From positions 84,315 through 148,314 of the forward strand of contig JAAXIC010000018.1 of NCBI GenBank assembly GCA_012270555.1: a DNA stretch of 64,000 bases, read 5' to 3'. Source of the stretch: Chloroflexota bacterium (GTDB taxonomy: Bacteria; Chloroflexota; UBA11872; VXOZ01). Of the stretch, positions 1 to 64,000 are shown in pieces; position 1 is the first letter of the stretch, and every line of letters starts with the position of its first letter. The notes below the pieces were generated by a model that saw only the letters and a program-made list of their open reading frames with translations, had not been told where the DNA came from and did not search any database. The position numbers and the translations under genes are program-made.

Positions 1-690
1 GACTTTGGCTGTGGGCCGGGCACCATATCGGTGGGCTTGGCCCAAGCCGTAGCGCCTGGCGAGATGCACGGCGTGGACATGGAAGAGTCTCTGATTGAAC
101 AGGCGCGGTCTGTGGCCGCGTCGCAGAGCCAGGCTAACGCCATATTTCACGTTGGCGACGTAACCGATCTTCAGTTCGAGGACAGTTTCTTCGATGTCGC
201 GCACTGTCGCAGCGTACTGATGCACGTCCCGGACACCGCGGCCGTGCTGTCCGAGGTCAAACGCGTCCTGAAGCCCGGCGGCATCATAGCCTGCCGTGAG
301 ATGATCTGCGAGTCGGCCTTCACGTATCCTGACTTCGGCATCCTGAGAAGGTCGTGGGATATGTTCGAAGATCTGCTGACGGCAGATGATGGGCATCCGC
401 AGATGGGCAAGGAGATGAAGGGTCATATCCTGGCGGCCGGGTTTACCGACCTCCGCATGAGCGCCTCTTTTAGCATTTACACCTCTCCCGAGGGAATCGC
501 TTCCATCTATCGCTTGGTCAGCCAGTGGCTCTTGTCGCCCGAAATCGCGGAAGCGGCCATAAAGTACGGGGCGTCATCGGAGAAGCTGGTCTGCGATTTG
601 AAAGTTGCCTATGATCGGTGGAAGGAGCATCCTGGCGCCCTCCTTTCCTTTGCCTACGGCGAAGCCATCGCCCAAAAGCCGCTCTCCTGA
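1..690 (+). CDS. Class I SAM-dependent methyltransferase, 5' truncated by window edge
   Basis: Frame 1 is open from base 1: DFGCGPGTIS (motif I) precedes the listed ORF start at 31; later FFDVAHCRSVLMHV..LKPGG motifs. Confidence 0.9.
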   Translation, partial: DFGCGPGTISVGLAQAVAPGEMHGVDMEESLIEQARSVAASQSQANAIFHVGDVTDLQFEDSFFDVAHCRSVLMHVPDTAAVLSEVKRVLKPGGIIACREMICESAFTYPDFGILRRSWDMFEDLLTADDGHPQMGKEMKGHILAAGFTDLRMSASFSIYTSPEGIASIYRLVSQWLLSPEIAEAAIKYGASSEKLVCDLKVAYDRWKEHPGALLSFAYGEAIAQKPLS

Positions 691-833
691 CGGAAAAGGC
701 CGGTAGCCGTCCCCAGATCCGACGACGCAGCTATTCAGTTCGTCCGGCACTTTCGACGCACTGTCCCCTTCGCTTCCGGCAGAAGAATGCGCCTGAAAGC
801 CGACTTTCATTCGCCGCCCGCACGAAGGATTGT

Positions 834-863
834 AGATATGGTAACAAATATGTTACCATATCT
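834..863. promoter_or_regulatory. Perfect 13-bp inverted repeat (AGATATGGTAACA-AATA-TGTTACCATATCT), putative toxin-antitoxin operator
   Basis: Read directly; ends 3 bp before the toxin ATG at 867. Confidence 0.75.
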
Positions 864-866
864 TAT

Positions 867-1043
867 ATGATCGAGATCAGAGAATACGTCGTCGGCCCAG
901 GTTACAGGATCTACTTCGGCAGGGACGGAGACACTTTGGTAGTCCTTCTCGGCGGTGGAACGAAAGCGCGCCAGCAGAGGGACATCGAAAGTGCCCGCGA
1001 ACTCTGGCGCGAGTATAGGCGCCGCAAGCAGCAGGAGGCATGA
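867..1043 (+). CDS. RelE/ParE (Gp49-like) family toxin, internally shortened (58 aa)
   Basis: MIEIREYVVGPGYRIYFGRDGDTLVVLLGGGTKARQQRDIESARELWREYRRRK: family N-terminus joined directly to the GPGYRIYF..GGGTK..QQRDI C-terminal half. Confidence 0.75.
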   Translation: MIEIREYVVGPGYRIYFGRDGDTLVVLLGGGTKARQQRDIESARELWREYRRRKQQEA

Positions 1044-1046
1044 AAG

Positions 1047-1364
1047 ATGCCGCTCACCCGTGACTTCAAGGACACCGTGCAGACCCGCGCCGCGCGCGAC
1101 CCGGCATTTCGGGAAGGGCTGCTCAAGGAAGGTGTCGAGTGCCTGCTTGCCGGGGATGTCGATACGGGCAAAATCGTGCTGCGTGACTACATCAACGCCA
1201 CCATCGGGTTCGAGGAGCTTGGTGCCCTCACCGGCAAGCCGCCCAAAAGTCTGATGCGCATGTTCGGGCCGTCCGGCAACCCCCATGCGCGCAATCTATT
1301 CGAGGTCATCAGCCGCATCCAGCAGCACGAGGGTGTCCAACTCGAAGTGGTCGCCGTGCGGTAA
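1047..1364 (+). CDS. HTH antitoxin of addiction module (HigA-like)
   Basis: LTRDFKDTVQTRAARDPAFREGLLKEG..LRDYINATIGFEELGALTGKPPKSLMRMFGPSGNP; 3 bp after the toxin. Confidence 0.85.
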   Translation: MPLTRDFKDTVQTRAARDPAFREGLLKEGVECLLAGDVDTGKIVLRDYINATIGFEELGALTGKPPKSLMRMFGPSGNPHARNLFEVISRIQQHEGVQLEVVAVR

Positions 1365-1609
1365 GCGATGGGTCTCCGGCTGAACCGCGCGGTCCGGATC
1401 GGAAAGGAACCCGTGCTCACACCATTCTCGGTTGTCGAGGGTTATCGCATTGACCGCTTTGACAATGTGGCCACCACGACTTACGTGGACCTTCGGCACC
1501 CTGGATGCGCAGCACTCCCGTTCCCAGCAGCCACAGCCTCTCTGGACAGGCTGTTTGGGTTATGCTACTGACAATCCGACCGAGTGTGAATGGACCCCAT
1601 GCGACCCCC

Positions 1610-2236
1610 ATGAGTACTCACGTTTTTCGTAGCTATGTGGCTGCCTACGAAGATTCGGGCGGCGATCGGCTGGGGCTGTTTACGCTCATGGCCGAGCGCT
1701 TTGACTGCAGGAGCGCGCTCTATCCGGGCAGTTTCGATCACGTTACGCCGGCGTTTGTCTTCCCTGTCACCTGCTTTGTGGATATGGATACGGAGGCGGC
1801 CCGCTTCTTTGCCGATCCGGGCGTGAAGGAACTCGTGGCGCTACGGAAAGTCTACGCGGAAGCGCCGCGCATCCGCTTTTGTGAGACTGACTACGAGCGG
1901 GGCTTGCCGGAAGCTGAAGCGAGCTTCGATCTGCTAATTTCGCTGAATGCCGGGTTTGTCTCACAGCATTGCAAGCAGTACTTGAAGGTGGGAGGCATAC
2001 TCTTGGTCAATAACCTGCACGGTGACGCGAGCATGGCGCGGCTCGATTCGGACTATGTGCTCGTGGGCGCGATCAACCGCCGCGGCGCGCGGTTCAGCTT
2101 GGTGGAAAAAGACCTCTCGACCTACTTTGTGCCCAAGCGGGATGTCGAAGTCACACAGGAACATCTGGCGCGCACCAGGCGAGGTGTAGCGTTTACGCGC
2201 CGCGCCTTTGCATACGCCTTTCAGCGGGTGCGCTAG
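1610..2236 (+). CDS. Hypothetical protein, possible methyltransferase-like fold
   Basis: In-frame ATG (MSTHVFRSYVAAYEDSGGDRLGLF); FDLLISLNAGFVSQHCKQYLKVGGILLVNN resembles a SAM-MTase motif region. Confidence 0.6.
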   Translation: MSTHVFRSYVAAYEDSGGDRLGLFTLMAERFDCRSALYPGSFDHVTPAFVFPVTCFVDMDTEAARFFADPGVKELVALRKVYAEAPRIRFCETDYERGLPEAEASFDLLISLNAGFVSQHCKQYLKVGGILLVNNLHGDASMARLDSDYVLVGAINRRGARFSLVEKDLSTYFVPKRDVEVTQEHLARTRRGVAFTRRAFAYAFQRVR

Positions 2237-2487
2237 CTCCAGCCCTAAGAGGGGCCTAGCGTCGCGCAAGATGGCTCCGGTCGCACCAGAATAAGAAGAA
2301 CCGCGTATTCACGTGTGCACTGTGCGTCAGATCACGGTCTCGCTTGTTCCTTGAAAGATCTAAGGGGCCGGCTTTGCCATTTACCAATCTTTGAGAGAAG
2401 GAAGTAACGCGCTTGGGTGAACGGCGCGCGCTTTGTAGGCGGGAGAGTCGTGTGATCGTGCCGGGTAAGGCAAGAGAGTAACGGGTG

Positions 2488-2877
2488 CTACTCGATAACG
2501 AGCGCCGCTAGTCTATCAACCAGTACCTTCACACGCAGGATACCGCGTTGCACGAAATCGTCCGTTTGCCAACCTTCGTAGAAGTTCTGATGCAGGGAAT
2601 TCGCTACGTGGAAGAGGTCGTATAACTCCGCGTCTCCGGTTTCCTGAGAGATCTTCTTTACGTTTTCAAAGAGACGCGCGTGCGTGCTATGCTCCCAGCC
2701 TCTTTGCTCGGCAGTGGCTTTCACGGCTTGCGCTGCCGCGCCCCAGGCCTTTTCCGAGGCTTGCAGCATGTCGCCCTTATCAAATTCCTCTTGCGCTTGC
2801 GCGAGGAAACGGCGGCTTGTTCGTATGTACTTCTCTGCGGACGTGTCTCGCCCAGTGACCGCCACAGGAACCTCCAA
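2488..2877 (-). CDS. HEPN-fold / PaREP1-like small protein
   Basis: ASEKAWGAAAQAVKATAEQRGWEHSTHARLFE pattern. Confidence 0.6.
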   Translation of the reverse strand: MEVPVAVTGRDTSAEKYIRTSRRFLAQAQEEFDKGDMLQASEKAWGAAAQAVKATAEQRGWEHSTHARLFENVKKISQETGDAELYDLFHVANSLHQNFYEGWQTDDFVQRGILRVKVLVDRLAALVIE

Positions 2878-3029
2878 GTTTTCTCCTTATAGACCCTCTG
2901 ATTATACCAAATGCCCGCGGAAATGGTTCCAATCTCAATAATTATTCTATGAGGGTGAAGTTCTGAGGTCAGAAAAGCCCTCGATTGAGGGAAAAGCCGA
3001 GTTGTGAGAAGGCAACCGGCACGCGTGGC

Positions 3030-4226
3030 TCACAGAAAGAGATTGGGCGTGGGTTCGGTATCGGCGCTGGACCAGACCTTGCGGATGCGGTGGTTATAGG
3101 AATCGGCGATGTAGAGATTGCCGGCGATGTCCACCGCCACGCTCAGCGGATAGTGGAGCGCGGCGAAACCGGCCCCCCAGCCGTCACCGCTAAAGCCGAA
3201 CCGCTCGCTGCCAGTGACCGTGGCGATACTGCCGTCGGGCGCGACTTTGCGCACGCGGTGGTTGAACGTATCGGCGATATAAAGGTTGCCTTGGGCATCC
3301 ACGGCTATGCCGTACGGCGCGCGCAGGGTTGCCTGCGTGGCCTCGCCGCGATCGCCGTTGAAGCCGGAACTGCCGGTGCCAGCTACCGTCGTAATGACGC
3401 CATGCACGTCTACCCTGCGGATGCGGCGATTTTCCCTATCGACGATGTAGAGTGTGCCGTCTTCAGAGACGGCCACGTCGCGGGGGCTGTTCAGGCGGGC
3501 CAGCGCCGCCGATCCGCCGTCGCCGTTGTAGCCGGCCGCGCCCGTGCCCGCCACCGTCGTGATCGTGCCGTCTGCTGCTAGCTTGCGCACACGGTGATTG
3601 CGTGTATCGGCGATATAGAGCGTGCCGTCCTCGGTCGCGGCGATGCCGGTGGGATAAGAGAGCATGGCCGCGGCGCCGGGGCCGTCGTCTCCGCCAAAGC
3701 CGGACTCGCCGGTACCGGCAATCGTGCTGATGATCCCATCGGGCATGATCTTGCGAATGCGATGATTGTACGTGTCGGCAATGTAGAGAATGCCGGAGCC
3801 GTCCACCGCTACACCCAGCGGTGAGCGCAAGCGGGCGTCAATCGCTTGCGCCTCGTCGCCGTCGAAGCCGGCCTGTCCGGTGCCTGCAAACGCGGTGATG
3901 ACGCCGTCAGGGGTAATCCTCCGCACGCGGTGATTGAACGCGTCCGCAATGTACACGTTGCCGGCGGTGTCTATGGCAATGCTCGCCGGTGTATTGAGCG
4001 TGGCTTGCGTGGCGGGTCCGCCGTCGCCGCTGCCGCTCGCGATGCCGTTACCCGCGATGGTGGTGATGATGCTCTGGCGCGTGATTTCAGATGCACTCTG
4101 AATCTGCGTGACAGCAGCCGCGTGAATTACGGGCAGACCGAGGACAAGCAGCGCGAGCGCAAAGTAGAAGGGCACAACAAGCGCGCGCAGTGATAGTGGT
4201 AGAGTGCTTTGGGTTTGACGAAACAT
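3030..4226 (-). CDS. Secreted NHL-repeat beta-propeller protein
   Basis: Hydrophobic N-terminus, then repeats of 'ITTIAGTG..GFxGDGGPATxAxLxxPxGIAVDxxGNLYIADTxNHRIRK'. Confidence 0.9.
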   Translation of the reverse strand: MFRQTQSTLPLSLRALVVPFYFALALLVLGLPVIHAAAVTQIQSASEITRQSIITTIAGNGIASGSGDGGPATQATLNTPASIAIDTAGNVYIADAFNHRVRRITPDGVITAFAGTGQAGFDGDEAQAIDARLRSPLGVAVDGSGILYIADTYNHRIRKIMPDGIISTIAGTGESGFGGDDGPGAAAMLSYPTGIAATEDGTLYIADTRNHRVRKLAADGTITTVAGTGAAGYNGDGGSAALARLNSPRDVAVSEDGTLYIVDRENRRIRRVDVHGVITTVAGTGSSGFNGDRGEATQATLRAPYGIAVDAQGNLYIADTFNHRVRKVAPDGSIATVTGSERFGFSGDGWGAGFAALHYPLSVAVDIAGNLYIADSYNHRIRKVWSSADTEPTPNLFL

Positions 4227-4343
4227 GAACTTTCGGCAAATACTGTGTTCAGGGTTTTCACGATTCGTTGGCTACGCTGTCTCATTATACGCCATGAGAT
4301 TCAGGCGGCGCGGATTGGTATTCTCGCGGGGTGGTAGCTACTG

Positions 4344-6803
4344 ATGACTAAGCGTTGCGCCGTCGCCGTATTGCTGGGCTGTCTGTGCCTCGCGTTGGCG
4401 GCGTGTGGAGAGGAAGAGCCGGATACGCCCATTGCCGTCAAGGCAACGGCAACCGCCCCGTCCCCGGAGCCTACTGAAGCAGTTGCGCCTGCGGCCACCA
4501 CAGGTGTGCCGACGCCCACGCCGACAGTTGCGCCGACCGCACTGCCGACTACACCGGAAACTGCTCCGACCGCCGTTCCGTCGCCAAGTCCGGCCCCAAT
4601 TGAGACACCGTCTCCAACACCGCTGCCGACAACCACACCGAGCCCACAACCGACGTCCGTCGTTACGCCCACACCTGCGGCAACGCCCGCCCCATCTGAG
4701 GTCACGGCGCTGAACTTCACCGGCGTGCGCGTTTTGCTCAACGAACCCAGCCAAGTGCAGGCGACCTTCTCGCTCCGCGACCAAGACGGCAGTCCCGTCA
4801 TCTTGCCGGGGAGCGACGTTCAGCGCGCCACGCGCATCTTCGAGCGCGGCGATGGTGAGGAAGCGTGGGAAGAACTTGACTACACCGAGACCAACTTCTT
4901 CGTGCACTCTGCCGAGCGTTTTGCGCTGGAGGTGGTGTTCGTCCTTGATTTCACCCGCAGCATGACCACGTGGCAATTGCCGGACGGCACTGCCGGCAGC
5001 ACCCTCATGCGCCACGCGCTCGAGCGTGCCCTCGACCGCCTGGCGGAGGCTCATCGCGTTGGCGTGGTGGCGTTCCACGACCGCAACGCGGAACCCGTCA
5101 TCTTGGCTTTTCCCACGACGGATCGGGACTTTATCAGGACAGAGGTCGTGCAGTTTGCGGAATCCGGCTTTGACTCCGGTTCCAGCCGCCTCTGGGACGC
5201 CGTTGCGCGCGGTCTTGACCTCTTTCCGGTAGAGGAAGGACTACCCGTTGACGTGACGCGCGCTCTCGTCTTTCTCTCGGACGGCAGGGATACCAGCAGC
5301 GTGCAAACGCGGGATGACGTCGTCCAATTGGCGCAGGAAAGAGGCGTCCAGCTCTACCCGCTGGGGCTGGGGGAGGTCTATCAGGAGGCAGATTTACGCG
5401 CCTTGGCAACGGCCACGAATGGCGCTTACTACGCGGTAGCCGAACTGGCGGAGCTTGAGGGACAATTCACTGCGCTCGTCAACGACTTTGCCGGTCAGTA
5501 CAAGCTCAGCTACACGACGCTCCGGCGCAGCGGCGCCTACGCGGTGCGGATAGAAACGACGCTTGGCGACGTCAGCGGCGTTCTTACGAGTTCAGCACTG
5601 CCGTTTGGTGAGATATACAGTCCGGATACCCAGGGACGTATTGCCGTGGACCCGCCCACGGTGGACATGCAAGAACAGACCGCGACGACCTTCGTGCGCG
5701 CGCTCCACGTGCCGCGCAACATCCGGCACTTCCGCTTTACGCTGCCTATCGATCTGCCCGCCACGGTCACGCTTGTCTCAGCGGATGAAGGTGGATTGCT
5801 GGACGGTTGGGAGCTCTCAGAGCCGGATAGTGTGGGTTATTGGTCAGCTACCGGATCGGCGCCGCTGCCGTTTGGCAACTTCGGGCTGCTCTTCAAAGTG
5901 GTCGTGTCGGACGTGACCGCCGAGGATATTGCCATACCCATCGTCTTTGATAACAGTGGCTATACCGGCAATAAGCAGTTCCTTGTCGTGTCCGGCGCTG
6001 CAGAGGAAAAGCTGGCGCAGATCGCGTTTGCTAGCTTGCGCGATGAAAACTGGGAAATCTACGTGATGAACGCTGACGGGAGCGACCAGAAACGCCTGAC
6101 CGATGATTTCGGCAACGACGTGGCCCCCGCTTGGTCGCCGGCCGGCCGGCGCATCGCGTTCGCGAGCAACCGCACTGGGAATTTTGACATCTACGTGATG
6201 AACGCGGACGGCAGCGAGGTAGTGCAACTCACGGACGATCCCGGCGACGACTTCGCCCCCCGCTGGTCGCCCGACGGGCGCAAGCTGGCGTTCTACAGCG
6301 AACGAGAGAACAACGTGGATGTCTATGTGATGAATGCCGACGGCAGCGGGCAAACGCGACTCACGTTCGATCGCGGACGCGAACTCGCGCCTACGTGGTC
6401 GCCCGACGGGGTCAAGATCGCTTACACGAGCGACCGCGAGCGGAACTTTGACATCTACGTGATGAATGCCGACGGCAGCGGTCACACGAAGCTCACAAGC
6501 GACCGGGCCGCGGATACGGCGCCGGCATGGTCGCCCGATGGGCACAAACTCGCGTTCACCAGTAAGCGTGATGGCAACTGGGAAATTTACATAATAAACG
6601 CCGACAGTACCGGCTTGACCCGGCTGACGACTCACCCGGCTGACGATTTCGCCCCCGCGTGGTCGGCAGACGGCAACAGCTTGGCCTTCTATAGCATCCG
6701 TAATCTGAACTACGAGATCTACGTTATGAACGTCGCTAACGGCAACGTGACGCGGCTCACCGATAATCCGGCCCTCGACGCTGATCCGGCGTGGTCTCCG
6801 TAG
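4344..6803 (+). CDS. Lipoprotein with Pro/Thr-rich linker, VWA domain and C-terminal TolB/PD40 beta-propeller
   Basis: Lipobox LALAACG; VVFVLDFTRSMTTWQ (MIDAS-like) and VFLSDGRDTSS; about six 'IYVMNADGSxxxRLT..APAWSPDGxKIAF' repeats. Confidence 0.9.
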   Translation: MTKRCAVAVLLGCLCLALAACGEEEPDTPIAVKATATAPSPEPTEAVAPAATTGVPTPTPTVAPTALPTTPETAPTAVPSPSPAPIETPSPTPLPTTTPSPQPTSVVTPTPAATPAPSEVTALNFTGVRVLLNEPSQVQATFSLRDQDGSPVILPGSDVQRATRIFERGDGEEAWEELDYTETNFFVHSAERFALEVVFVLDFTRSMTTWQLPDGTAGSTLMRHALERALDRLAEAHRVGVVAFHDRNAEPVILAFPTTDRDFIRTEVVQFAESGFDSGSSRLWDAVARGLDLFPVEEGLPVDVTRALVFLSDGRDTSSVQTRDDVVQLAQERGVQLYPLGLGEVYQEADLRALATATNGAYYAVAELAELEGQFTALVNDFAGQYKLSYTTLRRSGAYAVRIETTLGDVSGVLTSSALPFGEIYSPDTQGRIAVDPPTVDMQEQTATTFVRALHVPRNIRHFRFTLPIDLPATVTLVSADEGGLLDGWELSEPDSVGYWSATGSAPLPFGNFGLLFKVVVSDVTAEDIAIPIVFDNSGYTGNKQFLVVSGAAEEKLAQIAFASLRDENWEIYVMNADGSDQKRLTDDFGNDVAPAWSPAGRRIAFASNRTGNFDIYVMNADGSEVVQLTDDPGDDFAPRWSPDGRKLAFYSERENNVDVYVMNADGSGQTRLTFDRGRELAPTWSPDGVKIAYTSDRERNFDIYVMNADGSGHTKLTSDRAADTAPAWSPDGHKLAFTSKRDGNWEIYIINADSTGLTRLTTHPADDFAPAWSADGNSLAFYSIRNLNYEIYVMNVANGNVTRLTDNPALDADPAWSP

Positions 6804-6847
6804 GTAGAATGACTAGCGTTCGGACACTACGCGCGCCGCGGCGGGCT

Positions 6848-8347
6848 CTAGCGTCGTACCCGCCGGCGAATAGCAAGGCCAATCAGTAAGATCAGCAGTG
6901 GACCGAGTATGAATTGAACTGTCTGCAAGAGTAGTCCCACAAGGCTAGTTGGGGTGGCATAGACCCCACGCAAGAGCGCTGAAACGCTGAAACTGTAGAG
7001 AAAGGCATGCAGGTATATGAATAACGATTCCAGCATGAGAATTGGGGAAGGTTCTGCAGTGATCTCCAGTCTCATTGGTGCACGTTCGGACTCCAACTGA
7101 AGCCCTGAAAATGAGTATATTACGGCCGCTATCAAGTTCAGCGCAATGAAACAAGCCAGCGGCCGAAGCCAGCTTTGACCGTATCGCGACAGTAGCCAGT
7201 AAACCGCTTCAATTGAAAGCAACCTGCGTCCCCAAGTGCCTTTCGCTAAGCGCCGCATTTCCATCTCGCCCTCATGAAAGTCACCTGCTACAAGGTAGTT
7301 GCGGCGATCTTCAAAATGCTTTTTGAATGCACGGCATGTCTCCTCTACAGAAGCATGGCTGCGCTCTAGGCGAGACTCAGCAGCTTTGTCATCTTGTGCA
7401 TCCAATTCGCTGGCATCGCCAAGTAACCCGCACTTGCGTTTTACTCCCTCGCACTTTGCCATCTTTTCCCAAGGCGGCATTTTCTTGCGCAATTCAAGCT
7501 CATCGTAAAGAATGTTGTTCCGTCCATATCCAAGATTCCACGTGCAATCGAAAAACCTAGCTTGATCTAGGTTGTAGCACTGATTGAAGGATGCTCTCTT
7601 TAGATTAGCCTCTCTAAAGAGCACGCGACTCATGTCAACACCTTCAAAGAAGACTATGTCGGGCGACGTGCTTGCCTGTTCGCAGGAATGGCCGTGGGCA
7701 ATGTACTTGTAGAATCCAAATGTCGCCTGGCCTCCAAACTGAGTCTCAATGAAGCTCGCTCCAGCAAAGAAAGTGTTATGGAAGTGAGCATCCTTCTCAA
7801 AGATGGTACCTGTCATGTCGGCAATTGCATCGCCAATCCCGGCAAACCAGAATTCATCTTTGAAGTGGGCAGAAGTAAGATTGACGCAACTATCCAACGT
7901 CGCATCGTTAAACCATGCCTGTCCCCTGAAAAGAGCACCAGTAAAGTTGACACTGCCTTTGAATCTTGCCCCTCTAAAGTGGGCGCCTTTGTCAAAGATT
8001 GCGAACGAAAAGTCTGTATGCCCGCGAAAGACTGAACCCTGAAAGTCTACGGTTCCAAGGAACTGGCAATGGGCGAAATCAGCACCTTGTAACTTGAACC
8101 TGGTGAATGTAAACGACTCTGGAAACACATACCCGATGTAGCGACTGTCTCTCTTTTCATAGAGTCTTCTACTAAGTTCTTCAGCATCCTTTCTTGGATC
8201 AAGGTCGTGAAAAATGCAACGCGATTTGGCAGACTCTCTTTGCTCCCTACATTTGTAGAAATCAAAGCCCTTCCTGGCCGGTAATGCGCTCCTACTTAAC
8301 TCATAACCGCAAAGATCATTTTCAACTACCATGAAAGGGCACTCCAT
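6848..8347 (-). CDS. Pentapeptide-repeat protein with C-terminal membrane segments
   Basis: A(D/N)FxxA-type repeats (GADFAHCQFLGTVDFQGSVFRGHTDFSFA..); C-terminal hydrophobic helices ending LIGLAIRRRVRR; start placed at MECPFMVVENDLCGYEL. Confidence 0.8.
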   Translation of the reverse strand: MECPFMVVENDLCGYELSRSALPARKGFDFYKCREQRESAKSRCIFHDLDPRKDAEELSRRLYEKRDSRYIGYVFPESFTFTRFKLQGADFAHCQFLGTVDFQGSVFRGHTDFSFAIFDKGAHFRGARFKGSVNFTGALFRGQAWFNDATLDSCVNLTSAHFKDEFWFAGIGDAIADMTGTIFEKDAHFHNTFFAGASFIETQFGGQATFGFYKYIAHGHSCEQASTSPDIVFFEGVDMSRVLFREANLKRASFNQCYNLDQARFFDCTWNLGYGRNNILYDELELRKKMPPWEKMAKCEGVKRKCGLLGDASELDAQDDKAAESRLERSHASVEETCRAFKKHFEDRRNYLVAGDFHEGEMEMRRLAKGTWGRRLLSIEAVYWLLSRYGQSWLRPLACFIALNLIAAVIYSFSGLQLESERAPMRLEITAEPSPILMLESLFIYLHAFLYSFSVSALLRGVYATPTSLVGLLLQTVQFILGPLLILLIGLAIRRRVRR

Positions 8348-8441
8348 GATACCGTATACTGCAACTGTTTTGTATTTGGATAGACCCTGTACTCCCTCTA
8401 GGATAAGCTGATCACACGCGCACACGAAAGAGGATGCACTC

Positions 8442-9605
8442 ATGCGTTTTGCGAATCGGATAGCCAAGTTGCCGCCGTACCTATTTGCCGAGGTGGACCG
8501 GCGCATTGCCGCCAAGCGGCAGGAAGGTATGGACGTCATTTCGCTGGGAATCGGTGATCCTGATCTCCCCACGCCGCAGCACGTGATCGACGCGCTGGCT
8601 GCGGGCGCGGCCAAGCCCTACACCCACCAGTACCCGGAATACGAGGGTCTGCCGGAGTTTCGGGAGGCGGTGGCGGCGTGGTACGGGCAGCGGTTCGGCG
8701 TGAAGCTCGACCCTGAGACCCAGGTGGTATCGCTGATCGGTTCCAAGGAGGGCATTGCCCACTTTCCGGTAGCGGTGGTTGATCCCGGCGACGTGGTGCT
8801 GGCCACCGATCCAGGCTATCCGGTCTACCATACCGGCACGCTCTTCTCCGACGGCGAAACGTACTACGTGCCGTTGCGGGAGGAAAACGCCTTCCTGCCC
8901 GATCTCGGCGCTATACCCAGCGACGTCATCAAGCGCGCCAAGCTGCTCTGGATTTGCTACCCGAACAACCCCACGGCGGCGGTCGCGCCGCGCTCGTTCT
9001 TCGAGGAGTGCGTGGCATTCGGCAAGGAGCACGACCTCATCATCGCCCACGACGCCGCCTACACCGAGGTCTGCTTCGACGGCTACAAGCCGCTGAGTTT
9101 CCTGGAAGTGGACGGCGCCATGGACGTGGGAATTGAATTTCACTCGCTCTCCAAGACCTACAACATGACCGGCTGGCGCATCGGCATGGCGGTCGGCAAT
9201 ACTGACATCATCGAGGCCCTCGGGCGCGTGAAGACGAACATTGATTCCGGCATCTTTCGGGCGGTGCAAGAGGCGGGCGTGGTGGCCCTGAACGAAACGC
9301 CGCAGTCGTGGATCGACGAACGCAACGCCATCTACCAGGAACGCCGCGATCTGATTCTGAACGCCCTGGAAGGCATGGGACTGCACGCCCAGAAGCCCAA
9401 GGCAAGTCTCTACGTGTGGTCGCCCACGCCTAAGGGCATCTCCGCCATTGATTTTTCGGTGCGGCTGCTCGACGAGGCCGGTCTGGTTATCACTCCCGGC
9501 GTGGGCTTTGGCGCGGCGGGCGAAGGCTACTTCCGTATCTCGCTGGCTTGCCCGACCGACCGCCTGAAAGAGGCGATGGAACGGCTGGCGGCGGTGAAGG
9601 TATGA
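8442..9605 (+). CDS. dapL: Class I/II aminotransferase, LL-diaminopimelate aminotransferase type
   Basis: ANRIAKLPPYLFAEVDRR..SLGIGDPDLPTP, GSKEGIAHF, PNNPT, SLSKTYNMTGWRIG. Confidence 0.8.
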   Translation: MRFANRIAKLPPYLFAEVDRRIAAKRQEGMDVISLGIGDPDLPTPQHVIDALAAGAAKPYTHQYPEYEGLPEFREAVAAWYGQRFGVKLDPETQVVSLIGSKEGIAHFPVAVVDPGDVVLATDPGYPVYHTGTLFSDGETYYVPLREENAFLPDLGAIPSDVIKRAKLLWICYPNNPTAAVAPRSFFEECVAFGKEHDLIIAHDAAYTEVCFDGYKPLSFLEVDGAMDVGIEFHSLSKTYNMTGWRIGMAVGNTDIIEALGRVKTNIDSGIFRAVQEAGVVALNETPQSWIDERNAIYQERRDLILNALEGMGLHAQKPKASLYVWSPTPKGISAIDFSVRLLDEAGLVITPGVGFGAAGEGYFRISLACPTDRLKEAMERLAAVKV

Positions 9606-9636
9606 GTGAAGCTGGCCCGGCAGGTTGCACCAAGAG

Positions 9637-9660
9637 GCGGGGGACAAGCCCCCGCGCTAC
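9637..9660. repeat. Short palindromic repeat GCGGGGGACAAGCCCCCGCGCTAC
   Basis: Exact reverse complement occurs at 46514-46537. Confidence 0.85.
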
Positions 9661-9690
9661 TCTCAACACAGATAGTGCGAGGAGCGTTTC

Positions 9691-10671
9691 ATGAATACAC
9701 CGCCTGAAACCTTCATCCGTGTTCAATCACCGCTGCTGGAGGCATTCGTGAGCGACTGCTTCCTCGCGGTTGGCATGTCCGGTGAACACGCGAGCCAGAT
9801 GGCCGGGTGGCTCACGGCAAACGATCTGCGTGGTGTTTTTAGCCACGGCACGCGGCAGACGGTGGCGTACGTGCGGCACTTTCAGAAGGAAGAACTCAAC
9901 GTCACGCCCAACGTGCAGGTAGTGAGCGAGACGGCGGTCACGGCCACCGTGGACGGCGACGGCGGCTTGGGCTACTTTCCCTCGTTTGCGGCGGCAAACC
10001 TAGCAGTGCAGAAGGCCAAGGAGCACGGCGTCGCCAACGTGATTACGCGCAACCACGGGCACTTCGGCGCAGCCGGCCTCTGGTCGCGCGTGATCGTGGG
10101 GGCCGACCTCATTGCCTACGTAACCTCAGGCGCGCAACTCCAAATGCAGCCCGGCGCGCCCCATCGTCACGCCGCCGGCGGCTCGCCCATGAGCTTTGCG
10201 GCGCCGGCCGGTGAGGAGCCGCCGATTATTGCTGACTTTGGCGCGGTGCACGACCTCTACGACGGCGAGCCCCATGTCAAGGCGATAGAGATGCTGGCGC
10301 CCAGCGCCACCTACCGCAGTATCGGGCTCGGCTCGTTCTGCCAGACACTCGGCGGGTTTCTCTGCGGCGTGCCCGCCGCGCCGGAGCGCGCCAAGCGGGA
10401 GTGGCCCGGCGCGAACCAAGGCGCGTTCATGACCGCCCACGACGTTTCCCACTACATGCCGCTGGACGATTTCAAGCGCGAGGTGGATGACTACATCCGC
10501 CAGGTGCGCCAACTTGCGCCCATTACGAACCAGTCCGATACGGAAGTTGCCGGCGGCATGGAGGCAAAGCGTGAGCGGCTGTGGCGCGAAGAGGGCGTAC
10601 CGGTTGGGCCGGCGCACGCCGAGGCACTGCGGGAGTTGGGACAAAAGCTGGGGGTAGCGGCTCCGTTCTAG
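9691..10671 (+). CDS. Ldh family (malate/L-lactate/ureidoglycolate dehydrogenase-like) oxidoreductase
   Basis: NDLRGVFSHGTRQ, DGDGGLGYF, NHGHFGAAGLW, GAPHRHAAGGSPMSFAAPAG. Confidence 0.75.
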   Translation: MNTPPETFIRVQSPLLEAFVSDCFLAVGMSGEHASQMAGWLTANDLRGVFSHGTRQTVAYVRHFQKEELNVTPNVQVVSETAVTATVDGDGGLGYFPSFAAANLAVQKAKEHGVANVITRNHGHFGAAGLWSRVIVGADLIAYVTSGAQLQMQPGAPHRHAAGGSPMSFAAPAGEEPPIIADFGAVHDLYDGEPHVKAIEMLAPSATYRSIGLGSFCQTLGGFLCGVPAAPERAKREWPGANQGAFMTAHDVSHYMPLDDFKREVDDYIRQVRQLAPITNQSDTEVAGGMEAKRERLWREEGVPVGPAHAEALRELGQKLGVAAPF

Positions 10672-10688
10672 GAGCTACACTGGATTCT

Positions 10689-10803
10689 CCGTCACTCCGG
10701 CGGAAGCCGGAGTCCAGAAATGGCGTGGGAGAGGAGTCTCGTGGTGGTGTGGGTGGATGCCAGTGTCGAAGAAGATGGATTCCCGCGTGCGCGGGAATGA
10801 CGG
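10689..10803. repeat. Inverted pair of CCGTCATTCC..GGAATCC-type palindromic repeats
   Basis: CCGTCACTCCGGCGGAAGCCGGAGTCCAG (10689-10717) and opposite-orientation GATGGATTCCCGCGTGCGCGGGAATGACGG (10774-10803). Confidence 0.75.
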
Positions 10804-10851
10804 CACCGGCATTTTCCCCTGCCACGCCAGCTGCTCAGCAATGACACTTGG

Positions 10852-11661
10852 TTGGCAATGAATAAGCGTTCAATGATGCCACTGCAACTCTCGGTGCGCC
10901 ACATCGTTCATGAGCCGAACCCGCCGCACCTGCCGTATCGGGAAGAGCATTTTGGCTATGTGCACCTGCCCGTGGGCATTCCGCTGGAGCAGGCGGCGCT
11001 GGTGCTCGTGGACTGCTGGGATCGTATCATCGTCGAGAGCTTTCAAGGGCGCGCCGGGCGAGTCTGCGAGGAAACGATTCGACCGGTGCTGGAGGCGTGC
11101 CGGTCGGCGGGCATAACGGTGGTGCACGCGCCGTCACCGCCGGTGGCAGAAAAGTTTCGACAGTTTTGGCCGAGGGAAGCGACGGACGATAAAGCACCTG
11201 TACCACCGCCCGAGCAGGATTGGCCCCCTGCGGACTTTGCATTGCGTCGCGGAGAATGGACGCACCTCCAGGCCCGGCGCAGCGGCTTGCACCAGGAGCA
11301 ACTCGACCGCATCGACCGCGACCGCTCGATCCATCGGGCGGTGCTGCCACAGGCTAGTGACTACGTGATTGCCACCGGCGAGCAACTCCACCGGCTATGC
11401 ACAGAGCGCGGCATCCTCTATCTCTTCTACGTCGGCTTTGCCACCAATATCTGCGTCCCCGACCGCGACTACGGCCTGCGCGCCATGCGCGAGCGCGGCT
11501 ATGCGTTGGTGCTGCTCCGTGACGCCACCACTGGCGTCGAGGCGCGCGACACGTATCCGATGCTTGCGGCTACCAGCGTGATGATCCACCAGTTTGAGCT
11601 GCGGGACGTGGCGGGGACAATTACGTCTGACGCGTTCTTGGAGGCCCTCGAGGGGCTGTAA
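10852..11661 (+). CDS. Isochorismatase-like cysteine hydrolase
   Basis: AALVLVDCWDRI, YVGFATNICVPDRDYGLRAM; exact start uncertain. Confidence 0.7.
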   Translation: MAMNKRSMMPLQLSVRHIVHEPNPPHLPYREEHFGYVHLPVGIPLEQAALVLVDCWDRIIVESFQGRAGRVCEETIRPVLEACRSAGITVVHAPSPPVAEKFRQFWPREATDDKAPVPPPEQDWPPADFALRRGEWTHLQARRSGLHQEQLDRIDRDRSIHRAVLPQASDYVIATGEQLHRLCTERGILYLFYVGFATNICVPDRDYGLRAMRERGYALVLLRDATTGVEARDTYPMLAATSVMIHQFELRDVAGTITSDAFLEALEGL

Positions 11662-11809
11662 TTACACGTCCGTTCGTGCTTCGACTTATCGAGTCAGTTT
11701 ATGAGATAGCTCCTAGTTGGATTTCGGGTAGTCTTATTCTTCTCGTGTCTTGAACGCTCTGCAATCTTGTGTTGGCGCGGGTGTCGGTTGCTAGCGCATT
11801 ACATACTGC

Positions 11810-12733
11810 CTAGGAGTTAATTCGCTCCAGCCAGCGCGCGAAGCTCTCCGAGCACCAGTATGCCGGATCACTTTCTGCCGCAGCGATCCAGGCATCCATC
11901 ACCGGTCGCATGCGCATGCGGCGCAGGCGGGCGGATCCGATGTTCTCGTATTGCAGTAAGCCTTTCTTAGCGAAGAGTTCCTCTGCTACCAGACGCTTCT
12001 TGAGGCCGATGCCCGCCCAGATCCCGCCGCGCGTCCAGCCGCTTACCTGTGCCAGCAAGTCTTTGTGGCGGTCGGGTGCGGCGCGGGCTATTGCCCGGTG
12101 TATCAGGTGCGTCTCGACAAAGTGCACCATGGTAAGACGTTGGCAGTTCACGCCGATGAGGCAGTAGAAGACGTTCCAATCATAAAAGCGCTGCCAGGGG
12201 CTCTGCGCGGCGAACGCGCCGGGACCCCACGGAGCCTCGCGCAGACCGGATTCCCCGTGGTTGGCCGTGAGTTCCGCAGCCCTCGGACCAATCGCGCTCA
12301 CCGAGTGCGTGTAGTGGTTGCTGCGCAGCGCTTCCGGCCGCCGGCGGAAGGTCTCCGGTATCAGGCCGCAGTAGGTTGGCGTATGCGCAATGCTCCAGTG
12401 GTCCCACACGCGGTTTCTTTCTTTGAGCCCACGCCATGAACTGAGTGTGGGTACGGCAACCGTGCCCGTGGGGCCCACGGCATCCAGGAAGCCGTCGATG
12501 ACGGCGTCCGCGCCCCCGACCACGGTACCCATGCTGCTTAGGGAACTATGGAACAGAACGGTATCGCCTGTGCGTAGTCCCGCGGTGTACAAGGCGCCCG
12601 CGATGTCTTCTCGGGTAACGCGGATAGCAGGATCGCCGGGTTCGCGTTCCATGTAGCCGCTGGCGGCAGCATCCGGTTCCACACTAGCCTTAGTCCGCCG
12701 GGCGGCGCGCTCCGCGCTTTCACGTATTGCCAC
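11810..12733 (-). CDS. AAC(3)-family N-acetyltransferase
   Basis: TGDTVLFHSSLSSMGTVVGGADAVIDGFLDAVGPTGTVAVPTLS; ALRSNHYTHSVSAIG. Confidence 0.8.
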   Translation of the reverse strand: MAIRESAERAARRTKASVEPDAAASGYMEREPGDPAIRVTREDIAGALYTAGLRTGDTVLFHSSLSSMGTVVGGADAVIDGFLDAVGPTGTVAVPTLSSWRGLKERNRVWDHWSIAHTPTYCGLIPETFRRRPEALRSNHYTHSVSAIGPRAAELTANHGESGLREAPWGPGAFAAQSPWQRFYDWNVFYCLIGVNCQRLTMVHFVETHLIHRAIARAAPDRHKDLLAQVSGWTRGGIWAGIGLKKRLVAEELFAKKGLLQYENIGSARLRRMRMRPVMDAWIAAAESDPAYWCSESFARWLERINS

Positions 12734-12801
12734 AGGCAGCGCCTCTCAAGCGAAACCCAATGGTAGCGGCAATGTGGCAATCGTCATGTCGATGGCCGCG
12801 G

Positions 12802-13764
12802 TCATCCCGGGAGTACTGACATGGGCGGTACAATGTCGTCGACGGCGGCGAGTTCGCCAGCTGTCAGCGTGACCTCGAGGGCGCCCAAGTTGTCCTGCAG
12901 TTGTTGCAGGGTACGCGGTCCAATGATGGGCGCGGTGATGCCGGGTTGCGCCAGGAGCCAGGCGAGGGCCAACTGGCTCAGCGTGATGCCCTTCCCAGCG
13001 GCTAATTCCTCCAGATTTTCGAGCGCGTCGAAGGTCGGCGCGTACATATCGCCCGTAAAGTCCATGCCGCGTCCAGCAAAACGCGAATCGGCAGGCGCAT
13101 CGCCGCCGCGCCGGTACTTGCCGGTGAGCCACCCGCCGCCGAGCGGACTATACGGCACCACGCCAAGGCCGAACTTGCGCGTCACCGGCAGCACCTCCGC
13201 CTCGATAGAACGGTCGACCAGGCTGTATTCAGGCTGCTCCGAGACGATAGGGGCGAGGCCGAGCCTATCGGAGGTCCAGAGGGCCTCGCAGAGTTGCCAG
13301 CCGGCGAACTTCGAGGTGCCGAAGTAGAGAATCTTGCCCTGGCGCCGCAGGTCTTCCAGCGTCCGCAGGGTCTCCTCGATGGGCACTTCGGGATCGGGCC
13401 GGTGCAGTTGGTAGAGGTCGATGCGGTCGGTGTTCAACCGCCGCAGGCTGGCATGCGCCTGCTCCATGATGTGGTAGCGGCTGCTGCCGCGGTCGTTCGG
13501 GCCGTCGCCCATGGGGTGAAAGACCTTGGTCGCCAGCACGACCCTGTCACGGCGATCTTGAATCGCCCGGCCGACGATCGTCTCGGCATATCCCCTCGGT
13601 TCCGAATAGGCGTTTGCCGTGTCTATCACGTTGATGCCGGCGTCCAGCGCGGCATGGATGAGCGCGGTCGCGTTCTCCTCGGAGATGCGTGTATTGAAAT
13701 AGGCCGTACCCAGCCACAGCGGCGAGACCTTGACACCGGCGCGTCCCAGATTGCGATATTCCAT
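12802..13764 (-). CDS. Aldo/keto reductase
   Basis: MEYRNLGRAGVKVSPLWLGTAYFN; DTANAYSEPRGYAE; DRIDLYQLHRPD. Confidence 0.92.
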   Translation of the reverse strand: MEYRNLGRAGVKVSPLWLGTAYFNTRISEENATALIHAALDAGINVIDTANAYSEPRGYAETIVGRAIQDRRDRVVLATKVFHPMGDGPNDRGSSRYHIMEQAHASLRRLNTDRIDLYQLHRPDPEVPIEETLRTLEDLRRQGKILYFGTSKFAGWQLCEALWTSDRLGLAPIVSEQPEYSLVDRSIEAEVLPVTRKFGLGVVPYSPLGGGWLTGKYRRGGDAPADSRFAGRGMDFTGDMYAPTFDALENLEELAAGKGITLSQLALAWLLAQPGITAPIIGPRTLQQLQDNLGALEVTLTAGELAAVDDIVPPMSVLPG

Positions 13765-13922
13765 GGATTAGGCTCCCTGTACTTTGATGATGTGTTGTGC
13801 TTCTAGCATACCGCCTTGGGAGATTCTCTGTTCAGTGGTTGCCACCGTTTAGGTCGAAGTTGCGGAACGCTCAACTCACTACGGTTGAGTGGCTCCGCAT
13901 TCTAGCAGTGTGCGCTTTAATC

Positions 13923-13965
13923 ACTAGCGTGCCTACAGGTCATTGTAACCCGTAGGCACGCTAGT
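13923..13965. repeat. Perfect 14-bp stem inverted repeat downstream of SBP copy 1
   Basis: ACTAGCGTGCCTAC..GTAGGCACGCTAGT; homologous hairpin at 15837-15881. Confidence 0.8.
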
Positions 13966-14045
13966 TCCCATCAGACTGCTACCGGTGGTGCGAGAAATCA
14001 CGCCCGACTATTATCAGCGCGTTTTCCTCACCTCACGGTCGGTGT

Positions 14046-15425
14046 CTAGCCAAACTCCGCGATGAAGTCGTCCATCGCCGTCTGCGCTTGCTCCTCGAAC
14101 GTGCGCATACCTTCGGCAACGGTAACCTCGCCGCGCATGATGGACTGGAGATTCCTGCTCGTGATCGGGAGAATGTCACCCGCGCCCGGCACACTCACGA
14201 CGAAGCGGGCGCCTTGCATCTCGTCGATGGCGAGCTTGCGCAGCTTGTCGTCGCCAATGTAGGCCTCGCTTTGGGCAACGCTTGCGCGCACGGGGATGCG
14301 GTCCATGGCAATCGACCAGCGCAAGTTCACGTCCGCGCCGTACATGAAGTCGGCCCAGGCGAAACCGCCGTCGGGATTGCTGCTGCCGTTGGGCAGGCAG
14401 AACGCCCAGTCGCCGGAGTAGGTGGCTTGCAGAGCGGTGCTGGAATCCAGCGCCGGATACGGCCCAAAGTCGTAGTCGAGGCCTTCGGCGTAAGGACCGA
14501 GGGAGGCACGAGTAGCGTTGGTCAGATACATGTAGGTATTGCCGCCGCTGCCGTACTCTTGCAAGCGGTTCTCGAAGGTGCCGTGGAACTCGCGCACCTT
14601 ATCGTAGCCGCCCTGAAAGTCCAGGACTTTCTTGAGCCAATCCACGGTATTGATGGCGAGATCGTTGTTGACCTGGATCTTCGTCCGGTCCGCGCTGAGC
14701 ATTTCGCCGCCCTGCTGCCAGTAGCCGACCATCCACGTGTGGATGCCGCCGGAGCCGCGGAAGGGGTCCCAGCCGAGACGCACGATGTTGTCACCCTCGA
14801 CTTTGTGCACCTTGAGCAGCGCCTCGTCCATCTCCTCCCGGGAGGCCGGCGGTGTTTCGGGATCAAGGCCGGCTTCCAGTGAGTGGTCCACGTTCAGATA
14901 GATGACGCGGGCGTCAATGCTATAGCTGATGCCGTAGGTCTGTCCCGCCCATTGCATGGCCTCGTATTTGCCCGGCCAGAGGTCGTCCAAAGGCACATTG
15001 GCCGAGGCAGCGATATAGGCGTCGAGCGGACGGACGAGCTCCAGCAGACCCCACTGGGGCTGGATGTAGGACTGGGTCTTGGAGTTGTCGGGGGCGACAC
15101 CTGCCGCGACCACGGTGGGAATATCGCCAAAGCCACCGTTACCGCGAATGAGCGGCACCAGCGTGTAGTTGGTGGTTTCATCGAACTCCGCGCGGATCTG
15201 CATGGGGATCTCTTCGCGGTCGAAGTTCCACGGATCAAAGCCCGTATACCAGAAGACGACGGGCTTCTTCTCCATCATCATCTCGCCGGAGTCGCCATCG
15301 CCCTCCGCCGCGGGTGCTTCTTCCATGGCCCCGGTGCCTGCTTGCGCGCCGCAGGCCGCAAGCAGCGCGCCCGCGCCGGTCAGGGCAGCCGTGCCGAGGA
15401 AATGTCGTCTGGACAGTGATGCCAT
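14046..15425 (-). CDS. ABC transporter extracellular solute-binding lipoprotein (tandem copy 1)
   Basis: RRHFLGTAALTGAGALLAACG signal/lipobox; SD-like AGGAGGG upstream of ATG at 15425. Confidence 0.85.
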   Translation of the reverse strand: MASLSRRHFLGTAALTGAGALLAACGAQAGTGAMEEAPAAEGDGDSGEMMMEKKPVVFWYTGFDPWNFDREEIPMQIRAEFDETTNYTLVPLIRGNGGFGDIPTVVAAGVAPDNSKTQSYIQPQWGLLELVRPLDAYIAASANVPLDDLWPGKYEAMQWAGQTYGISYSIDARVIYLNVDHSLEAGLDPETPPASREEMDEALLKVHKVEGDNIVRLGWDPFRGSGGIHTWMVGYWQQGGEMLSADRTKIQVNNDLAINTVDWLKKVLDFQGGYDKVREFHGTFENRLQEYGSGGNTYMYLTNATRASLGPYAEGLDYDFGPYPALDSSTALQATYSGDWAFCLPNGSSNPDGGFAWADFMYGADVNLRWSIAMDRIPVRASVAQSEAYIGDDKLRKLAIDEMQGARFVVSVPGAGDILPITSRNLQSIMRGEVTVAEGMRTFEEQAQTAMDDFIAEFG

Positions 15426-15761
15426 CTCGTTCACCCTCCTGGGTAAAGAACTACTCTCGAACGCTCCCTGCATCCTTACGAAAAAACCACGCGCTCTTTG
15501 GCGGTTCCCTCCAGCGCCAATGCGCGCGTCTCACTAAGAATGCTTGATAGTAATTCTAGGCAGATAGTCCGTCAATTTGCAAGATGTCTTGGCGGGAATG
15601 CCTTTTCAAAGAGAATTTGGGATGGGCGATACTCTGTCGTCGGTCTGTACGGCGCTCAATTCCAACGTTGATCGCAGCCTCATCTTGTCTTTGTGAAACG
15701 TCGTGTAGGCCGGGAGTTATCGGGAGTGGAGGGAGGGATCTGCTGAGTCGGGAACAATGAT

Positions 15762-15789
15762 GTAGAGGCACGGTATACCGTGCCCCTAC
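15762..15789. repeat. 28-bp GTAGGGGC-family palindrome (one mismatch)
   Basis: GTAGAGGCACGGTATACCGTGCCCCTAC. Confidence 0.8.
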
Positions 15790-15836
15790 TGCAGACCGCC
15801 AAATACGATTGGCCGTATTCTTCTTTATAAAAGAAG

Positions 15837-15881
15837 AACTAGCGTCTCTACAGGTCATTGCGACCCATAGACACGCTAGTT
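15837..15881. repeat. Imperfect inverted repeat homologous to 13923-13965, downstream of SBP copy 2
   Basis: AACTAGCGTCTCTACAGGTCATTG..ATAGACACGCTAGTT. Confidence 0.75.
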
Positions 15882-15960
15882 CTTGTCAGACTGCTACCGG
15901 TGTTGCAAGGAAGCATAGTCAATCAATGACTGTGCGCGTTCCTCGCGTCACTCTCGATGT

Positions 15961-17340
15961 CTAGCCAAACTCTGCGATGAAGTCGTCCATCGCCGTCTGG
16001 GCTTGCTCCTCGAACGTGCGCATACCCTCGGCGACCGTAACCTCATTGCGCATGATGGCCTGCAGGTTTCTGCTAGTGATCGGGAGAATGTCGCCAGCGC
16101 CGGGCACACTCACGACGAAGCGGGCGCCGACCATCTCGTCAATTGCCAGTTTGCGCAGCTTGTCGTCGCCAATGTAGGCGTCGCTTTGGGCCACGCTCTG
16201 ACGCACTGGAATACGATCCATAGCAATCGACCAGCGCAGGTTGGTGTCCGCGCCGTACATGAAGTCGGCCCAGGCGAAACCGCCGTCGGGATTGCTGCTG
16301 CCGTTGGGCAGGCAGAATGCCCAGTCGCCGGAATAGGTGGCCGGCAGGGCGGTGCTGGGATCCAGCGCCGGATATGGCCCAAAGTCGTAGTTGAGGCCTT
16401 CGGCGTAGGGGGCCATGGAGGTACGGGTAGCGTTGGTCAGATACATATACGTATTGCCGCCGCTGCCGTACTCCTGCAAGCGGTTCTCGAAGGTGCCGTG
16501 GAACTCGCGGACTTTATCGTAACCGCCCTGGCCGTCCAGGACTTTCTTGAGCCAGGTTACGGTATTGATAGCGAGGTCATTGTTGACCTGGATCTTCGTC
16601 CGGTCCGGGCTGAGCATCTCGCCGCCCTGCTGCCAGTAGCCGGCCATCCAGGTGTGGATGCCGCCGGAGCCGCGGAAGGGGTCCCAGCCGAGGCGCACGA
16701 TGTTGTCGCCCTCAGTCTTGTGCACCTTCAGCAGCGCTTCGTCCATCTCATCCCGGGAGGCCGGCGGAGATTCGGGATCGAGGCCGGCTTCCAGCGAATG
16801 GTCCACGTTCAGATAGATGATGCGGGCGTCGATGCTATAGCTGATGCCGTAGGTCTTGCCGGCCCACTGCATGGCCTCGTACTTGCCCGGCCAGAGGTCG
16901 TCCAATGACACGTTAGCAGATGCAGAGATGTAGGCGTCCATCGGCCGCACGAGCTCCAGCAGACCCCACTGGGGCTGGATGTAGGACTGGGTCTTGGAGT
17001 TATCCGGCGCCACACCTGCCGCTACCACGGTAGGAATGTCGCGGAAGCCACCGTTACCGCGCACGAGCGGTACCAGCGTATAGTTGGTGGTCTCGTCGAA
17101 CTCCGCGCGCAGTGCCTGGGGAAGTTCCTCATTATCGAAGTTCCACGGCGCAATGCCCGTATACCAGAAGACGACGGGCTTCTTCTCCATCATCGCCTCG
17201 CCGGCGTCGCCATCGTCCTCCGCCGCGGGTGCTTCCTCCATGGCCCCGGTGCCTGCCTGCGCACCGCAGGCCGCGAGCAGCGCACCCGCGCCGGTCAGGG
17301 CAGCCGTGCCGAGGAAATGTCGTCTGGACAGTGATGCCAT
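15961..17340 (-). CDS. ABC transporter extracellular solute-binding lipoprotein (tandem copy 2)
   Basis: Near-identical paralog of 14046-15425, same 1380-bp length from equivalent ATG. Confidence 0.85.
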   Translation of the reverse strand: MASLSRRHFLGTAALTGAGALLAACGAQAGTGAMEEAPAAEDDGDAGEAMMEKKPVVFWYTGIAPWNFDNEELPQALRAEFDETTNYTLVPLVRGNGGFRDIPTVVAAGVAPDNSKTQSYIQPQWGLLELVRPMDAYISASANVSLDDLWPGKYEAMQWAGKTYGISYSIDARIIYLNVDHSLEAGLDPESPPASRDEMDEALLKVHKTEGDNIVRLGWDPFRGSGGIHTWMAGYWQQGGEMLSPDRTKIQVNNDLAINTVTWLKKVLDGQGGYDKVREFHGTFENRLQEYGSGGNTYMYLTNATRTSMAPYAEGLNYDFGPYPALDPSTALPATYSGDWAFCLPNGSSNPDGGFAWADFMYGADTNLRWSIAMDRIPVRQSVAQSDAYIGDDKLRKLAIDEMVGARFVVSVPGAGDILPITSRNLQAIMRNEVTVAEGMRTFEEQAQTAMDDFIAEFG

Positions 17341-17578
17341 CGTGTTCACCCCTCCTGGGTAAAAGCTACTACTGATAACAATCTGCACTCTCTTGAGTAA
17401 TGGGCGCTGTTGGTGGCGGCCTGTATACCGCCCTTGCGCGGCTTTATCTCGTAGAATGCTCGCACGATATTTTAGCACAAGGGGCACGTCAACTTGCAAG
17501 GTGTAGGGCAAAGAGGCTGCGATACGGACAGCAAACAGAGGCCCTCGACCGCTGTGGATGTGGTACTTGCCGCGGCGT

Positions 17579-19030
17579 TCATTGTTGAGGGGATGCTGAC
17601 GTGTCTAGGGGTAGGCAAATGGTCACGACTGCTCCCTGTCCGGGCCCGTCGCTCGCCACGGCAATCGTGCCCCCGTGCGCTTCTACGATGGCGCGGGCGA
17701 TGGCCAGTCCCAGTCCCGTGCCGCCTATGCCGCGGCTGCGCGCTTGGTCGGTGCGGTAGAAGCGGTCGAAGACGTGGGGAAGGTCTGCGGCGGGAATGCC
17801 GATCCCGTCATCCGTAATCGCAATTGCCAACGCCTCCGCCTGTTCCGTCCCCGATACGGAATCGCTTACCAGCCCCACCCTCAGCACAATGCTCCCGCTG
17901 GCCTCGGTCGCATGGATGGCGTTGCTCAAGACATTTCCCAAGGCTTGGCTCATACGCATCCGGTCGAGGTTCACGTCCGGGAGGTCGGGGGATACCTGCA
18001 GCGACAAGTCGACCTGTTTTGCCTGGCATTGCGGCTGCCAGCGGTCCACCTCCGCGGTGAGCAGATCGAGAACCGAACCTGATTGCAGGTTCAGACGAAG
18101 CTCCCCGTAGTCCGTCTCCGCGAGCGAGTTCAGATCCGTTACGAGACCGCGCAGCCTATCCACTTCCTGGATGATGTGGTCTGAGGCTCCCTCAGGCGTC
18201 TGCAGTCCGTCGCGCAGCCCTTTCGCCTCCAATTGTATGACGCTCAGCGGCGTATTCAGTTCATGGGAGACATCGTTTATGAGTTGCCGGCGGAGTTCGC
18301 GCTGTGTTTCCAAGGTGGTAATCATCCGGTTGAACGCCGTGCTCATGCTACCCAACTCGTCCGAGGATGTGACCGGCAGTTGGGTGGTGTCTCCCTGGGC
18401 GATTGCCTGGGTTGCCTCGGTCAGGGCCGTCACCGGCGCCGTGATTCGTTTGGACAACCAATAGGCCAGCAGCATGGCGACGCCGGCCGTCAAAATCCCG
18501 CCAATGAGGGTGATATACAGGAGCGTGTTGAGAAATCCATGCGACTCGGTCGCGAGGAACTCCTGGTTTACGTCCACGTAGACGTGGCCTACGGGCCGGT
18601 TCGCCGCCAGATCGAACACCGTCTCGCGATGCCCGGTCAGAGCGGGTGCTGCGGCCCCAGATAGCAGTTCCGAAAAATTGTCCTTCACCACACGTCCGTC
18701 GCTGCCGACGATGACGACTCGCACCGGGTCTTGGTGAGAGAGCTCTGCGGATTCACCCCCACCTTCCGCATGCCGCTCCCCCTGCTGAACTCCAGTGTAG
18801 ATGTACCCGGCCTCGGACAGCACGCTGTCCACCGTTTCCCACCCACCGGTAGCGGTGTACTCCCGGCTCAGATTCCGGGCGAGCTGGGTGGCCTCGTCAC
18901 CGCCAATCCTATCCACGAACACACCCAGGCGCGACTGCGTCGCGTAATAGCCCACACCGACGCTGGTCAAGACGGTGAGGACGACGACAAGGACGGTCGC
19001 ACCCATGATGCGCCAGCGTAACGGCATCAT
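17579..19030 (-). CDS. Sensor histidine kinase (TM, HAMP, HisKA, HATPase)
   Basis: INDVSHELNTPLSVIQ; NVLSNAIHAT; DDGIGIPAADLPHVFDRFYR; GGTGLGLAIARAIVEAHGG; overlaps the RR stop by 4 bp. Confidence 0.93.
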   Translation of the reverse strand: MMPLRWRIMGATVLVVVLTVLTSVGVGYYATQSRLGVFVDRIGGDEATQLARNLSREYTATGGWETVDSVLSEAGYIYTGVQQGERHAEGGGESAELSHQDPVRVVIVGSDGRVVKDNFSELLSGAAAPALTGHRETVFDLAANRPVGHVYVDVNQEFLATESHGFLNTLLYITLIGGILTAGVAMLLAYWLSKRITAPVTALTEATQAIAQGDTTQLPVTSSDELGSMSTAFNRMITTLETQRELRRQLINDVSHELNTPLSVIQLEAKGLRDGLQTPEGASDHIIQEVDRLRGLVTDLNSLAETDYGELRLNLQSGSVLDLLTAEVDRWQPQCQAKQVDLSLQVSPDLPDVNLDRMRMSQALGNVLSNAIHATEASGSIVLRVGLVSDSVSGTEQAEALAIAITDDGIGIPAADLPHVFDRFYRTDQARSRGIGGTGLGLAIARAIVEAHGGTIAVASDGPGQGAVVTICLPLDTSASPQQ

Positions 19031-19704
19031 GCATCCTCCACCACGAATCGATAGCCGGCGCCGTAGACCGTCTGAATGGGCTGTCTGCCATCGCGGTTGA
19101 TCTGCTTACGCAGGCGGGCGACCTGGTTGTCGACGGCGCGATCGAACCCATCGAATTCGTCGCTGAAGGTCAACGCGATGAGTTGATCGCGGGTGAGCAC
19201 CTGGTTGGGATGACGCATGAACGTCGCGAGCAGAGCGATTTGCGCCTGGCTCAGCGTCACCGGTTTTCCATTGACCGTCACGCTCCGGTCGGTCTCATTC
19301 AGCGTGATGGCGCCGCGTGTCATGACCTGCTGGACTTTGCCTTTGACGCGGCGCAGCACGGCGTCGGCGCGCGCAATGACTTCATCAGGATCGAAGGGCT
19401 TGACGATGTAATCGTCAGCGCCGCTATCCAGTCCGCCGATGCGCTCGGCGGGAGCTTCCCTGGCCGTCAGCATGATGATGGGAACGTCGGACTCGCGTCG
19501 TAGGATCTTGCACAGTTCCACGCCGTCGAGCCGGGGCAGCATGAGATCGAGGATGATCAGGTCCGGGATCAGATTTCGGGCCAGCGCCAGACCGGACTCA
19601 CCGTCATGCGTAACCTCAGCGGAGAAACCGGCGCGTTCGAAATACACCTTGACCCAGTTCGCGATTCTGGTGTCGTCTTCGATAATCAATACCGTGCCGC
19701 GCAT
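19027..19704 (-). CDS. OmpR-family response regulator
   Basis: VLIIEDDTRIANW; LIILDLMLPRLDGVELC; GADDYIVKPFDPDEVIARADAVLRR; winged-helix C-terminus. Confidence 0.94.
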   Translation of the reverse strand: MRGTVLIIEDDTRIANWVKVYFERAGFSAEVTHDGESGLALARNLIPDLIILDLMLPRLDGVELCKILRRESDVPIIMLTAREAPAERIGGLDSGADDYIVKPFDPDEVIARADAVLRRVKGKVQQVMTRGAITLNETDRSVTVNGKPVTLSQAQIALLATFMRHPNQVLTRDQLIALTFSDEFDGFDRAVDNQVARLRKQINRDGRQPIQTVYGAGYRFVVEDA

Positions 19705-19732
19705 TGTCAGCCTTCTCAGAAACTACCTCAGG

Positions 19733-19760
19733 ACGCGATGCCCCATGTGAGGCATCGCGT
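19733..19760. repeat. 10-bp stem hairpin between lipoprotein and response regulator
   Basis: ACGCGATGCC-ccatgtga-GGCATCGCGT. Confidence 0.65.
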
Positions 19761-19831
19761 TCCTCAGTGCGGTTCAATTATCTCACGTGCAGTGGTCTCC
19801 AACATCCGCCTGCGGTGGATGTCGCTTGGTC

Positions 19832-20866
19832 CTAGCCGCCGCTACTCTGCTCACCACCGGAGCCATGCTCCTCGCCGCCGGCTCCCTCGCCGCCGCCGCC
19901 TTCACCGCCTTCTGCTCCTGTGTGAGGTGCAGGGCCGGTACCGCCGCAGTCGAACACTTCCATGTGAATGACGTAGCCGTCGAAGGCAACTCCCGCGAGC
20001 TTCGGTTCACTCGCAACCGCGATGCTGGAGGTTGCTTGCTGACCGGGGCTCAGATGCCCCAGCACGTCGGGGCCCAGTTCGCCCACGGTCTGCGTTCCCG
20101 ACTTCAGGTGAGGTTCGGACTGCACGTAGCAAAGCACCTGCTGCGTTGTGTTCTGCACCGTGTAGTGGATGGTGCGGGTTGCCGCATCGTACCGCGCGGA
20201 GATTGCCAGTCCGCCGAGATTGCCATCCCACGTCTGATCGAGTGGGGTGACGGGGCTGGACATGGCGGCCTCCATTGCGGCTTCGTTGCTGCTCTCCTTG
20301 CCTTCGGGACCGTCCGGACCGCTCTCGCCGCCGCCTTCGCCGCCAGAGCCTTCACCACCGCTGCCAACCTCGGCATGAGCGACCCAGCTCGTGAACGCCG
20401 CGGCCGTCGCGGGCAGGATTACGTCTACTTTCTCACCCGGGCCCAGGTCGATGGGAATGGTAGGCCCAAGTTCCGCCCCGTTCGAGAGATGCACTTCAAT
20501 CCGCACCTGCTGCAAGACGTTGTTGGTCGTGTTCTCCACGGTGCCCTTGAAGGCATTGCTGCCTGCGTCGTAGCTCAGGATCAAGCGAGCGCCGCTGCGC
20601 ACCATGTCGAAAGTCTCATCGGGCGCCAGTTGATTGGCGGCTGCTTCTTCACCGCCGCCGGAGCCTTCGCCCCCGCTGCCTTCAGATCCTTCTCCTCCCC
20701 TGTGCTCACCTCCGGATTCGCCGCTTCCCTCGGACACTGTGCCGGTACCCTGGTCGTCGAGGAGCCCGCTGATGGGCCCACAGCCGGCCAGTGTTCCTGC
20801 GCCGAGCAGGGCCGCCACAAGCGGCCCCGCCAGCAATGTCCTCTTCGTCAACTTCTTGCCAATCAT
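19832..20866 (-). CDS. Lipoprotein with Gly/Ser/Glu-rich linkers and two related beta-type domains
   Basis: LAGCGPISGLL lipobox; SEGSGESGGEHRGGEGSEGS linkers; paired 'TVENTTNNVLQQVRIEVHLSNG' and 'TVQNTTQQVLCYVQSEPHLKSG'; SD GGAGTGGAGAG before ATG. Confidence 0.75.
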   Translation of the reverse strand: MIGKKLTKRTLLAGPLVAALLGAGTLAGCGPISGLLDDQGTGTVSEGSGESGGEHRGGEGSEGSGGEGSGGGEEAAANQLAPDETFDMVRSGARLILSYDAGSNAFKGTVENTTNNVLQQVRIEVHLSNGAELGPTIPIDLGPGEKVDVILPATAAAFTSWVAHAEVGSGGEGSGGEGGGESGPDGPEGKESSNEAAMEAAMSSPVTPLDQTWDGNLGGLAISARYDAATRTIHYTVQNTTQQVLCYVQSEPHLKSGTQTVGELGPDVLGHLSPGQQATSSIAVASEPKLAGVAFDGYVIHMEVFDCGGTGPAPHTGAEGGEGGGGEGAGGEEHGSGGEQSSGG

Positions 20867-21009
20867 CTCTCCACTCCTTTCGTGAAGTGCTTGTATTACC
20901 ACTCACGATAGAGAGCAAATGTCGCAGAATTATGTCACGGTTAGCCAGAATCTATTTATCTGGGGAAATCCAAAACTCGCAGAATAAATGACCGGAAAGG
21001 GCAAAAAAC

Positions 21010-21037
21010 GTAGGGGCACGATATATCGTGCCCCTAC
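21010..21037. repeat. 28-bp perfect palindrome, GTAGGGGC family
   Basis: GTAGGGGCACGATATATCGTGCCCCTAC. Confidence 0.92.
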
Positions 21038-21121
21038 CAGGATTCATACCTTCTGGATTGCGGACAATCGTCCGCGCAGGTACGCTGCCAACATTCAGCG
21101 ATCAGATGCGGTTACGCGCTT

Positions 21122-22477
21122 CTACCGTAAGCAGCCGCCCGTGTTTATCCAGCCCTGCACTTGCTCCTGGGTCTTCGCCATGCCATCTGCGACGGAAAGC
21201 GACCCCTCCACCATGGCGCTCCACGTTGCGCGCCACGCGGCGTAGAATTCCCTTTGCTGCAGCAACTGTGGTTCCGGCCTTCCCTCTTGCAACATCTGGG
21301 TGTAGACATCGGGGTTCTCAAATGGATACAGAGTCTGAGGCTTCAGATGCTTGTTGGCGTTAAAGCGGCCCTGGCCGAAGACAGCGAATTGCGGTTGAGC
21401 CGCGGCGCTCACTGTGTACTTGAGGAAAGCCCAGCCGCCCTCGTCGTTCTTGGCGCGGTTGCCGAGGAGGAGAGCGCTCGGCGTCATCACGGTGCCGCGG
21501 TCGCCGTTGGGTCCCTGCGGCCGGGGGGCCATGCCAATGCTGAAGAGGTCGCGCGCCGCAATCCCCTGGTCGAACTGGCGCACGACGTCCGGCGCGCGCT
21601 CGACCATGCCTTGCGTACCGTAAAGGAAGTTGCCGCCGATGACGTTGTGCTTGGCAAAGAGATCAACGCAGAACTGCACCGCGTCGGCGAACTCCGGGGA
21701 GTTAATCGTGGCTTGCGTGCAGCCTTCATCCCACAGGTCTGCGCCCCACGCCCAGGCGTAGTACGGCAGAAACGACGTGAACATGGGAAAGACTTGCAAG
21801 CCGCCAAATGTGATGTTATCCCCTGCGCGCTTGGTGAGCTTTACGGCGGCAGCCAGCACGGCCTCCCACGTCCAATTGCCTGCGGCTTCCAGCGCCGCAG
21901 GCGTCTGCAGACCGGCCTCCCCGAACTTGCCGGCATTGAACCAGATCGGATGCGCGGCAAGCTGCCAGGCGAGGCCGTAGTCAAGGCCTTTGTGGGTGAG
22001 GACGCCGAAGTCATGGAAGTCGTCCGGTGAGACATCTGTGTCTGTCGTCAGGAAGGGATTAATCGACTGAACGATGCCGGCGTCCACAAACAGCCCCAGC
22101 CAGTCAATGAAGCCGTAGATAGCATCGAAGGTGAAGCCGGCAGCCATGAACGTCAAAGCCCTGGAAGTAACACTACCGAACGAAGCATCATTGATTTCCA
22201 GCTTGAATGCAGGGTGCTGGGCTTCGAAGTCGGCGAAAACGGTGTGCCACGAGTTGATCCACGCCGGATCTTGTCCCCGCAGTACCATGAGCGCGCTGAC
22301 GACGGTGGCTTTCCCGGTCTTTGGGGTTGCCACAGCCTCGGTCTCCGCTTGCGGCGCATCCTCGGCTTCCGGCGAAGTGGGCGTCTCACCGCAGGCTGCC
22401 AATGCGAGCACGCTCGCGGCGCTCATCGCTTTGTTGAATAGAAACCGGCGGGTCATTCGTCTCCGGTTGTTTGCCAA
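21122..22477 (-). CDS. ABC transporter solute-binding lipoprotein (family 1 type)
   Basis: MTRRFLFNKAMSAASVLALAACG; TTG start with AGGAG upstream. Confidence 0.85.
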   Translation of the reverse strand: MANNRRRMTRRFLFNKAMSAASVLALAACGETPTSPEAEDAPQAETEAVATPKTGKATVVSALMVLRGQDPAWINSWHTVFADFEAQHPAFKLEINDASFGSVTSRALTFMAAGFTFDAIYGFIDWLGLFVDAGIVQSINPFLTTDTDVSPDDFHDFGVLTHKGLDYGLAWQLAAHPIWFNAGKFGEAGLQTPAALEAAGNWTWEAVLAAAVKLTKRAGDNITFGGLQVFPMFTSFLPYYAWAWGADLWDEGCTQATINSPEFADAVQFCVDLFAKHNVIGGNFLYGTQGMVERAPDVVRQFDQGIAARDLFSIGMAPRPQGPNGDRGTVMTPSALLLGNRAKNDEGGWAFLKYTVSAAAQPQFAVFGQGRFNANKHLKPQTLYPFENPDVYTQMLQEGRPEPQLLQQREFYAAWRATWSAMVEGSLSVADGMAKTQEQVQGWINTGGCLR

Positions 22478-22663
22478 CTTTGTATCTCCTAGTCGGACGA
22501 AATGACTGCTACTGCGTTTGAGTATGGTGTCATAGGAGAGGGATGGTCAAACAATCCAGGCAGCGCGCATACCGGTCGCGCTTCGTCGGAAGTGCGTCAC
22601 TTGTTTGTTCAAGCCGGCGTGTAAGACAACGAATGTGAGAGGGTAGCGCGAAGGATGCGCAGT

Positions 22664-22692
22664 CCGTCATTCCCGCGAAAGCGGGAATCCAT
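22664..22692. repeat. CCGTCATTCCCGCGAAAGCGGGAATCC palindromic repeat
   Basis: Same family as 10689-10803, 24334-24382 and 57935-57983. Confidence 0.75.
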
Positions 22693-22775
22693 CTTCGTCA
22701 TTGCCATCGGTCTAAGCACATCTGCTTGACAGAGAGTTGCATGAGTAACTTTGGGGGAGAGAAGCGGAAAAACAC

Positions 22776-22803
22776 GTAGGGGCACGATATATCGTGCCCC
22801 TAC
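22776..22803. repeat. 28-bp perfect palindrome, GTAGGGGC family
   Basis: Identical to 21010-21037. Confidence 0.92.
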
Positions 22804-22858
22804 GGCGTTCGCTAAGATACGCAGCGCCAACTCAACGATGCGATATGTCTGTGCACTC

Positions 22859-24217
22859 TTACCGCAGGCAGCCGCCCTCGTTGATCCAGCCCTGCACCTG
22901 CTCTTGGGTCTTCGCCATACCCTCGGCAACCGTGAGCGAGCCTTCCACCATTGCGTCCCAGGTGGCGCGCCATTCGGTGTTGAAGTCACCTTGCTTCAGC
23001 AGTTGCGGCACCGGGCGGCCCTCGGCCGCCATTCGCTTGTAGACTTCGGGGTCTTCATACGGGAAGAGCGTCAGCGGCTCCAGGTGTTTGTTGGCCGTGA
23101 AGCGGCCCTGACCGGTGGCAGCCACCTCCGGCAAGGCATCGGCGCTCACCGTGTACTTGAGGAAGGCCCAGCCGCCCTCGGGGTTCTTGGCGCCTTCGCC
23201 GATGAAGATGCCGATAGGCGTCATGACGGTTGCGCTGTCGCCGTTCGGTCCCTTGGGTCGTCCCGCCATGCCGATCTCGAAGAGATCGTTGGCGGTGATC
23301 CGCTCTTCGAACTGGCGCACGCCGCCGGTGGCGCGCTCGAACATGCCCTGGGTGCCCTCGAGGAAATTGCCGCCGATAACCTTGTGCTTGGCAAAGAGGT
23401 CCACGCAGAATTGCACGGCGTCAGCAAACTCAGGGGTGTTGAAGGTAGCCTGCGTGCACCCCTCATTCCATAGGTCCGCGCCCCACGCCCAGGCATAATA
23501 GGGCAGGTAGGATGTGTGCGTGGGATAGATGCGCAGGCCGCCGAATGTGATCTCATCGCCCTCACGCACGGTGAGTCTGGTTGCGGCCTCCAGCACGGCC
23601 TCCCACGTCCAATTGCCTTCGGCTTCAAGCTCAGCCGGGGTCTTCAAGCCGGCCTCGACGAACTTGTCGTTATTGGACCAAATGGGGTGCGCGGTGAGCA
23701 GCCAGGCGAGACCGTACGCCACGCCCTTGTACTTGAGGATGCCGGACTCATAGAAGTCATCCACGGTCACCTCAGTGTCTTTCGCCAGCAATGGCGTGAC
23801 CGGCTGGATTATCCCGCCATCGACAAACGGCCCCAGCCATCCGAAGTAGCCATAGATGTCGTCAAACGAGATACCGGCCGCCAGGGCGGCGCCCGCTTTG
23901 GTCGTGACTTCCCCAAACGTGGAGTCGGTGATTTCCATTGTGTATTCGGGGTTTGCGGCCTCGAAGTTGGCGAAGATGGTATTCCAGGAGTTGATCCACG
24001 TCTCGTTCTGTCCCTGCAGCACCATTAGCGCGCTGACAACGGTTGGCTCCATCGCCTGGGGCGCTTCTTCCGCCTTGGACTCTTCTTCTGCGGGGGCTTC
24101 GCCTGCCTCGGGCATTACGGTGGCGGTGCCGCACGCCGCCAGAGCCAGCAGGCCTGCCCCACCCACGGCTCCCTTCAACAGGAATCGGCGTGTCATTCGA
24201 CTGCGTTCGCCTTGCAT
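22859..24217 (-). CDS. ABC transporter solute-binding lipoprotein, paralog of 21122-22477
   Basis: MTRRFLLKGAVGGAGLLALAACG; shared VVSALMVLxGQ..WINSWxTxFAxFEA..KTQEQVQGWINxGGCLR; SD AGGAGGAAGAGCG. Confidence 0.85.
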   Translation of the reverse strand: MQGERSRMTRRFLLKGAVGGAGLLALAACGTATVMPEAGEAPAEEESKAEEAPQAMEPTVVSALMVLQGQNETWINSWNTIFANFEAANPEYTMEITDSTFGEVTTKAGAALAAGISFDDIYGYFGWLGPFVDGGIIQPVTPLLAKDTEVTVDDFYESGILKYKGVAYGLAWLLTAHPIWSNNDKFVEAGLKTPAELEAEGNWTWEAVLEAATRLTVREGDEITFGGLRIYPTHTSYLPYYAWAWGADLWNEGCTQATFNTPEFADAVQFCVDLFAKHKVIGGNFLEGTQGMFERATGGVRQFEERITANDLFEIGMAGRPKGPNGDSATVMTPIGIFIGEGAKNPEGGWAFLKYTVSADALPEVAATGQGRFTANKHLEPLTLFPYEDPEVYKRMAAEGRPVPQLLKQGDFNTEWRATWDAMVEGSLTVAEGMAKTQEQVQGWINEGGCLR

Positions 24218-24434
24218 CGCTCTTCCTCCTATGTGCATGACAGTACTGTTACTGGCATCAAGTATGGTATCGGATAAGCGAATATGTCAAGCGACTAAGG
24301 TGATCATTCATCAAGGAATGGATCACTGATGAACCGTCATTCCCGGGCAAGCTCGCACCCTTACGGGGGCGCGGAATCCAACTTCGGTGGGCGCGTTCTG
24401 GCATGAGAGCGGGGCAGTCTTGCCGCGCCAAACG

Positions 24435-24462
24435 GTAGGGGCACGATATATCGTGCCCCTAC
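24435..24462. repeat. 28-bp perfect palindrome, GTAGGGGC family
   Basis: Identical to 21010-21037. Confidence 0.92.
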
Positions 24463-24676
24463 GCGGTGCTTGCGCACGTTGCAAACCTGCGCTACCGGAA
24501 AAGTTGACCCGGTGGCACGTGAGTCTACCGGTGAATGAGCTTCTTTGAGGAAGGGCTGTCGCTATGGTAGACTGCCGCTGCGCGCGCAGTACCAACCTTT
24601 CGAGGCGACGTGCATTTGTTCGCAAGCTGACTCGCATTCGGCAAAATCAATTCAGAGAATTCGAGGGAAGAGACTA

Positions 24677-25885
24677 ATGGCTTGGGACGGTAAAGTACCC
24701 GTACTTCTCATCGGCGGCGGCATGATCAGCCAGGACGTGATCATTCCGACGCTCTTCCAAGAACAAGACCGCGGCGTGGTGGGTGAGGTGAGCATCGCCT
24801 CGCGGCGGGCGAGCACCCTTAGCAAAGTCCGTGAGTTATTTCCCGACTACACGTTTCGGGGCTATCCCGACCCGGATACGACTGATCCCGAGGCTTCTTT
24901 CCCCGATTCCTATAGGGCGGCTCTGGACGATCTCGATCCTCACGGCGTCGTCATGGTGGCGACGCCGGACCATCTCCATACCGAGATGATCCTGGCGGCT
25001 ATCGAACGAGGACACCACGTGGTGGTGCAGAAGCCGCTCTGCTTGAAGGTGTCAGACGTCTATACGATCCTGACTGCCGCCGAGAATAAGGGCATCTACG
25101 TCTATACCGACTATCACAAACGCCACGACCGCGCTATCCGCGCCGCCCAGCGGTACTACCGTCAGGGACACCTGGGCGAGATGCTTCACGGCCACGCCTG
25201 GATCGAGGAGCGGCGCGAAATGCCGCTGGATATTTTCTCCCTGTGGGCCGAGGAAAGCTCTCCCTTTGAATACATTGGCGTCCACTACGCCGATGCCTAC
25301 TACTTCATCACCGGTCTCAAGCCCAAGCGGGTGTGGGGTTACGGCCAGAAGAAATTCCTGCCGACGCAGGGCCAGGACGCCTATGACGCCGTGCAGGGCG
25401 TGATCGAGTGGGCCGACGGCTCCGTGCTGTGGGTGCAGACCTCATGGGTGTGCGCCGAGGCGAATAGCGCGCTCACGAACCAGGGCATGCAACTTTCCGG
25501 TACGCAGGGCGAATACTGGGCCGACCACAAGGACCGCAAGCTGCACTTTGTCACGCAGGACAAGGGCTTCGAGCACTTCAACCCCAACTTCTTCAAGCAC
25601 TATGACCCGTGGGACGGCGAGGGCACCGAGTACGTGGGCTACGGCTACGATAGCGTGATGCAGGGCGTCCACGACGCGCGGCGCATTCTGCGCGAGACCG
25701 AAGGCATGGACGCGGACCGGGCGTTGCAGGCGCGCCGCGACATGCTCGCCGAATTTGCCAAGTCGCGGCCTCTACCGCAGCAGGCTGTGGTTGGCACCGC
25801 TATCGCCGAGGCCGTGCGCCTGAGCATCGACCACAATAACCGGGCGGTGGCATTCGATGAGCTTCTCTATCCTGTATTAGCATAG
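24677..25885 (+). CDS. Gfo/Idh/MocA family oxidoreductase
   Basis: VPVLLIGGGMISQDVIIPTL; VMVATPDHLHTEMILAAIERGHHVVVQKPLCLKVSD. Confidence 0.9.
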   Translation: MAWDGKVPVLLIGGGMISQDVIIPTLFQEQDRGVVGEVSIASRRASTLSKVRELFPDYTFRGYPDPDTTDPEASFPDSYRAALDDLDPHGVVMVATPDHLHTEMILAAIERGHHVVVQKPLCLKVSDVYTILTAAENKGIYVYTDYHKRHDRAIRAAQRYYRQGHLGEMLHGHAWIEERREMPLDIFSLWAEESSPFEYIGVHYADAYYFITGLKPKRVWGYGQKKFLPTQGQDAYDAVQGVIEWADGSVLWVQTSWVCAEANSALTNQGMQLSGTQGEYWADHKDRKLHFVTQDKGFEHFNPNFFKHYDPWDGEGTEYVGYGYDSVMQGVHDARRILRETEGMDADRALQARRDMLAEFAKSRPLPQQAVVGTAIAEAVRLSIDHNNRAVAFDELLYPVLA

Positions 25886-25966
25886 GAAATACCCGCCTGC
25901 GTCATGCCATGCGGGCTTGCCGGATATGCGCTCTCTAGTCGACTTCACTGCTGCCACAGGTGGAAG

Positions 25967-26152
25967 TCAGTCCTCTTTCTTGCTCGCTAGCAGGAAATAC
26001 CCTTTCAGCAAGCCCTCGATGCGCGACACGCGATCGGATAGATCGAAGATGCGCGCTTCAACGCCAGAAATACGTGTCTCAAAGCGCCAGAAGAGCGCCG
26101 CAATCGCCATGACCGTGACGGCCAAAGAGACAATGAACTCGTAGCTCTCCAT
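25967..26152 (-). CDS. Small single-TM protein with coiled-coil tail
   Basis: MESYEFIVSLAVTVMAIAALFWRFETRISGVEARIFDLSDRVSRIEGLL. Confidence 0.55.
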   Translation of the reverse strand: MESYEFIVSLAVTVMAIAALFWRFETRISGVEARIFDLSDRVSRIEGLLKGYFLLASKKED

Positions 26153-26264
26153 TCACGCAATTCTCCTCTGATCATTCCGTCTAGTTCAAGTTGCACACTT
26201 GGGCAACTTGATTATTGGTTTTAAGTTAACAATCAACATACGCGCAGTAGTTAGGAATCGCAAT

Positions 26265-27020
26265 ATGCCTTCCTTCCGCAATAGCACAAAACAGCTAGCC
26301 GACGCTGGCGTAGACACTGCAATCATAAGCGTCGGGTCCACCGAGCAGTGTGGCCCTTGCTTGCCTCTGCATATTGATACCCTCGTTGCGGAGTATTTCG
26401 CGCGGGCGTTCGGCGAACGGCTCAACGCCTACGTGCTGCCGACCCTTCCGTTCAATACTGCTGAGGAGCACGCGTCGTTCACGGGCACGGTCACGCTGCG
26501 CCCCAGCACCGTAATGCTCGTGCTGGAAGAAATCGTCGCCGGGCTGCGAGCGCAGGGCTTCCGCAAGCAGGTGCTCACGTGCGGGCATGGTGGCTCGTAC
26601 TGGCTTACGGCCTTTATCAAGCACATCAACCGGCAGTTTCCTGACACTGTGATCGCAAACGCCCATCAGGGCGGCGCTCGCGTCTGGGAAGAGGCGCGCA
26701 GGCAAGCCGGTCTTGGTGGCCGCGGCGAGGTGCACGGCGGCGCCGAGTCCCGTGCCCTGGCACTTTATCTCGCGCCGGACTGCGTGCTCCCCGGCACATT
26801 CGGAAGCGCCATACCGGAAGATGAACAGGCCTACATGGACTACATGACGTGGGAGAAGATTACGCCGGACGGCAGTTGGGGAGCGTACGCTGAGAGCGAC
26901 GCGGAGGTAGCCACCGCCGAGGCGGGTCGTACCCTTTTGGAGTATTTCGTGACGCACCAGGGCACGTGGCTGGCGGAGCATTTGGCAGGAGCTTGCGAGC
27001 GCAAAGGGATACCGGCATAG
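26265..27020 (+). CDS. Creatininase family amidohydrolase, variant metal-site motif
   Basis: SVGSTEQCGPCLPLHIDT; CGHGGS; HGGAESRALALYL; ORF could begin at 26199. Confidence 0.75.
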   Translation: MPSFRNSTKQLADAGVDTAIISVGSTEQCGPCLPLHIDTLVAEYFARAFGERLNAYVLPTLPFNTAEEHASFTGTVTLRPSTVMLVLEEIVAGLRAQGFRKQVLTCGHGGSYWLTAFIKHINRQFPDTVIANAHQGGARVWEEARRQAGLGGRGEVHGGAESRALALYLAPDCVLPGTFGSAIPEDEQAYMDYMTWEKITPDGSWGAYAESDAEVATAEAGRTLLEYFVTHQGTWLAEHLAGACERKGIPA

Positions 27021-27143
27021 CCGCGCTGTGTCTGAGTGTTCAAGCAATCTGTGCTGCGGGTTTGAAAGCAGGGGATCCGTCCAATAATTGTCCTTGACCG
27101 CAAGTGCGCCCCTACACCGGATAGGCCCCTGCTGCAGATGCGG

Positions 27144-27707
27144 TCATGCAGGCTGCACTATCGTCCTTGTGCCTTGTATGCGCGCAGCCAGAATGCCGGC
27201 CAGCAGGCCGAAGAGGTGGCCTTCCCAGGAGATATAGGAGGTGGTCGGCAGCACGCCCCACACGAGACCGCCGTAGAAGAAAAGGGTGACCAAAGCGATG
27301 AGAATCGACCCGAGACTGCGTTCGTACCAGCCCCGCGCCACCAGGTAACCAAAGAATCCAAAGATGAGACCGCTCGCGCCGATGTGGTAGGCCATGCGCC
27401 CAAAGAGCCACACCGCCGCCCCGCCGGTCAGAACGATAAAGAGCGACACGCCGAGAAACGCCCGCCTGCCCTGTAGGCAAACGAGTCCGCCGAGCACCAG
27501 AAACGGCAACGTGTTCACCAGCAGGTGGCTGAGATTGGCGTGGAGGAACGGGCTCAATGGAATACCGCGCAGGCCGATCAGGGTGCGCGGCAAGATGCCC
27601 CAGGTGTTGAGGTGGTGCTCGGTAATCAGGTTCACTACCGCAACGGCCCAGAGCAGGGCCACGGCTGCGAGTACGAGGAGGAGGTTGGACTTGAGCTTTG
27701 CAACCAT
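27144..27707 (-). CDS. Rhomboid-family intramembrane serine protease
   Basis: HANLSHLLVNTLPFLVLG; GASGLIFGFFGYL; WEGHLFGLLAGI. Confidence 0.85.
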   Translation of the reverse strand: MVAKLKSNLLLVLAAVALLWAVAVVNLITEHHLNTWGILPRTLIGLRGIPLSPFLHANLSHLLVNTLPFLVLGGLVCLQGRRAFLGVSLFIVLTGGAAVWLFGRMAYHIGASGLIFGFFGYLVARGWYERSLGSILIALVTLFFYGGLVWGVLPTTSYISWEGHLFGLLAGILAARIQGTRTIVQPA

Positions 27708-27981
27708 GAGGATTCATACCCGCCGGGCACTTTGCTCCGGATCCAATGCTTGTCTGTGTGGCAGTATGCGCCGGGCTGGATACTTTTAGAAAGGCAAGGA
27801 AACAGCATTACTGCGCGGCGACCGTTCATGCTTCGACAGGGGCTCCGCGCAGCCCTCAGCACGAACGGTTGCTGTTTACCCTTTCTGCTCGGGCCGGATT
27901 GGCTAGCGTAAACGAATTGGGGTTGAACGTGAATGCTCTGAAGGGATCCGCTCATACGGATAGGGTTTTGCTTCTTGCAAA

Positions 27982-28024
27982 AGTGACCGTTCGCCCTGAG
28001 CCTGTCGAAGGGTGAACGGTCACT
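27982..28024. repeat. Inverted repeat of the 'TTCGCCCTGAGCCTGTCGAAGGG' family
   Basis: AGTGACCGTTCGCCCT..AGGGTGAACGGTCACT, directly after the stop of the 28040-28936 gene. Confidence 0.8.
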
Positions 28025-28039
28025 CAAGTCGCACGCCTG

Positions 28040-28936
28040 CTACGAGCCGCCTCTACCGGGATAGGTCAATTCCGCCACGCCGGACTTATCCAGTTCGCCG
28101 AGGCCCATGTCGATCATCTTGTCGTACTGGGCCTTGGTCGCCTGTGCCAGCGGCAGGGAGAGACCGGCGTCGTCTGCCAGACCCAGCGCAATGCCGGAAT
28201 CCTTAGAAGCGTGAGCGGCTGAGAAATAGCACTCATGATCGCGCGCTTCCATGTCTTCACCGTCGGTCTCCAGCACCCGCGAGTTCGCGCCGGTTTGGGA
28301 AAACACCTCTTGCAGCATCCCGCTGTCAAGACCCAGCGCCTCGCCCAGGCCCAAACCCTCGGCGAGACCCGCCGTATTGATATTCATCACCATGTTCACC
28401 AGTGCCTTCACTTGCGCCGCCTTGCCGGCGGAGCCGATGTAGCGCAGCGAGATGCTCATCGTATCCAGCAGCGGCTGGGCGCGATTGAAGGCGGCTTCGC
28501 TGCCGCCGCACATCAGGTAGAGCGTGCCGTCGCGCGCCTGTGTGATGCTGCTCGCCATGCAGGCTTCCAGACTCTGGGCGCCGGCCGCCTCCGCGCGCTG
28601 CTCCACGTCCACGTGGACTTGGGGCGTAATGGTGGCGCAATTCACGAACAGCTTGCCGGCGGCGCCTTGCAGCAGGCTATCGCCCTCTTCCGCGAATATG
28701 GCATACATTGCCGCGTCGTCCGTGACGACGGTGATGATGGTGTCGGCGAGACTCGTGACCTGCGCCAGCGTAGCGCAGGCCTGTGCGCCAATTTCTCCGG
28801 CAAGCTCCTGCGCGATGGCGGCGTTCACATCGTAGACGGCGGTGACGGCGTAGCCCTCGTCATTCAGGTGGCGGGCAATGTTCGCGCCCATGCGTCCCAC
28901 GCCCACCACACCGACCGTTCCAAAGTCGTTTGCCAT
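28040..28936 (-). CDS. NAD(P)-dependent beta-hydroxyacid dehydrogenase (3-hydroxyisobutyrate dehydrogenase-like)
   Basis: GVVGVGRMGANIARHL; NMVMNINTAGLAEGLGLGEALGLD. Confidence 0.88.
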   Translation of the reverse strand: MANDFGTVGVVGVGRMGANIARHLNDEGYAVTAVYDVNAAIAQELAGEIGAQACATLAQVTSLADTIITVVTDDAAMYAIFAEEGDSLLQGAAGKLFVNCATITPQVHVDVEQRAEAAGAQSLEACMASSITQARDGTLYLMCGGSEAAFNRAQPLLDTMSISLRYIGSAGKAAQVKALVNMVMNINTAGLAEGLGLGEALGLDSGMLQEVFSQTGANSRVLETDGEDMEARDHECYFSAAHASKDSGIALGLADDAGLSLPLAQATKAQYDKMIDMGLGELDKSGVAELTYPGRGGS

Positions 28937-28984
28937 GGCTCTCTCCCTTTCGTGCTACAACCAATCTCATAAATACATCGCTCT

Positions 28985-29130
28985 GTGCAGACTTGCCCTT
29001 CGACAGGCTCAGGGCGAACGGAAAAGACACAAATCCGTTCGTGCTGAGTGGGCTTCGCGAAGCCTGGGCTTCAAGAAGCCTTTGCCGAAGCACGAATTGG
29101 CACATCGAGCCGATCTAAAAGATAGCTTCT
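28985..29130. repeat. MITE-like composite repeat
   Basis: CTGTGCAG..GCCCTTCGACAGGCTCAGGGCGAACGGAAAAG..ATCCGTTCGTGCTGAG..GAAGCACGA..TTGGCAC..; homologous along its length to about 34014-34130. Confidence 0.7.
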
Positions 29131-29200
29131 AATAAAGAGCCGTTCGGCCTCCCGCAGTGGTCAGGCCGAACGGCAATTTCAGTCGTTCCTTATGCGTACG

Positions 29201-29644
29201 TTAGCCGGAAAGCGAATTGTGCAGCTCTTGCCAGTCGTCAAGGGCGTTGAGGTTGGCGGCATCGGTGATGTTGCCGTCGTTGGCAAGCCCGGTCGCTTCG
29301 CAGATGCCGGCTATGGTGTCGCCGTCATGGTTATAACCGAGGATGGCGTCATTGCTGGCCTTTACGGTCTCAGCGGAGATGCTGCCGCCATTCTGGTCTA
29401 CGACCCACTGCTCGAACTCGAGGTACGACGGTCGGTTGTCCCGCAAGAACGCGAGTGCCGCGTCGCGGTCGACGTTGAGGCCGTCCAGCACCATCTGGTC
29501 AAAGCCGGCGCCGCACTCATCATATTCATCGTGGAGCGCACCAGCCGTAGCCAACGAGACCTTGAGCCACAGGCGCGGCAAGTGCACTGCGCCCAGAGGG
29601 CCGGCTTCAGTTGAACCAATCAGGGGTACGAGCTTATCTGCCAT
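29201..29644 (-). CDS. DUF5069-like protein
   Basis: GAVHLPRLWLKVSL..GFDQMVLDGLNVD..WVVDQNG; SD AAGGAG before ATG. Confidence 0.55.
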   Translation of the reverse strand: MADKLVPLIGSTEAGPLGAVHLPRLWLKVSLATAGALHDEYDECGAGFDQMVLDGLNVDRDAALAFLRDNRPSYLEFEQWVVDQNGGSISAETVKASNDAILGYNHDGDTIAGICEATGLANDGNITDAANLNALDDWQELHNSLSG

Positions 29645-29833
29645 GACATTTTCTCCTTGCTCGCTGCGCCGACGCAACGAAATCCGCCTACACTACGCCT
29701 CTCAATACCGGAATCACTATAGCCGCCTCGCCGTAGCACTGTCAACACTAAAGGAACGCCGGAATCCGAATTGGCAGATTTCTGCGGCGTGCTCCCATGC
29801 GTGCTTCCAGCGACACTCATGTAGACTCACCAC

Positions 29834-31153
29834 TTAGACGTCCAGGTGCGGTTGAATGAGATCATCCAGCGTCTCGCGGCGGCGAATGAGCCGTGCATCA
29901 CCGTCGTTCACGAGCACGACTGCCGGGCGCGGCACCAGGTTATAGTTGCTCGACATGGCCAGGCAATACGCGCCGGAACTGGGCACGGCAATCAGATCGC
30001 CGGGGTTGAGCACCGGCATTGCGATGTCTTTGAAAAGCACGTCGCCGCTTTCGCAGTAGCGGCCGGCGATAGTCACTGTCTCCTCAGCCGGATCGTGCAT
30101 GCGGTTACCGACCAGCACAGTGTACAGCGCGTCGTAGAGTGCCGGGCGAATATTGTCCGCCATGCCGCCGTCCACGGCGACATACTTTCGCACGTCCGGG
30201 ATCGTCTTGCTCGAGCCAACAGCATAGAGACCGACGCCGGCCTGCCCCACGATGGAACGTCCCGGCTCCACCACCAGGCGCGGCAGGTCCCAACCCAGCG
30301 CGGCCATGCGGTCTTTCACCGTGACAGCCACCGTCTCCGCCAAGTCCTCAATGGGCGGCGGGTCGTCGGCGCCGGTGTAGCGGATGCCCCAGCCGCCCCC
30401 GGGGGAGAGTTCTGTCATTTGCAGGCCGTATTTGTCGGTCATGTCTTGCGCGAACTGGATGAGCAGATCGAGGGTGTCAACGTACGGCTCAATATCGAAA
30501 ATCTGGCTGCCGATGTGGGCGTGCAGACCGATGAGGTCGAGATGGGGCGCGGCCTGCGCCCGGGCTACAGCCTCTTCTGCCTGACCGATAGGCAGCGCAA
30601 AGCCGAACTTAGAATCGAGCGCACCAGTCTTGATGTAGTCGTGGGTATGCGCCTCGACACCAGGACCGATGCGTAAAAGAATCTGCGCGCGCTTGCCCGC
30701 CTGTCCCGCGATCGTGTTGAGCAGATCGATTTCGTTGAAATTGTCCACCACAATGCGGCCTACACCGGCTTCCAGCGCATACGCCAACTCTTCCGGCAGC
30801 TTGTTGTTGCCGTGGAAGTACATGCGGTCCAACGGAAAGCCGGCGGCGACGCCCACCGCGATCTCGCCCGCCGAGACCACGTCCAGCCCCATGCCTTCTT
30901 CGGCGGCGATCTTGACCACGTGGGGGTCCGAGTAGGCTTTGCTCGCGTAGAGCGGGAGCGCGTCCGGATAGTTGGCGCTAAGTGCGTTCACGTAGCGGCG
31001 CATGTTCGCGCGCAGGGTCGCTTCGTCATAGATATAGAGCGGCGTGCCGAATTCTTTTGCCAGTTCCGTGACAGGCATCCCGCCTATCGCAAGCACGCCG
31101 CTGTCGGACACGTCCGCGGAAACGGGCAAGACCCGATCTGCTACTTCGATCAT
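29834..31153 (-). CDS. lysA: Diaminopimelate decarboxylase
   Basis: YIYDEATLRANMRRYVNAL; YASKAYSDPHV; MYFHGNNKLPEEL; GLHAHIGSQI; VVEPGRSIVGQAG; CESGDVLFKD. Confidence 0.93.
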   Translation of the reverse strand: MIEVADRVLPVSADVSDSGVLAIGGMPVTELAKEFGTPLYIYDEATLRANMRRYVNALSANYPDALPLYASKAYSDPHVVKIAAEEGMGLDVVSAGEIAVGVAAGFPLDRMYFHGNNKLPEELAYALEAGVGRIVVDNFNEIDLLNTIAGQAGKRAQILLRIGPGVEAHTHDYIKTGALDSKFGFALPIGQAEEAVARAQAAPHLDLIGLHAHIGSQIFDIEPYVDTLDLLIQFAQDMTDKYGLQMTELSPGGGWGIRYTGADDPPPIEDLAETVAVTVKDRMAALGWDLPRLVVEPGRSIVGQAGVGLYAVGSSKTIPDVRKYVAVDGGMADNIRPALYDALYTVLVGNRMHDPAEETVTIAGRYCESGDVLFKDIAMPVLNPGDLIAVPSSGAYCLAMSSNYNLVPRPAVVLVNDGDARLIRRRETLDDLIQPHLDV

Positions 31154-31385
31154 TAGTTTCTGGCTCCTATGCGTTGAATCTCAATCGGGAACATGCCTTC
31201 AATGTTACCGCATTGTGTTTAGCAGGTTTTGACCAAGTGGCTTTTGAGTTTGCTACTGCTGTTCAAAACTCAATAGGGGATTGCCGCTCCAGTGATTGAA
31301 AGAAATACGATCCTCTGCTAAAGTATCCTATTCAATGAGACTATAGAGCTTTAGAAATAATCCATTAATTTAGTAGGCCGACTCA

Positions 31386-32222
31386 ATGGAAGTTTTATTG
31401 GCTGTAATCCTTGTCCACTTGCCCATCGGATTGCTTTCTTGGTTCCTGTCAGTTTTCCTTTGGGAGAAGTTTCGTACAACCGACAAAGAAAATAATCGCT
31501 ACTTCCGGTTTGGGGTCACGTTGATTGCTATTGACTTACTGGTGCTTTGGTGGGAAGGAGAAGGCCTTACAAGTGACGGACTAGAAGGCTGGGCAACTAT
31601 AAAGTTAGTCGTTTATGTTCTGATTCAGGGTAGTCTCGCCTGGCTTTGTGTAAAGGGATATCGATGGTATAAGAGTGGCTCCGACGCATCCGTAAGCAGG
31701 GGAACTCTTAAGAGGTGGGTGACTTGGTCTGCAATAATAGCTACTGTGGTCTTTGCATATTTCTGGTATTGGGATTTTGATCCATTCAGTTGCCCTAATG
31801 CGCGGGAAGAGAATTACGTAGCCGAAGCCAAAGCTGGCGTTGTAGAATCGAACGCGGCGTTTGAGAAATTCGCCGGGTTGATGGCAGTTGATCAAAGCAA
31901 TCGGAATAGGACTTGGATGGATAGTCTAGAGAAACACCTTGGTGACTGGGTAGCAATCGCAGATAGGCATGCAAGTATAGAGCCTCCAACCGGACGCACC
32001 GAGTACATCCGACAGTCCTTTGAGCGGCACGCCAATTTGGTAAGACGCGGCACTAGAGGGCTCATTGAGGGATTGCAACGCCAAGATACGTCGTTAATGC
32101 AAGAGGGGACAGAATACATTGTGTATGCAATGGAGTCTATAGACGATGTTAGGTGGGAAATCGACTCGTTCTGTCCCTCACCACAGCCTCCAATTTTGGG
32201 TTTCCCTCGTAGAGGACAGTGA
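31386..32222 (+). CDS. Hypothetical multi-TM membrane protein with soluble C-terminal region
   Basis: Several hydrophobic helices in the first ~150 aa, then charged helical region. Confidence 0.6.
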   Translation: MEVLLAVILVHLPIGLLSWFLSVFLWEKFRTTDKENNRYFRFGVTLIAIDLLVLWWEGEGLTSDGLEGWATIKLVVYVLIQGSLAWLCVKGYRWYKSGSDASVSRGTLKRWVTWSAIIATVVFAYFWYWDFDPFSCPNAREENYVAEAKAGVVESNAAFEKFAGLMAVDQSNRNRTWMDSLEKHLGDWVAIADRHASIEPPTGRTEYIRQSFERHANLVRRGTRGLIEGLQRQDTSLMQEGTEYIVYAMESIDDVRWEIDSFCPSPQPPILGFPRRGQ

Positions 32223-32425
32223 GAAACTGTCCTGAATCCCTTCAGTCTGGCTAGAGAGTGTCCGCACTGTACGGCATCTTGCCTGTGGAATCAGTTCAAG
32301 AATTGAAGTCGTTTTGGTTATGCTCTGCCGGTCTTGGGAACCTATTCTGTTGGAACCGCTGCGGAATGCGAGACGTACCTCCTTTGGTCGCTCCGAGTCT
32401 GCAAGAACTGTAGAATTCAAGCAGT

Positions 32426-32656
32426 TTACACGCTTTCAGCTATCGCCTGACGGGTAGCGAGCAGCGACTCGATTTCTTGGCGGACGAGTGTCTCGGCGAT
32501 GGCTTTGTCGTTCAGGAGGCAAAGCAGGTTGAGAGCGCGCGACCAGAGTCGCACTTCGAATGCGTCCTCGGGTTCCGCTAGGAAGTGATCCGCATATTCA
32601 AGCAGCCATTCCGCAAGCTCACCGTGGGAGAGTTGGTCGTCAAGGTACCCTCTCAC
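32426..32656 (-). CDS. Small hypothetical protein (GTG start assumed)
   Basis: Coherent helical 76-aa ORF: HGELAEWLLEYADHFLAEPEDAFEVRLWSRALNLLCLLND. Confidence 0.45.
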   Translation of the reverse strand: MRGYLDDQLSHGELAEWLLEYADHFLAEPEDAFEVRLWSRALNLLCLLNDKAIAETLVRQEIESLLATRQAIAESV

Positions 32657-32893
32657 GCGTCTAACTAACTCTCTGGACGGATCTATGTCAGAGCCTCCAA
32701 CCAGACGCCAGAACGCGGAGAAGCCGCAGCGCTTCGTGCCGCCTTCTGAAATTCGTGCTCATTGTAACAGACCAAAGACGGATGGAAAGTATAGAATAAC
32801 ATTGACTGACTCTGGGATGGGATGTAAGGTGTATCCTGAGTGGATAGCCTACGATGCATGGTTCTTCCGAATGTCAGCGAGAGGGAAACCGTC

Positions 32894-33820
32894 ATGCGCA
32901 GCTATGGGTCAGCAAGGCTCTTCCCGTTGTTCTTGCTGTTGTTGGCGCTCGCAGGCTGTGCCGTAACGCCTGGCAGCTTGCCGACTGCGAAGACTGTTTC
33001 GGGAGAAGGAGTTGACGTCAACGTGGGAGCGCGCACCGACCAAAGTGAGAATTGTCCGGTCAGCGCGCCCACTATCGCGACGCCGCCGGACTCGCAGTAC
33101 CGCGATGCGCTGCCCCACGGCGAGTATTTTGTAAGCGCAGACAAGAAGCTCTGGGTGGATGCGACCGAGTGGCGACAAGGCCGTACTAAGTATCCTTGGG
33201 TGAAACCGTATGGTTCAGAATTGGTCGTTCAGGGGCGCCGCCTCGACGCTGACGCCCCGCGGCTTTGGGTCGAGATAGCCCCCAATTATTCTCGGGACTT
33301 TCAACCGAGCTTCATAACAATCCCTACCGCTGGCTGCTGGGAGATTGAAGCCCGGGCCGGCACAAGTGCTCTGCGGTTTGTGCTCTACATCGCTTCACAG
33401 CCGGAGCTTGTCCAAGACGTCGATTGCAGACGGCTTGGTGACGTGGTGAAGCCGGATAGGGTGATTTTTGTGGGTCACATTGAAAATCGCTCCGTAGGCC
33501 CCAACGGACGGTGGGCATGGCTGAGCTTGCAGGTAATGGACAATCTCTATCCCTACTCACTTTATGGATCTGCCGTAAGTGTTGGCAGAGGCTTGGCGGT
33601 CCTGCAAGATGCGCAGCGAGAGCCGCTGCTCGCGCCAGGAAAAGACTATCTACTCGTACTTCACGGGGTACCGTGGCAAATCGTCTGTCCGTTGCAGACG
33701 GTGGCGGGAGTGGACTTTTCGCAAGAGCCGGCACTGGTAGTGCTGTCAACGGCACAGCCACTTTGGTTGGGAACGACGGTGACGGAAATCGAAGCCGAGA
33801 TCAGAAAGGCTCAACAGTGA
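32894..33820 (+). CDS. Hypothetical lipoprotein
   Basis: MRSYGSARLFPLFLLLLALAGCAVTPG signal/lipobox. Confidence 0.65.
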   Translation: MRSYGSARLFPLFLLLLALAGCAVTPGSLPTAKTVSGEGVDVNVGARTDQSENCPVSAPTIATPPDSQYRDALPHGEYFVSADKKLWVDATEWRQGRTKYPWVKPYGSELVVQGRRLDADAPRLWVEIAPNYSRDFQPSFITIPTAGCWEIEARAGTSALRFVLYIASQPELVQDVDCRRLGDVVKPDRVIFVGHIENRSVGPNGRWAWLSLQVMDNLYPYSLYGSAVSVGRGLAVLQDAQREPLLAPGKDYLLVLHGVPWQIVCPLQTVAGVDFSQEPALVVLSTAQPLWLGTTVTEIEAEIRKAQQ

Positions 33821-34013
33821 TCACACCGCTGGCTTGATCGGCGCAGGTTGCAAACCTGCGCTACCGGATGCCCGGTCGAATCCTGAATTGGGGCGGTGCA
33901 CACGGGGCTATGTCGTGTCCAAGTGAGCGCCACCCACTCAAGTGGACATAATAAATGCAGCCAGTCGGTGTCACTTGCTGAGGCTCATGCTGGAACTCAT
34001 CTCATTGGTGTAT

Positions 34014-34130
34014 TCTCTGTGCAGATCTGCCCTTCGACAGGCTCAGGGCGAACGGAAAAGCGAACAATCCGTTCGTGCTGAGCTTGTCGAAGCACGAGTT
34101 GGCATGTCGATCCGAGCTATGAGATGATTT
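34014..34130. repeat. MITE-like composite repeat homologous to 28985-29130
   Basis: CTCTGTGCAGATCTGCCCTTCGACAGGCTCAGGGCGAACGGAAAAG..GAAGCACGAGTTGGCATGTCGATCCGAGCTATGAGATG. Confidence 0.7.
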
Positions 34131-36206
34131 CTACTCAGCGATTTCCATTGAGACTACGTCCGTCTCCGACAAGCGTGACAACGTGACGAACGTATGCTTG
34201 CCCTGCCGGCGGACGTGCACTGCCTCGCCGCTGGCAGCACTTGCCGATTCTATGGTCAGCGCCGACTTGATGGTCACGTCTGCCAAGGGCACCGCTTCCG
34301 GCACGTCCACCCAAGCCCCAGCGCGCGGCCCGCGCCCGCTGCCTTGCCCTAAGGGTCGGGTCACGGGGCAGTTGACGAGGAAGACCTTGAGCACGTTACC
34401 GTCTTTGGTGTACGCGGCCTCGACGTTGGGTGCGCCTTGCACGCGCAGGTTGGCGGCATAGCCGATGAACATGAGGATGCGCAGCGCCAAGCGTCCGAAC
34501 GCGCGCGCGCCGCGCACCAGGTATTCGGCGAACGGCTCGTGGTTGCAATAGGCAATCTGGCCGGCGCCCATGCGCCCATAGACCACCGCCGGCATGCCGG
34601 TTTCTGTGCCCCACCGCGTGCCGTGACTGTCCCAAACCTCGCCGTGGGGCTCGACGATGGGTTTCAGAGAGTAGGCGAGCTCGCCAAAGCCGGGGAAGTT
34701 CCGCAGCGGCCAGTGGCCAAGCGAGCACGCCAATTCCCAATCGGGAATCTGCCACGCCTCCGGCGCGTGGACGAACCACCCGTCCTGCCGTCTGCCGCGA
34801 TGGTCTTTGCGATCGGCAAGGATGATGCCCAGGTCGCGCTGCAGATTGTTCGCGCCGGTCAGGAGCACGCGTCCGCCTTGTTCCGCGAATTCCCGGACGA
34901 TACCGATAGACTCGGGGCGGAGGTCGCCGGGATGGGCGATGATGAGCGCGCGCAAGCCGCTCAGATCCTCCGGTTCCAGCACGTCATCGCAGACGAGCCG
35001 GAAAGGAAAGTGCTGTTCCGCCAGGTACTTGTATGCGCCTGCCGTATCGCGGCTAAAGCCGGCTTCGACCGGCACATTGCCCAGGGCTATTTGCCTCTCG
35101 GAAAAGAGCAGACCGACATCCGCGTAAGCCGTGGCCTTGGCGCGTTCCTCAGCGAGCGGCCCAATCTTCTCAAATGTCGTAGCCACCTTGTTCAGCACCG
35201 GCGCGCCAAAGAAGCCCGTGCGCGTATCCGGCGCGCCCCAGATCAAGGTGGCGTCGGCTCCCGCCGCGAGCGCGCTGGCGGCCTGAAACGTAAGTTGGCT
35301 TTCGCTGACGCCCGCGTACATCACGCGGTCCCAGCAGAAGGCAATGACCACCGGGCGTCCCTTGGCCAGCGCCTGCAGGCGGTACGTCTGCTGCGCCGGT
35401 TGAAAGAAGTTCGCGCCGGTGGCATCGGACTCGCCAAAGAGAATGTCATCGTGCGTGTAGGGCCAGAAGGCGTTGTGGACGAGGCTGACGCCCTTCCCGC
35501 TGGCTTGGATGCGCTCCTTGACGCCCGCGAGATAGGTGTCGACCACGTGATTGCCGAACTCAAAGAGGCGTGCGCGCTGCTCCACCGTGAAACGGCGGCG
35601 CGGCCCGCGGGCGGCCCAGCGCCTGCCGGTACGGGACCGCGTGCCTGCGGGCGGGGCCGGGGCTTCGGGGAGCGGCTCGCCAAAATACTCCTGCCAAGCG
35701 GCCCGGCAGTGTTCGCAGTAGCACAACATGCGGTAGTGCACAATGTCCAAGAAGAGCCGCGAAAAATCGTAGTTGGCGAGCAACTCGTCGAGCATGGCGT
35801 AGGTGTAGTCGCGGTACGGCGAGTTGAGGCAGAGCCAACGCCACCGCGTGTGCGGACCGGGTTGGGGATCGCCGTCGGCATCGTGGCTGCGCCAGTCCGC
35901 ATGCTCCCGATACGCGTGCTCGTCCCAGCGCACGGAATAGTAGAGCGCGGGAACGATGCCTTGCCCGCGCGCCGCCTCGGTCTGCGCCGCGATTAAATCG
36001 AAGTCCAGGGCCGGGTGCCGCTTGCCCACGGCCGTAGCGTAATAGGCATGGCCCCAGTGGCACTTGGCCTGGAGCAACACGGAGTCCGTGCCGATTTCCG
36101 CCAGCGCCGCCATCTGCGCGGCGGGATCCACTTGCGCGAGCGTGTGCGGGCCGTAGGGTCCAAGGTGATTGTCGATGAGTACCCGCTTTGGGCCTGCTTC
36201 TGCCAT
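34131..36206 (-). CDS. Glycoside-hydrolase-like protein with beta-galactosidase trimerisation/GATase-like region
   Basis: VLIDNHLGPYGPH..GIVPALYYSVRWDEHAYREHADWRSHDADG; CYCEHCRAAWQEYFG; LIAHPGDLRPESIGIVREFAEQGGRVLLTG. Confidence 0.7.
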   Translation of the reverse strand: MAEAGPKRVLIDNHLGPYGPHTLAQVDPAAQMAALAEIGTDSVLLQAKCHWGHAYYATAVGKRHPALDFDLIAAQTEAARGQGIVPALYYSVRWDEHAYREHADWRSHDADGDPQPGPHTRWRWLCLNSPYRDYTYAMLDELLANYDFSRLFLDIVHYRMLCYCEHCRAAWQEYFGEPLPEAPAPPAGTRSRTGRRWAARGPRRRFTVEQRARLFEFGNHVVDTYLAGVKERIQASGKGVSLVHNAFWPYTHDDILFGESDATGANFFQPAQQTYRLQALAKGRPVVIAFCWDRVMYAGVSESQLTFQAASALAAGADATLIWGAPDTRTGFFGAPVLNKVATTFEKIGPLAEERAKATAYADVGLLFSERQIALGNVPVEAGFSRDTAGAYKYLAEQHFPFRLVCDDVLEPEDLSGLRALIIAHPGDLRPESIGIVREFAEQGGRVLLTGANNLQRDLGIILADRKDHRGRRQDGWFVHAPEAWQIPDWELACSLGHWPLRNFPGFGELAYSLKPIVEPHGEVWDSHGTRWGTETGMPAVVYGRMGAGQIAYCNHEPFAEYLVRGARAFGRLALRILMFIGYAANLRVQGAPNVEAAYTKDGNVLKVFLVNCPVTRPLGQGSGRGPRAGAWVDVPEAVPLADVTIKSALTIESASAASGEAVHVRRQGKHTFVTLSRLSETDVVSMEIAE

Positions 36207-36287
36207 AAATCGCTTCCCCTTAATGCAATGCCTTCAGTTGCCTTCTCACCCAACGGGTAGGGCTAAGCCAACTTTAAAGCGCCTTCC

Positions 36288-36590
36288 CCCTTAGGAGACC
36301 TCTGCGTGACCTTTACCTGATCGAAACTGTCCCCTTTCCCGCGACGGGGACTTTTGCATAACCCTCGCCGCAGCGAGGCAGTCCCCTCTCCCTCGACGGG
36401 AGAGGGTTAGGGTGAGGGTGAATCTCCTGAAATCTCTACATAGTATACCGATTTTCGCTCTACTATATCTTGACACTGCACAACGCAAGTGACCATTTTA
36501 GCAAAAGGCCCCCTCACCCCGACCCTCTCCCCGGGGAGAGGGCGTAACACCTTTCCCTCGGGACCTGGTTACGCAAAGCTCTCCTTAGAG
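36288..36590. repeat. Large imperfect inverted repeat: two head-to-head copies of a MITE-like palindromic element
   Basis: Ends CCCTTAGGAGACCTCTGCGTGACC / GGTTACGCAAAGCTCTCCTTAGAG; inner CCCTCTCCCTCGACGGGAGAGGG..GGGTGAGGG and CCCCTCACCCCGACCCTCTCCCCGGGGAGAGGG. Confidence 0.75.
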
Positions 36591-36769
36591 TTCTCATGCG
36601 ACCTGCGCCGCCAAGCGAGAACCTCGTGGCCGTGGTTTCTTCAATGCTACCCACCTGGTAGCCAATTGCCAACTTGTGTTGCTTGCTCCACATAGCCGCT
36701 GCGTACCCGTGTCGATTTTAGAGCAATGCTTGTCCAAGACGGTATTATAGGCGGTAGCGTGAATGTCCA

Positions 36770-39739
36770 TTGGAACAGAACGCAATCATCGAAAGAACCC
36801 GCACAGTGAATGTCCACTCGCCCGACATCACTCCGGACAGGGACAACCCTATACGCCTGCGAGACGAATTGCGGCAGGCGGTGGAGGCCGAAGTTGCTGC
36901 GACGCAGGCCCAGGCGGCGACGTTTCGCGCGGAGGTGGTGTCCGGCACGCTGCTAACGGAATCTGACACCGACTGCGTGTACACGTTCTGGTTGAGTTCG
37001 CTCTTGCCAATCCTAGACGATACGCCGGGCGAACTCCGCATTGGCAGCCAGGTGCATTCCTGCCGCATCGTGGCCGTGGCCGGCTTGCGCGTGTCGCTGC
37101 TGCTAGCGTCCGCGCCCGCCCGCTTTATCGAGCGCGCCACGCTGGTGGCACAGCCGTGGGTAGCGCTCAGTCGGCTTCACGAGGAGCTTGAACATCACGC
37201 AGCAGAGTCTACTACCGGCCAAGGGTTGAGCGCGGTGCTCTTTGGCGGGAAGGCTGGCGGTGCGGCAGAGATTCCCTCTCAGACAGGCGCTCAGGACGTG
37301 GCGCCGCTTGATGAGGCGCAAGAGAAGGCGCTCGCTGCGGCGCTCCGGCATCCGGTGGCGGTTATCGCCGGACCGGCGCACTCCGGCAAGACCCTCGTGC
37401 TTAGCAGAATAGCGGCCGCCTGCCTGGCGTCCGGCAAACGTGTTCTCATACTGGCGGCTGCAAACGACTCCGTCGATTCAGTGCTCGGGACGCTGGCCTC
37501 AGCCGGCGCAAGGCCCACGTATGCTGCCGGCGAGATGCTGCGGAGCGGCTGTAGCGTTTCTCCGGACATGCGGCGCGCGCACCCCTTGCTTGCGCCGGAA
37601 CAGGCCGAAAATCGCCTCCGAGCGGAACTGGAGCAGGAGATGGCGGCGCTGGAAACCGAGCGGACCACGCTAACGGAACGAGCGCACGCCCTCAACGTCT
37701 TGCAGAAGGCGGCGGGCCTTGCCCAGCGCGCGGCAGAAGAACGTGCCGCGGTGCAGGCGGAGGTGGCTGCGCTGTTGGCGCGACAGGAAGACGGGGCTCA
37801 GGACGGTGCGGGACCTTCAAGCGTGCAGTTCTTGAAAGAGCGGTGGCAGTACGTGTGGCAGCACGCCAAGCGTCTCACGGGGCGCTCTACCGGCGGCTTC
37901 CGGCTAACGTATCGTGAGGACTCGGAGCGGCAGCGGCAGGCAGCCTATGCGTATGCGCAGCAACTCGCGGAAGCGCAACGCCGCCTTGATGAATGTAACG
38001 CTACCGCGGAGCGTCTGCATGCCAGCGTTCGTGGGCAACTCGCACAGTACGATCTCACCACTGACAGTGTGGATGCAGCCTGCGCAGACACGGCAACGCG
38101 ACTGGACGCGCTGGAGCAGAAGCAAGAGAGCACCCTAGGCGACTTGAAGGAAGTACAGCGCGCCGCCCGTGCGCGCGCCCGCTTAGTGGGGTGTACGCTC
38201 ACACACGCCCTCGTTGCCGAGACGTTCGCGCCGGAGTCGTTCGACGTTGTACTCGTCGACGATGCCCACGGCATCCCCCTGCCGCACCTCTTCTGGGCAG
38301 CCGGTCTGGCGGGTGCGCGTCTGGTTGTTACCACGGAGGAAGCCGCACTGCAGCCGTGGCACTGCGCGCCGCAGGCGGTCGCAAGGCGGTGGCTGGGACG
38401 CTCATTCGTCGCGCACCTGGCAGGCATGGGTGCGCAATCTGCGCCGTGGGTAGCCAACCTCACGGAGCGCTACGCCTTGCAAGAGCCGTTTACCGAAGCC
38501 GTGTCACGCTGGCTGCAGGAGGCCGCCGCAGGCAATAGATCGCGGTCGCTGCGGTCGCCGCCGCGACTGCAGGGGCCGCGCCATAGTGTGAGGCGGCGCC
38601 TACCGGTCCGTGGGCATACGGTTCCGTTTGCGGAGGCCCTTGGCGGTCAAAGTCCAGTCGTCTTGGCGGATACCGGTCCGGTGAAGCCGTGGAGCGAGGC
38701 CGTTCCCCTGGAAGGGCGCGTGAGCCTAGCAAGCGCCCTCGCCACGATTTCGCTTGCGGAACGTCTTGGTGATTCTGAGCCCAAGTCTTCGATTGCGCTC
38801 GTTACACCATACGCCGCACAGGCTCGCGTCCTCGTTAAATTGGCAAGTGATCGAGACGTGGCCGCAATTAGCAGTGTTTTTGCGCCACCGTGCCTGCCAA
38901 GACGAGCGGCTGACATAGTGATACTGGATACCGTGGAGACACCGGGCGCATTCACGTGGTCTGCGCTCGACGACTCACGCCCGGATTCTCAGGCGTATGC
39001 TTTCTATAGCGGCGTGTTTACGCAGGCGCGGCAGCGCGTCTTTATCGTGGCGCACTGGAAGCACGTGCGAGACACATTCGGCGCGCGCGCGCTCTTGCGG
39101 CGCATACTAGGCGAAGCTGTGCACGCAAAGTGGACGGTTTCGGCGGCAGAGCTGTTGCCGAGCGAACGGGCGGGTACGCTGCCATACGTGGCGGCGGCTT
39201 TGTCTCGTACAAATGAAACGAAAAGCAAGCGGTCCGGCACAGCCACCGGCTGGCGGCTGCTCTTGGAGGACCTGCAAGCGGCAGAGCGCCTCATCACTAT
39301 ATGGAGTCCGCATCTGGCCCTGACGACGGTGGAGCGCGTGGTGAGTTGGCTGCCGTCCGCGCTCTTGGAGCGCGGCGCCGTGCGCGTTATCACGCTCCCA
39401 AGCGGGCAGCGCAGCGGGCAAAGCGTGCAGTCGGCGGAAGCGCGCCTCGTGTGCGAGCAAATGGGCGTGCGCGTGGAAGAACGCAACGCATTGGCGGCCA
39501 ATCTTGTCATTGTAGACGACCGGCTCGCCTGGGACTGTACGTTTCCGCCGCTGGGGGCTAATAGCCGTGGCGGGGAGATGCGCCGTATCAAGAGCGCCCA
39601 TGTCGCGCGCGTGCTGCGTAGGCTCTTGTCGGCGCCGGTCAGCGGTGCGATCACCGAAGATATCGCCGCGTTCCTGCCTTTCACCGGGATGGGTACTGGC
39701 ATAGAGAATGCGGTCGTAGATCGAGCGCACCGTGCGTAA
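36770..39739 (+). CDS. SF1 (UPF1-like) AAA helicase-type protein with coiled-coil insert and C-terminal PLD-like domain, motifs degenerate
   Basis: LDEAQEKALAAALRHPVAVIAGPAHSGKT; VVLVDDAHGIPLPHL; VTPYAAQARVL; ADIVILDTVE; FTQARQRVFIVAHWKH; LLEDLQAAERLITIWSPHL..LAANLVIVDDRLAW..GGEMRRI; TTG start. Confidence 0.75.
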   Translation: MEQNAIIERTRTVNVHSPDITPDRDNPIRLRDELRQAVEAEVAATQAQAATFRAEVVSGTLLTESDTDCVYTFWLSSLLPILDDTPGELRIGSQVHSCRIVAVAGLRVSLLLASAPARFIERATLVAQPWVALSRLHEELEHHAAESTTGQGLSAVLFGGKAGGAAEIPSQTGAQDVAPLDEAQEKALAAALRHPVAVIAGPAHSGKTLVLSRIAAACLASGKRVLILAAANDSVDSVLGTLASAGARPTYAAGEMLRSGCSVSPDMRRAHPLLAPEQAENRLRAELEQEMAALETERTTLTERAHALNVLQKAAGLAQRAAEERAAVQAEVAALLARQEDGAQDGAGPSSVQFLKERWQYVWQHAKRLTGRSTGGFRLTYREDSERQRQAAYAYAQQLAEAQRRLDECNATAERLHASVRGQLAQYDLTTDSVDAACADTATRLDALEQKQESTLGDLKEVQRAARARARLVGCTLTHALVAETFAPESFDVVLVDDAHGIPLPHLFWAAGLAGARLVVTTEEAALQPWHCAPQAVARRWLGRSFVAHLAGMGAQSAPWVANLTERYALQEPFTEAVSRWLQEAAAGNRSRSLRSPPRLQGPRHSVRRRLPVRGHTVPFAEALGGQSPVVLADTGPVKPWSEAVPLEGRVSLASALATISLAERLGDSEPKSSIALVTPYAAQARVLVKLASDRDVAAISSVFAPPCLPRRAADIVILDTVETPGAFTWSALDDSRPDSQAYAFYSGVFTQARQRVFIVAHWKHVRDTFGARALLRRILGEAVHAKWTVSAAELLPSERAGTLPYVAAALSRTNETKSKRSGTATGWRLLLEDLQAAERLITIWSPHLALTTVERVVSWLPSALLERGAVRVITLPSGQRSGQSVQSAEARLVCEQMGVRVEERNALAANLVIVDDRLAWDCTFPPLGANSRGGEMRRIKSAHVARVLRRLLSAPVSGAITEDIAAFLPFTGMGTGIENAVVDRAHRA

Positions 39740-39792
39740 CGTAGTGACAACGGGATACTGTCGGCGAGTGCGAATTCTCTTGCTGTGTGCGC

Positions 39793-40263
39793 TTAGTCTG
39801 CGGCAAAGTCGCCAAGTGTGGGTTGTTCGACGGCAATGTAGTCCCGGCAGGCCATGATAATCGAGGCCGTACGGCTGCCGGCATTGAACGAGATGCGGTC
39901 GTTCTCTAGCAGACTGCGGTCCACGTAGGTGGGGAGGTCAAGCACGCTGCCGAACGGCGGCACCGCGCCCACCGGCAGGCCGGTCAAGGCGCGCAGTTCA
40001 TCGGGATTGACCATGCGCAGATTCTTGACGCCGAAGGCCCGCTTGAAGGCACGCGTGCCGACGCGTTTATGGGCAGGCACGACCGCCAGCACTATTGCTT
40101 CATCCGCGGCAAAGACGAGGGCCTTTGCGCCCTCGTGGAGGGGCGTGCCCCGGATGTCTGCCGCTTCCTGGCTGGTCTTCACGGGCGCGTGTTCTTTGAA
40201 CTCAAAGGTGACGCCGCGACTGTGGAGCAACTCTTGAATGCGCGCGGTTACTGATAGTGTCAT
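39793..40263 (-). CDS. YbaK/EbsC-type aminoacyl-tRNA deacylase
   Basis: EFKEHAPVKTSQEAADIRGTPLHEGAKALV..LRMVNPDELRALTGLPVGAVPPFG. Confidence 0.88.
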   Translation of the reverse strand: MTLSVTARIQELLHSRGVTFEFKEHAPVKTSQEAADIRGTPLHEGAKALVFAADEAIVLAVVPAHKRVGTRAFKRAFGVKNLRMVNPDELRALTGLPVGAVPPFGSVLDLPTYVDRSLLENDRISFNAGSRTASIIMACRDYIAVEQPTLGDFAAD

Positions 40264-40328
40264 CCGTGACCTAATCGCTGGCTACTGACTACAGGGCTTT
40301 GCACATGAATCCGCCGGTACTCTGCATA

Positions 40329-40754
40329 CTACGCACCGTCCACCAACTCGATACGGTTACCGTAACGGCGGAAGTCTGCGGCATTGAATGTCAACAGTCT
40401 GCGCTCCCCGTGCGCCAGCATGGTTGCGACGATGTTGGCGTCGTGAATCTGCCGCCCTTCTACCGCAACCTCGCGACACAGCGTGAGCAAAGACTGGGTT
40501 ACCTCGGGACCATCTTCAAGCATCTCAAAGCTGTTCGTCAACCGGTCCACGTCAGCGAGTGCGTCCTCCCGCGCGATGGCAATTGACCAGGTCTGCGGGC
40601 GAGTGACTACGGACAGATACTCACGCACAACCTGCCGGCTGATCCGCAGCGGTTCAAGGTCTTGAAACGCGCGTTCCAAATGTGCTCTGGCACGATTGTG
40701 GTCTGGGGCCTCGAAAATGCGGGCACTTACGAGAATATTGGTGTCAATGAACAT
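40329..40754 (-). CDS. PIN-domain ribonuclease (VapC-like toxin)
   Basis: MFIDTNILVSA; VREYLSV; IHDANIVATMLAHGERRLLTFNAADFRRY. Confidence 0.85.
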   Translation of the reverse strand: MFIDTNILVSARIFEAPDHNRARAHLERAFQDLEPLRISRQVVREYLSVVTRPQTWSIAIAREDALADVDRLTNSFEMLEDGPEVTQSLLTLCREVAVEGRQIHDANIVATMLAHGERRLLTFNAADFRRYGNRIELVDGA

Positions 40755-40761
40755 GAGTGAG

Positions 40762-41169
40762 TTAGGCCCTGTCCTCGTAGAGATCCTCTCGTCTCAGGCT
40801 CAATGATTGTGGCCACGCCCCCGCGCGGTGGACAGGCCAGACCGCAGCGAGAGTGCGTGGGCGCGTGCTTGCCGCGGACTGCCGTCGCCTCAGCAGCAAC
40901 GTCTCGGAATCCATGTCTACCTCAGCCGTTTCCCAGCCGGCAACACCCCAGGCAAGAGCCTGACTGTGACCGCTGCCGCCGCTCTGGTTTGCCCACCAAG
41001 GCCGGTGCAAACGCGCGGACACGGGCAGCGAGAAACCTAAGATGGACTCGATCTCGCTGAAGGATGCCCGCCATTCCTCGGCTTGCAGACGGCACAGATA
41101 CGTATACAGTTTCTGATACTTGCCGCGGATTGCCATCTCCCGATACTTCCGGTCTCGATCCAAAGCCAT
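40762..41169 (-). CDS. DUF7662-like small protein, putative antitoxin partner of the PIN gene
   Basis: KYQKLYTYLCRLQAEEWRASFSEIESILGFSLPVSARLHRPWWANQSGGSGHSQALAWGVAGWETAEVDMDSETLLLRRR; 7 bp upstream of the PIN ORF. Confidence 0.65.
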   Translation of the reverse strand: MALDRDRKYREMAIRGKYQKLYTYLCRLQAEEWRASFSEIESILGFSLPVSARLHRPWWANQSGGSGHSQALAWGVAGWETAEVDMDSETLLLRRRQSAASTRPRTLAAVWPVHRAGAWPQSLSLRREDLYEDRA

Positions 41170-41284
41170 GCTGGGCCCGCCTCCTCGTCGTGGATGGAAA
41201 AACAACCACTAGGTACTATTATAGGTAGTTAGTGCGTATTAGACAAAGTGGGCGGCGCGCTGACGCGAGCAAAAACCACCCTCG

Positions 41285-41424
41285 CCTTAGATGAGGACCT
41301 TTGCATAACCTAAGCCTGAAGTCGGAAAGACCCCCTCTCCCAGGGGAGAGGGCTGGGGTGAGGGGAAATCTTCACCGTTCCGCCCATTTGCACGCCCTTG
41401 TAGAGTTACGCAAAGGTCTCTTAG
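41285..41424. repeat. MITE-like element with TIR-like ends
   Basis: CCTTAGATGAGGACCTTTGCATAACC (left) and GTTACGCAAAGGTCTCTTAG (right); inner CCCTCTCCCAGGGGAGAGGGCTGGGGTGAGGGG. Confidence 0.75.
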
Positions 41425-41471
41425 ACGGGAGAAGGCCAGGGCGCGGAGGAGCCGCTCCGTAGTCCACTCGC

Positions 41472-42230
41472 TTAGAGCAAGCCTGCGGTCAGACCGCCGT
41501 CGATGTGGATGACTTGACCGGTTATGTACGCGGCGGCGTCGCTCGTTAAGTACATGACCAGCGCGGCGATCTCCTCCGGCGTTCCCGCGCGCTTGATGGG
41601 GAGCTTCTGCATGAGGCGGTCCATGAGGTGCGGCGGGATGTCATGGGTGAGATCGGTGGGAATGTAGCCTGGCGCAATGGCGTTCACCGTAATGCCTCGG
41701 CTGCCCATCTCCACGGCGGTGGAGCGCGTGAACGCGACCACACCGGCCTTGGCGGCGGTGTAGTTGGCCTGGCCGGGATTCCCCACCAGCCACCCCACCG
41801 AGGTGATGTTGATGATGCGGCCCCAGCGCTGCGCCAGCATGGGGCGCAGGGCGGCGCGGGTGCAGAGAAAGGCGCCGCGCAGGTTCGTATCGATCACCAG
41901 ATCCCAGTCGTCGTCGCGCATTTTGAGGACGAGCGTATCTTTGGTGATGCCGGCGTTATTCACCAGGACGTGGAGTTCGCCGAATGTTTCCAGAGTGCGG
42001 TCGACGACAGACTTCACGGCTTCGGCGTCGCGCACGTCCCCGCTGACCGCCAGCGCGTTGCCGCCTTCTTCCCGAATCTGAGCAACGGTCTCGTGTGCGG
42101 CTTCTTCGTTTACCTGGTAGTTGATTGCCACGTTTGCACCAGCTCCGGCTAGGTGGAGCGCAATCGTACGCCCGATGCCGCGGGAGGCACCGGTTACGAG
42201 TGCGGTCTTGCCGGTGAGGTGTCGTTCCAT
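41472..42230 (-). CDS. fabG: 3-oxoacyl-ACP reductase family SDR
   Basis: GKTALVTGASRGIGRTIALHLA; NNAGITKDTL; YTAAKAGV; ITGQVIHIDGG. Confidence 0.88.
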   Translation of the reverse strand: MERHLTGKTALVTGASRGIGRTIALHLAGAGANVAINYQVNEEAAHETVAQIREEGGNALAVSGDVRDAEAVKSVVDRTLETFGELHVLVNNAGITKDTLVLKMRDDDWDLVIDTNLRGAFLCTRAALRPMLAQRWGRIINITSVGWLVGNPGQANYTAAKAGVVAFTRSTAVEMGSRGITVNAIAPGYIPTDLTHDIPPHLMDRLMQKLPIKRAGTPEEIAALVMYLTSDAAAYITGQVIHIDGGLTAGLL

Positions 42231-42360
42231 GTTCTCGGTAGATTGCGTTTGAATGCGACTGCAAACCTTGTAAAGCATCAGTTGGCTGCAGCCGATGCCT
42301 CTGGAGATCCTTACATAGTACTGCCAAGCGGATAGAAGCAGCCTGAACGGACAACAAGTT

Positions 42361-42445
42361 CCCCTCACCCCGGCCCTCTCCCCAGGGAGAGGGAGTCTTT
42401 TCGGCTGCCGCTCCGGGTAATGCAAAGATCTCCCCTAAGAGAGGG
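42361..42445. repeat. Third copy of the MITE-like element (one end recognisable)
   Basis: CCCCTCACCCCGGCCCTCTCCCCAGGGAGAGGG..GGGTAATGCAAAGATCTCCCCTAAGAG. Confidence 0.7.
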
Positions 42446-42466
42446 TGACCCTTTGACCGACGCGCG

Positions 42467-43309
42467 TCACACTTTTTCGGCGACAACCTGCAGCCAGTAG
42501 CGCGGAACCGTTGTCAGCTTCAGCTCTTTTACGGCTTCGCGAATGCCGTGCTTGAGCACCTCGGCGCCGATGTCCAGCGGCACGCTGGGCAATACCCCTT
42601 CGATGAAGAGCGAGTAATCGCTGATGTCTTCCAGGCTCTCTTGGGTCATCTCCACTTGCCGGCACTCGAGGTGGGTCACGGTGAAGCCGTTCTCTTGCAG
42701 CAGCGCCGAATACTGATCGGGCGAAAGCCAACGCATAGCCGTCGTCTTGGCATCCTTGACGATTTTGACGTTGGGGTACTCGCGCCGCATCTTCTGCACG
42801 GCGCGCACGACCCACAGGCGATTGGCTTTCTCGGTGATGGGGAGATAAGCGCCGTCGAAGAAGGTGGTGTTGAAAGCCACCACGCCGCCGGGATTCAGCG
42901 CTTTGCCAATCTCTTTGAAGACGGCGTGCTTGTCCTCGATGAGGTGGATGGCATTGCAGAAGAAGAGCGCGTCCGCGGAGGAAACAAGCTGGGATACATT
43001 CTCCGCGCTGCCGTTGAGAAACTTGACCATTGCGCTGGCGACGCTCTGCCGCGCCTTGTCTAAGGCGAGAGGCGAAGGGTCGATGCCGAGGATCTGGGCT
43101 TTCAGTCCCAAACGCTGCACTTTGGCAAGAACTAAGCGGGTGATCGCGCCGGTGCCGCAGCCAAGATCGACAATACGGCGCTGGACGTTGGGGTCGAGCC
43201 GCTCGAGGAAGCTCAGGGCCGATTCGACGAGGTGCGTATTGGTCTCACGATAGAATTCATGCCGAGCGAATGGCTCGAAGGAGTGATCCGTTCCCCGCGT
43301 ATCATCCAT
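42467..43309 (-). CDS. Class I SAM-dependent methyltransferase
   Basis: RIVDLGCGTGAITRLVL; ILGIDPSPLALDKAR; ADALFFCNAIHLIEDK. Confidence 0.88.
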   Translation of the reverse strand: MDDTRGTDHSFEPFARHEFYRETNTHLVESALSFLERLDPNVQRRIVDLGCGTGAITRLVLAKVQRLGLKAQILGIDPSPLALDKARQSVASAMVKFLNGSAENVSQLVSSADALFFCNAIHLIEDKHAVFKEIGKALNPGGVVAFNTTFFDGAYLPITEKANRLWVVRAVQKMRREYPNVKIVKDAKTTAMRWLSPDQYSALLQENGFTVTHLECRQVEMTQESLEDISDYSLFIEGVLPSVPLDIGAEVLKHGIREAVKELKLTTVPRYWLQVVAEKV

Positions 43310-43724
43310 GAAACACCTTCCTCTCACCGACACCAACGCTCATAGTGCATGCGTGCTGGTGTCGGAAACTCCCTTCACCGCGCAGTCAGTCGTGGACGCG
43401 GCCCTTGGCTTGTCCCGATGCCTTTCGTCCTACCGCGTATCCGCGTCGTATGCGGGACGAAACACTACCGAACCCAAGGCATTGGTACTTTCCTATTATA
43501 CGGGTATTTGTGGAAACACGGACAGCGTTCTCAGTTGCACGCGCGTTTACTGCGCTGCCAGTAACAGACCGGCCTGGAACGCAATGCTACAATGGGTGCG
43601 TAGCTGATTGCAAGATGGCAGCGGTCTTCTGCATGCGCCAATAGAATGGGTGAACGCAGCATGTGGGGAAGTCGCGCAGCTCTCGACATAAGATGCAACT
43701 CTCGGTCGGTTGTATGGCCAAGAC

Positions 43725-44927
43725 ATGAGGATTTGCCGCATGAGAATTCGTAAAGTAGAGGCTGTCCCGCTCCGTTGGCCCATTCAGAGTAGCGGTCACG
43801 AGCGCGTATCGGACTATGGGCCGCATGACGAGGCCCACGCCGTCATCGTGAGAGTCGAGACGGACGACGGGCTGGTGGGACACGGCGAGGTGCATCCCGG
43901 CTACGGCTACACGCGCGGCGCGTGCTGGTCGCTGAAAGCCATTGTCGAGAAGGAACTCGGCCCGGAGATCATCGGCGAGGATGCCACACAACCCGAGTAC
44001 GTCTGGGAGAAGATGTACAACGGCCCGCGCCTCGGCATCGCGCTCACGTACGGCCAGAGTTCGCCCCGTATGGGCCGCCGGGGCGTTACCGTGTGCGCCA
44101 TGGGCGGCATCGACATGGCCCTCTGGGACATCTACGCGCGATCGCTCGGTATACCCATCTTCAAGCTGCTCGGCGGCGGCTTCCGTTCCCGCCTGCCAAC
44201 GTACGCCAGCGGCGGCCATGCGGCCGCGGAGGAGGCGGGTGAAGAGGCGCTCACGTACATCGCCAAGGGCTTTCGCAATGTGAAGATGCGCGTGGGAGCG
44301 ATGGACGCTCCCCGCATCGTCGCAGACGGCATCGCGCGCATCCGGGCCGTGCGCGACGCCATCGGGCCGGACGGCGAACTCATGCTGGACGCCCACGGCT
44401 CCCTTAATGAGTCACAGGCAATTCGTCTGGCGCAGGAGGCAGAGAAGTTCGACATTTCGTGGTTCGAGGAGCCGGTGAGCAGCGACAATTGGAACGGCAT
44501 GCGCCGGGTGCGAGAGGCTACTTCAATTCCCATCTCCACCGGCGAGAACGACTTTACGCACTTCGACTTTCGCGACATCATCGCCCACGAGGCGGCAGAC
44601 ATCCTGCAGCCCGACCTGGCCGTCGTTGGCGGGTTTACGGCGGCGCGGCGTATCGGTGTGCTGGCACATGCGGCTAACCTGCAGGTAGCGCCCCACATTT
44701 GGGGCTCCGCATTATTGTTTTACGCTAGTCTCCAACTGGCGGCGGCGCTGCCCAATTGTCCCATCATCGAGTTTCGCCAGGGCGGCAATCCGCTCTTTAC
44801 GGAATTGATCACGCCGCCGCCCGCAATCGATAGCGAGGGCTATGTGACGATTCCCTCAGGACCGGGCTTGGGCGTCGACATCAATTTGGAAGCGGCGGAA
44901 GAGAAGTTTCCTTTTGAGGGCTCATAG
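43725..44927 (+). CDS. Mandelate racemase/muconate lactonizing enzyme family (enolase superfamily)
   Basis: MRIRKVEAVPLRWP; LMLDAHGSL; ISWFEEPVSSDNW; ISTGENDF. Confidence 0.9.
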   Translation: MRICRMRIRKVEAVPLRWPIQSSGHERVSDYGPHDEAHAVIVRVETDDGLVGHGEVHPGYGYTRGACWSLKAIVEKELGPEIIGEDATQPEYVWEKMYNGPRLGIALTYGQSSPRMGRRGVTVCAMGGIDMALWDIYARSLGIPIFKLLGGGFRSRLPTYASGGHAAAEEAGEEALTYIAKGFRNVKMRVGAMDAPRIVADGIARIRAVRDAIGPDGELMLDAHGSLNESQAIRLAQEAEKFDISWFEEPVSSDNWNGMRRVREATSIPISTGENDFTHFDFRDIIAHEAADILQPDLAVVGGFTAARRIGVLAHAANLQVAPHIWGSALLFYASLQLAAALPNCPIIEFRQGGNPLFTELITPPPAIDSEGYVTIPSGPGLGVDINLEAAEEKFPFEGS

Positions 44928-44978
44928 GACGGCTGCTAAAATACACCCTGGGGATGACACTGGGGAGAGGAAGAAACG

Positions 44979-46424
44979 TTGGCAACTCTGACGGGCACAA
45001 TTCACGACGCGGCTACGGGCAGTTCACTGGCCGCGAAGGTCTCGGTGTTGAGTAGCCATGGCAGATTCCTCGCGCCGGAAGACAGCTTGGCAACCGTGGG
45101 AACGACCAATCCGTTCTTCTACGCCGACGGCACGTTTTCCCTGGAGGGTCCGTGCGGGCAGGTGGACGTGCGCGTGGAACGGGGCACAGAGTACGCGCCT
45201 TTGGAGATGACGGTAGATCTGCCACAGCACGGTACGGTGAACCTCGAGTTGCCACTCCAGCGTTGGATCAGCTTGCCCAAGCAGGGCCTCTACCCGGGCA
45301 ATACGCACATTCACTACCGGGAATTTGAAACCCGGCCCGAGGAGCGCCTGCGCTTCGACTCCTCAGTGGAGGACCTTACGGTCACCATCATCAGTGTGCT
45401 GCAGCGCGGCGAGTTGGAATACGCCACCAACCGCTTTCCCGTGGGAGAGATGGAGCATCCCACCACGCCCGGCCACGTGCTGGACGTGGGTGAAGAGACG
45501 CGGCACAATGCCTGGTCATACGGCACCGGGTACGGCCACGTGATGCTGGTGCGGCTGCAGGAGCAGGTGGAACCGCTCAGCCGCGGTGTGCTCGTGGACG
45601 AGTCGGCGCCGGACTATCCCCCGCTGATCGACGCGTGCGCCGCGGCGCAGGAGCAGGGCGGGGTGACGATCTGGTGCCACAACGGCAAGGGGATGGAAGC
45701 GCCGATTGCCGCCGGTCTGGGGCGTTTGGATGCGGTCAATCTCTTCGATCCCTACTGGACTGACCCGGAGTACGACCTGTGGTACCACTTGCTCAACTGC
45801 GGATTCCGGTTGCCGATAAGCACCGGCTCAGACTGGTTTGTCTGCTCGGCAAACCGCGTCTACGTGCAGCTTGAGGACTCTTTCTCATACGATTCGTGGC
45901 TTAACGGTCTGAAGAGCGGGGCCACCTTTATCACCAACGGCCCGTCGCTTACCCTGCGTGTTGCCGGTCAACCGCCCGGTAGCGTCCTGGACGTGCGTAC
46001 CAGCAGACGCAAGCAGGTGAATACCTTTGTGCGCTGGCAATCCTTGCGGCCGGTGCAGCGCATCGAACTGGTGTGCAACGGCGAGGTGGTGGCGCGCGAG
46101 GAATACAGCGAGGGCCTGCGCGAAGGCGTGCTGCGCACGAGGCTGGCGGTGCCCAACGACAGTTGGATTGCCGCCCGCTGCTCGGGCCGCCAGCGCGATA
46201 GCTACGGCCATGCGCAATGGGCGCATACCAGTCCGGTCTACGTACAGTCCGGCGGCGCCAACCCGGCTACGCGGGCGTCCGCCGAGTTCTTCGTGGCTGA
46301 AATGGAGCGGGCAATCGAATGGGTTTCAACGCAAGGCCGCTTTGAGCACGACGACCACCGGCAACGCATGCTGGAGATCTTCAAGAATGGCCGGGAGCAA
46401 TACACGCGGCTGGCCAGCAGTTAG
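44979..46424 (+). CDS. CehA/McbA (PHP-like) metallohydrolase
   Basis: LYPGNTHIHYREFETRPEERL; GGVTIWCHNGKGMEAP; PISTGSDWFVCSANRVYV; starts TTG. Confidence 0.72.
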   Translation: MATLTGTIHDAATGSSLAAKVSVLSSHGRFLAPEDSLATVGTTNPFFYADGTFSLEGPCGQVDVRVERGTEYAPLEMTVDLPQHGTVNLELPLQRWISLPKQGLYPGNTHIHYREFETRPEERLRFDSSVEDLTVTIISVLQRGELEYATNRFPVGEMEHPTTPGHVLDVGEETRHNAWSYGTGYGHVMLVRLQEQVEPLSRGVLVDESAPDYPPLIDACAAAQEQGGVTIWCHNGKGMEAPIAAGLGRLDAVNLFDPYWTDPEYDLWYHLLNCGFRLPISTGSDWFVCSANRVYVQLEDSFSYDSWLNGLKSGATFITNGPSLTLRVAGQPPGSVLDVRTSRRKQVNTFVRWQSLRPVQRIELVCNGEVVAREEYSEGLREGVLRTRLAVPNDSWIAARCSGRQRDSYGHAQWAHTSPVYVQSGGANPATRASAEFFVAEMERAIEWVSTQGRFEHDDHRQRMLEIFKNGREQYTRLASS

Positions 46425-46513
46425 ACTGCCCACGCGGTCCGCCAGCGATTTTCCACTATCGTCGCCTGTCCTCAATTCGCAAGCTCTTCGCTACTTCGAT
46501 CGAAAGCTGAGGT

Positions 46514-46537
46514 GTAGCGCGGGGGCTTGTCCCCCGC
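46514..46537. repeat. Short palindromic repeat, exact reverse complement of 9637-9660
   Basis: GTAGCGCGGGGGCTTGTCCCCCGC. Confidence 0.85.
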
Positions 46538-46547
46538 GTGAGACGAG

Positions 46548-46575
46548 GTAGGGGCGGTTCGCGAACCGCCCCTAC
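46548..46575. repeat. 28-bp perfect palindrome, GTAGGGGC arms with different centre
   Basis: GTAGGGGCGGTTCGCGAACCGCCCCTAC. Confidence 0.9.
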
Positions 46576-46635
46576 GGGATGGATTCCTCGCAATTCTGAG
46601 GTAACTTACAACTCGTCCCCAGAGGACACGACGAG

Positions 46636-47811
46636 TCAGACTTCCTCTCGCCGGTCTTCCCAGGCGTTCCAGTAGAGCGTCTCGATTTCTTCCGGTGTCG
46701 GCTGGCGGGGATTGCTGGCGGCGTTGGGTTCTTTGGCGCTATTGGCAACCATGTGCGGCAGTTTCTGCGTCAACTGTTCCTTGGTGACGCCGGCTTCTTG
46801 CAAGGACGCCGGTATGCCAACCTGAGCCCGCAACGCTGCTAAGGCGTCAACGAGAGAAGCGATGGGATTGTCTCCGTCCAAGCCAAGGCGTGACGCTAGG
46901 TCAGCGTACTTTTCCGCGGCTGCCTGCGCATTGAAGGCGACGACGTGGGGTAAGAGCAGCGCGTTGGCGCGTCCGTGGGGAAGGCCGAAGGTCGGCGTGA
47001 GTTGGTGGGACAGCGCGTGGCAGAGGCCCAATCCCGCGCGCATGGTCGCGCCGGCGATGGCCGCGGCCACGTGCATTTCGGCGCGGGCAGCCGTATTGCC
47101 GGGCTCTTGTACGGAGGACGGCAAGTGCGCCAAGACGGTGGCAATCGCTCCTGCTCCCAAAGCTTGCGACACGCGGTGAGATTCAATACTGGCGAAAGAC
47201 TCAACCGCGTGTGCCAGTGCGTCGTAGCCGGTGTCCGCCGCGACGTGGGCCGGCATGGTGGCCGGCACGGCCGGATCGAGGATGGCGGCGTCCGGGACAC
47301 CGGTGAAGCAAACGCGCTTGATGGGGCCTTGCACGGTGTTCTCCGTAATCACCGCTCCTCGGCTGACTTCCGAACCGGTGCCGCTGGTGGAGGGAATGGC
47401 AATACACGTCATACGGCCGGTCTGGCGCGGCGGTGCATTGAAGCCCGCGGCTACGAGCGCCGGCACCGTTATCCCAGGCGTCTCGCATGCGGCGCGGACG
47501 GTCTTGGTGACGTCCAGCGTGGAGCCTCCGCCCAAGCCGATGATCGTATCCGGCGCGAACTCCTCCGCCAGTGCCACGCCTGCGGCACAGGTCTCCTGCG
47601 ATGGGTCAGGCTCGACGGCGTCGAATATGGTCGTGGCCGCATTCGCTTGCCGCGCCAGCCCGCAGACGCGCTCGGCAAAGCCTAGTTGCGTCATTGCCGG
47701 GTCCGCCACCACCAGCACTCGCTTCCCGCAAAGCGAAGGCAGTAATTCTAACGCGCTATCGCCAAGATGAATCTCAGTAGGCATTGAGAACGAGCGAATA
47801 TCCATGGGCAT
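46636..47811 (-). CDS. Iron-containing alcohol dehydrogenase / maleylacetate reductase-like
   Basis: IIGLGGGSTLDVTKTV; IPSTSGTGSEVSRGAVI; LCHALSHQLTPTFGLPHGRANALLLPHV. Confidence 0.9.
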   Translation of the reverse strand: MPMDIRSFSMPTEIHLGDSALELLPSLCGKRVLVVADPAMTQLGFAERVCGLARQANAATTIFDAVEPDPSQETCAAGVALAEEFAPDTIIGLGGGSTLDVTKTVRAACETPGITVPALVAAGFNAPPRQTGRMTCIAIPSTSGTGSEVSRGAVITENTVQGPIKRVCFTGVPDAAILDPAVPATMPAHVAADTGYDALAHAVESFASIESHRVSQALGAGAIATVLAHLPSSVQEPGNTAARAEMHVAAAIAGATMRAGLGLCHALSHQLTPTFGLPHGRANALLLPHVVAFNAQAAAEKYADLASRLGLDGDNPIASLVDALAALRAQVGIPASLQEAGVTKEQLTQKLPHMVANSAKEPNAASNPRQPTPEEIETLYWNAWEDRREEV

Positions 47812-48083
47812 TCCTCCTTGAGGGCTAGGAACTGACAGTTTCTTGATTGGTATTGGTAATATGAAGCGACAACGCGGGCGGCGAGAGTTGCCGTCATTTT
47901 ACCCTTAGGCACAGCGTGTTGCACACATGCAGCGCCTCGTAATCTTGAGCACGGTTATGTAGAGGCATTTGACTTAATGGGCAGTGGCGTGGGAAAATAA
48001 TCCCTAGTAACTGACTAGGAATTAGATAAATGAGACGTGCGAGACATAGACCTGTTTCACATAACTGCTAGAAAGGACTGACA

Positions 48084-49928
48084 ATGGCTACCACTACACC
48101 GCGCATTCCTCTGTCGGAACAAGAATCCGCTGAGCAGAACGGCCTACTCCGCGTATCTACCCTGGCGGAGTTGCAGGATCAGGGCGTTGTAACGGCTGCG
48201 GGGCACGGGCATACCGTCGCCGTGTTTTGGCACAACGAGCGGGCGTACGCCGTGGACAACCGCTGTCCGCACATGGGTTTTCCGCTGGCAAAGGGCATCT
48301 GCGAGGACGGCGTGCTGACCTGTTACTGGCATTACGCGCGTTTCGACCTGGATTCCGGCGGCGCGTTCGACATCTGGGCCGGGGACGTGCGCACCTTTCC
48401 GGTGACCGTGCAAGATGGCGAGGTGTGGGTTGATCTGCGTGAAACCCAGAGCGTTGACGAACGCTACGCGGAGGAGGTTCCCCGCCTTGAGAAAGCGTTG
48501 GAGCAGGGCATTGCGCTCAATCAAGCCAAGACGATCCTGGCCTTGCGTGACCTCAAGCCTGCGGAGGCAACCAGGCAGATTGTGGCAACAACCGCTGAGT
48601 ACGGCCTGCGACGGGGATCGAGCCGCAATCCCGGCGGTTGGGGCGACGGCCTCACCATCCTCACCGCCATGGCGAACCTGCAGCCGCATCTCTCCGCGGA
48701 CGACCAGCCTCTTTCCCTCTACCACGGCACGCGCCGTGTGGGTAGCGATGCCATGGATCGCACCGAGCGCATCCTGCTCGATCCGTTGCCAACAGAAGCG
48801 ATACCGGCCGCGCGCCTCAAACGCTGGTTTCGGGAGTACGTGGAAGTCCGCGACGCCGATGCGGCGGACCGTACGCTGCGGACGGCGATAGCCGCGGATT
48901 GGTCGCCGGAGCAACTGCTCGACATGCTAGCCGCGGCCGCTACCGACCACTACTACCGCGATTTTTCCCACGTCATGGATACGCTCGCCAAGGCGGCGGA
49001 ATTGCTCGACATAATTGGCTGGGAAAATGCCGAGGCGGTGCTGCCGGCCCTCACGAGCCAGTGGGCGCAGGCGACCCGCGAGGAAGAACGCAACGCCTGG
49101 CTGCGACCGGAAAACCTGGTGGCGCTGGTGGAAGCGGCGGTGCCTGAGCTTGAATCGGCGCTTGATCTCGCGGCACCGTCAACCGGTGGCTGGGACGACA
49201 GCCTGATCGACGCGCTTCTTGGCGACGACCCACAAAAGAGCCTTGATGCGCTACTGGCAGCCTTCCAGCAGGGACTGGCCTTGGCCGATGGGGCGCAGGC
49301 CTTAGCCTATGCTTCCGCACTGCGACTCACGCGCTTTCCCACGAGCAATGAGTTTGGTGACTGGGATACGGCCCTCCACCACTTCACCTACTGCGCCTCG
49401 CTCGCCCAGGTAGCCAAACGCGCGCCGTCTCTCGAACTGGCACGCGGCGTGCTGCACGGCGCTATGGTCGTCTATCAGGCACGCTTCCTCAATATGCCAG
49501 CCGCACGCCTGCCAAATGCAAATACGCTGGCCGCACTGCCGTCCGAGCCTGCTGTCTTACAAGAGCAACTTCTGACGTACTGTGAGCGTCAAGGCGGCGT
49601 GGACGAGGCCGGTGCGGTCACCTACCGCTACCTCAACCTCGGCCATGATCCGGCGCCCCTCATTGCCACGCTCGGCCACGCCGTGCTGCGCGAAGACCCC
49701 AGCTTCCACGACTTCCAGATGCTCGAAGAAGGCGCGCGCCTAGCGCTGGACCTAGCCGAGAGCGGTCACCCCGACGCCTCGTACCAGACACTGGTCGCGA
49801 TTGCCCGCTGGCAAGCGGCCCACGCCCCGACCCCCCGCGCCACCACACAGACCTACACCATTGCCCGCCGTCTGCATAGAGGCGAAGCGGTATACGCCGA
49901 TGACGGTGACAACGGGAGCGGGTCTTGA
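48084..49928 (+). CDS. Rieske [2Fe-2S] N-terminal domain fused to a large helical C-terminal domain
   Basis: CPHMGFPLAKGICEDGVLTCYWHYARFDLDSGGAFD (CxH..CxxH); then ~480 aa helical region. Confidence 0.85.
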   Translation: MATTTPRIPLSEQESAEQNGLLRVSTLAELQDQGVVTAAGHGHTVAVFWHNERAYAVDNRCPHMGFPLAKGICEDGVLTCYWHYARFDLDSGGAFDIWAGDVRTFPVTVQDGEVWVDLRETQSVDERYAEEVPRLEKALEQGIALNQAKTILALRDLKPAEATRQIVATTAEYGLRRGSSRNPGGWGDGLTILTAMANLQPHLSADDQPLSLYHGTRRVGSDAMDRTERILLDPLPTEAIPAARLKRWFREYVEVRDADAADRTLRTAIAADWSPEQLLDMLAAAATDHYYRDFSHVMDTLAKAAELLDIIGWENAEAVLPALTSQWAQATREEERNAWLRPENLVALVEAAVPELESALDLAAPSTGGWDDSLIDALLGDDPQKSLDALLAAFQQGLALADGAQALAYASALRLTRFPTSNEFGDWDTALHHFTYCASLAQVAKRAPSLELARGVLHGAMVVYQARFLNMPAARLPNANTLAALPSEPAVLQEQLLTYCERQGGVDEAGAVTYRYLNLGHDPAPLIATLGHAVLREDPSFHDFQMLEEGARLALDLAESGHPDASYQTLVAIARWQAAHAPTPRATTQTYTIARRLHRGEAVYADDGDNGSGS

Positions 49929-49968
49929 GGATTTTGGCTGAGTTGAGATGACACGCATGCCCGCCGCT

Positions 49969-52900
49969 CTACCGCATAGGGTCTCCGGCGAGAATGAGTA
50001 CCCTTGCTATGTCCGGCATTTCTTCCACGCGGCCCGATTCGGCGTTCCACGCTAATCGTTGCCGCTGGAAGTACTGCACGGTGCGTCCCAGTTCAGGGTC
50101 GTGGAATTCCCCGGTTAAGGGAAAGCCGAACCGTTCCACGCCGCCATTGGCGTTGAAGTACGCCAGGAACCCGTGCGCCACGTAGTGGCCGGTCTCCGGG
50201 AAGTACCGTACTGTTGGCGGCAACTCCTCGCTTGGTTCCGCCGCCCGCGGTTGATGCGCGTCCCACAGCGTCAACAATTCATCGCCCAGCCGACCCAACG
50301 TCACTGCAGCGGGAGTCCCGGCGAGATGCGGACGGTACTCGAAGCGGGCCTTCTCGAAGTACTGCACCGTCAGCCCGGCTCGTTGAAACTCATTGGTCAC
50401 CGGGTAGCCGAACCGCGCCACCCCGCCGTGGGCGTCGAAGTACTCCTTGAAGGCGAAGCCCACGTGCTTGCCGGTGGTGTAGTAGTAGCGCATGCCGCTC
50501 TCCAGGTCTCGGCTCGGCGGTGTTGCCGCAATCACGCCGAAGAGACCGAGTTGCTGTGCGGCGCCGATCAGATGATCACCGTCGCTGCGGGTTGGCAGCG
50601 GCTGCCACTGTTGCTGCGCCGCGTCCCACCGCGCCCAGTACACGTCGGCGTGCGTCACACCCGGCGGCAGCCGCGATCCAGGCAGATATACGCGCAATTC
50701 CAGCGGCTTGTCCAGATGCGTAATGGCAGCGCCGTTGGCATCGAGCAGCCGGAGCACCGTGACCGTATTGCCCACCAGGCTCCGCACCACGCCGTTGTCG
50801 TTTTCCCGGCGTTTTACGAACTGCTCGCCTATGCGCACCCTGGGCGCCATGTCCAACATTGCCGTCGTGTTACCAACCGGCGCGCGCTCGAGCGGCGCTG
50901 GCGGGGCGGCTACCAGATACGCGGAAAAGGTGCTCTCCGTGACACTTGTCATGTCCGCGGGCGCCCGTATCTGCGGCGAGAGCATGACTGTTCCACCCAT
51001 GAAGTCGAGCAACAATGGGTACAGCGGCGATTGCGGGTTGAACGTATTCCAGTAGGTGACGTTCAGGGGCGTAGCGGCCGGCACAACGCGCACTTCCCTG
51101 GCAGCCGCGATGCCCACCGACGCCGGCTGTCCGGCGGGCCACGGCACGGATTGTAGCGTCAGCGACGGCGCATGCAGTGCCGACACGTAGCTGGCGTGGG
51201 TGGTCACGGGGCGGTATTCGTCCTCGCTGACTTTCAGTCTGCCGCTCACGGTGATCATGAGCGGGAGCGGCTCCGGCCAGGCAAGGGTGAGAGGTTCGAG
51301 CCGGACGGTCTCACCGCGTATGCCGTAGACCCGCCCCACAGCCAATGCTGCCGGCTGCCAGCGGACGTGCGCCGGTTCGTAGGCGAGACGCACAACCACG
51401 GTCTCGCCGGGCCTGAGTCTGCCGTCGTCGACGTCCTGGCCTGCGATGCCGAGCGTGGGGGACGACCAGTGTAGTTTGGAAAGCGACCAGTAGCGGCTGG
51501 TGTTCGTGATGATGAGCGTGTAATTGGCGGCTTGCCCGACGGCTACCGGCTCCTCGCTCATTCTCAACTCGACCTGCAGCGGCGAGCGCGACGGTGGGGC
51601 CGTCACCGTGGCGAGGATTTCCTCCTCGACGCCGCTTTCGTCGTTGACGCCGCCGGCGTCCGTGACACCGTTTTCATTTGAGGCCGCCGTTGACGCAGGA
51701 ACGGCCACAGTGGATTCTGAGTCAGTTTCGACGTGGGTGAGGGCCACCGTGCCGGTCTGCGTGCTGGACACGATGACGGAGAACATCGCTGGTTCCCCGC
51801 GGAAGTTTGCCGGTTGGTAGGGGAGTTCCACCACGGCGCTCTCGCCGGGGCGGAGCCTGCCGTCGTCGCCTACTTGGCCACGTCTGCGCAGCGTGGGTGA
51901 CCACCACTCCAAGTTACTCAGCCAGCGATGCCGGCCAACGTTAGTAATGGTGAGCGTGTAGTTGGACGCTTGCCCATCGTTGGCGGGTTCCAGGCTTCGT
52001 TTCAATGCGACGCGCAGCAGCGTTCTAGGCGGCGGTCCCGCCGTTGCTCTATACGTGACTTCGTCTGTGACGCCGAGATTGCCTTCTATGGAGTCTTCGT
52101 TATGCGACCTTGCCTGTGGCCATTCGTCACCCGCGAACGTGCTAGGCGCCAACGCCCGCACGTCCGCCATGTGGGTAACGGTCACGGCGTCGGTCTCTTC
52201 GCTGTCGGCGATTACCGTGAGGGGCAGGGGCGCCGGCCAGGGCACTACCAAGCGCGTCGGTTGCGTGGTTGTGCCGTCAATGAGGACCTGGGAGAGCGCG
52301 AGCTCCGCCGTGCCGCGGCGGGGGCTGAGCGGCCCATAGGCGAGTTGCAGTTTGACCGACCGGCCGGGCTTAAGCTCGCCAGGCGGGTCCCGCGGCCAGG
52401 CGGGGATGAGCGTCTGCGGGCCTACACCCAGCGTTGGCAGCCGCCAGGTGATGTCGGTCAGCGTCTTTTCTCCTCCCGTATTCTTGAGCGTCAGGGTGCA
52501 ACTTAGCGTTTCTCCCTCGGTCAGCGGGCCGGTGGGACACGTCAACGTGACGGTCAAGCGCGGCGGCCAGTTGTTCTCGTCATTTGAGTTGTGCGGATTG
52601 CCGGGCGAATTGTGCACAGCCCTCGTGCAGTCAATGGGTTCGTCCAGCTTGACCGGCAGCCCGGACATGCTGTCTGGAATGCCTCCCGTAAGCTGGTTGC
52701 CTCTGAAATCCGCGTCCTCCAGGGCCGTGAGTGCACCGAGGGATGCCGGGATGGTGCCGGTAAACTGATTGCACTGGAGGCGCAGCCGGGTCAGGTTGAT
52801 GAGGTTACCCAACTCAGAGGGTATGGAGCCGCTCAAGTGATTGAATTGCAAGTAGAGCCGTTTTAGCTGGGCCAGATTGCCCAACTGAATCGGGATTTCG

Positions 52901-54144
52901 CCGCTCAACAGGTTTTTGCTTAGCAAGAGGTACTGCAGTTTAGCCAGGCCGCCCAACTCGGTGGGTATGGAGCCGCTCAACCGATTTGAGTCCAGGTCCA
53001 GGTCAATTAAGTTGCTGAGGTTGCTCAACTCAGGGGGTATGCTGCCGGTCAACTGGTTTTCGTACAGGTAAAGTTTCTGCAGCGCAGAGAGATCGCCCAA
53101 CTGCGTGGGTATGCTGCCGGTTAACTGATTGTCGTGCAGCCAAAGGTCTTTCAGCGCGGAGAGGTTGCCCAACTCCTCAGGGATGCTGCCGCTCAACTCA
53201 TTGTCATACAGGTATAGATTAGTCAGATTGGTAAGGTTGCCCAACTCCTCAGGGATCCTGCCACTTAACTGATTGGCGCCAAGATTCAGTAAAGTTAGCG
53301 CGGAGAGGCCGCCCAACTCCTTGGGAATGCTACCGCTTAAGCGATTGGTAGGTAGGTGCAGGTGGGTCAGCTTCGTAAGGTTGCCTAGCTCTTTGGGGAT
53401 ACTGCCGCTCAACATATTGTCCTGCATCTCTAGTTTCGTAAGCTCAGAGAGGCTGCCCAATTCTTGGGGGATGCTGCCGCTCAGCTTATTGTGCTGAAGG
53501 TTCAAGACGAGGAGCGCGGAGAGGTTGCCCAACTGCGTGGGAATGCTGCCGTTGAGACTCCTACTGCCCACTTCGACCCTTATGACACGTTGCGGTGTGA
53601 GGCCACTGAGCGCAATTCCGTTCCAACTGGAGATGCTCGTGTTCGCGTCCCAGTTCAGGGTGGCGGTGCCCTTCAAGGTGTCTTCCCCGGCCAGCAGCGC
53701 GGCGCAATCGGCCACTAACCCCGTGTTCGTCTTGTCGGAGACCGCGCTGCCGGTAGCGCAGGCGGAGGCGAAGGTTGCGGTGGTGGAGAATTGCGCGGCG
53801 GCGAGGTTATTGGCGCTGTCGCTGATGCTCTGCGCCACCCCGGCGGGCACGTCCACCGTGACGTTCCCGTTGTAGCCGGCCGTCGGCGCGATGGTCACCT
53901 TGTAGACGGTGGTGCTTTCCGCCGTAAAGCCGGTGGCGCTGCCGTTCCCCACCGTGACCTCGCTCTGCGTGAAACCGGTGACGCCTTCCGAGAAGGTGAC
54001 GGTCACCTCGAACGACGCGCCGGTGACTTCCGATGGACCGGTGATGGTAGGGGTTGCCGCCGCCGCCAGCGCGCTCTCGGCGAGGCCGGCGGCGCTAAAC
54101 AGCAGCGCCAGCAAACAGACTAGTGTCCGAGCGGTCTCCCTCAT
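49969..54144 (-). CDS. Secreted plant-type LRR protein with Ig-like/CARDB-like repeats and C-terminal duplicated NGGxxRFGxP module
   Basis: Signal-like N-terminus; ~13 tandem 24-aa repeats LxxLxLxxNxLSGSIPxELGNLxxL; three 'NYTLTITN..LSxLxW.SPTL..GRLRPGE' units; two RYF..GG..RFGxP units. Confidence 0.9.
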   Translation of the reverse strand: MRETARTLVCLLALLFSAAGLAESALAAAATPTITGPSEVTGASFEVTVTFSEGVTGFTQSEVTVGNGSATGFTAESTTVYKVTIAPTAGYNGNVTVDVPAGVAQSISDSANNLAAAQFSTTATFASACATGSAVSDKTNTGLVADCAALLAGEDTLKGTATLNWDANTSISSWNGIALSGLTPQRVIRVEVGSRSLNGSIPTQLGNLSALLVLNLQHNKLSGSIPQELGSLSELTKLEMQDNMLSGSIPKELGNLTKLTHLHLPTNRLSGSIPKELGGLSALTLLNLGANQLSGRIPEELGNLTNLTNLYLYDNELSGSIPEELGNLSALKDLWLHDNQLTGSIPTQLGDLSALQKLYLYENQLTGSIPPELSNLSNLIDLDLDSNRLSGSIPTELGGLAKLQYLLLSKNLLSGEIPIQLGNLAQLKRLYLQFNHLSGSIPSELGNLINLTRLRLQCNQFTGTIPASLGALTALEDADFRGNQLTGGIPDSMSGLPVKLDEPIDCTRAVHNSPGNPHNSNDENNWPPRLTVTLTCPTGPLTEGETLSCTLTLKNTGGEKTLTDITWRLPTLGVGPQTLIPAWPRDPPGELKPGRSVKLQLAYGPLSPRRGTAELALSQVLIDGTTTQPTRLVVPWPAPLPLTVIADSEETDAVTVTHMADVRALAPSTFAGDEWPQARSHNEDSIEGNLGVTDEVTYRATAGPPPRTLLRVALKRSLEPANDGQASNYTLTITNVGRHRWLSNLEWWSPTLRRRGQVGDDGRLRPGESAVVELPYQPANFRGEPAMFSVIVSSTQTGTVALTHVETDSESTVAVPASTAASNENGVTDAGGVNDESGVEEEILATVTAPPSRSPLQVELRMSEEPVAVGQAANYTLIITNTSRYWSLSKLHWSSPTLGIAGQDVDDGRLRPGETVVVRLAYEPAHVRWQPAALAVGRVYGIRGETVRLEPLTLAWPEPLPLMITVSGRLKVSEDEYRPVTTHASYVSALHAPSLTLQSVPWPAGQPASVGIAAAREVRVVPAATPLNVTYWNTFNPQSPLYPLLLDFMGGTVMLSPQIRAPADMTSVTESTFSAYLVAAPPAPLERAPVGNTTAMLDMAPRVRIGEQFVKRRENDNGVVRSLVGNTVTVLRLLDANGAAITHLDKPLELRVYLPGSRLPPGVTHADVYWARWDAAQQQWQPLPTRSDGDHLIGAAQQLGLFGVIAATPPSRDLESGMRYYYTTGKHVGFAFKEYFDAHGGVARFGYPVTNEFQRAGLTVQYFEKARFEYRPHLAGTPAAVTLGRLGDELLTLWDAHQPRAAEPSEELPPTVRYFPETGHYVAHGFLAYFNANGGVERFGFPLTGEFHDPELGRTVQYFQRQRLAWNAESGRVEEMPDIARVLILAGDPMR

Positions 54145-54762
54145 CTGGCGTCACGATCAAAGTAGCAAGAAAATCACGATTCAGGTGCGTTCACGGCTTG
54201 CACTACTTTCCGCAACGCTCAAACCAGTGGGCCGCTCCGGCTTCAAGCTCTCGTCGGCCCGCGCCGGACCCGCGAAGAACCACACCGCGGCAAGAAGCAT
54301 GGTGAGGAAGAAAGTAAAGGCCAATACCGGCCAGTATCTAAAACGTGCGATAGTAGCAGGAGTAGCCACTGCGAGCACCACCCTCTCAGTCCACTAGAGC
54401 TTGAAAATAAGACAGTATGCGAAACACGATAAGTACAGAAGTATAGCGCAACGAGAATCATACAGATACCCGAAGAGTACTGTCAAATTCAAATTTCGGC
54501 CCGTGACTCTTCCAGCGCATGGTCAGACCTGATGGGTAGCCCCGGCGCCAACTCGCTACAGCGCTGTAGCATGGTTGGCTTGAGCGTTGCGAGCACGTGA
54601 AGAGGGCCTATGGGAAGTAACGTTGCCGGCTGCGAGTTATTCCTTGCAGCACCAACACGCCCACCACAGTTCTGGAGTACAATAATGTATGCAGGAGGCG
54701 TGTGGGCACCCGTGCCCGCTTCCCTACAGAATGGTTCGCCGCAGGAAAATTGAGAGACTGCT

Positions 54763-56163
54763 ATGGCTGGAAAGACGCTGTTCGAGAAGATTTGGGAAAG
54801 TCACGTGGTGCATGAGGAGCCAGACGGGCCGGCGCTGCTCTACGTGGACTTGCACCTGGTGCATGAAGTCACATCGGCGCAGGCGTTCGAGGGGCTGCGG
54901 CTGAGCGGCCGCACCGCGCGGCGGCCTGAATTGACGGTTGCGACCGTCGACCACAACGTGCCTACGGCGGACCGCGGCGCGCCCATCGCGGACGACATAT
55001 CCCGTCGGCAGATCGAGGCGATGGAGCAGAACGCCACCGAATTCGGCTTGACGTTCTACGGCTATCGCAGTCCGAACCAAGGCATTGTGCACGTCATCGG
55101 GCCGGAATTGGGCTACACGCAACCCGGCAAAGTGATTGTCTGCGGCGACAGCCACACCTCCACCCACGGCGCGTTTGGCGCCTTTGCGCTGGGTATCGGC
55201 ACCTCGGAAGTGGAGCACGTGCTTGCCACCCAGTGCCTCATTCAGAAGAAGCCCAAGACCATGGAAGTACGGGTGGACGGCGACCTACCCCAAGGCGTGA
55301 CCGCCAAAGACATCATTCTCGGCATCATTGGGCATATCGGCGTGGACGGCGGCGTGGGCTACGTAATCGAGTACACCGGCGAGGCGATACGGTCGCTCTC
55401 CATGGAAGGGCGCATGACCGTCTGCAACATGTCCATCGAGGGCGGCGCGCGCGCCGGCATGATCGCGCCCGACGAGAAGACGTTCGCGTATCTCAAGGGT
55501 CGCAAATATGCGCCGCAGGGGGCCAATTGGGATGAGGCGCTCGCCTACTGGCGGACGCTGGCGACCGATGCCGACGCCGCCTACGATAGCGTGGTGAAGA
55601 TCGACGCCGCTACGCTCGCGCCGCACGTCACCTGGGGCACCAACCCCGGCCAGGTGGTGCCCGTGACCGGGTCCGTGCCTAGTCCGGGCGAGATGACATC
55701 GCCGGAGGAGCAAGCTGCCACAGAGCGGGCATTGACCTATATGGGACTAGAGGGCGGCACGCCCATTCAGGACATTGCCGTAGACCGCGTCTTCTTGGGA
55801 TCGTGCACCAACGCGCGCCTGGAAGACCTGCGGGCGGCGGCCGGCATCGTGCATGGCAAGCGGGTCCACCCCGACGTTAGGGCGATGGTGGTGCCCGGCT
55901 CGACCCTGCTCAAGCAGAAGGCGGAAAGCGAAGGGCTCAATGAGGTCTTTCAGGCCGCCGGTTTCGAGTGGCGCGAGGCCGGTTGCTCCATGTGCCTGGG
56001 CATGAACCCGGATATTCTCGCTCCCGGCGAGCGCTGCGCTTCGACCTCCAACCGCAATTTCGAGGGCCGCCAGGGCAAAGGCGGACGCACCCATCTTGTC
56101 AGTCCGCAGATGGCCGCCGCTGCCGCGATTGCGGGGCGCTTTGTGGACGTGCGCGAGTGGTGA
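54763..56163 (+). CDS. leuC: 3-isopropylmalate dehydratase large subunit
   Basis: [79 protein letters not shown]. Confidence 0.96.
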
Positions 56164-56281
56164 GAGAAGTGGCGTCGGCCCTAAACTCTGGTGGGCGAGG
56201 ACTGCGGCTAATGTCCGAGCGTGTGATGATTGATGGCCTAGTTAGACGCCCCATTGGAATTGTTGGCACAAGGAAATAGAA

Positions 56282-56890
56282 ATGGAACCATTTGTAAAAC
56301 ACAGCGGCAAGGTAGCCGCCCTCGACCGCGTGAACGTCGATACCGACCAGATCATCCCCAAGCAGTTTCTCAAGCGGATCGAGCGTACGGGCTACGGTCC
56401 ATTTGCGTTCTTCGATTGGCGGTACTTTGAGGACGGCACGACGCCCAACCCGGACTTTGAGTTGAATGACGCGCGCTACGACGGCGCGACGATCCTCGTC
56501 ACCGGCAGAAACTTCGGTTGCGGCTCCTCGCGGGAGCACGCGGCGTGGGCGCTCAAAGAGTACGGGTTTCTCGCCATCATTGCCCCGAGCTTTGCCGACA
56601 TCTTTGCCAATAACGCCGTGGAGAACGGCATGCTGACGGTGGTGCTGCCGCCGGATGACGTGGCAGAGTTGACGCGGCGGGCGCAGACCATAGACGGTTA
56701 CCAAATCACGGTGGACCTGGCGAACACGACGATCCAAGACAACCAGGGCTTTACGGCGACGTTTGCGGTCGATCCCACCGTTCAGCACCGCTTGCTCCAC
56801 GGCCTGGACGCGGTCGGCCTCACCTTGCAGCAGGAAGCTGCCATTGCCGCTTTTGAGGAGCGGCGTCCGGCTTGGCTCACTGTTTCCTGA
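56282..56890 (+). CDS. leuD: 3-isopropylmalate dehydratase small subunit
   Basis: VNVDTDQIIPKQFLKRI; GRNFGCGSSREHAAWAL. Confidence 0.96.
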   Translation: MEPFVKHSGKVAALDRVNVDTDQIIPKQFLKRIERTGYGPFAFFDWRYFEDGTTPNPDFELNDARYDGATILVTGRNFGCGSSREHAAWALKEYGFLAIIAPSFADIFANNAVENGMLTVVLPPDDVAELTRRAQTIDGYQITVDLANTTIQDNQGFTATFAVDPTVQHRLLHGLDAVGLTLQQEAAIAAFEERRPAWLTVS

Positions 56891-57004
56891 CCGGACATTG
56901 CAGCGTTAGCCGTTATTGGCAGAGGCCGCACCGGAAAACCGGTGCGGTCATTTAGTTGTCATGAGTACGGTTGACCGTTCATGACTGGCGCGGTTGAGTG
57001 CGGT

Positions 57005-57913
57005 CTACTCGTCGGCGGTCAGTTGGCGCACCGGCGTCGCGAGCAGGCCGATTTCGGCGATCTCGATCTCCACAACGTCGCCGGCCCGCAGCGCGGCGTC
57101 TTCCGTCACGATGATGCCCGTGCCCGTGCTTACCACGGTGCCCACCGGCACCGGGTTATTGCGCACGAGATACGCGGTCAGGGTCTCGAACGGGTGGCGG
57201 ATCTGGTCGGTATTAGCGGAACTCTCGAAGATCACCGCGCCGTCGCGGCGGATGCGTGCCGTGATCTCCAGATGGTAGGGGTCGGTGATTTCACCCGTCG
57301 TGACCAGGGTCGGCCCGAGGGCCGTGCAGCCGAGGAAGATCTTGGACTGCGGCAGGTAGAGAGGATTCTCGCGCTCGATGTCCCAGGCCGACACGTCATC
57401 GCAGATCGTATACCCGATAATCTCATTCTCGAAGCCCAGCACGTAGGCGAGCTCAGGCTCCGGCGCCGTGAAGCTGGAATCGACGCGAATACCGATGGGC
57501 TCATTCGGCCCGGCGCAGTGCTGCGTGTCGCCTTTGTAGAAGATCTCCGGGCGGTCGGATTGGTAGACCTTGTCGTAGATGCCCATGGGCCCTTCCATGT
57601 CGGCGTCACGAAATTCCGCGCTGCGGCGGTAGGTCACACCACAGCCCCAGACTTGCGGTGGGAATAAGGGCATGGTGAGCCTCGGTTCGTCCGGCTCGAG
57701 GAGTTCTGCATATGCATGCGCGCCGCCGGAGGCGTCGGCAAGCCGGTCGGCAATTACGTCGTCGAGCGAGCGGCGCTGCCGGCGGGCCTCATCCACAAAG
57801 TCGAGCGTGGTCGTGAGGTCTTGTTCCGGGTCGGTGATGTCGATAACCTGTTCGTCTTGCACGACGCCGACGCGAATGCGCGAATCAACATCATAGTACT
57901 GCACTAGTTTCAC
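57005..57913 (-). CDS. Fumarylacetoacetate hydrolase family protein
   Basis: VWGCGVTYRRSAEFRD; EPELAYVLGFENEIIGYTICDDVSAWDIERENPLYLPQSK. Confidence 0.88.
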   Translation of the reverse strand: MKLVQYYDVDSRIRVGVVQDEQVIDITDPEQDLTTTLDFVDEARRQRRSLDDVIADRLADASGGAHAYAELLEPDEPRLTMPLFPPQVWGCGVTYRRSAEFRDADMEGPMGIYDKVYQSDRPEIFYKGDTQHCAGPNEPIGIRVDSSFTAPEPELAYVLGFENEIIGYTICDDVSAWDIERENPLYLPQSKIFLGCTALGPTLVTTGEITDPYHLEITARIRRDGAVIFESSANTDQIRHPFETLTAYLVRNNPVPVGTVVSTGTGIIVTEDAALRAGDVVEIEIAEIGLLATPVRQLTADE

Positions 57914-57934
57914 GGTTTAGCTCCTCATTAGGCA

Positions 57935-57983
57935 GATGGATTCCGCGCCCCCGTGCGGGGGCGAACTTTCGCGGGAATGACGG
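57935..57983. repeat. Extended GATGGATTCC..GGGAATGACGG palindromic repeat
   Basis: GATGGATTCCGCGCCCCCGTGCGGGGGCGAACTTTCGCGGGAATGACGG; related long variant at about 24334-24382. Confidence 0.7.
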
Positions 57984-58045
57984 ATAGTGGGCCGACACAC
58001 AAATAACACCGCACTTGTCGATGAATCGTCACGGGACAAGCGCCT

Positions 58046-58786
58046 CTATATTACTTCTTTCACGATGCGGATGCCGTTCAGCGCCATGCTGTAGAGAAAT
58101 ACGAGATGCAGCAGGTCGCCGTCGTGGGGCATCACGCCGATGGTTTGCGCTACGCTAACGGGGAGGTCGTACGTTTGCACGCAGTTTTCCGGTACCACGA
58201 CCTGACAGTCGCGCTGGGCGGCGTTGGCGGTGAGGCGCAGGTGCATGGCCGTCTGATAGACGCAGAGGTCCGTGCAATCGCCGATGACGAGAAAATAGCG
58301 CACCTCGGCATGTTGCTCGAGCCAGTCTTGCAATACGGTGCCGTACGCGGGATGGAGAGAGTTCTTTGCCACAATCGTGAAGTGTTCGGCAGCAGGCAGG
58401 GCGGCCAGTTCCGGTACCGTTTTGGATTCGCTCTGTCCTTCTATGCAGTGCGGCCCGAACTGGGCGAATTCCAATGCGTCAGGCCGATGGGTGTCCTGGG
58501 GCAGCAGGAAGTGGCGCACGCCGCGGGCGTAGGCGCGCTCAATGACATCCCGCACAGGCGCAATAAGTGCATTCACCCGGTCGCCCGCCAACGGGCCCTC
58601 GTGGCAGAACCCATTCACCATGTCCACCACAAAGACGGCGACGTTCTGTGCCGCCACGCCGTTTGCGGACCAATCCGCCGCTAGGTCGAGCGTTTCCAGA
58701 GCGGCGTGCCAGTCCGCCAGATATTCCAGGAACGCATCGCTGCTCAGGTTCTGCGCTCTGGTGCGCTCCGGCATGAGCGTGCTCAT
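58046..58786 (-). CDS. Isochorismatase-like cysteine hydrolase
   Basis: VAVFVVDMVNGFCHEGPLAGDRV; FLVIGDCTDLCVYQTAMHLRLTA. Confidence 0.85.
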   Translation of the reverse strand: MSTLMPERTRAQNLSSDAFLEYLADWHAALETLDLAADWSANGVAAQNVAVFVVDMVNGFCHEGPLAGDRVNALIAPVRDVIERAYARGVRHFLLPQDTHRPDALEFAQFGPHCIEGQSESKTVPELAALPAAEHFTIVAKNSLHPAYGTVLQDWLEQHAEVRYFLVIGDCTDLCVYQTAMHLRLTANAAQRDCQVVVPENCVQTYDLPVSVAQTIGVMPHDGDLLHLVFLYSMALNGIRIVKEVI

Positions 58787-58849
58787 GTGCTGCCTCCTTG
58801 CTGCAATCCGCCCTGTCAATATTCTTCGGGACGCTGCAAGCCCCTCCTG

Positions 58850-59626
58850 CTACGCCAGCAGTATCCGTATCTCTTCACCGACGTCGATGTCCAACGTTCG
58901 CGCGGCAGGCGCGCTGGGCAGAGCGAATTCAATGCGACCGCCGCTATTCACCACCGCTATGAGGCCATTGCCCGCGGCATAGTGCGGCGTAATGCCGCGA
59001 ATCTCCAGGTCGCGCACGCGAAAGCGAACGTCTTTGGTCTCCTTACCCAGGTCTTCCAGCCGTAGGTTGGTAATCAGGTTACCAAAGCGATCGATGTGGA
59101 TCACTTCGCCGCGAATCTCATCGCCACACCGTTGAGGCTGGGGCCAGGAAAGCCGCTCCATGCGGGCCGTCCTTGTTCCCAGTCGCTCAGGCCGGACGCC
59201 ATTCGCCAGGTGGGCGGCTGCGGGCGCGAAAACGTCACGTCCGTGAAACGTCGCGCTCACGGCGGGCCGCCAGAATTCCGGTCTATCCAGCGTGTAGATG
59301 CGCGCCGCGTCAATGCGGGGAACAATACTGGTGAGCACACCATTGTCCGGGGCGAGAAACCGCCCGTGCACGGTCTCGACGAGAATGGCCGCCCGTTCGC
59401 TGCCCACGCCGGGGTCCACCACGGCGACGTGGATAGCATCCGGCGGAAAGTATGGAATTGCCGTCTCCAGCGCGAACGTCCCCGACCGGATGTCGTGCGG
59501 GGGTATTCCATGGGTAATATCAACGAGGGTTGCGTGCGGGGCCAAGCTCAGGATTACGCCCTTCATCGCGCCTACAAAGCCGTCGGCAGTACCAAAGTCG
59601 GTGGTGAGAGTAATGATTGTCGCCAT
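58850..59626 (-). CDS. SAM hydroxide adenosyltransferase (DUF62) family
   Basis: ITLTTDFGTADGFVGAMKGV; LVDITHGIPPHDIRSGTFAL; VDPGVGSERAAI; APDNGVLT; IDRFGNLITNL. Confidence 0.93.
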   Translation of the reverse strand: MATIITLTTDFGTADGFVGAMKGVILSLAPHATLVDITHGIPPHDIRSGTFALETAIPYFPPDAIHVAVVDPGVGSERAAILVETVHGRFLAPDNGVLTSIVPRIDAARIYTLDRPEFWRPAVSATFHGRDVFAPAAAHLANGVRPERLGTRTARMERLSWPQPQRCGDEIRGEVIHIDRFGNLITNLRLEDLGKETKDVRFRVRDLEIRGITPHYAAGNGLIAVVNSGGRIEFALPSAPAARTLDIDVGEEIRILLA

Positions 59627-59833
59627 GGAGCGAAAAGTCTAGTAAAGCTCTTGACAGTCCTATATTGCCTGCTATGCTGGAGAAAAGCAAGAGGCTGGAT
59701 GGGATGCCGGTCGAGATAGGGCAAGGCACGACACGGAATGGCGCTCTCGTGCTCGCGGCCAGGCTGCTCCGCGCGCGTGGTCGCGGGCGCAGCGATCAAG
59801 CGCGGCCAATTAAGGCGGAGCACACTTGCGCCG

Positions 59834-60550
59834 CTAGTTTGCGTCACTCTCCGCTTTGCGCGTCGTCCGCGAGCGCGACGGGGATCGTTGCGTCCGGCTC
59901 GTGGTCGAGGTTCGCTTGCCCCCGCTGCGGGTGCGGCCGGACGACGCCTGCCGGCCGCGTGTTTGGCGGCCGCGTCGTACCGGAGTCGTCCAGAGGTCTG
60001 CCGGAGTAAGCAGGGCTTTCAGGTTCTCTTCCACCTGCTTGGCGTCCAGTTCCTCGGCCTCTGTAGCGAATGCCACCGCTTCCTTGGCTACGGCGCGCGT
60101 GGCACGCTTCTTCCACACCTTGAGCAGCGTACCGACGAGTTGCTCCTCAAACTGCTGCTTCCACTGCTGCTGGTACGGAAACTCGCTCGGCCACGCCATA
60201 GCGCCGGTTTGCGCGAGACACCGCACCATCGTGGCCTTGGCAAGGTCTTCCCACTTCTTCTTGCGCGCTGCGGTGGCGAGCGTAAACAGCGCCTGCGGAT
60301 GCTTGGCCAGCGCATCCGTCGCATCCTTTACGAGTTCTTCGTCATCCGCAGCCGTCAACGCGGCGGCCAACGCCTCGAATGGCGCGAGGTCGCACTCGAC
60401 CGGATCAACGGCCGCGGCTGCCCTGATCGCGGCACGCGCCCACTGCAGCGTCTCTTCTTTCTCCGCCGCCGCATCCGCCAAGCGCTGCGTTTCCTGCGCC
60501 GCCATCACCAACTGCGTGGCGGGAACGTCATTCCAAACTAACGTAATCAT
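59834..60550 (-). CDS. Hypothetical helical protein with Arg/Ser/Thr-rich basic C-terminal tail
   Basis: Helical first ~185 aa; tail RRGRQTRGRQASSGRTRSGGKRTSTTSRTQRSPSRSRTTRK. Confidence 0.6.
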   Translation of the reverse strand: MITLVWNDVPATQLVMAAQETQRLADAAAEKEETLQWARAAIRAAAAVDPVECDLAPFEALAAALTAADDEELVKDATDALAKHPQALFTLATAARKKKWEDLAKATMVRCLAQTGAMAWPSEFPYQQQWKQQFEEQLVGTLLKVWKKRATRAVAKEAVAFATEAEELDAKQVEENLKALLTPADLWTTPVRRGRQTRGRQASSGRTRSGGKRTSTTSRTQRSPSRSRTTRKAESDAN

Positions 60551-60788
60551 CAGTCAAAACTGTCCTCTAATGTTTGTTGGGAATTAATCGAATTCCCTCG
60601 CTCAATGAATCCCGCACGCGCGGGAAACCACTATATCGTCAAGCACGCACTTCCCGCCTTATCGTAGCGCAAGTTACAGAATGACACCCGCGGCGCTCGC
60701 CACAGACCAATCCAATTTGCACTTTGCCGAGTCACGGGAATCTCCATGGCCGTCTGTCGGCCACACAAGGGAATGAAAATGAACGCAC

Positions 60789-60866
60789 ATCTCTCCGTTC
60801 GTGCTGAGTGGGCTTCGCGAAGACTGGGCTTTACGAAAGCCCTTGTCGAAGCATGAACGGAGAGAT
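60789..60866. repeat. Composite palindromic repeat, 'CGTTCGTGCTGAG..GTCGAAGCA' family
   Basis: Ends ATCTCTCCGTTCGTGCT / AGCATGAACGGAGAGAT (16 of 17 paired). Confidence 0.75.
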
Positions 60867-60982
60867 AGGGTGCAGAGCTGCTACCCGCTACCTCCGCCGT
60901 TCACCCTTCGACGCTGCTCAGGGCGAACGGCTTGGTCACGTTTTTCTCATAGTAAAGGCCATCCAAGAATAATGTACTAATT

Positions 60983-63679
<2,697 letters not shown>

Positions 63680-63740
63680 CCTAACGTTTTCCTCTCCTAT
63701 CGCCTATATCCTGTCTTTGCTCTCGTTCCACTGTCATTAC

Positions 63741-63775
63741 AAGAAAAACCCGCCCTCATCACCTGACGAGAGCGG
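63741..63775 (-). terminator. Intrinsic terminator/attenuator in the valS leader
   Basis: Minus strand CCGCTCTCGTC-AGGT-GATGAGGGCGG-GTTTTTCTT (11-bp stem with G-U pairs plus U-run). Confidence 0.75.
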
Positions 63776-63793
63776 CCGAACTACACCCCTGAA

Positions 63794-63843
63794 GGTTAGC
63801 AAAGCAGTTGCCGCACCTGTAGCCAAAAGCGGCAACGCTAACC
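63794..63843 (-). ncRNA. Long stem-loop in the valS leader, candidate structured regulatory RNA
   Basis: GGTTAGC/GCTAACC (7 bp) enclosing GTTGCCGC/GCGGCAAC (8 bp), immediately upstream of the terminator. Confidence 0.5.
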
Positions 63844-63975
63844 AATTAGCATCCTTGTAACGGTTTCTCCGATACCCCACTGTCCATGAGCATCTTCTTC
63901 ACAAACTGACCGACAACTGCTCTTCATGAAATTTGACTTCACAACAAGCCAACGACTCGCTGTGAAGCCACTTCT

Positions 63976-64000
63976 TGGTAGCGCATACGGGATTCGAACC
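63976..64000 (-). tRNA. 3' end of a tRNA gene truncated by window edge; identity not assignable
   Basis: Minus strand GGTTCGAATCCCGTATGCGCTACCA: T-loop TTCGAAT, 7-nt acceptor strand ATGCGCT, discriminator A, encoded CCA. Confidence 0.75.

Follow-up and report, generated by a model that had tools for sequence, protein, structure and literature searches.

The window (the whole 64,000-nucleotide stretch of DNA that was analysed) carries on its forward strand an open frame of 989 codons, running from a TTG at 36770 to a stop codon ending at 39739. Translation probably starts at GTG 36806, giving a protein of 977 amino acids; this start was chosen because the same column holds an ATG in G003 and an in-frame TAA lies just upstream in G004. 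The order of genes at the locus is decarboxylase, lipoprotein-like ORF, GHL6 hydrolase, the gene under study (pseudo-helicase gene), YbaK-like deacylase, SDR, methyltransferase, enolase-superfamily enzyme and CehA-like protein, the enolase-superfamily, CehA-like and lipoprotein-like labels being tentative readings of the sequences. With Pfam, the eight flanking genes gave a decarboxylase, a GHL6, a YbaK-like, a PIN, an SDR and a methyltransferase match, two genes remaining without match. These neighbours are metabolic and do not form a defence island, and the flanking genes examined included neither a partner gene next to the pseudo-helicase gene nor, among the eight, any CnuB, CnuC or CnuE. 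Gene order is unchanged over about 18 kb in G001-G004, and in G005 up to the limit of its short contig, which ends inside the gene. This shared order indicates that the locus was inherited, and the identical synteny excludes a recent mobile insertion. The features discussed below are the following.

36640..36674, forward strand: upstream block TTCAATGCTACCCACCTGGTAGCCAATTGCCAACT (35 nt), the best-conserved intergenic block across the six genomes
36770..39739, forward strand: whole open frame of the pseudo-helicase/pseudo-PLD protein, opening with TTG 36770; orthologs in all six genomes of the genus
36920..37150, forward strand: N-terminal beta-barrel, residues 51-127; the SMUBP-2/UPF1 profile alignment starts at its end
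37370..37393, forward strand: motif I/Walker A, GPAHSGKT; GP and GKT retained in all six orthologs
37463..37477, forward strand: motif Ia; N232 and D236 retained
37556..38179, forward strand: helical coiled-coil insert (predicted secondary structure), residues 263-470, between Walker A and motif II; same position in intact relatives
38258..38269, forward strand: motif II, DDAH (family D-E-x-S); catalytic Glu replaced by Asp and Ser by His in all six
38324..38356, forward strand: motif III, VVTTEEAALQP (family xxxGDxxQLxP); Gly and Gln lost
38465..38479, forward strand: motif IV, ERYAL (family QYRM); Gln replaced by Arg in all six, Arg by Ala, Val, Gly, Thr, Ser and Gly
38882..38908, forward strand: motif V, APPCLPRRA (family HxFQGxE); wholly replaced, with His to Pro, Phe to Leu and Gln to Pro in all six
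39008..39031, forward strand: motif VI, SGVFTQAR (family NVAxTRA); arginine finger lost (Arg to Gln, Phe in G001)
39248..39631, forward strand: C-terminal PLD-like domain, residues 827-954; colinear with the intact PLDc_2 of the G342 homolog
39491..39547, forward strand: former HKD core, LAANLVIVDDRLAWDCTFP; His to Ala, Lys to Asn or Ser, Asp kept, Gly-Ser to Cys-Thr, Asn to Pro

The upstream block is a putative gene-specific promoter or operator. It occurs only once in the genome, even when three mismatches are allowed, and was thus rejected as part of a regulon. No Rfam match was found in the region. A dispersed, REP-like inverted repeat (CCCTCACCC..ACCCTCTCCC) is present at 36398-36418, 36511-36531, 41344-41364 and 42362-42382, that is in four copies in the window compared to zero in shuffled sequences. 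Two flanking ORFs deserve mention on their own account. The 326-aa lipoprotein-like ORF (32840-33820), which has no Pfam match, evolves very fast (47-49% identity to G002 and G004, most neighbours being far higher), and a PIN-domain ORF, possibly a VapC-like toxin, lies at 40329-40754 in the window and in G004 but was not detected at that place in G001-G003.

Among 101 relatives, no genome outside the six of the window's genus yielded the full-length gene, and a profile search across 41 genomes of the class agreed with this genus-restricted distribution. The other orthologs are 92, 81, 64, 56 and 55% identical to the window copy. Named records of the gene are Chloroflexi MAGs, one of which, SB0662_bin_44, belongs to a series that we take to come from marine sponges.

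We then considered the domain layout of the protein. Pfam detected AAA_11 (5e-12, first RecA-like domain) and a trace of AAA_12 (E 0.25), but no PLD domain. PADLOC profiles matched as MkoA (6e-14) and, over residues 828-932, as MkoC (2e-7); the top NCBIfam match was the IGHMBP2 helicase family, far under the family cut-off, and profile comparison gave SMUBP-2 (1.4e-11) and UPF1 (8e-8). By fold and descent, as judged from its sequence, the protein is a UPF1-like SF1 helicase. The AlphaFold model, for which the input comprised only four close orthologs, was poor (pLDDT 41 for the whole protein, 51 for the PLD part). Its most confident portion was the N-terminal beta-barrel (pLDDT about 66-78), which is probably the 1B/OB-like domain of UPF1-type helicases.

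A profile search of 399 genomes of the phylum, a sample drawn evenly from a larger group, revealed a 999-aa protein in G342, from another family, that aligns with residues 24-940 of the window protein (E 3e-103). Other full-length relatives were found in G193, G315, G400 and G461. All five carry GPPGTGKT, DE[AV]S, GDxxQL, QxRM, HxFQGxE, [TS]R[AP] and MHxK(x4)D. The G342 protein matches MkoA at 8e-53 and MkoC at 2e-46 with PADLOC, and intact relatives match these profiles at 1e-27 to 1e-61. Since such colinear homologs from other Chloroflexota families keep all motifs, the substitutions in the window protein could be read column by column. Within this wider family, the SF1 helicase of the G193 (L076:3114-6935) and G214 (L081:2676-5798) proteins is preceded by a fused TIR-like region at the N-terminus, and the G193 protein also has an intact PLD; the TIR-like region of G193 is suggested by reading of its sequence, whereas in the G214 protein, which is similar, TIR profiles matched. 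In an Aulosira laxa plasmid protein, BAZ78165.1 (L113 5947-8595), the helicase motifs are intact and the PLD catalytic core is lost.

To describe the state of each motif we aligned the six orthologs with eleven relatives having intact helicase motifs, the PLD columns being taken from the five with an intact PLD. Thirty-seven motif columns were invariant in the intact set; all six orthologs have lost 22 of these and all six retain 13. Of the 31 invariant columns lying outside the motifs, 20 were kept and 8 were lost. The lost columns are the Glu of motif II, the Gly and Gln of III, the Gln and Arg of IV, the His, Phe, Gln and Gly of V, the Asn, Val, Ala and Arg of VI and, in the PLD core, the His, the Lys, the following Gly-Ser and the Asn. 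The kept columns are GP..GKT, N232 and D236 of motif Ia, D497 of motif II, L527, P529, P680, Q684 and D916. Of the motif set of an active UPF1-like SF1 helicase, the six orthologs thus retain no more than motif I and the leading Asp of motif II, and none has the HxK(x4)D signature of an active PLD-family nuclease. These substitutions are common to six orthologs of 54-92% identity, hence neither chance nor sequencing error accounts for them, and colinear intact homologs fix each column, excluding a misplaced alignment.

In the alignment with intact relatives, every altered motif fell at the position given by the original prediction, the sequences there being DDAH (II), TTEEAALQP (III), ERYALQ (IV), FAPPCLPRRAAD (V), VFTQARQR (VI) and ALAANLVIVDD (PLD core), and the alignment likewise showed the retained Walker A and the announced architecture of SF1 core, coiled-coil insert and C-terminal PLD-like domain, which is colinear with the intact homologs. 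Two of its statements held in a refined form. The QYRM position is altered specifically by Gln to Arg and by Arg to Ala, Val, Gly, Thr or Ser, and the PLD core, said to have lost His and Lys and kept Asp, reads AxN(x4)D instead of HxK(x4)D in all orthologs except that of G002, where Ser stands for Asn. Intact motifs elsewhere in the protein would have contradicted the prediction; the alignment being colinear end to end, none is hidden.

In SF1 enzymes, the residues lost here serve as general base, gamma-phosphate sensors and arginine fingers, whereas the retained ones are what holding a Mg-nucleotide requires; loss of HxK takes away the PLD nucleophile. Loss of the catalytic residues for ATP hydrolysis, gamma-phosphate sensing, strand coupling and backbone cutting is therefore well supported by the alignment, and helicase and nuclease activities have very likely both disappeared. 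The Glu to Asp change in motif II and the lost arginines predict an absence of hydrolysis, but do not prove it. A weak or slow ATPase working through DDxH without canonical arginine fingers would agree with the retention of GKT, motif Ia and the motif II Asp in all six orthologs. We nevertheless consider it highly improbable, the motif III Gln, the arginines of motifs IV and VI and the whole of motif V having been lost together.

We next examined whether the gene is under selection. Pairwise NG86 dN/dS was 0.26 between the window copy and those of G005 and G004, and 0.22-0.23 with G002. It was below 1 in every domain, the second half of the SF1 core, domain 2A and the PLD showing values of 0.13-0.29. 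Most neighbouring genes had values of 0.04-0.16, the lipoprotein-like ORF resembling the pseudo-helicase gene. The constraint is therefore real but weaker than on the surrounding enzymes. For the PLD part, dS among the copies of the window, G004 and G005 is low, a hint of gene conversion in this segment. In the tree, the six orthologs formed one clade (100/100) with the intact G342 protein as sister (99/95). The stem leading to this clade measured 2.33 changes per site, an approximate length as several alignment rows have biased composition. Plain decay of a defence gene heading to loss could be read into this long stem and into a dN/dS above that of most neighbours. However, the frame is open in six species, with identity down to 54% and no frameshift in any of the six genomes, dN/dS is well below 1, replacement residues are fixed and an upstream element is conserved; simple decay is thus close to refuted. 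The original prediction of an intact frame encoding a conserved pseudo-helicase/pseudo-nuclease, and not a dead gene, is borne out, since purifying selection was observed in place of relaxed selection or frameshifts.

Conservation is unevenly distributed along the protein. Within the genus, represented by six genomes, the windows of motifs III, IV, V and VI show roughly the mean conservation of the whole protein, as would be the case for motifs without a catalytic role any more, and the Walker A and motif II windows exceed this mean somewhat, though not significantly. The 18-residue window at the former HKD, by contrast, ranks in the top 0.7% of protein windows. Several replacement residues are fixed (D498, H500, R567, P707, L709, P710, V749, A909, C923, T924, F925 and P926). 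Together with D497, W530, H531, C532, D916, D917 and W921, also invariant in the six orthologs, residues D498, H500 and C923 might mark old sites refitted (DDxH in motif II, WHC after III, DDRxxWxCTFPP in the PLD) into a different, perhaps metal-dependent enzyme. This seems quite improbable, since windows III-VI show only about average conservation, unlike a typical active site, and the meeting of these residues in space is a supposition from sequence. Less doubtful, if still rather unlikely, is a broader domestication in which a defence helicase-nuclease became a core non-canonical protein, its ATPase and nuclease sites refitted with fixed residues (DDxH...WHC; DDRxxWxCTFPP) as a new binding or catalytic site.

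We find moderately likely a nucleotide-binding, non-hydrolysing pseudo-helicase/pseudo-nuclease scaffold or sensor, derived from a helicase-PLD ancestor of the Mokosh-II/CnuH style. A single-chain SF1 (UPF1-like) helicase-coiled-coil-PLD protein would have given rise to a catalytically dead form, which became fixed before the genus radiated and was then kept by purifying selection. Nearly all catalytic residues being replaced while selection preserves the protein, it probably works by binding and not by cutting or unwinding. Nucleotide would be bound without turnover through the retained P-loop GKT, the Mg-binding Asp of motif II and motif Ia, and single-stranded nucleic acid perhaps through domains 1A/1B. 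In this state, and with its long coiled coil and the surface at the former HKD, which is highly conserved, the protein may hold a partner and act as a scaffold or a nucleotide-gated sensor, a role through binding to which we give even chances. The coiled-coil insert is a reasonable partner-binding arm because CnuH helicases have one in the same position, for which contact with a nuclease effector is predicted (PMC11090510).

Several known systems resemble the window protein. The Chloroflexota single-chain SF1 helicase-PLD proteins (G342, G400, G461 and the TIR-fused G193) share with it a colinear N-terminal domain, Walker A, coiled-coil insert, SF1 core and terminal PLD, but in them no helicase motif is altered and HxK(x4)D is intact, and several end in a C-terminal tail resembling a Zn ribbon, which the window protein lacks. 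MkoC of Mokosh type II (RNA helicase and PLD in one chain) has the same domain pair in the same order. The resemblance to Mokosh type II suggested by the original prediction thus holds for architecture and descent, as shown by the intact-homolog alignment and the MkoA/MkoC profiles, but not for catalytic features: the window protein lacks, by sequence, the catalytic residues of both helicase and nuclease, and its gene is not in a defence island. Its tie to defence is by descent only. CnuH of CoCoNuT has a UPF1-like core and an OB/1B domain, and its Walker A is followed by a large coiled-coil insertion (PMC11090510), at the place where the predicted helical residues 263-470 lie in the window protein and in its relatives; CnuH, however, stands beside McrBC-like genes and usually has a separate nuclease, CnuE (PMC11090510), neighbours that the window locus lacks, and the motifs are lost in the window protein. 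In Deinococcus PriA (PMC4504706) and yeast Utp25 (PMC9539457) the helicase fold and a biological role are retained without the catalytic motifs; D. radiodurans PriA has lost ATPase activity while keeping DNA and DnaB binding (PMC4504706). These two precedents belong to other helicase families, and PriA has lost the Walker A lysine, whereas the window protein keeps Walker A and has also lost its nuclease domain's activity signature. BAZ78165.1, of the same family, with its PLD core also lost and its helicase motifs intact, is a half-way case. The window protein, for its part, is like other pseudohelicases a helicase homolog with its catalytic motifs lost, maintained by selection (dN/dS 0.22-0.26, six of six genomes, synteny).

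A decoy or guard, a dead protein that mimics an active helicase-PLD defence protein and binds or senses phage inhibitors, would also agree with an origin in a family that matches MkoA/MkoC and includes members with N-terminal TIR-like regions, and with an evolution faster than that of most neighbours (64% identity to G002, against 78-94% for most neighbours). We hold this to be improbable. There is no intact paralog to protect, the window's own genome having no AAA_12 helicase match and only G001 in the genus having one above the cut-off; the neighbours are metabolic; and a search of viral contigs with the dead form yielded no relative. The same contigs searched with the intact form gave distant helicases only, and a plasmid search with the dead form gave two distant helicase matches only, both on cyanobacterial plasmids. 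A literature search found nothing on a pseudoenzyme helicase in phage defence.

Inactivated nuclease domains, whose retention the CoCoNuT authors also reported (PMC11090510), and lone pseudohelicases are already known; it is unusual for helicase and nuclease both to be disarmed in a single chain that is nevertheless kept under selection throughout a genus. When defence genes are annotated by profiles, such dead proteins can be labelled as active systems. The intact sister of G342 type and the six dead orthologs are a ready comparison set, and they offer a clean test of whether anti-phage machines can become housekeeping or sensing proteins.
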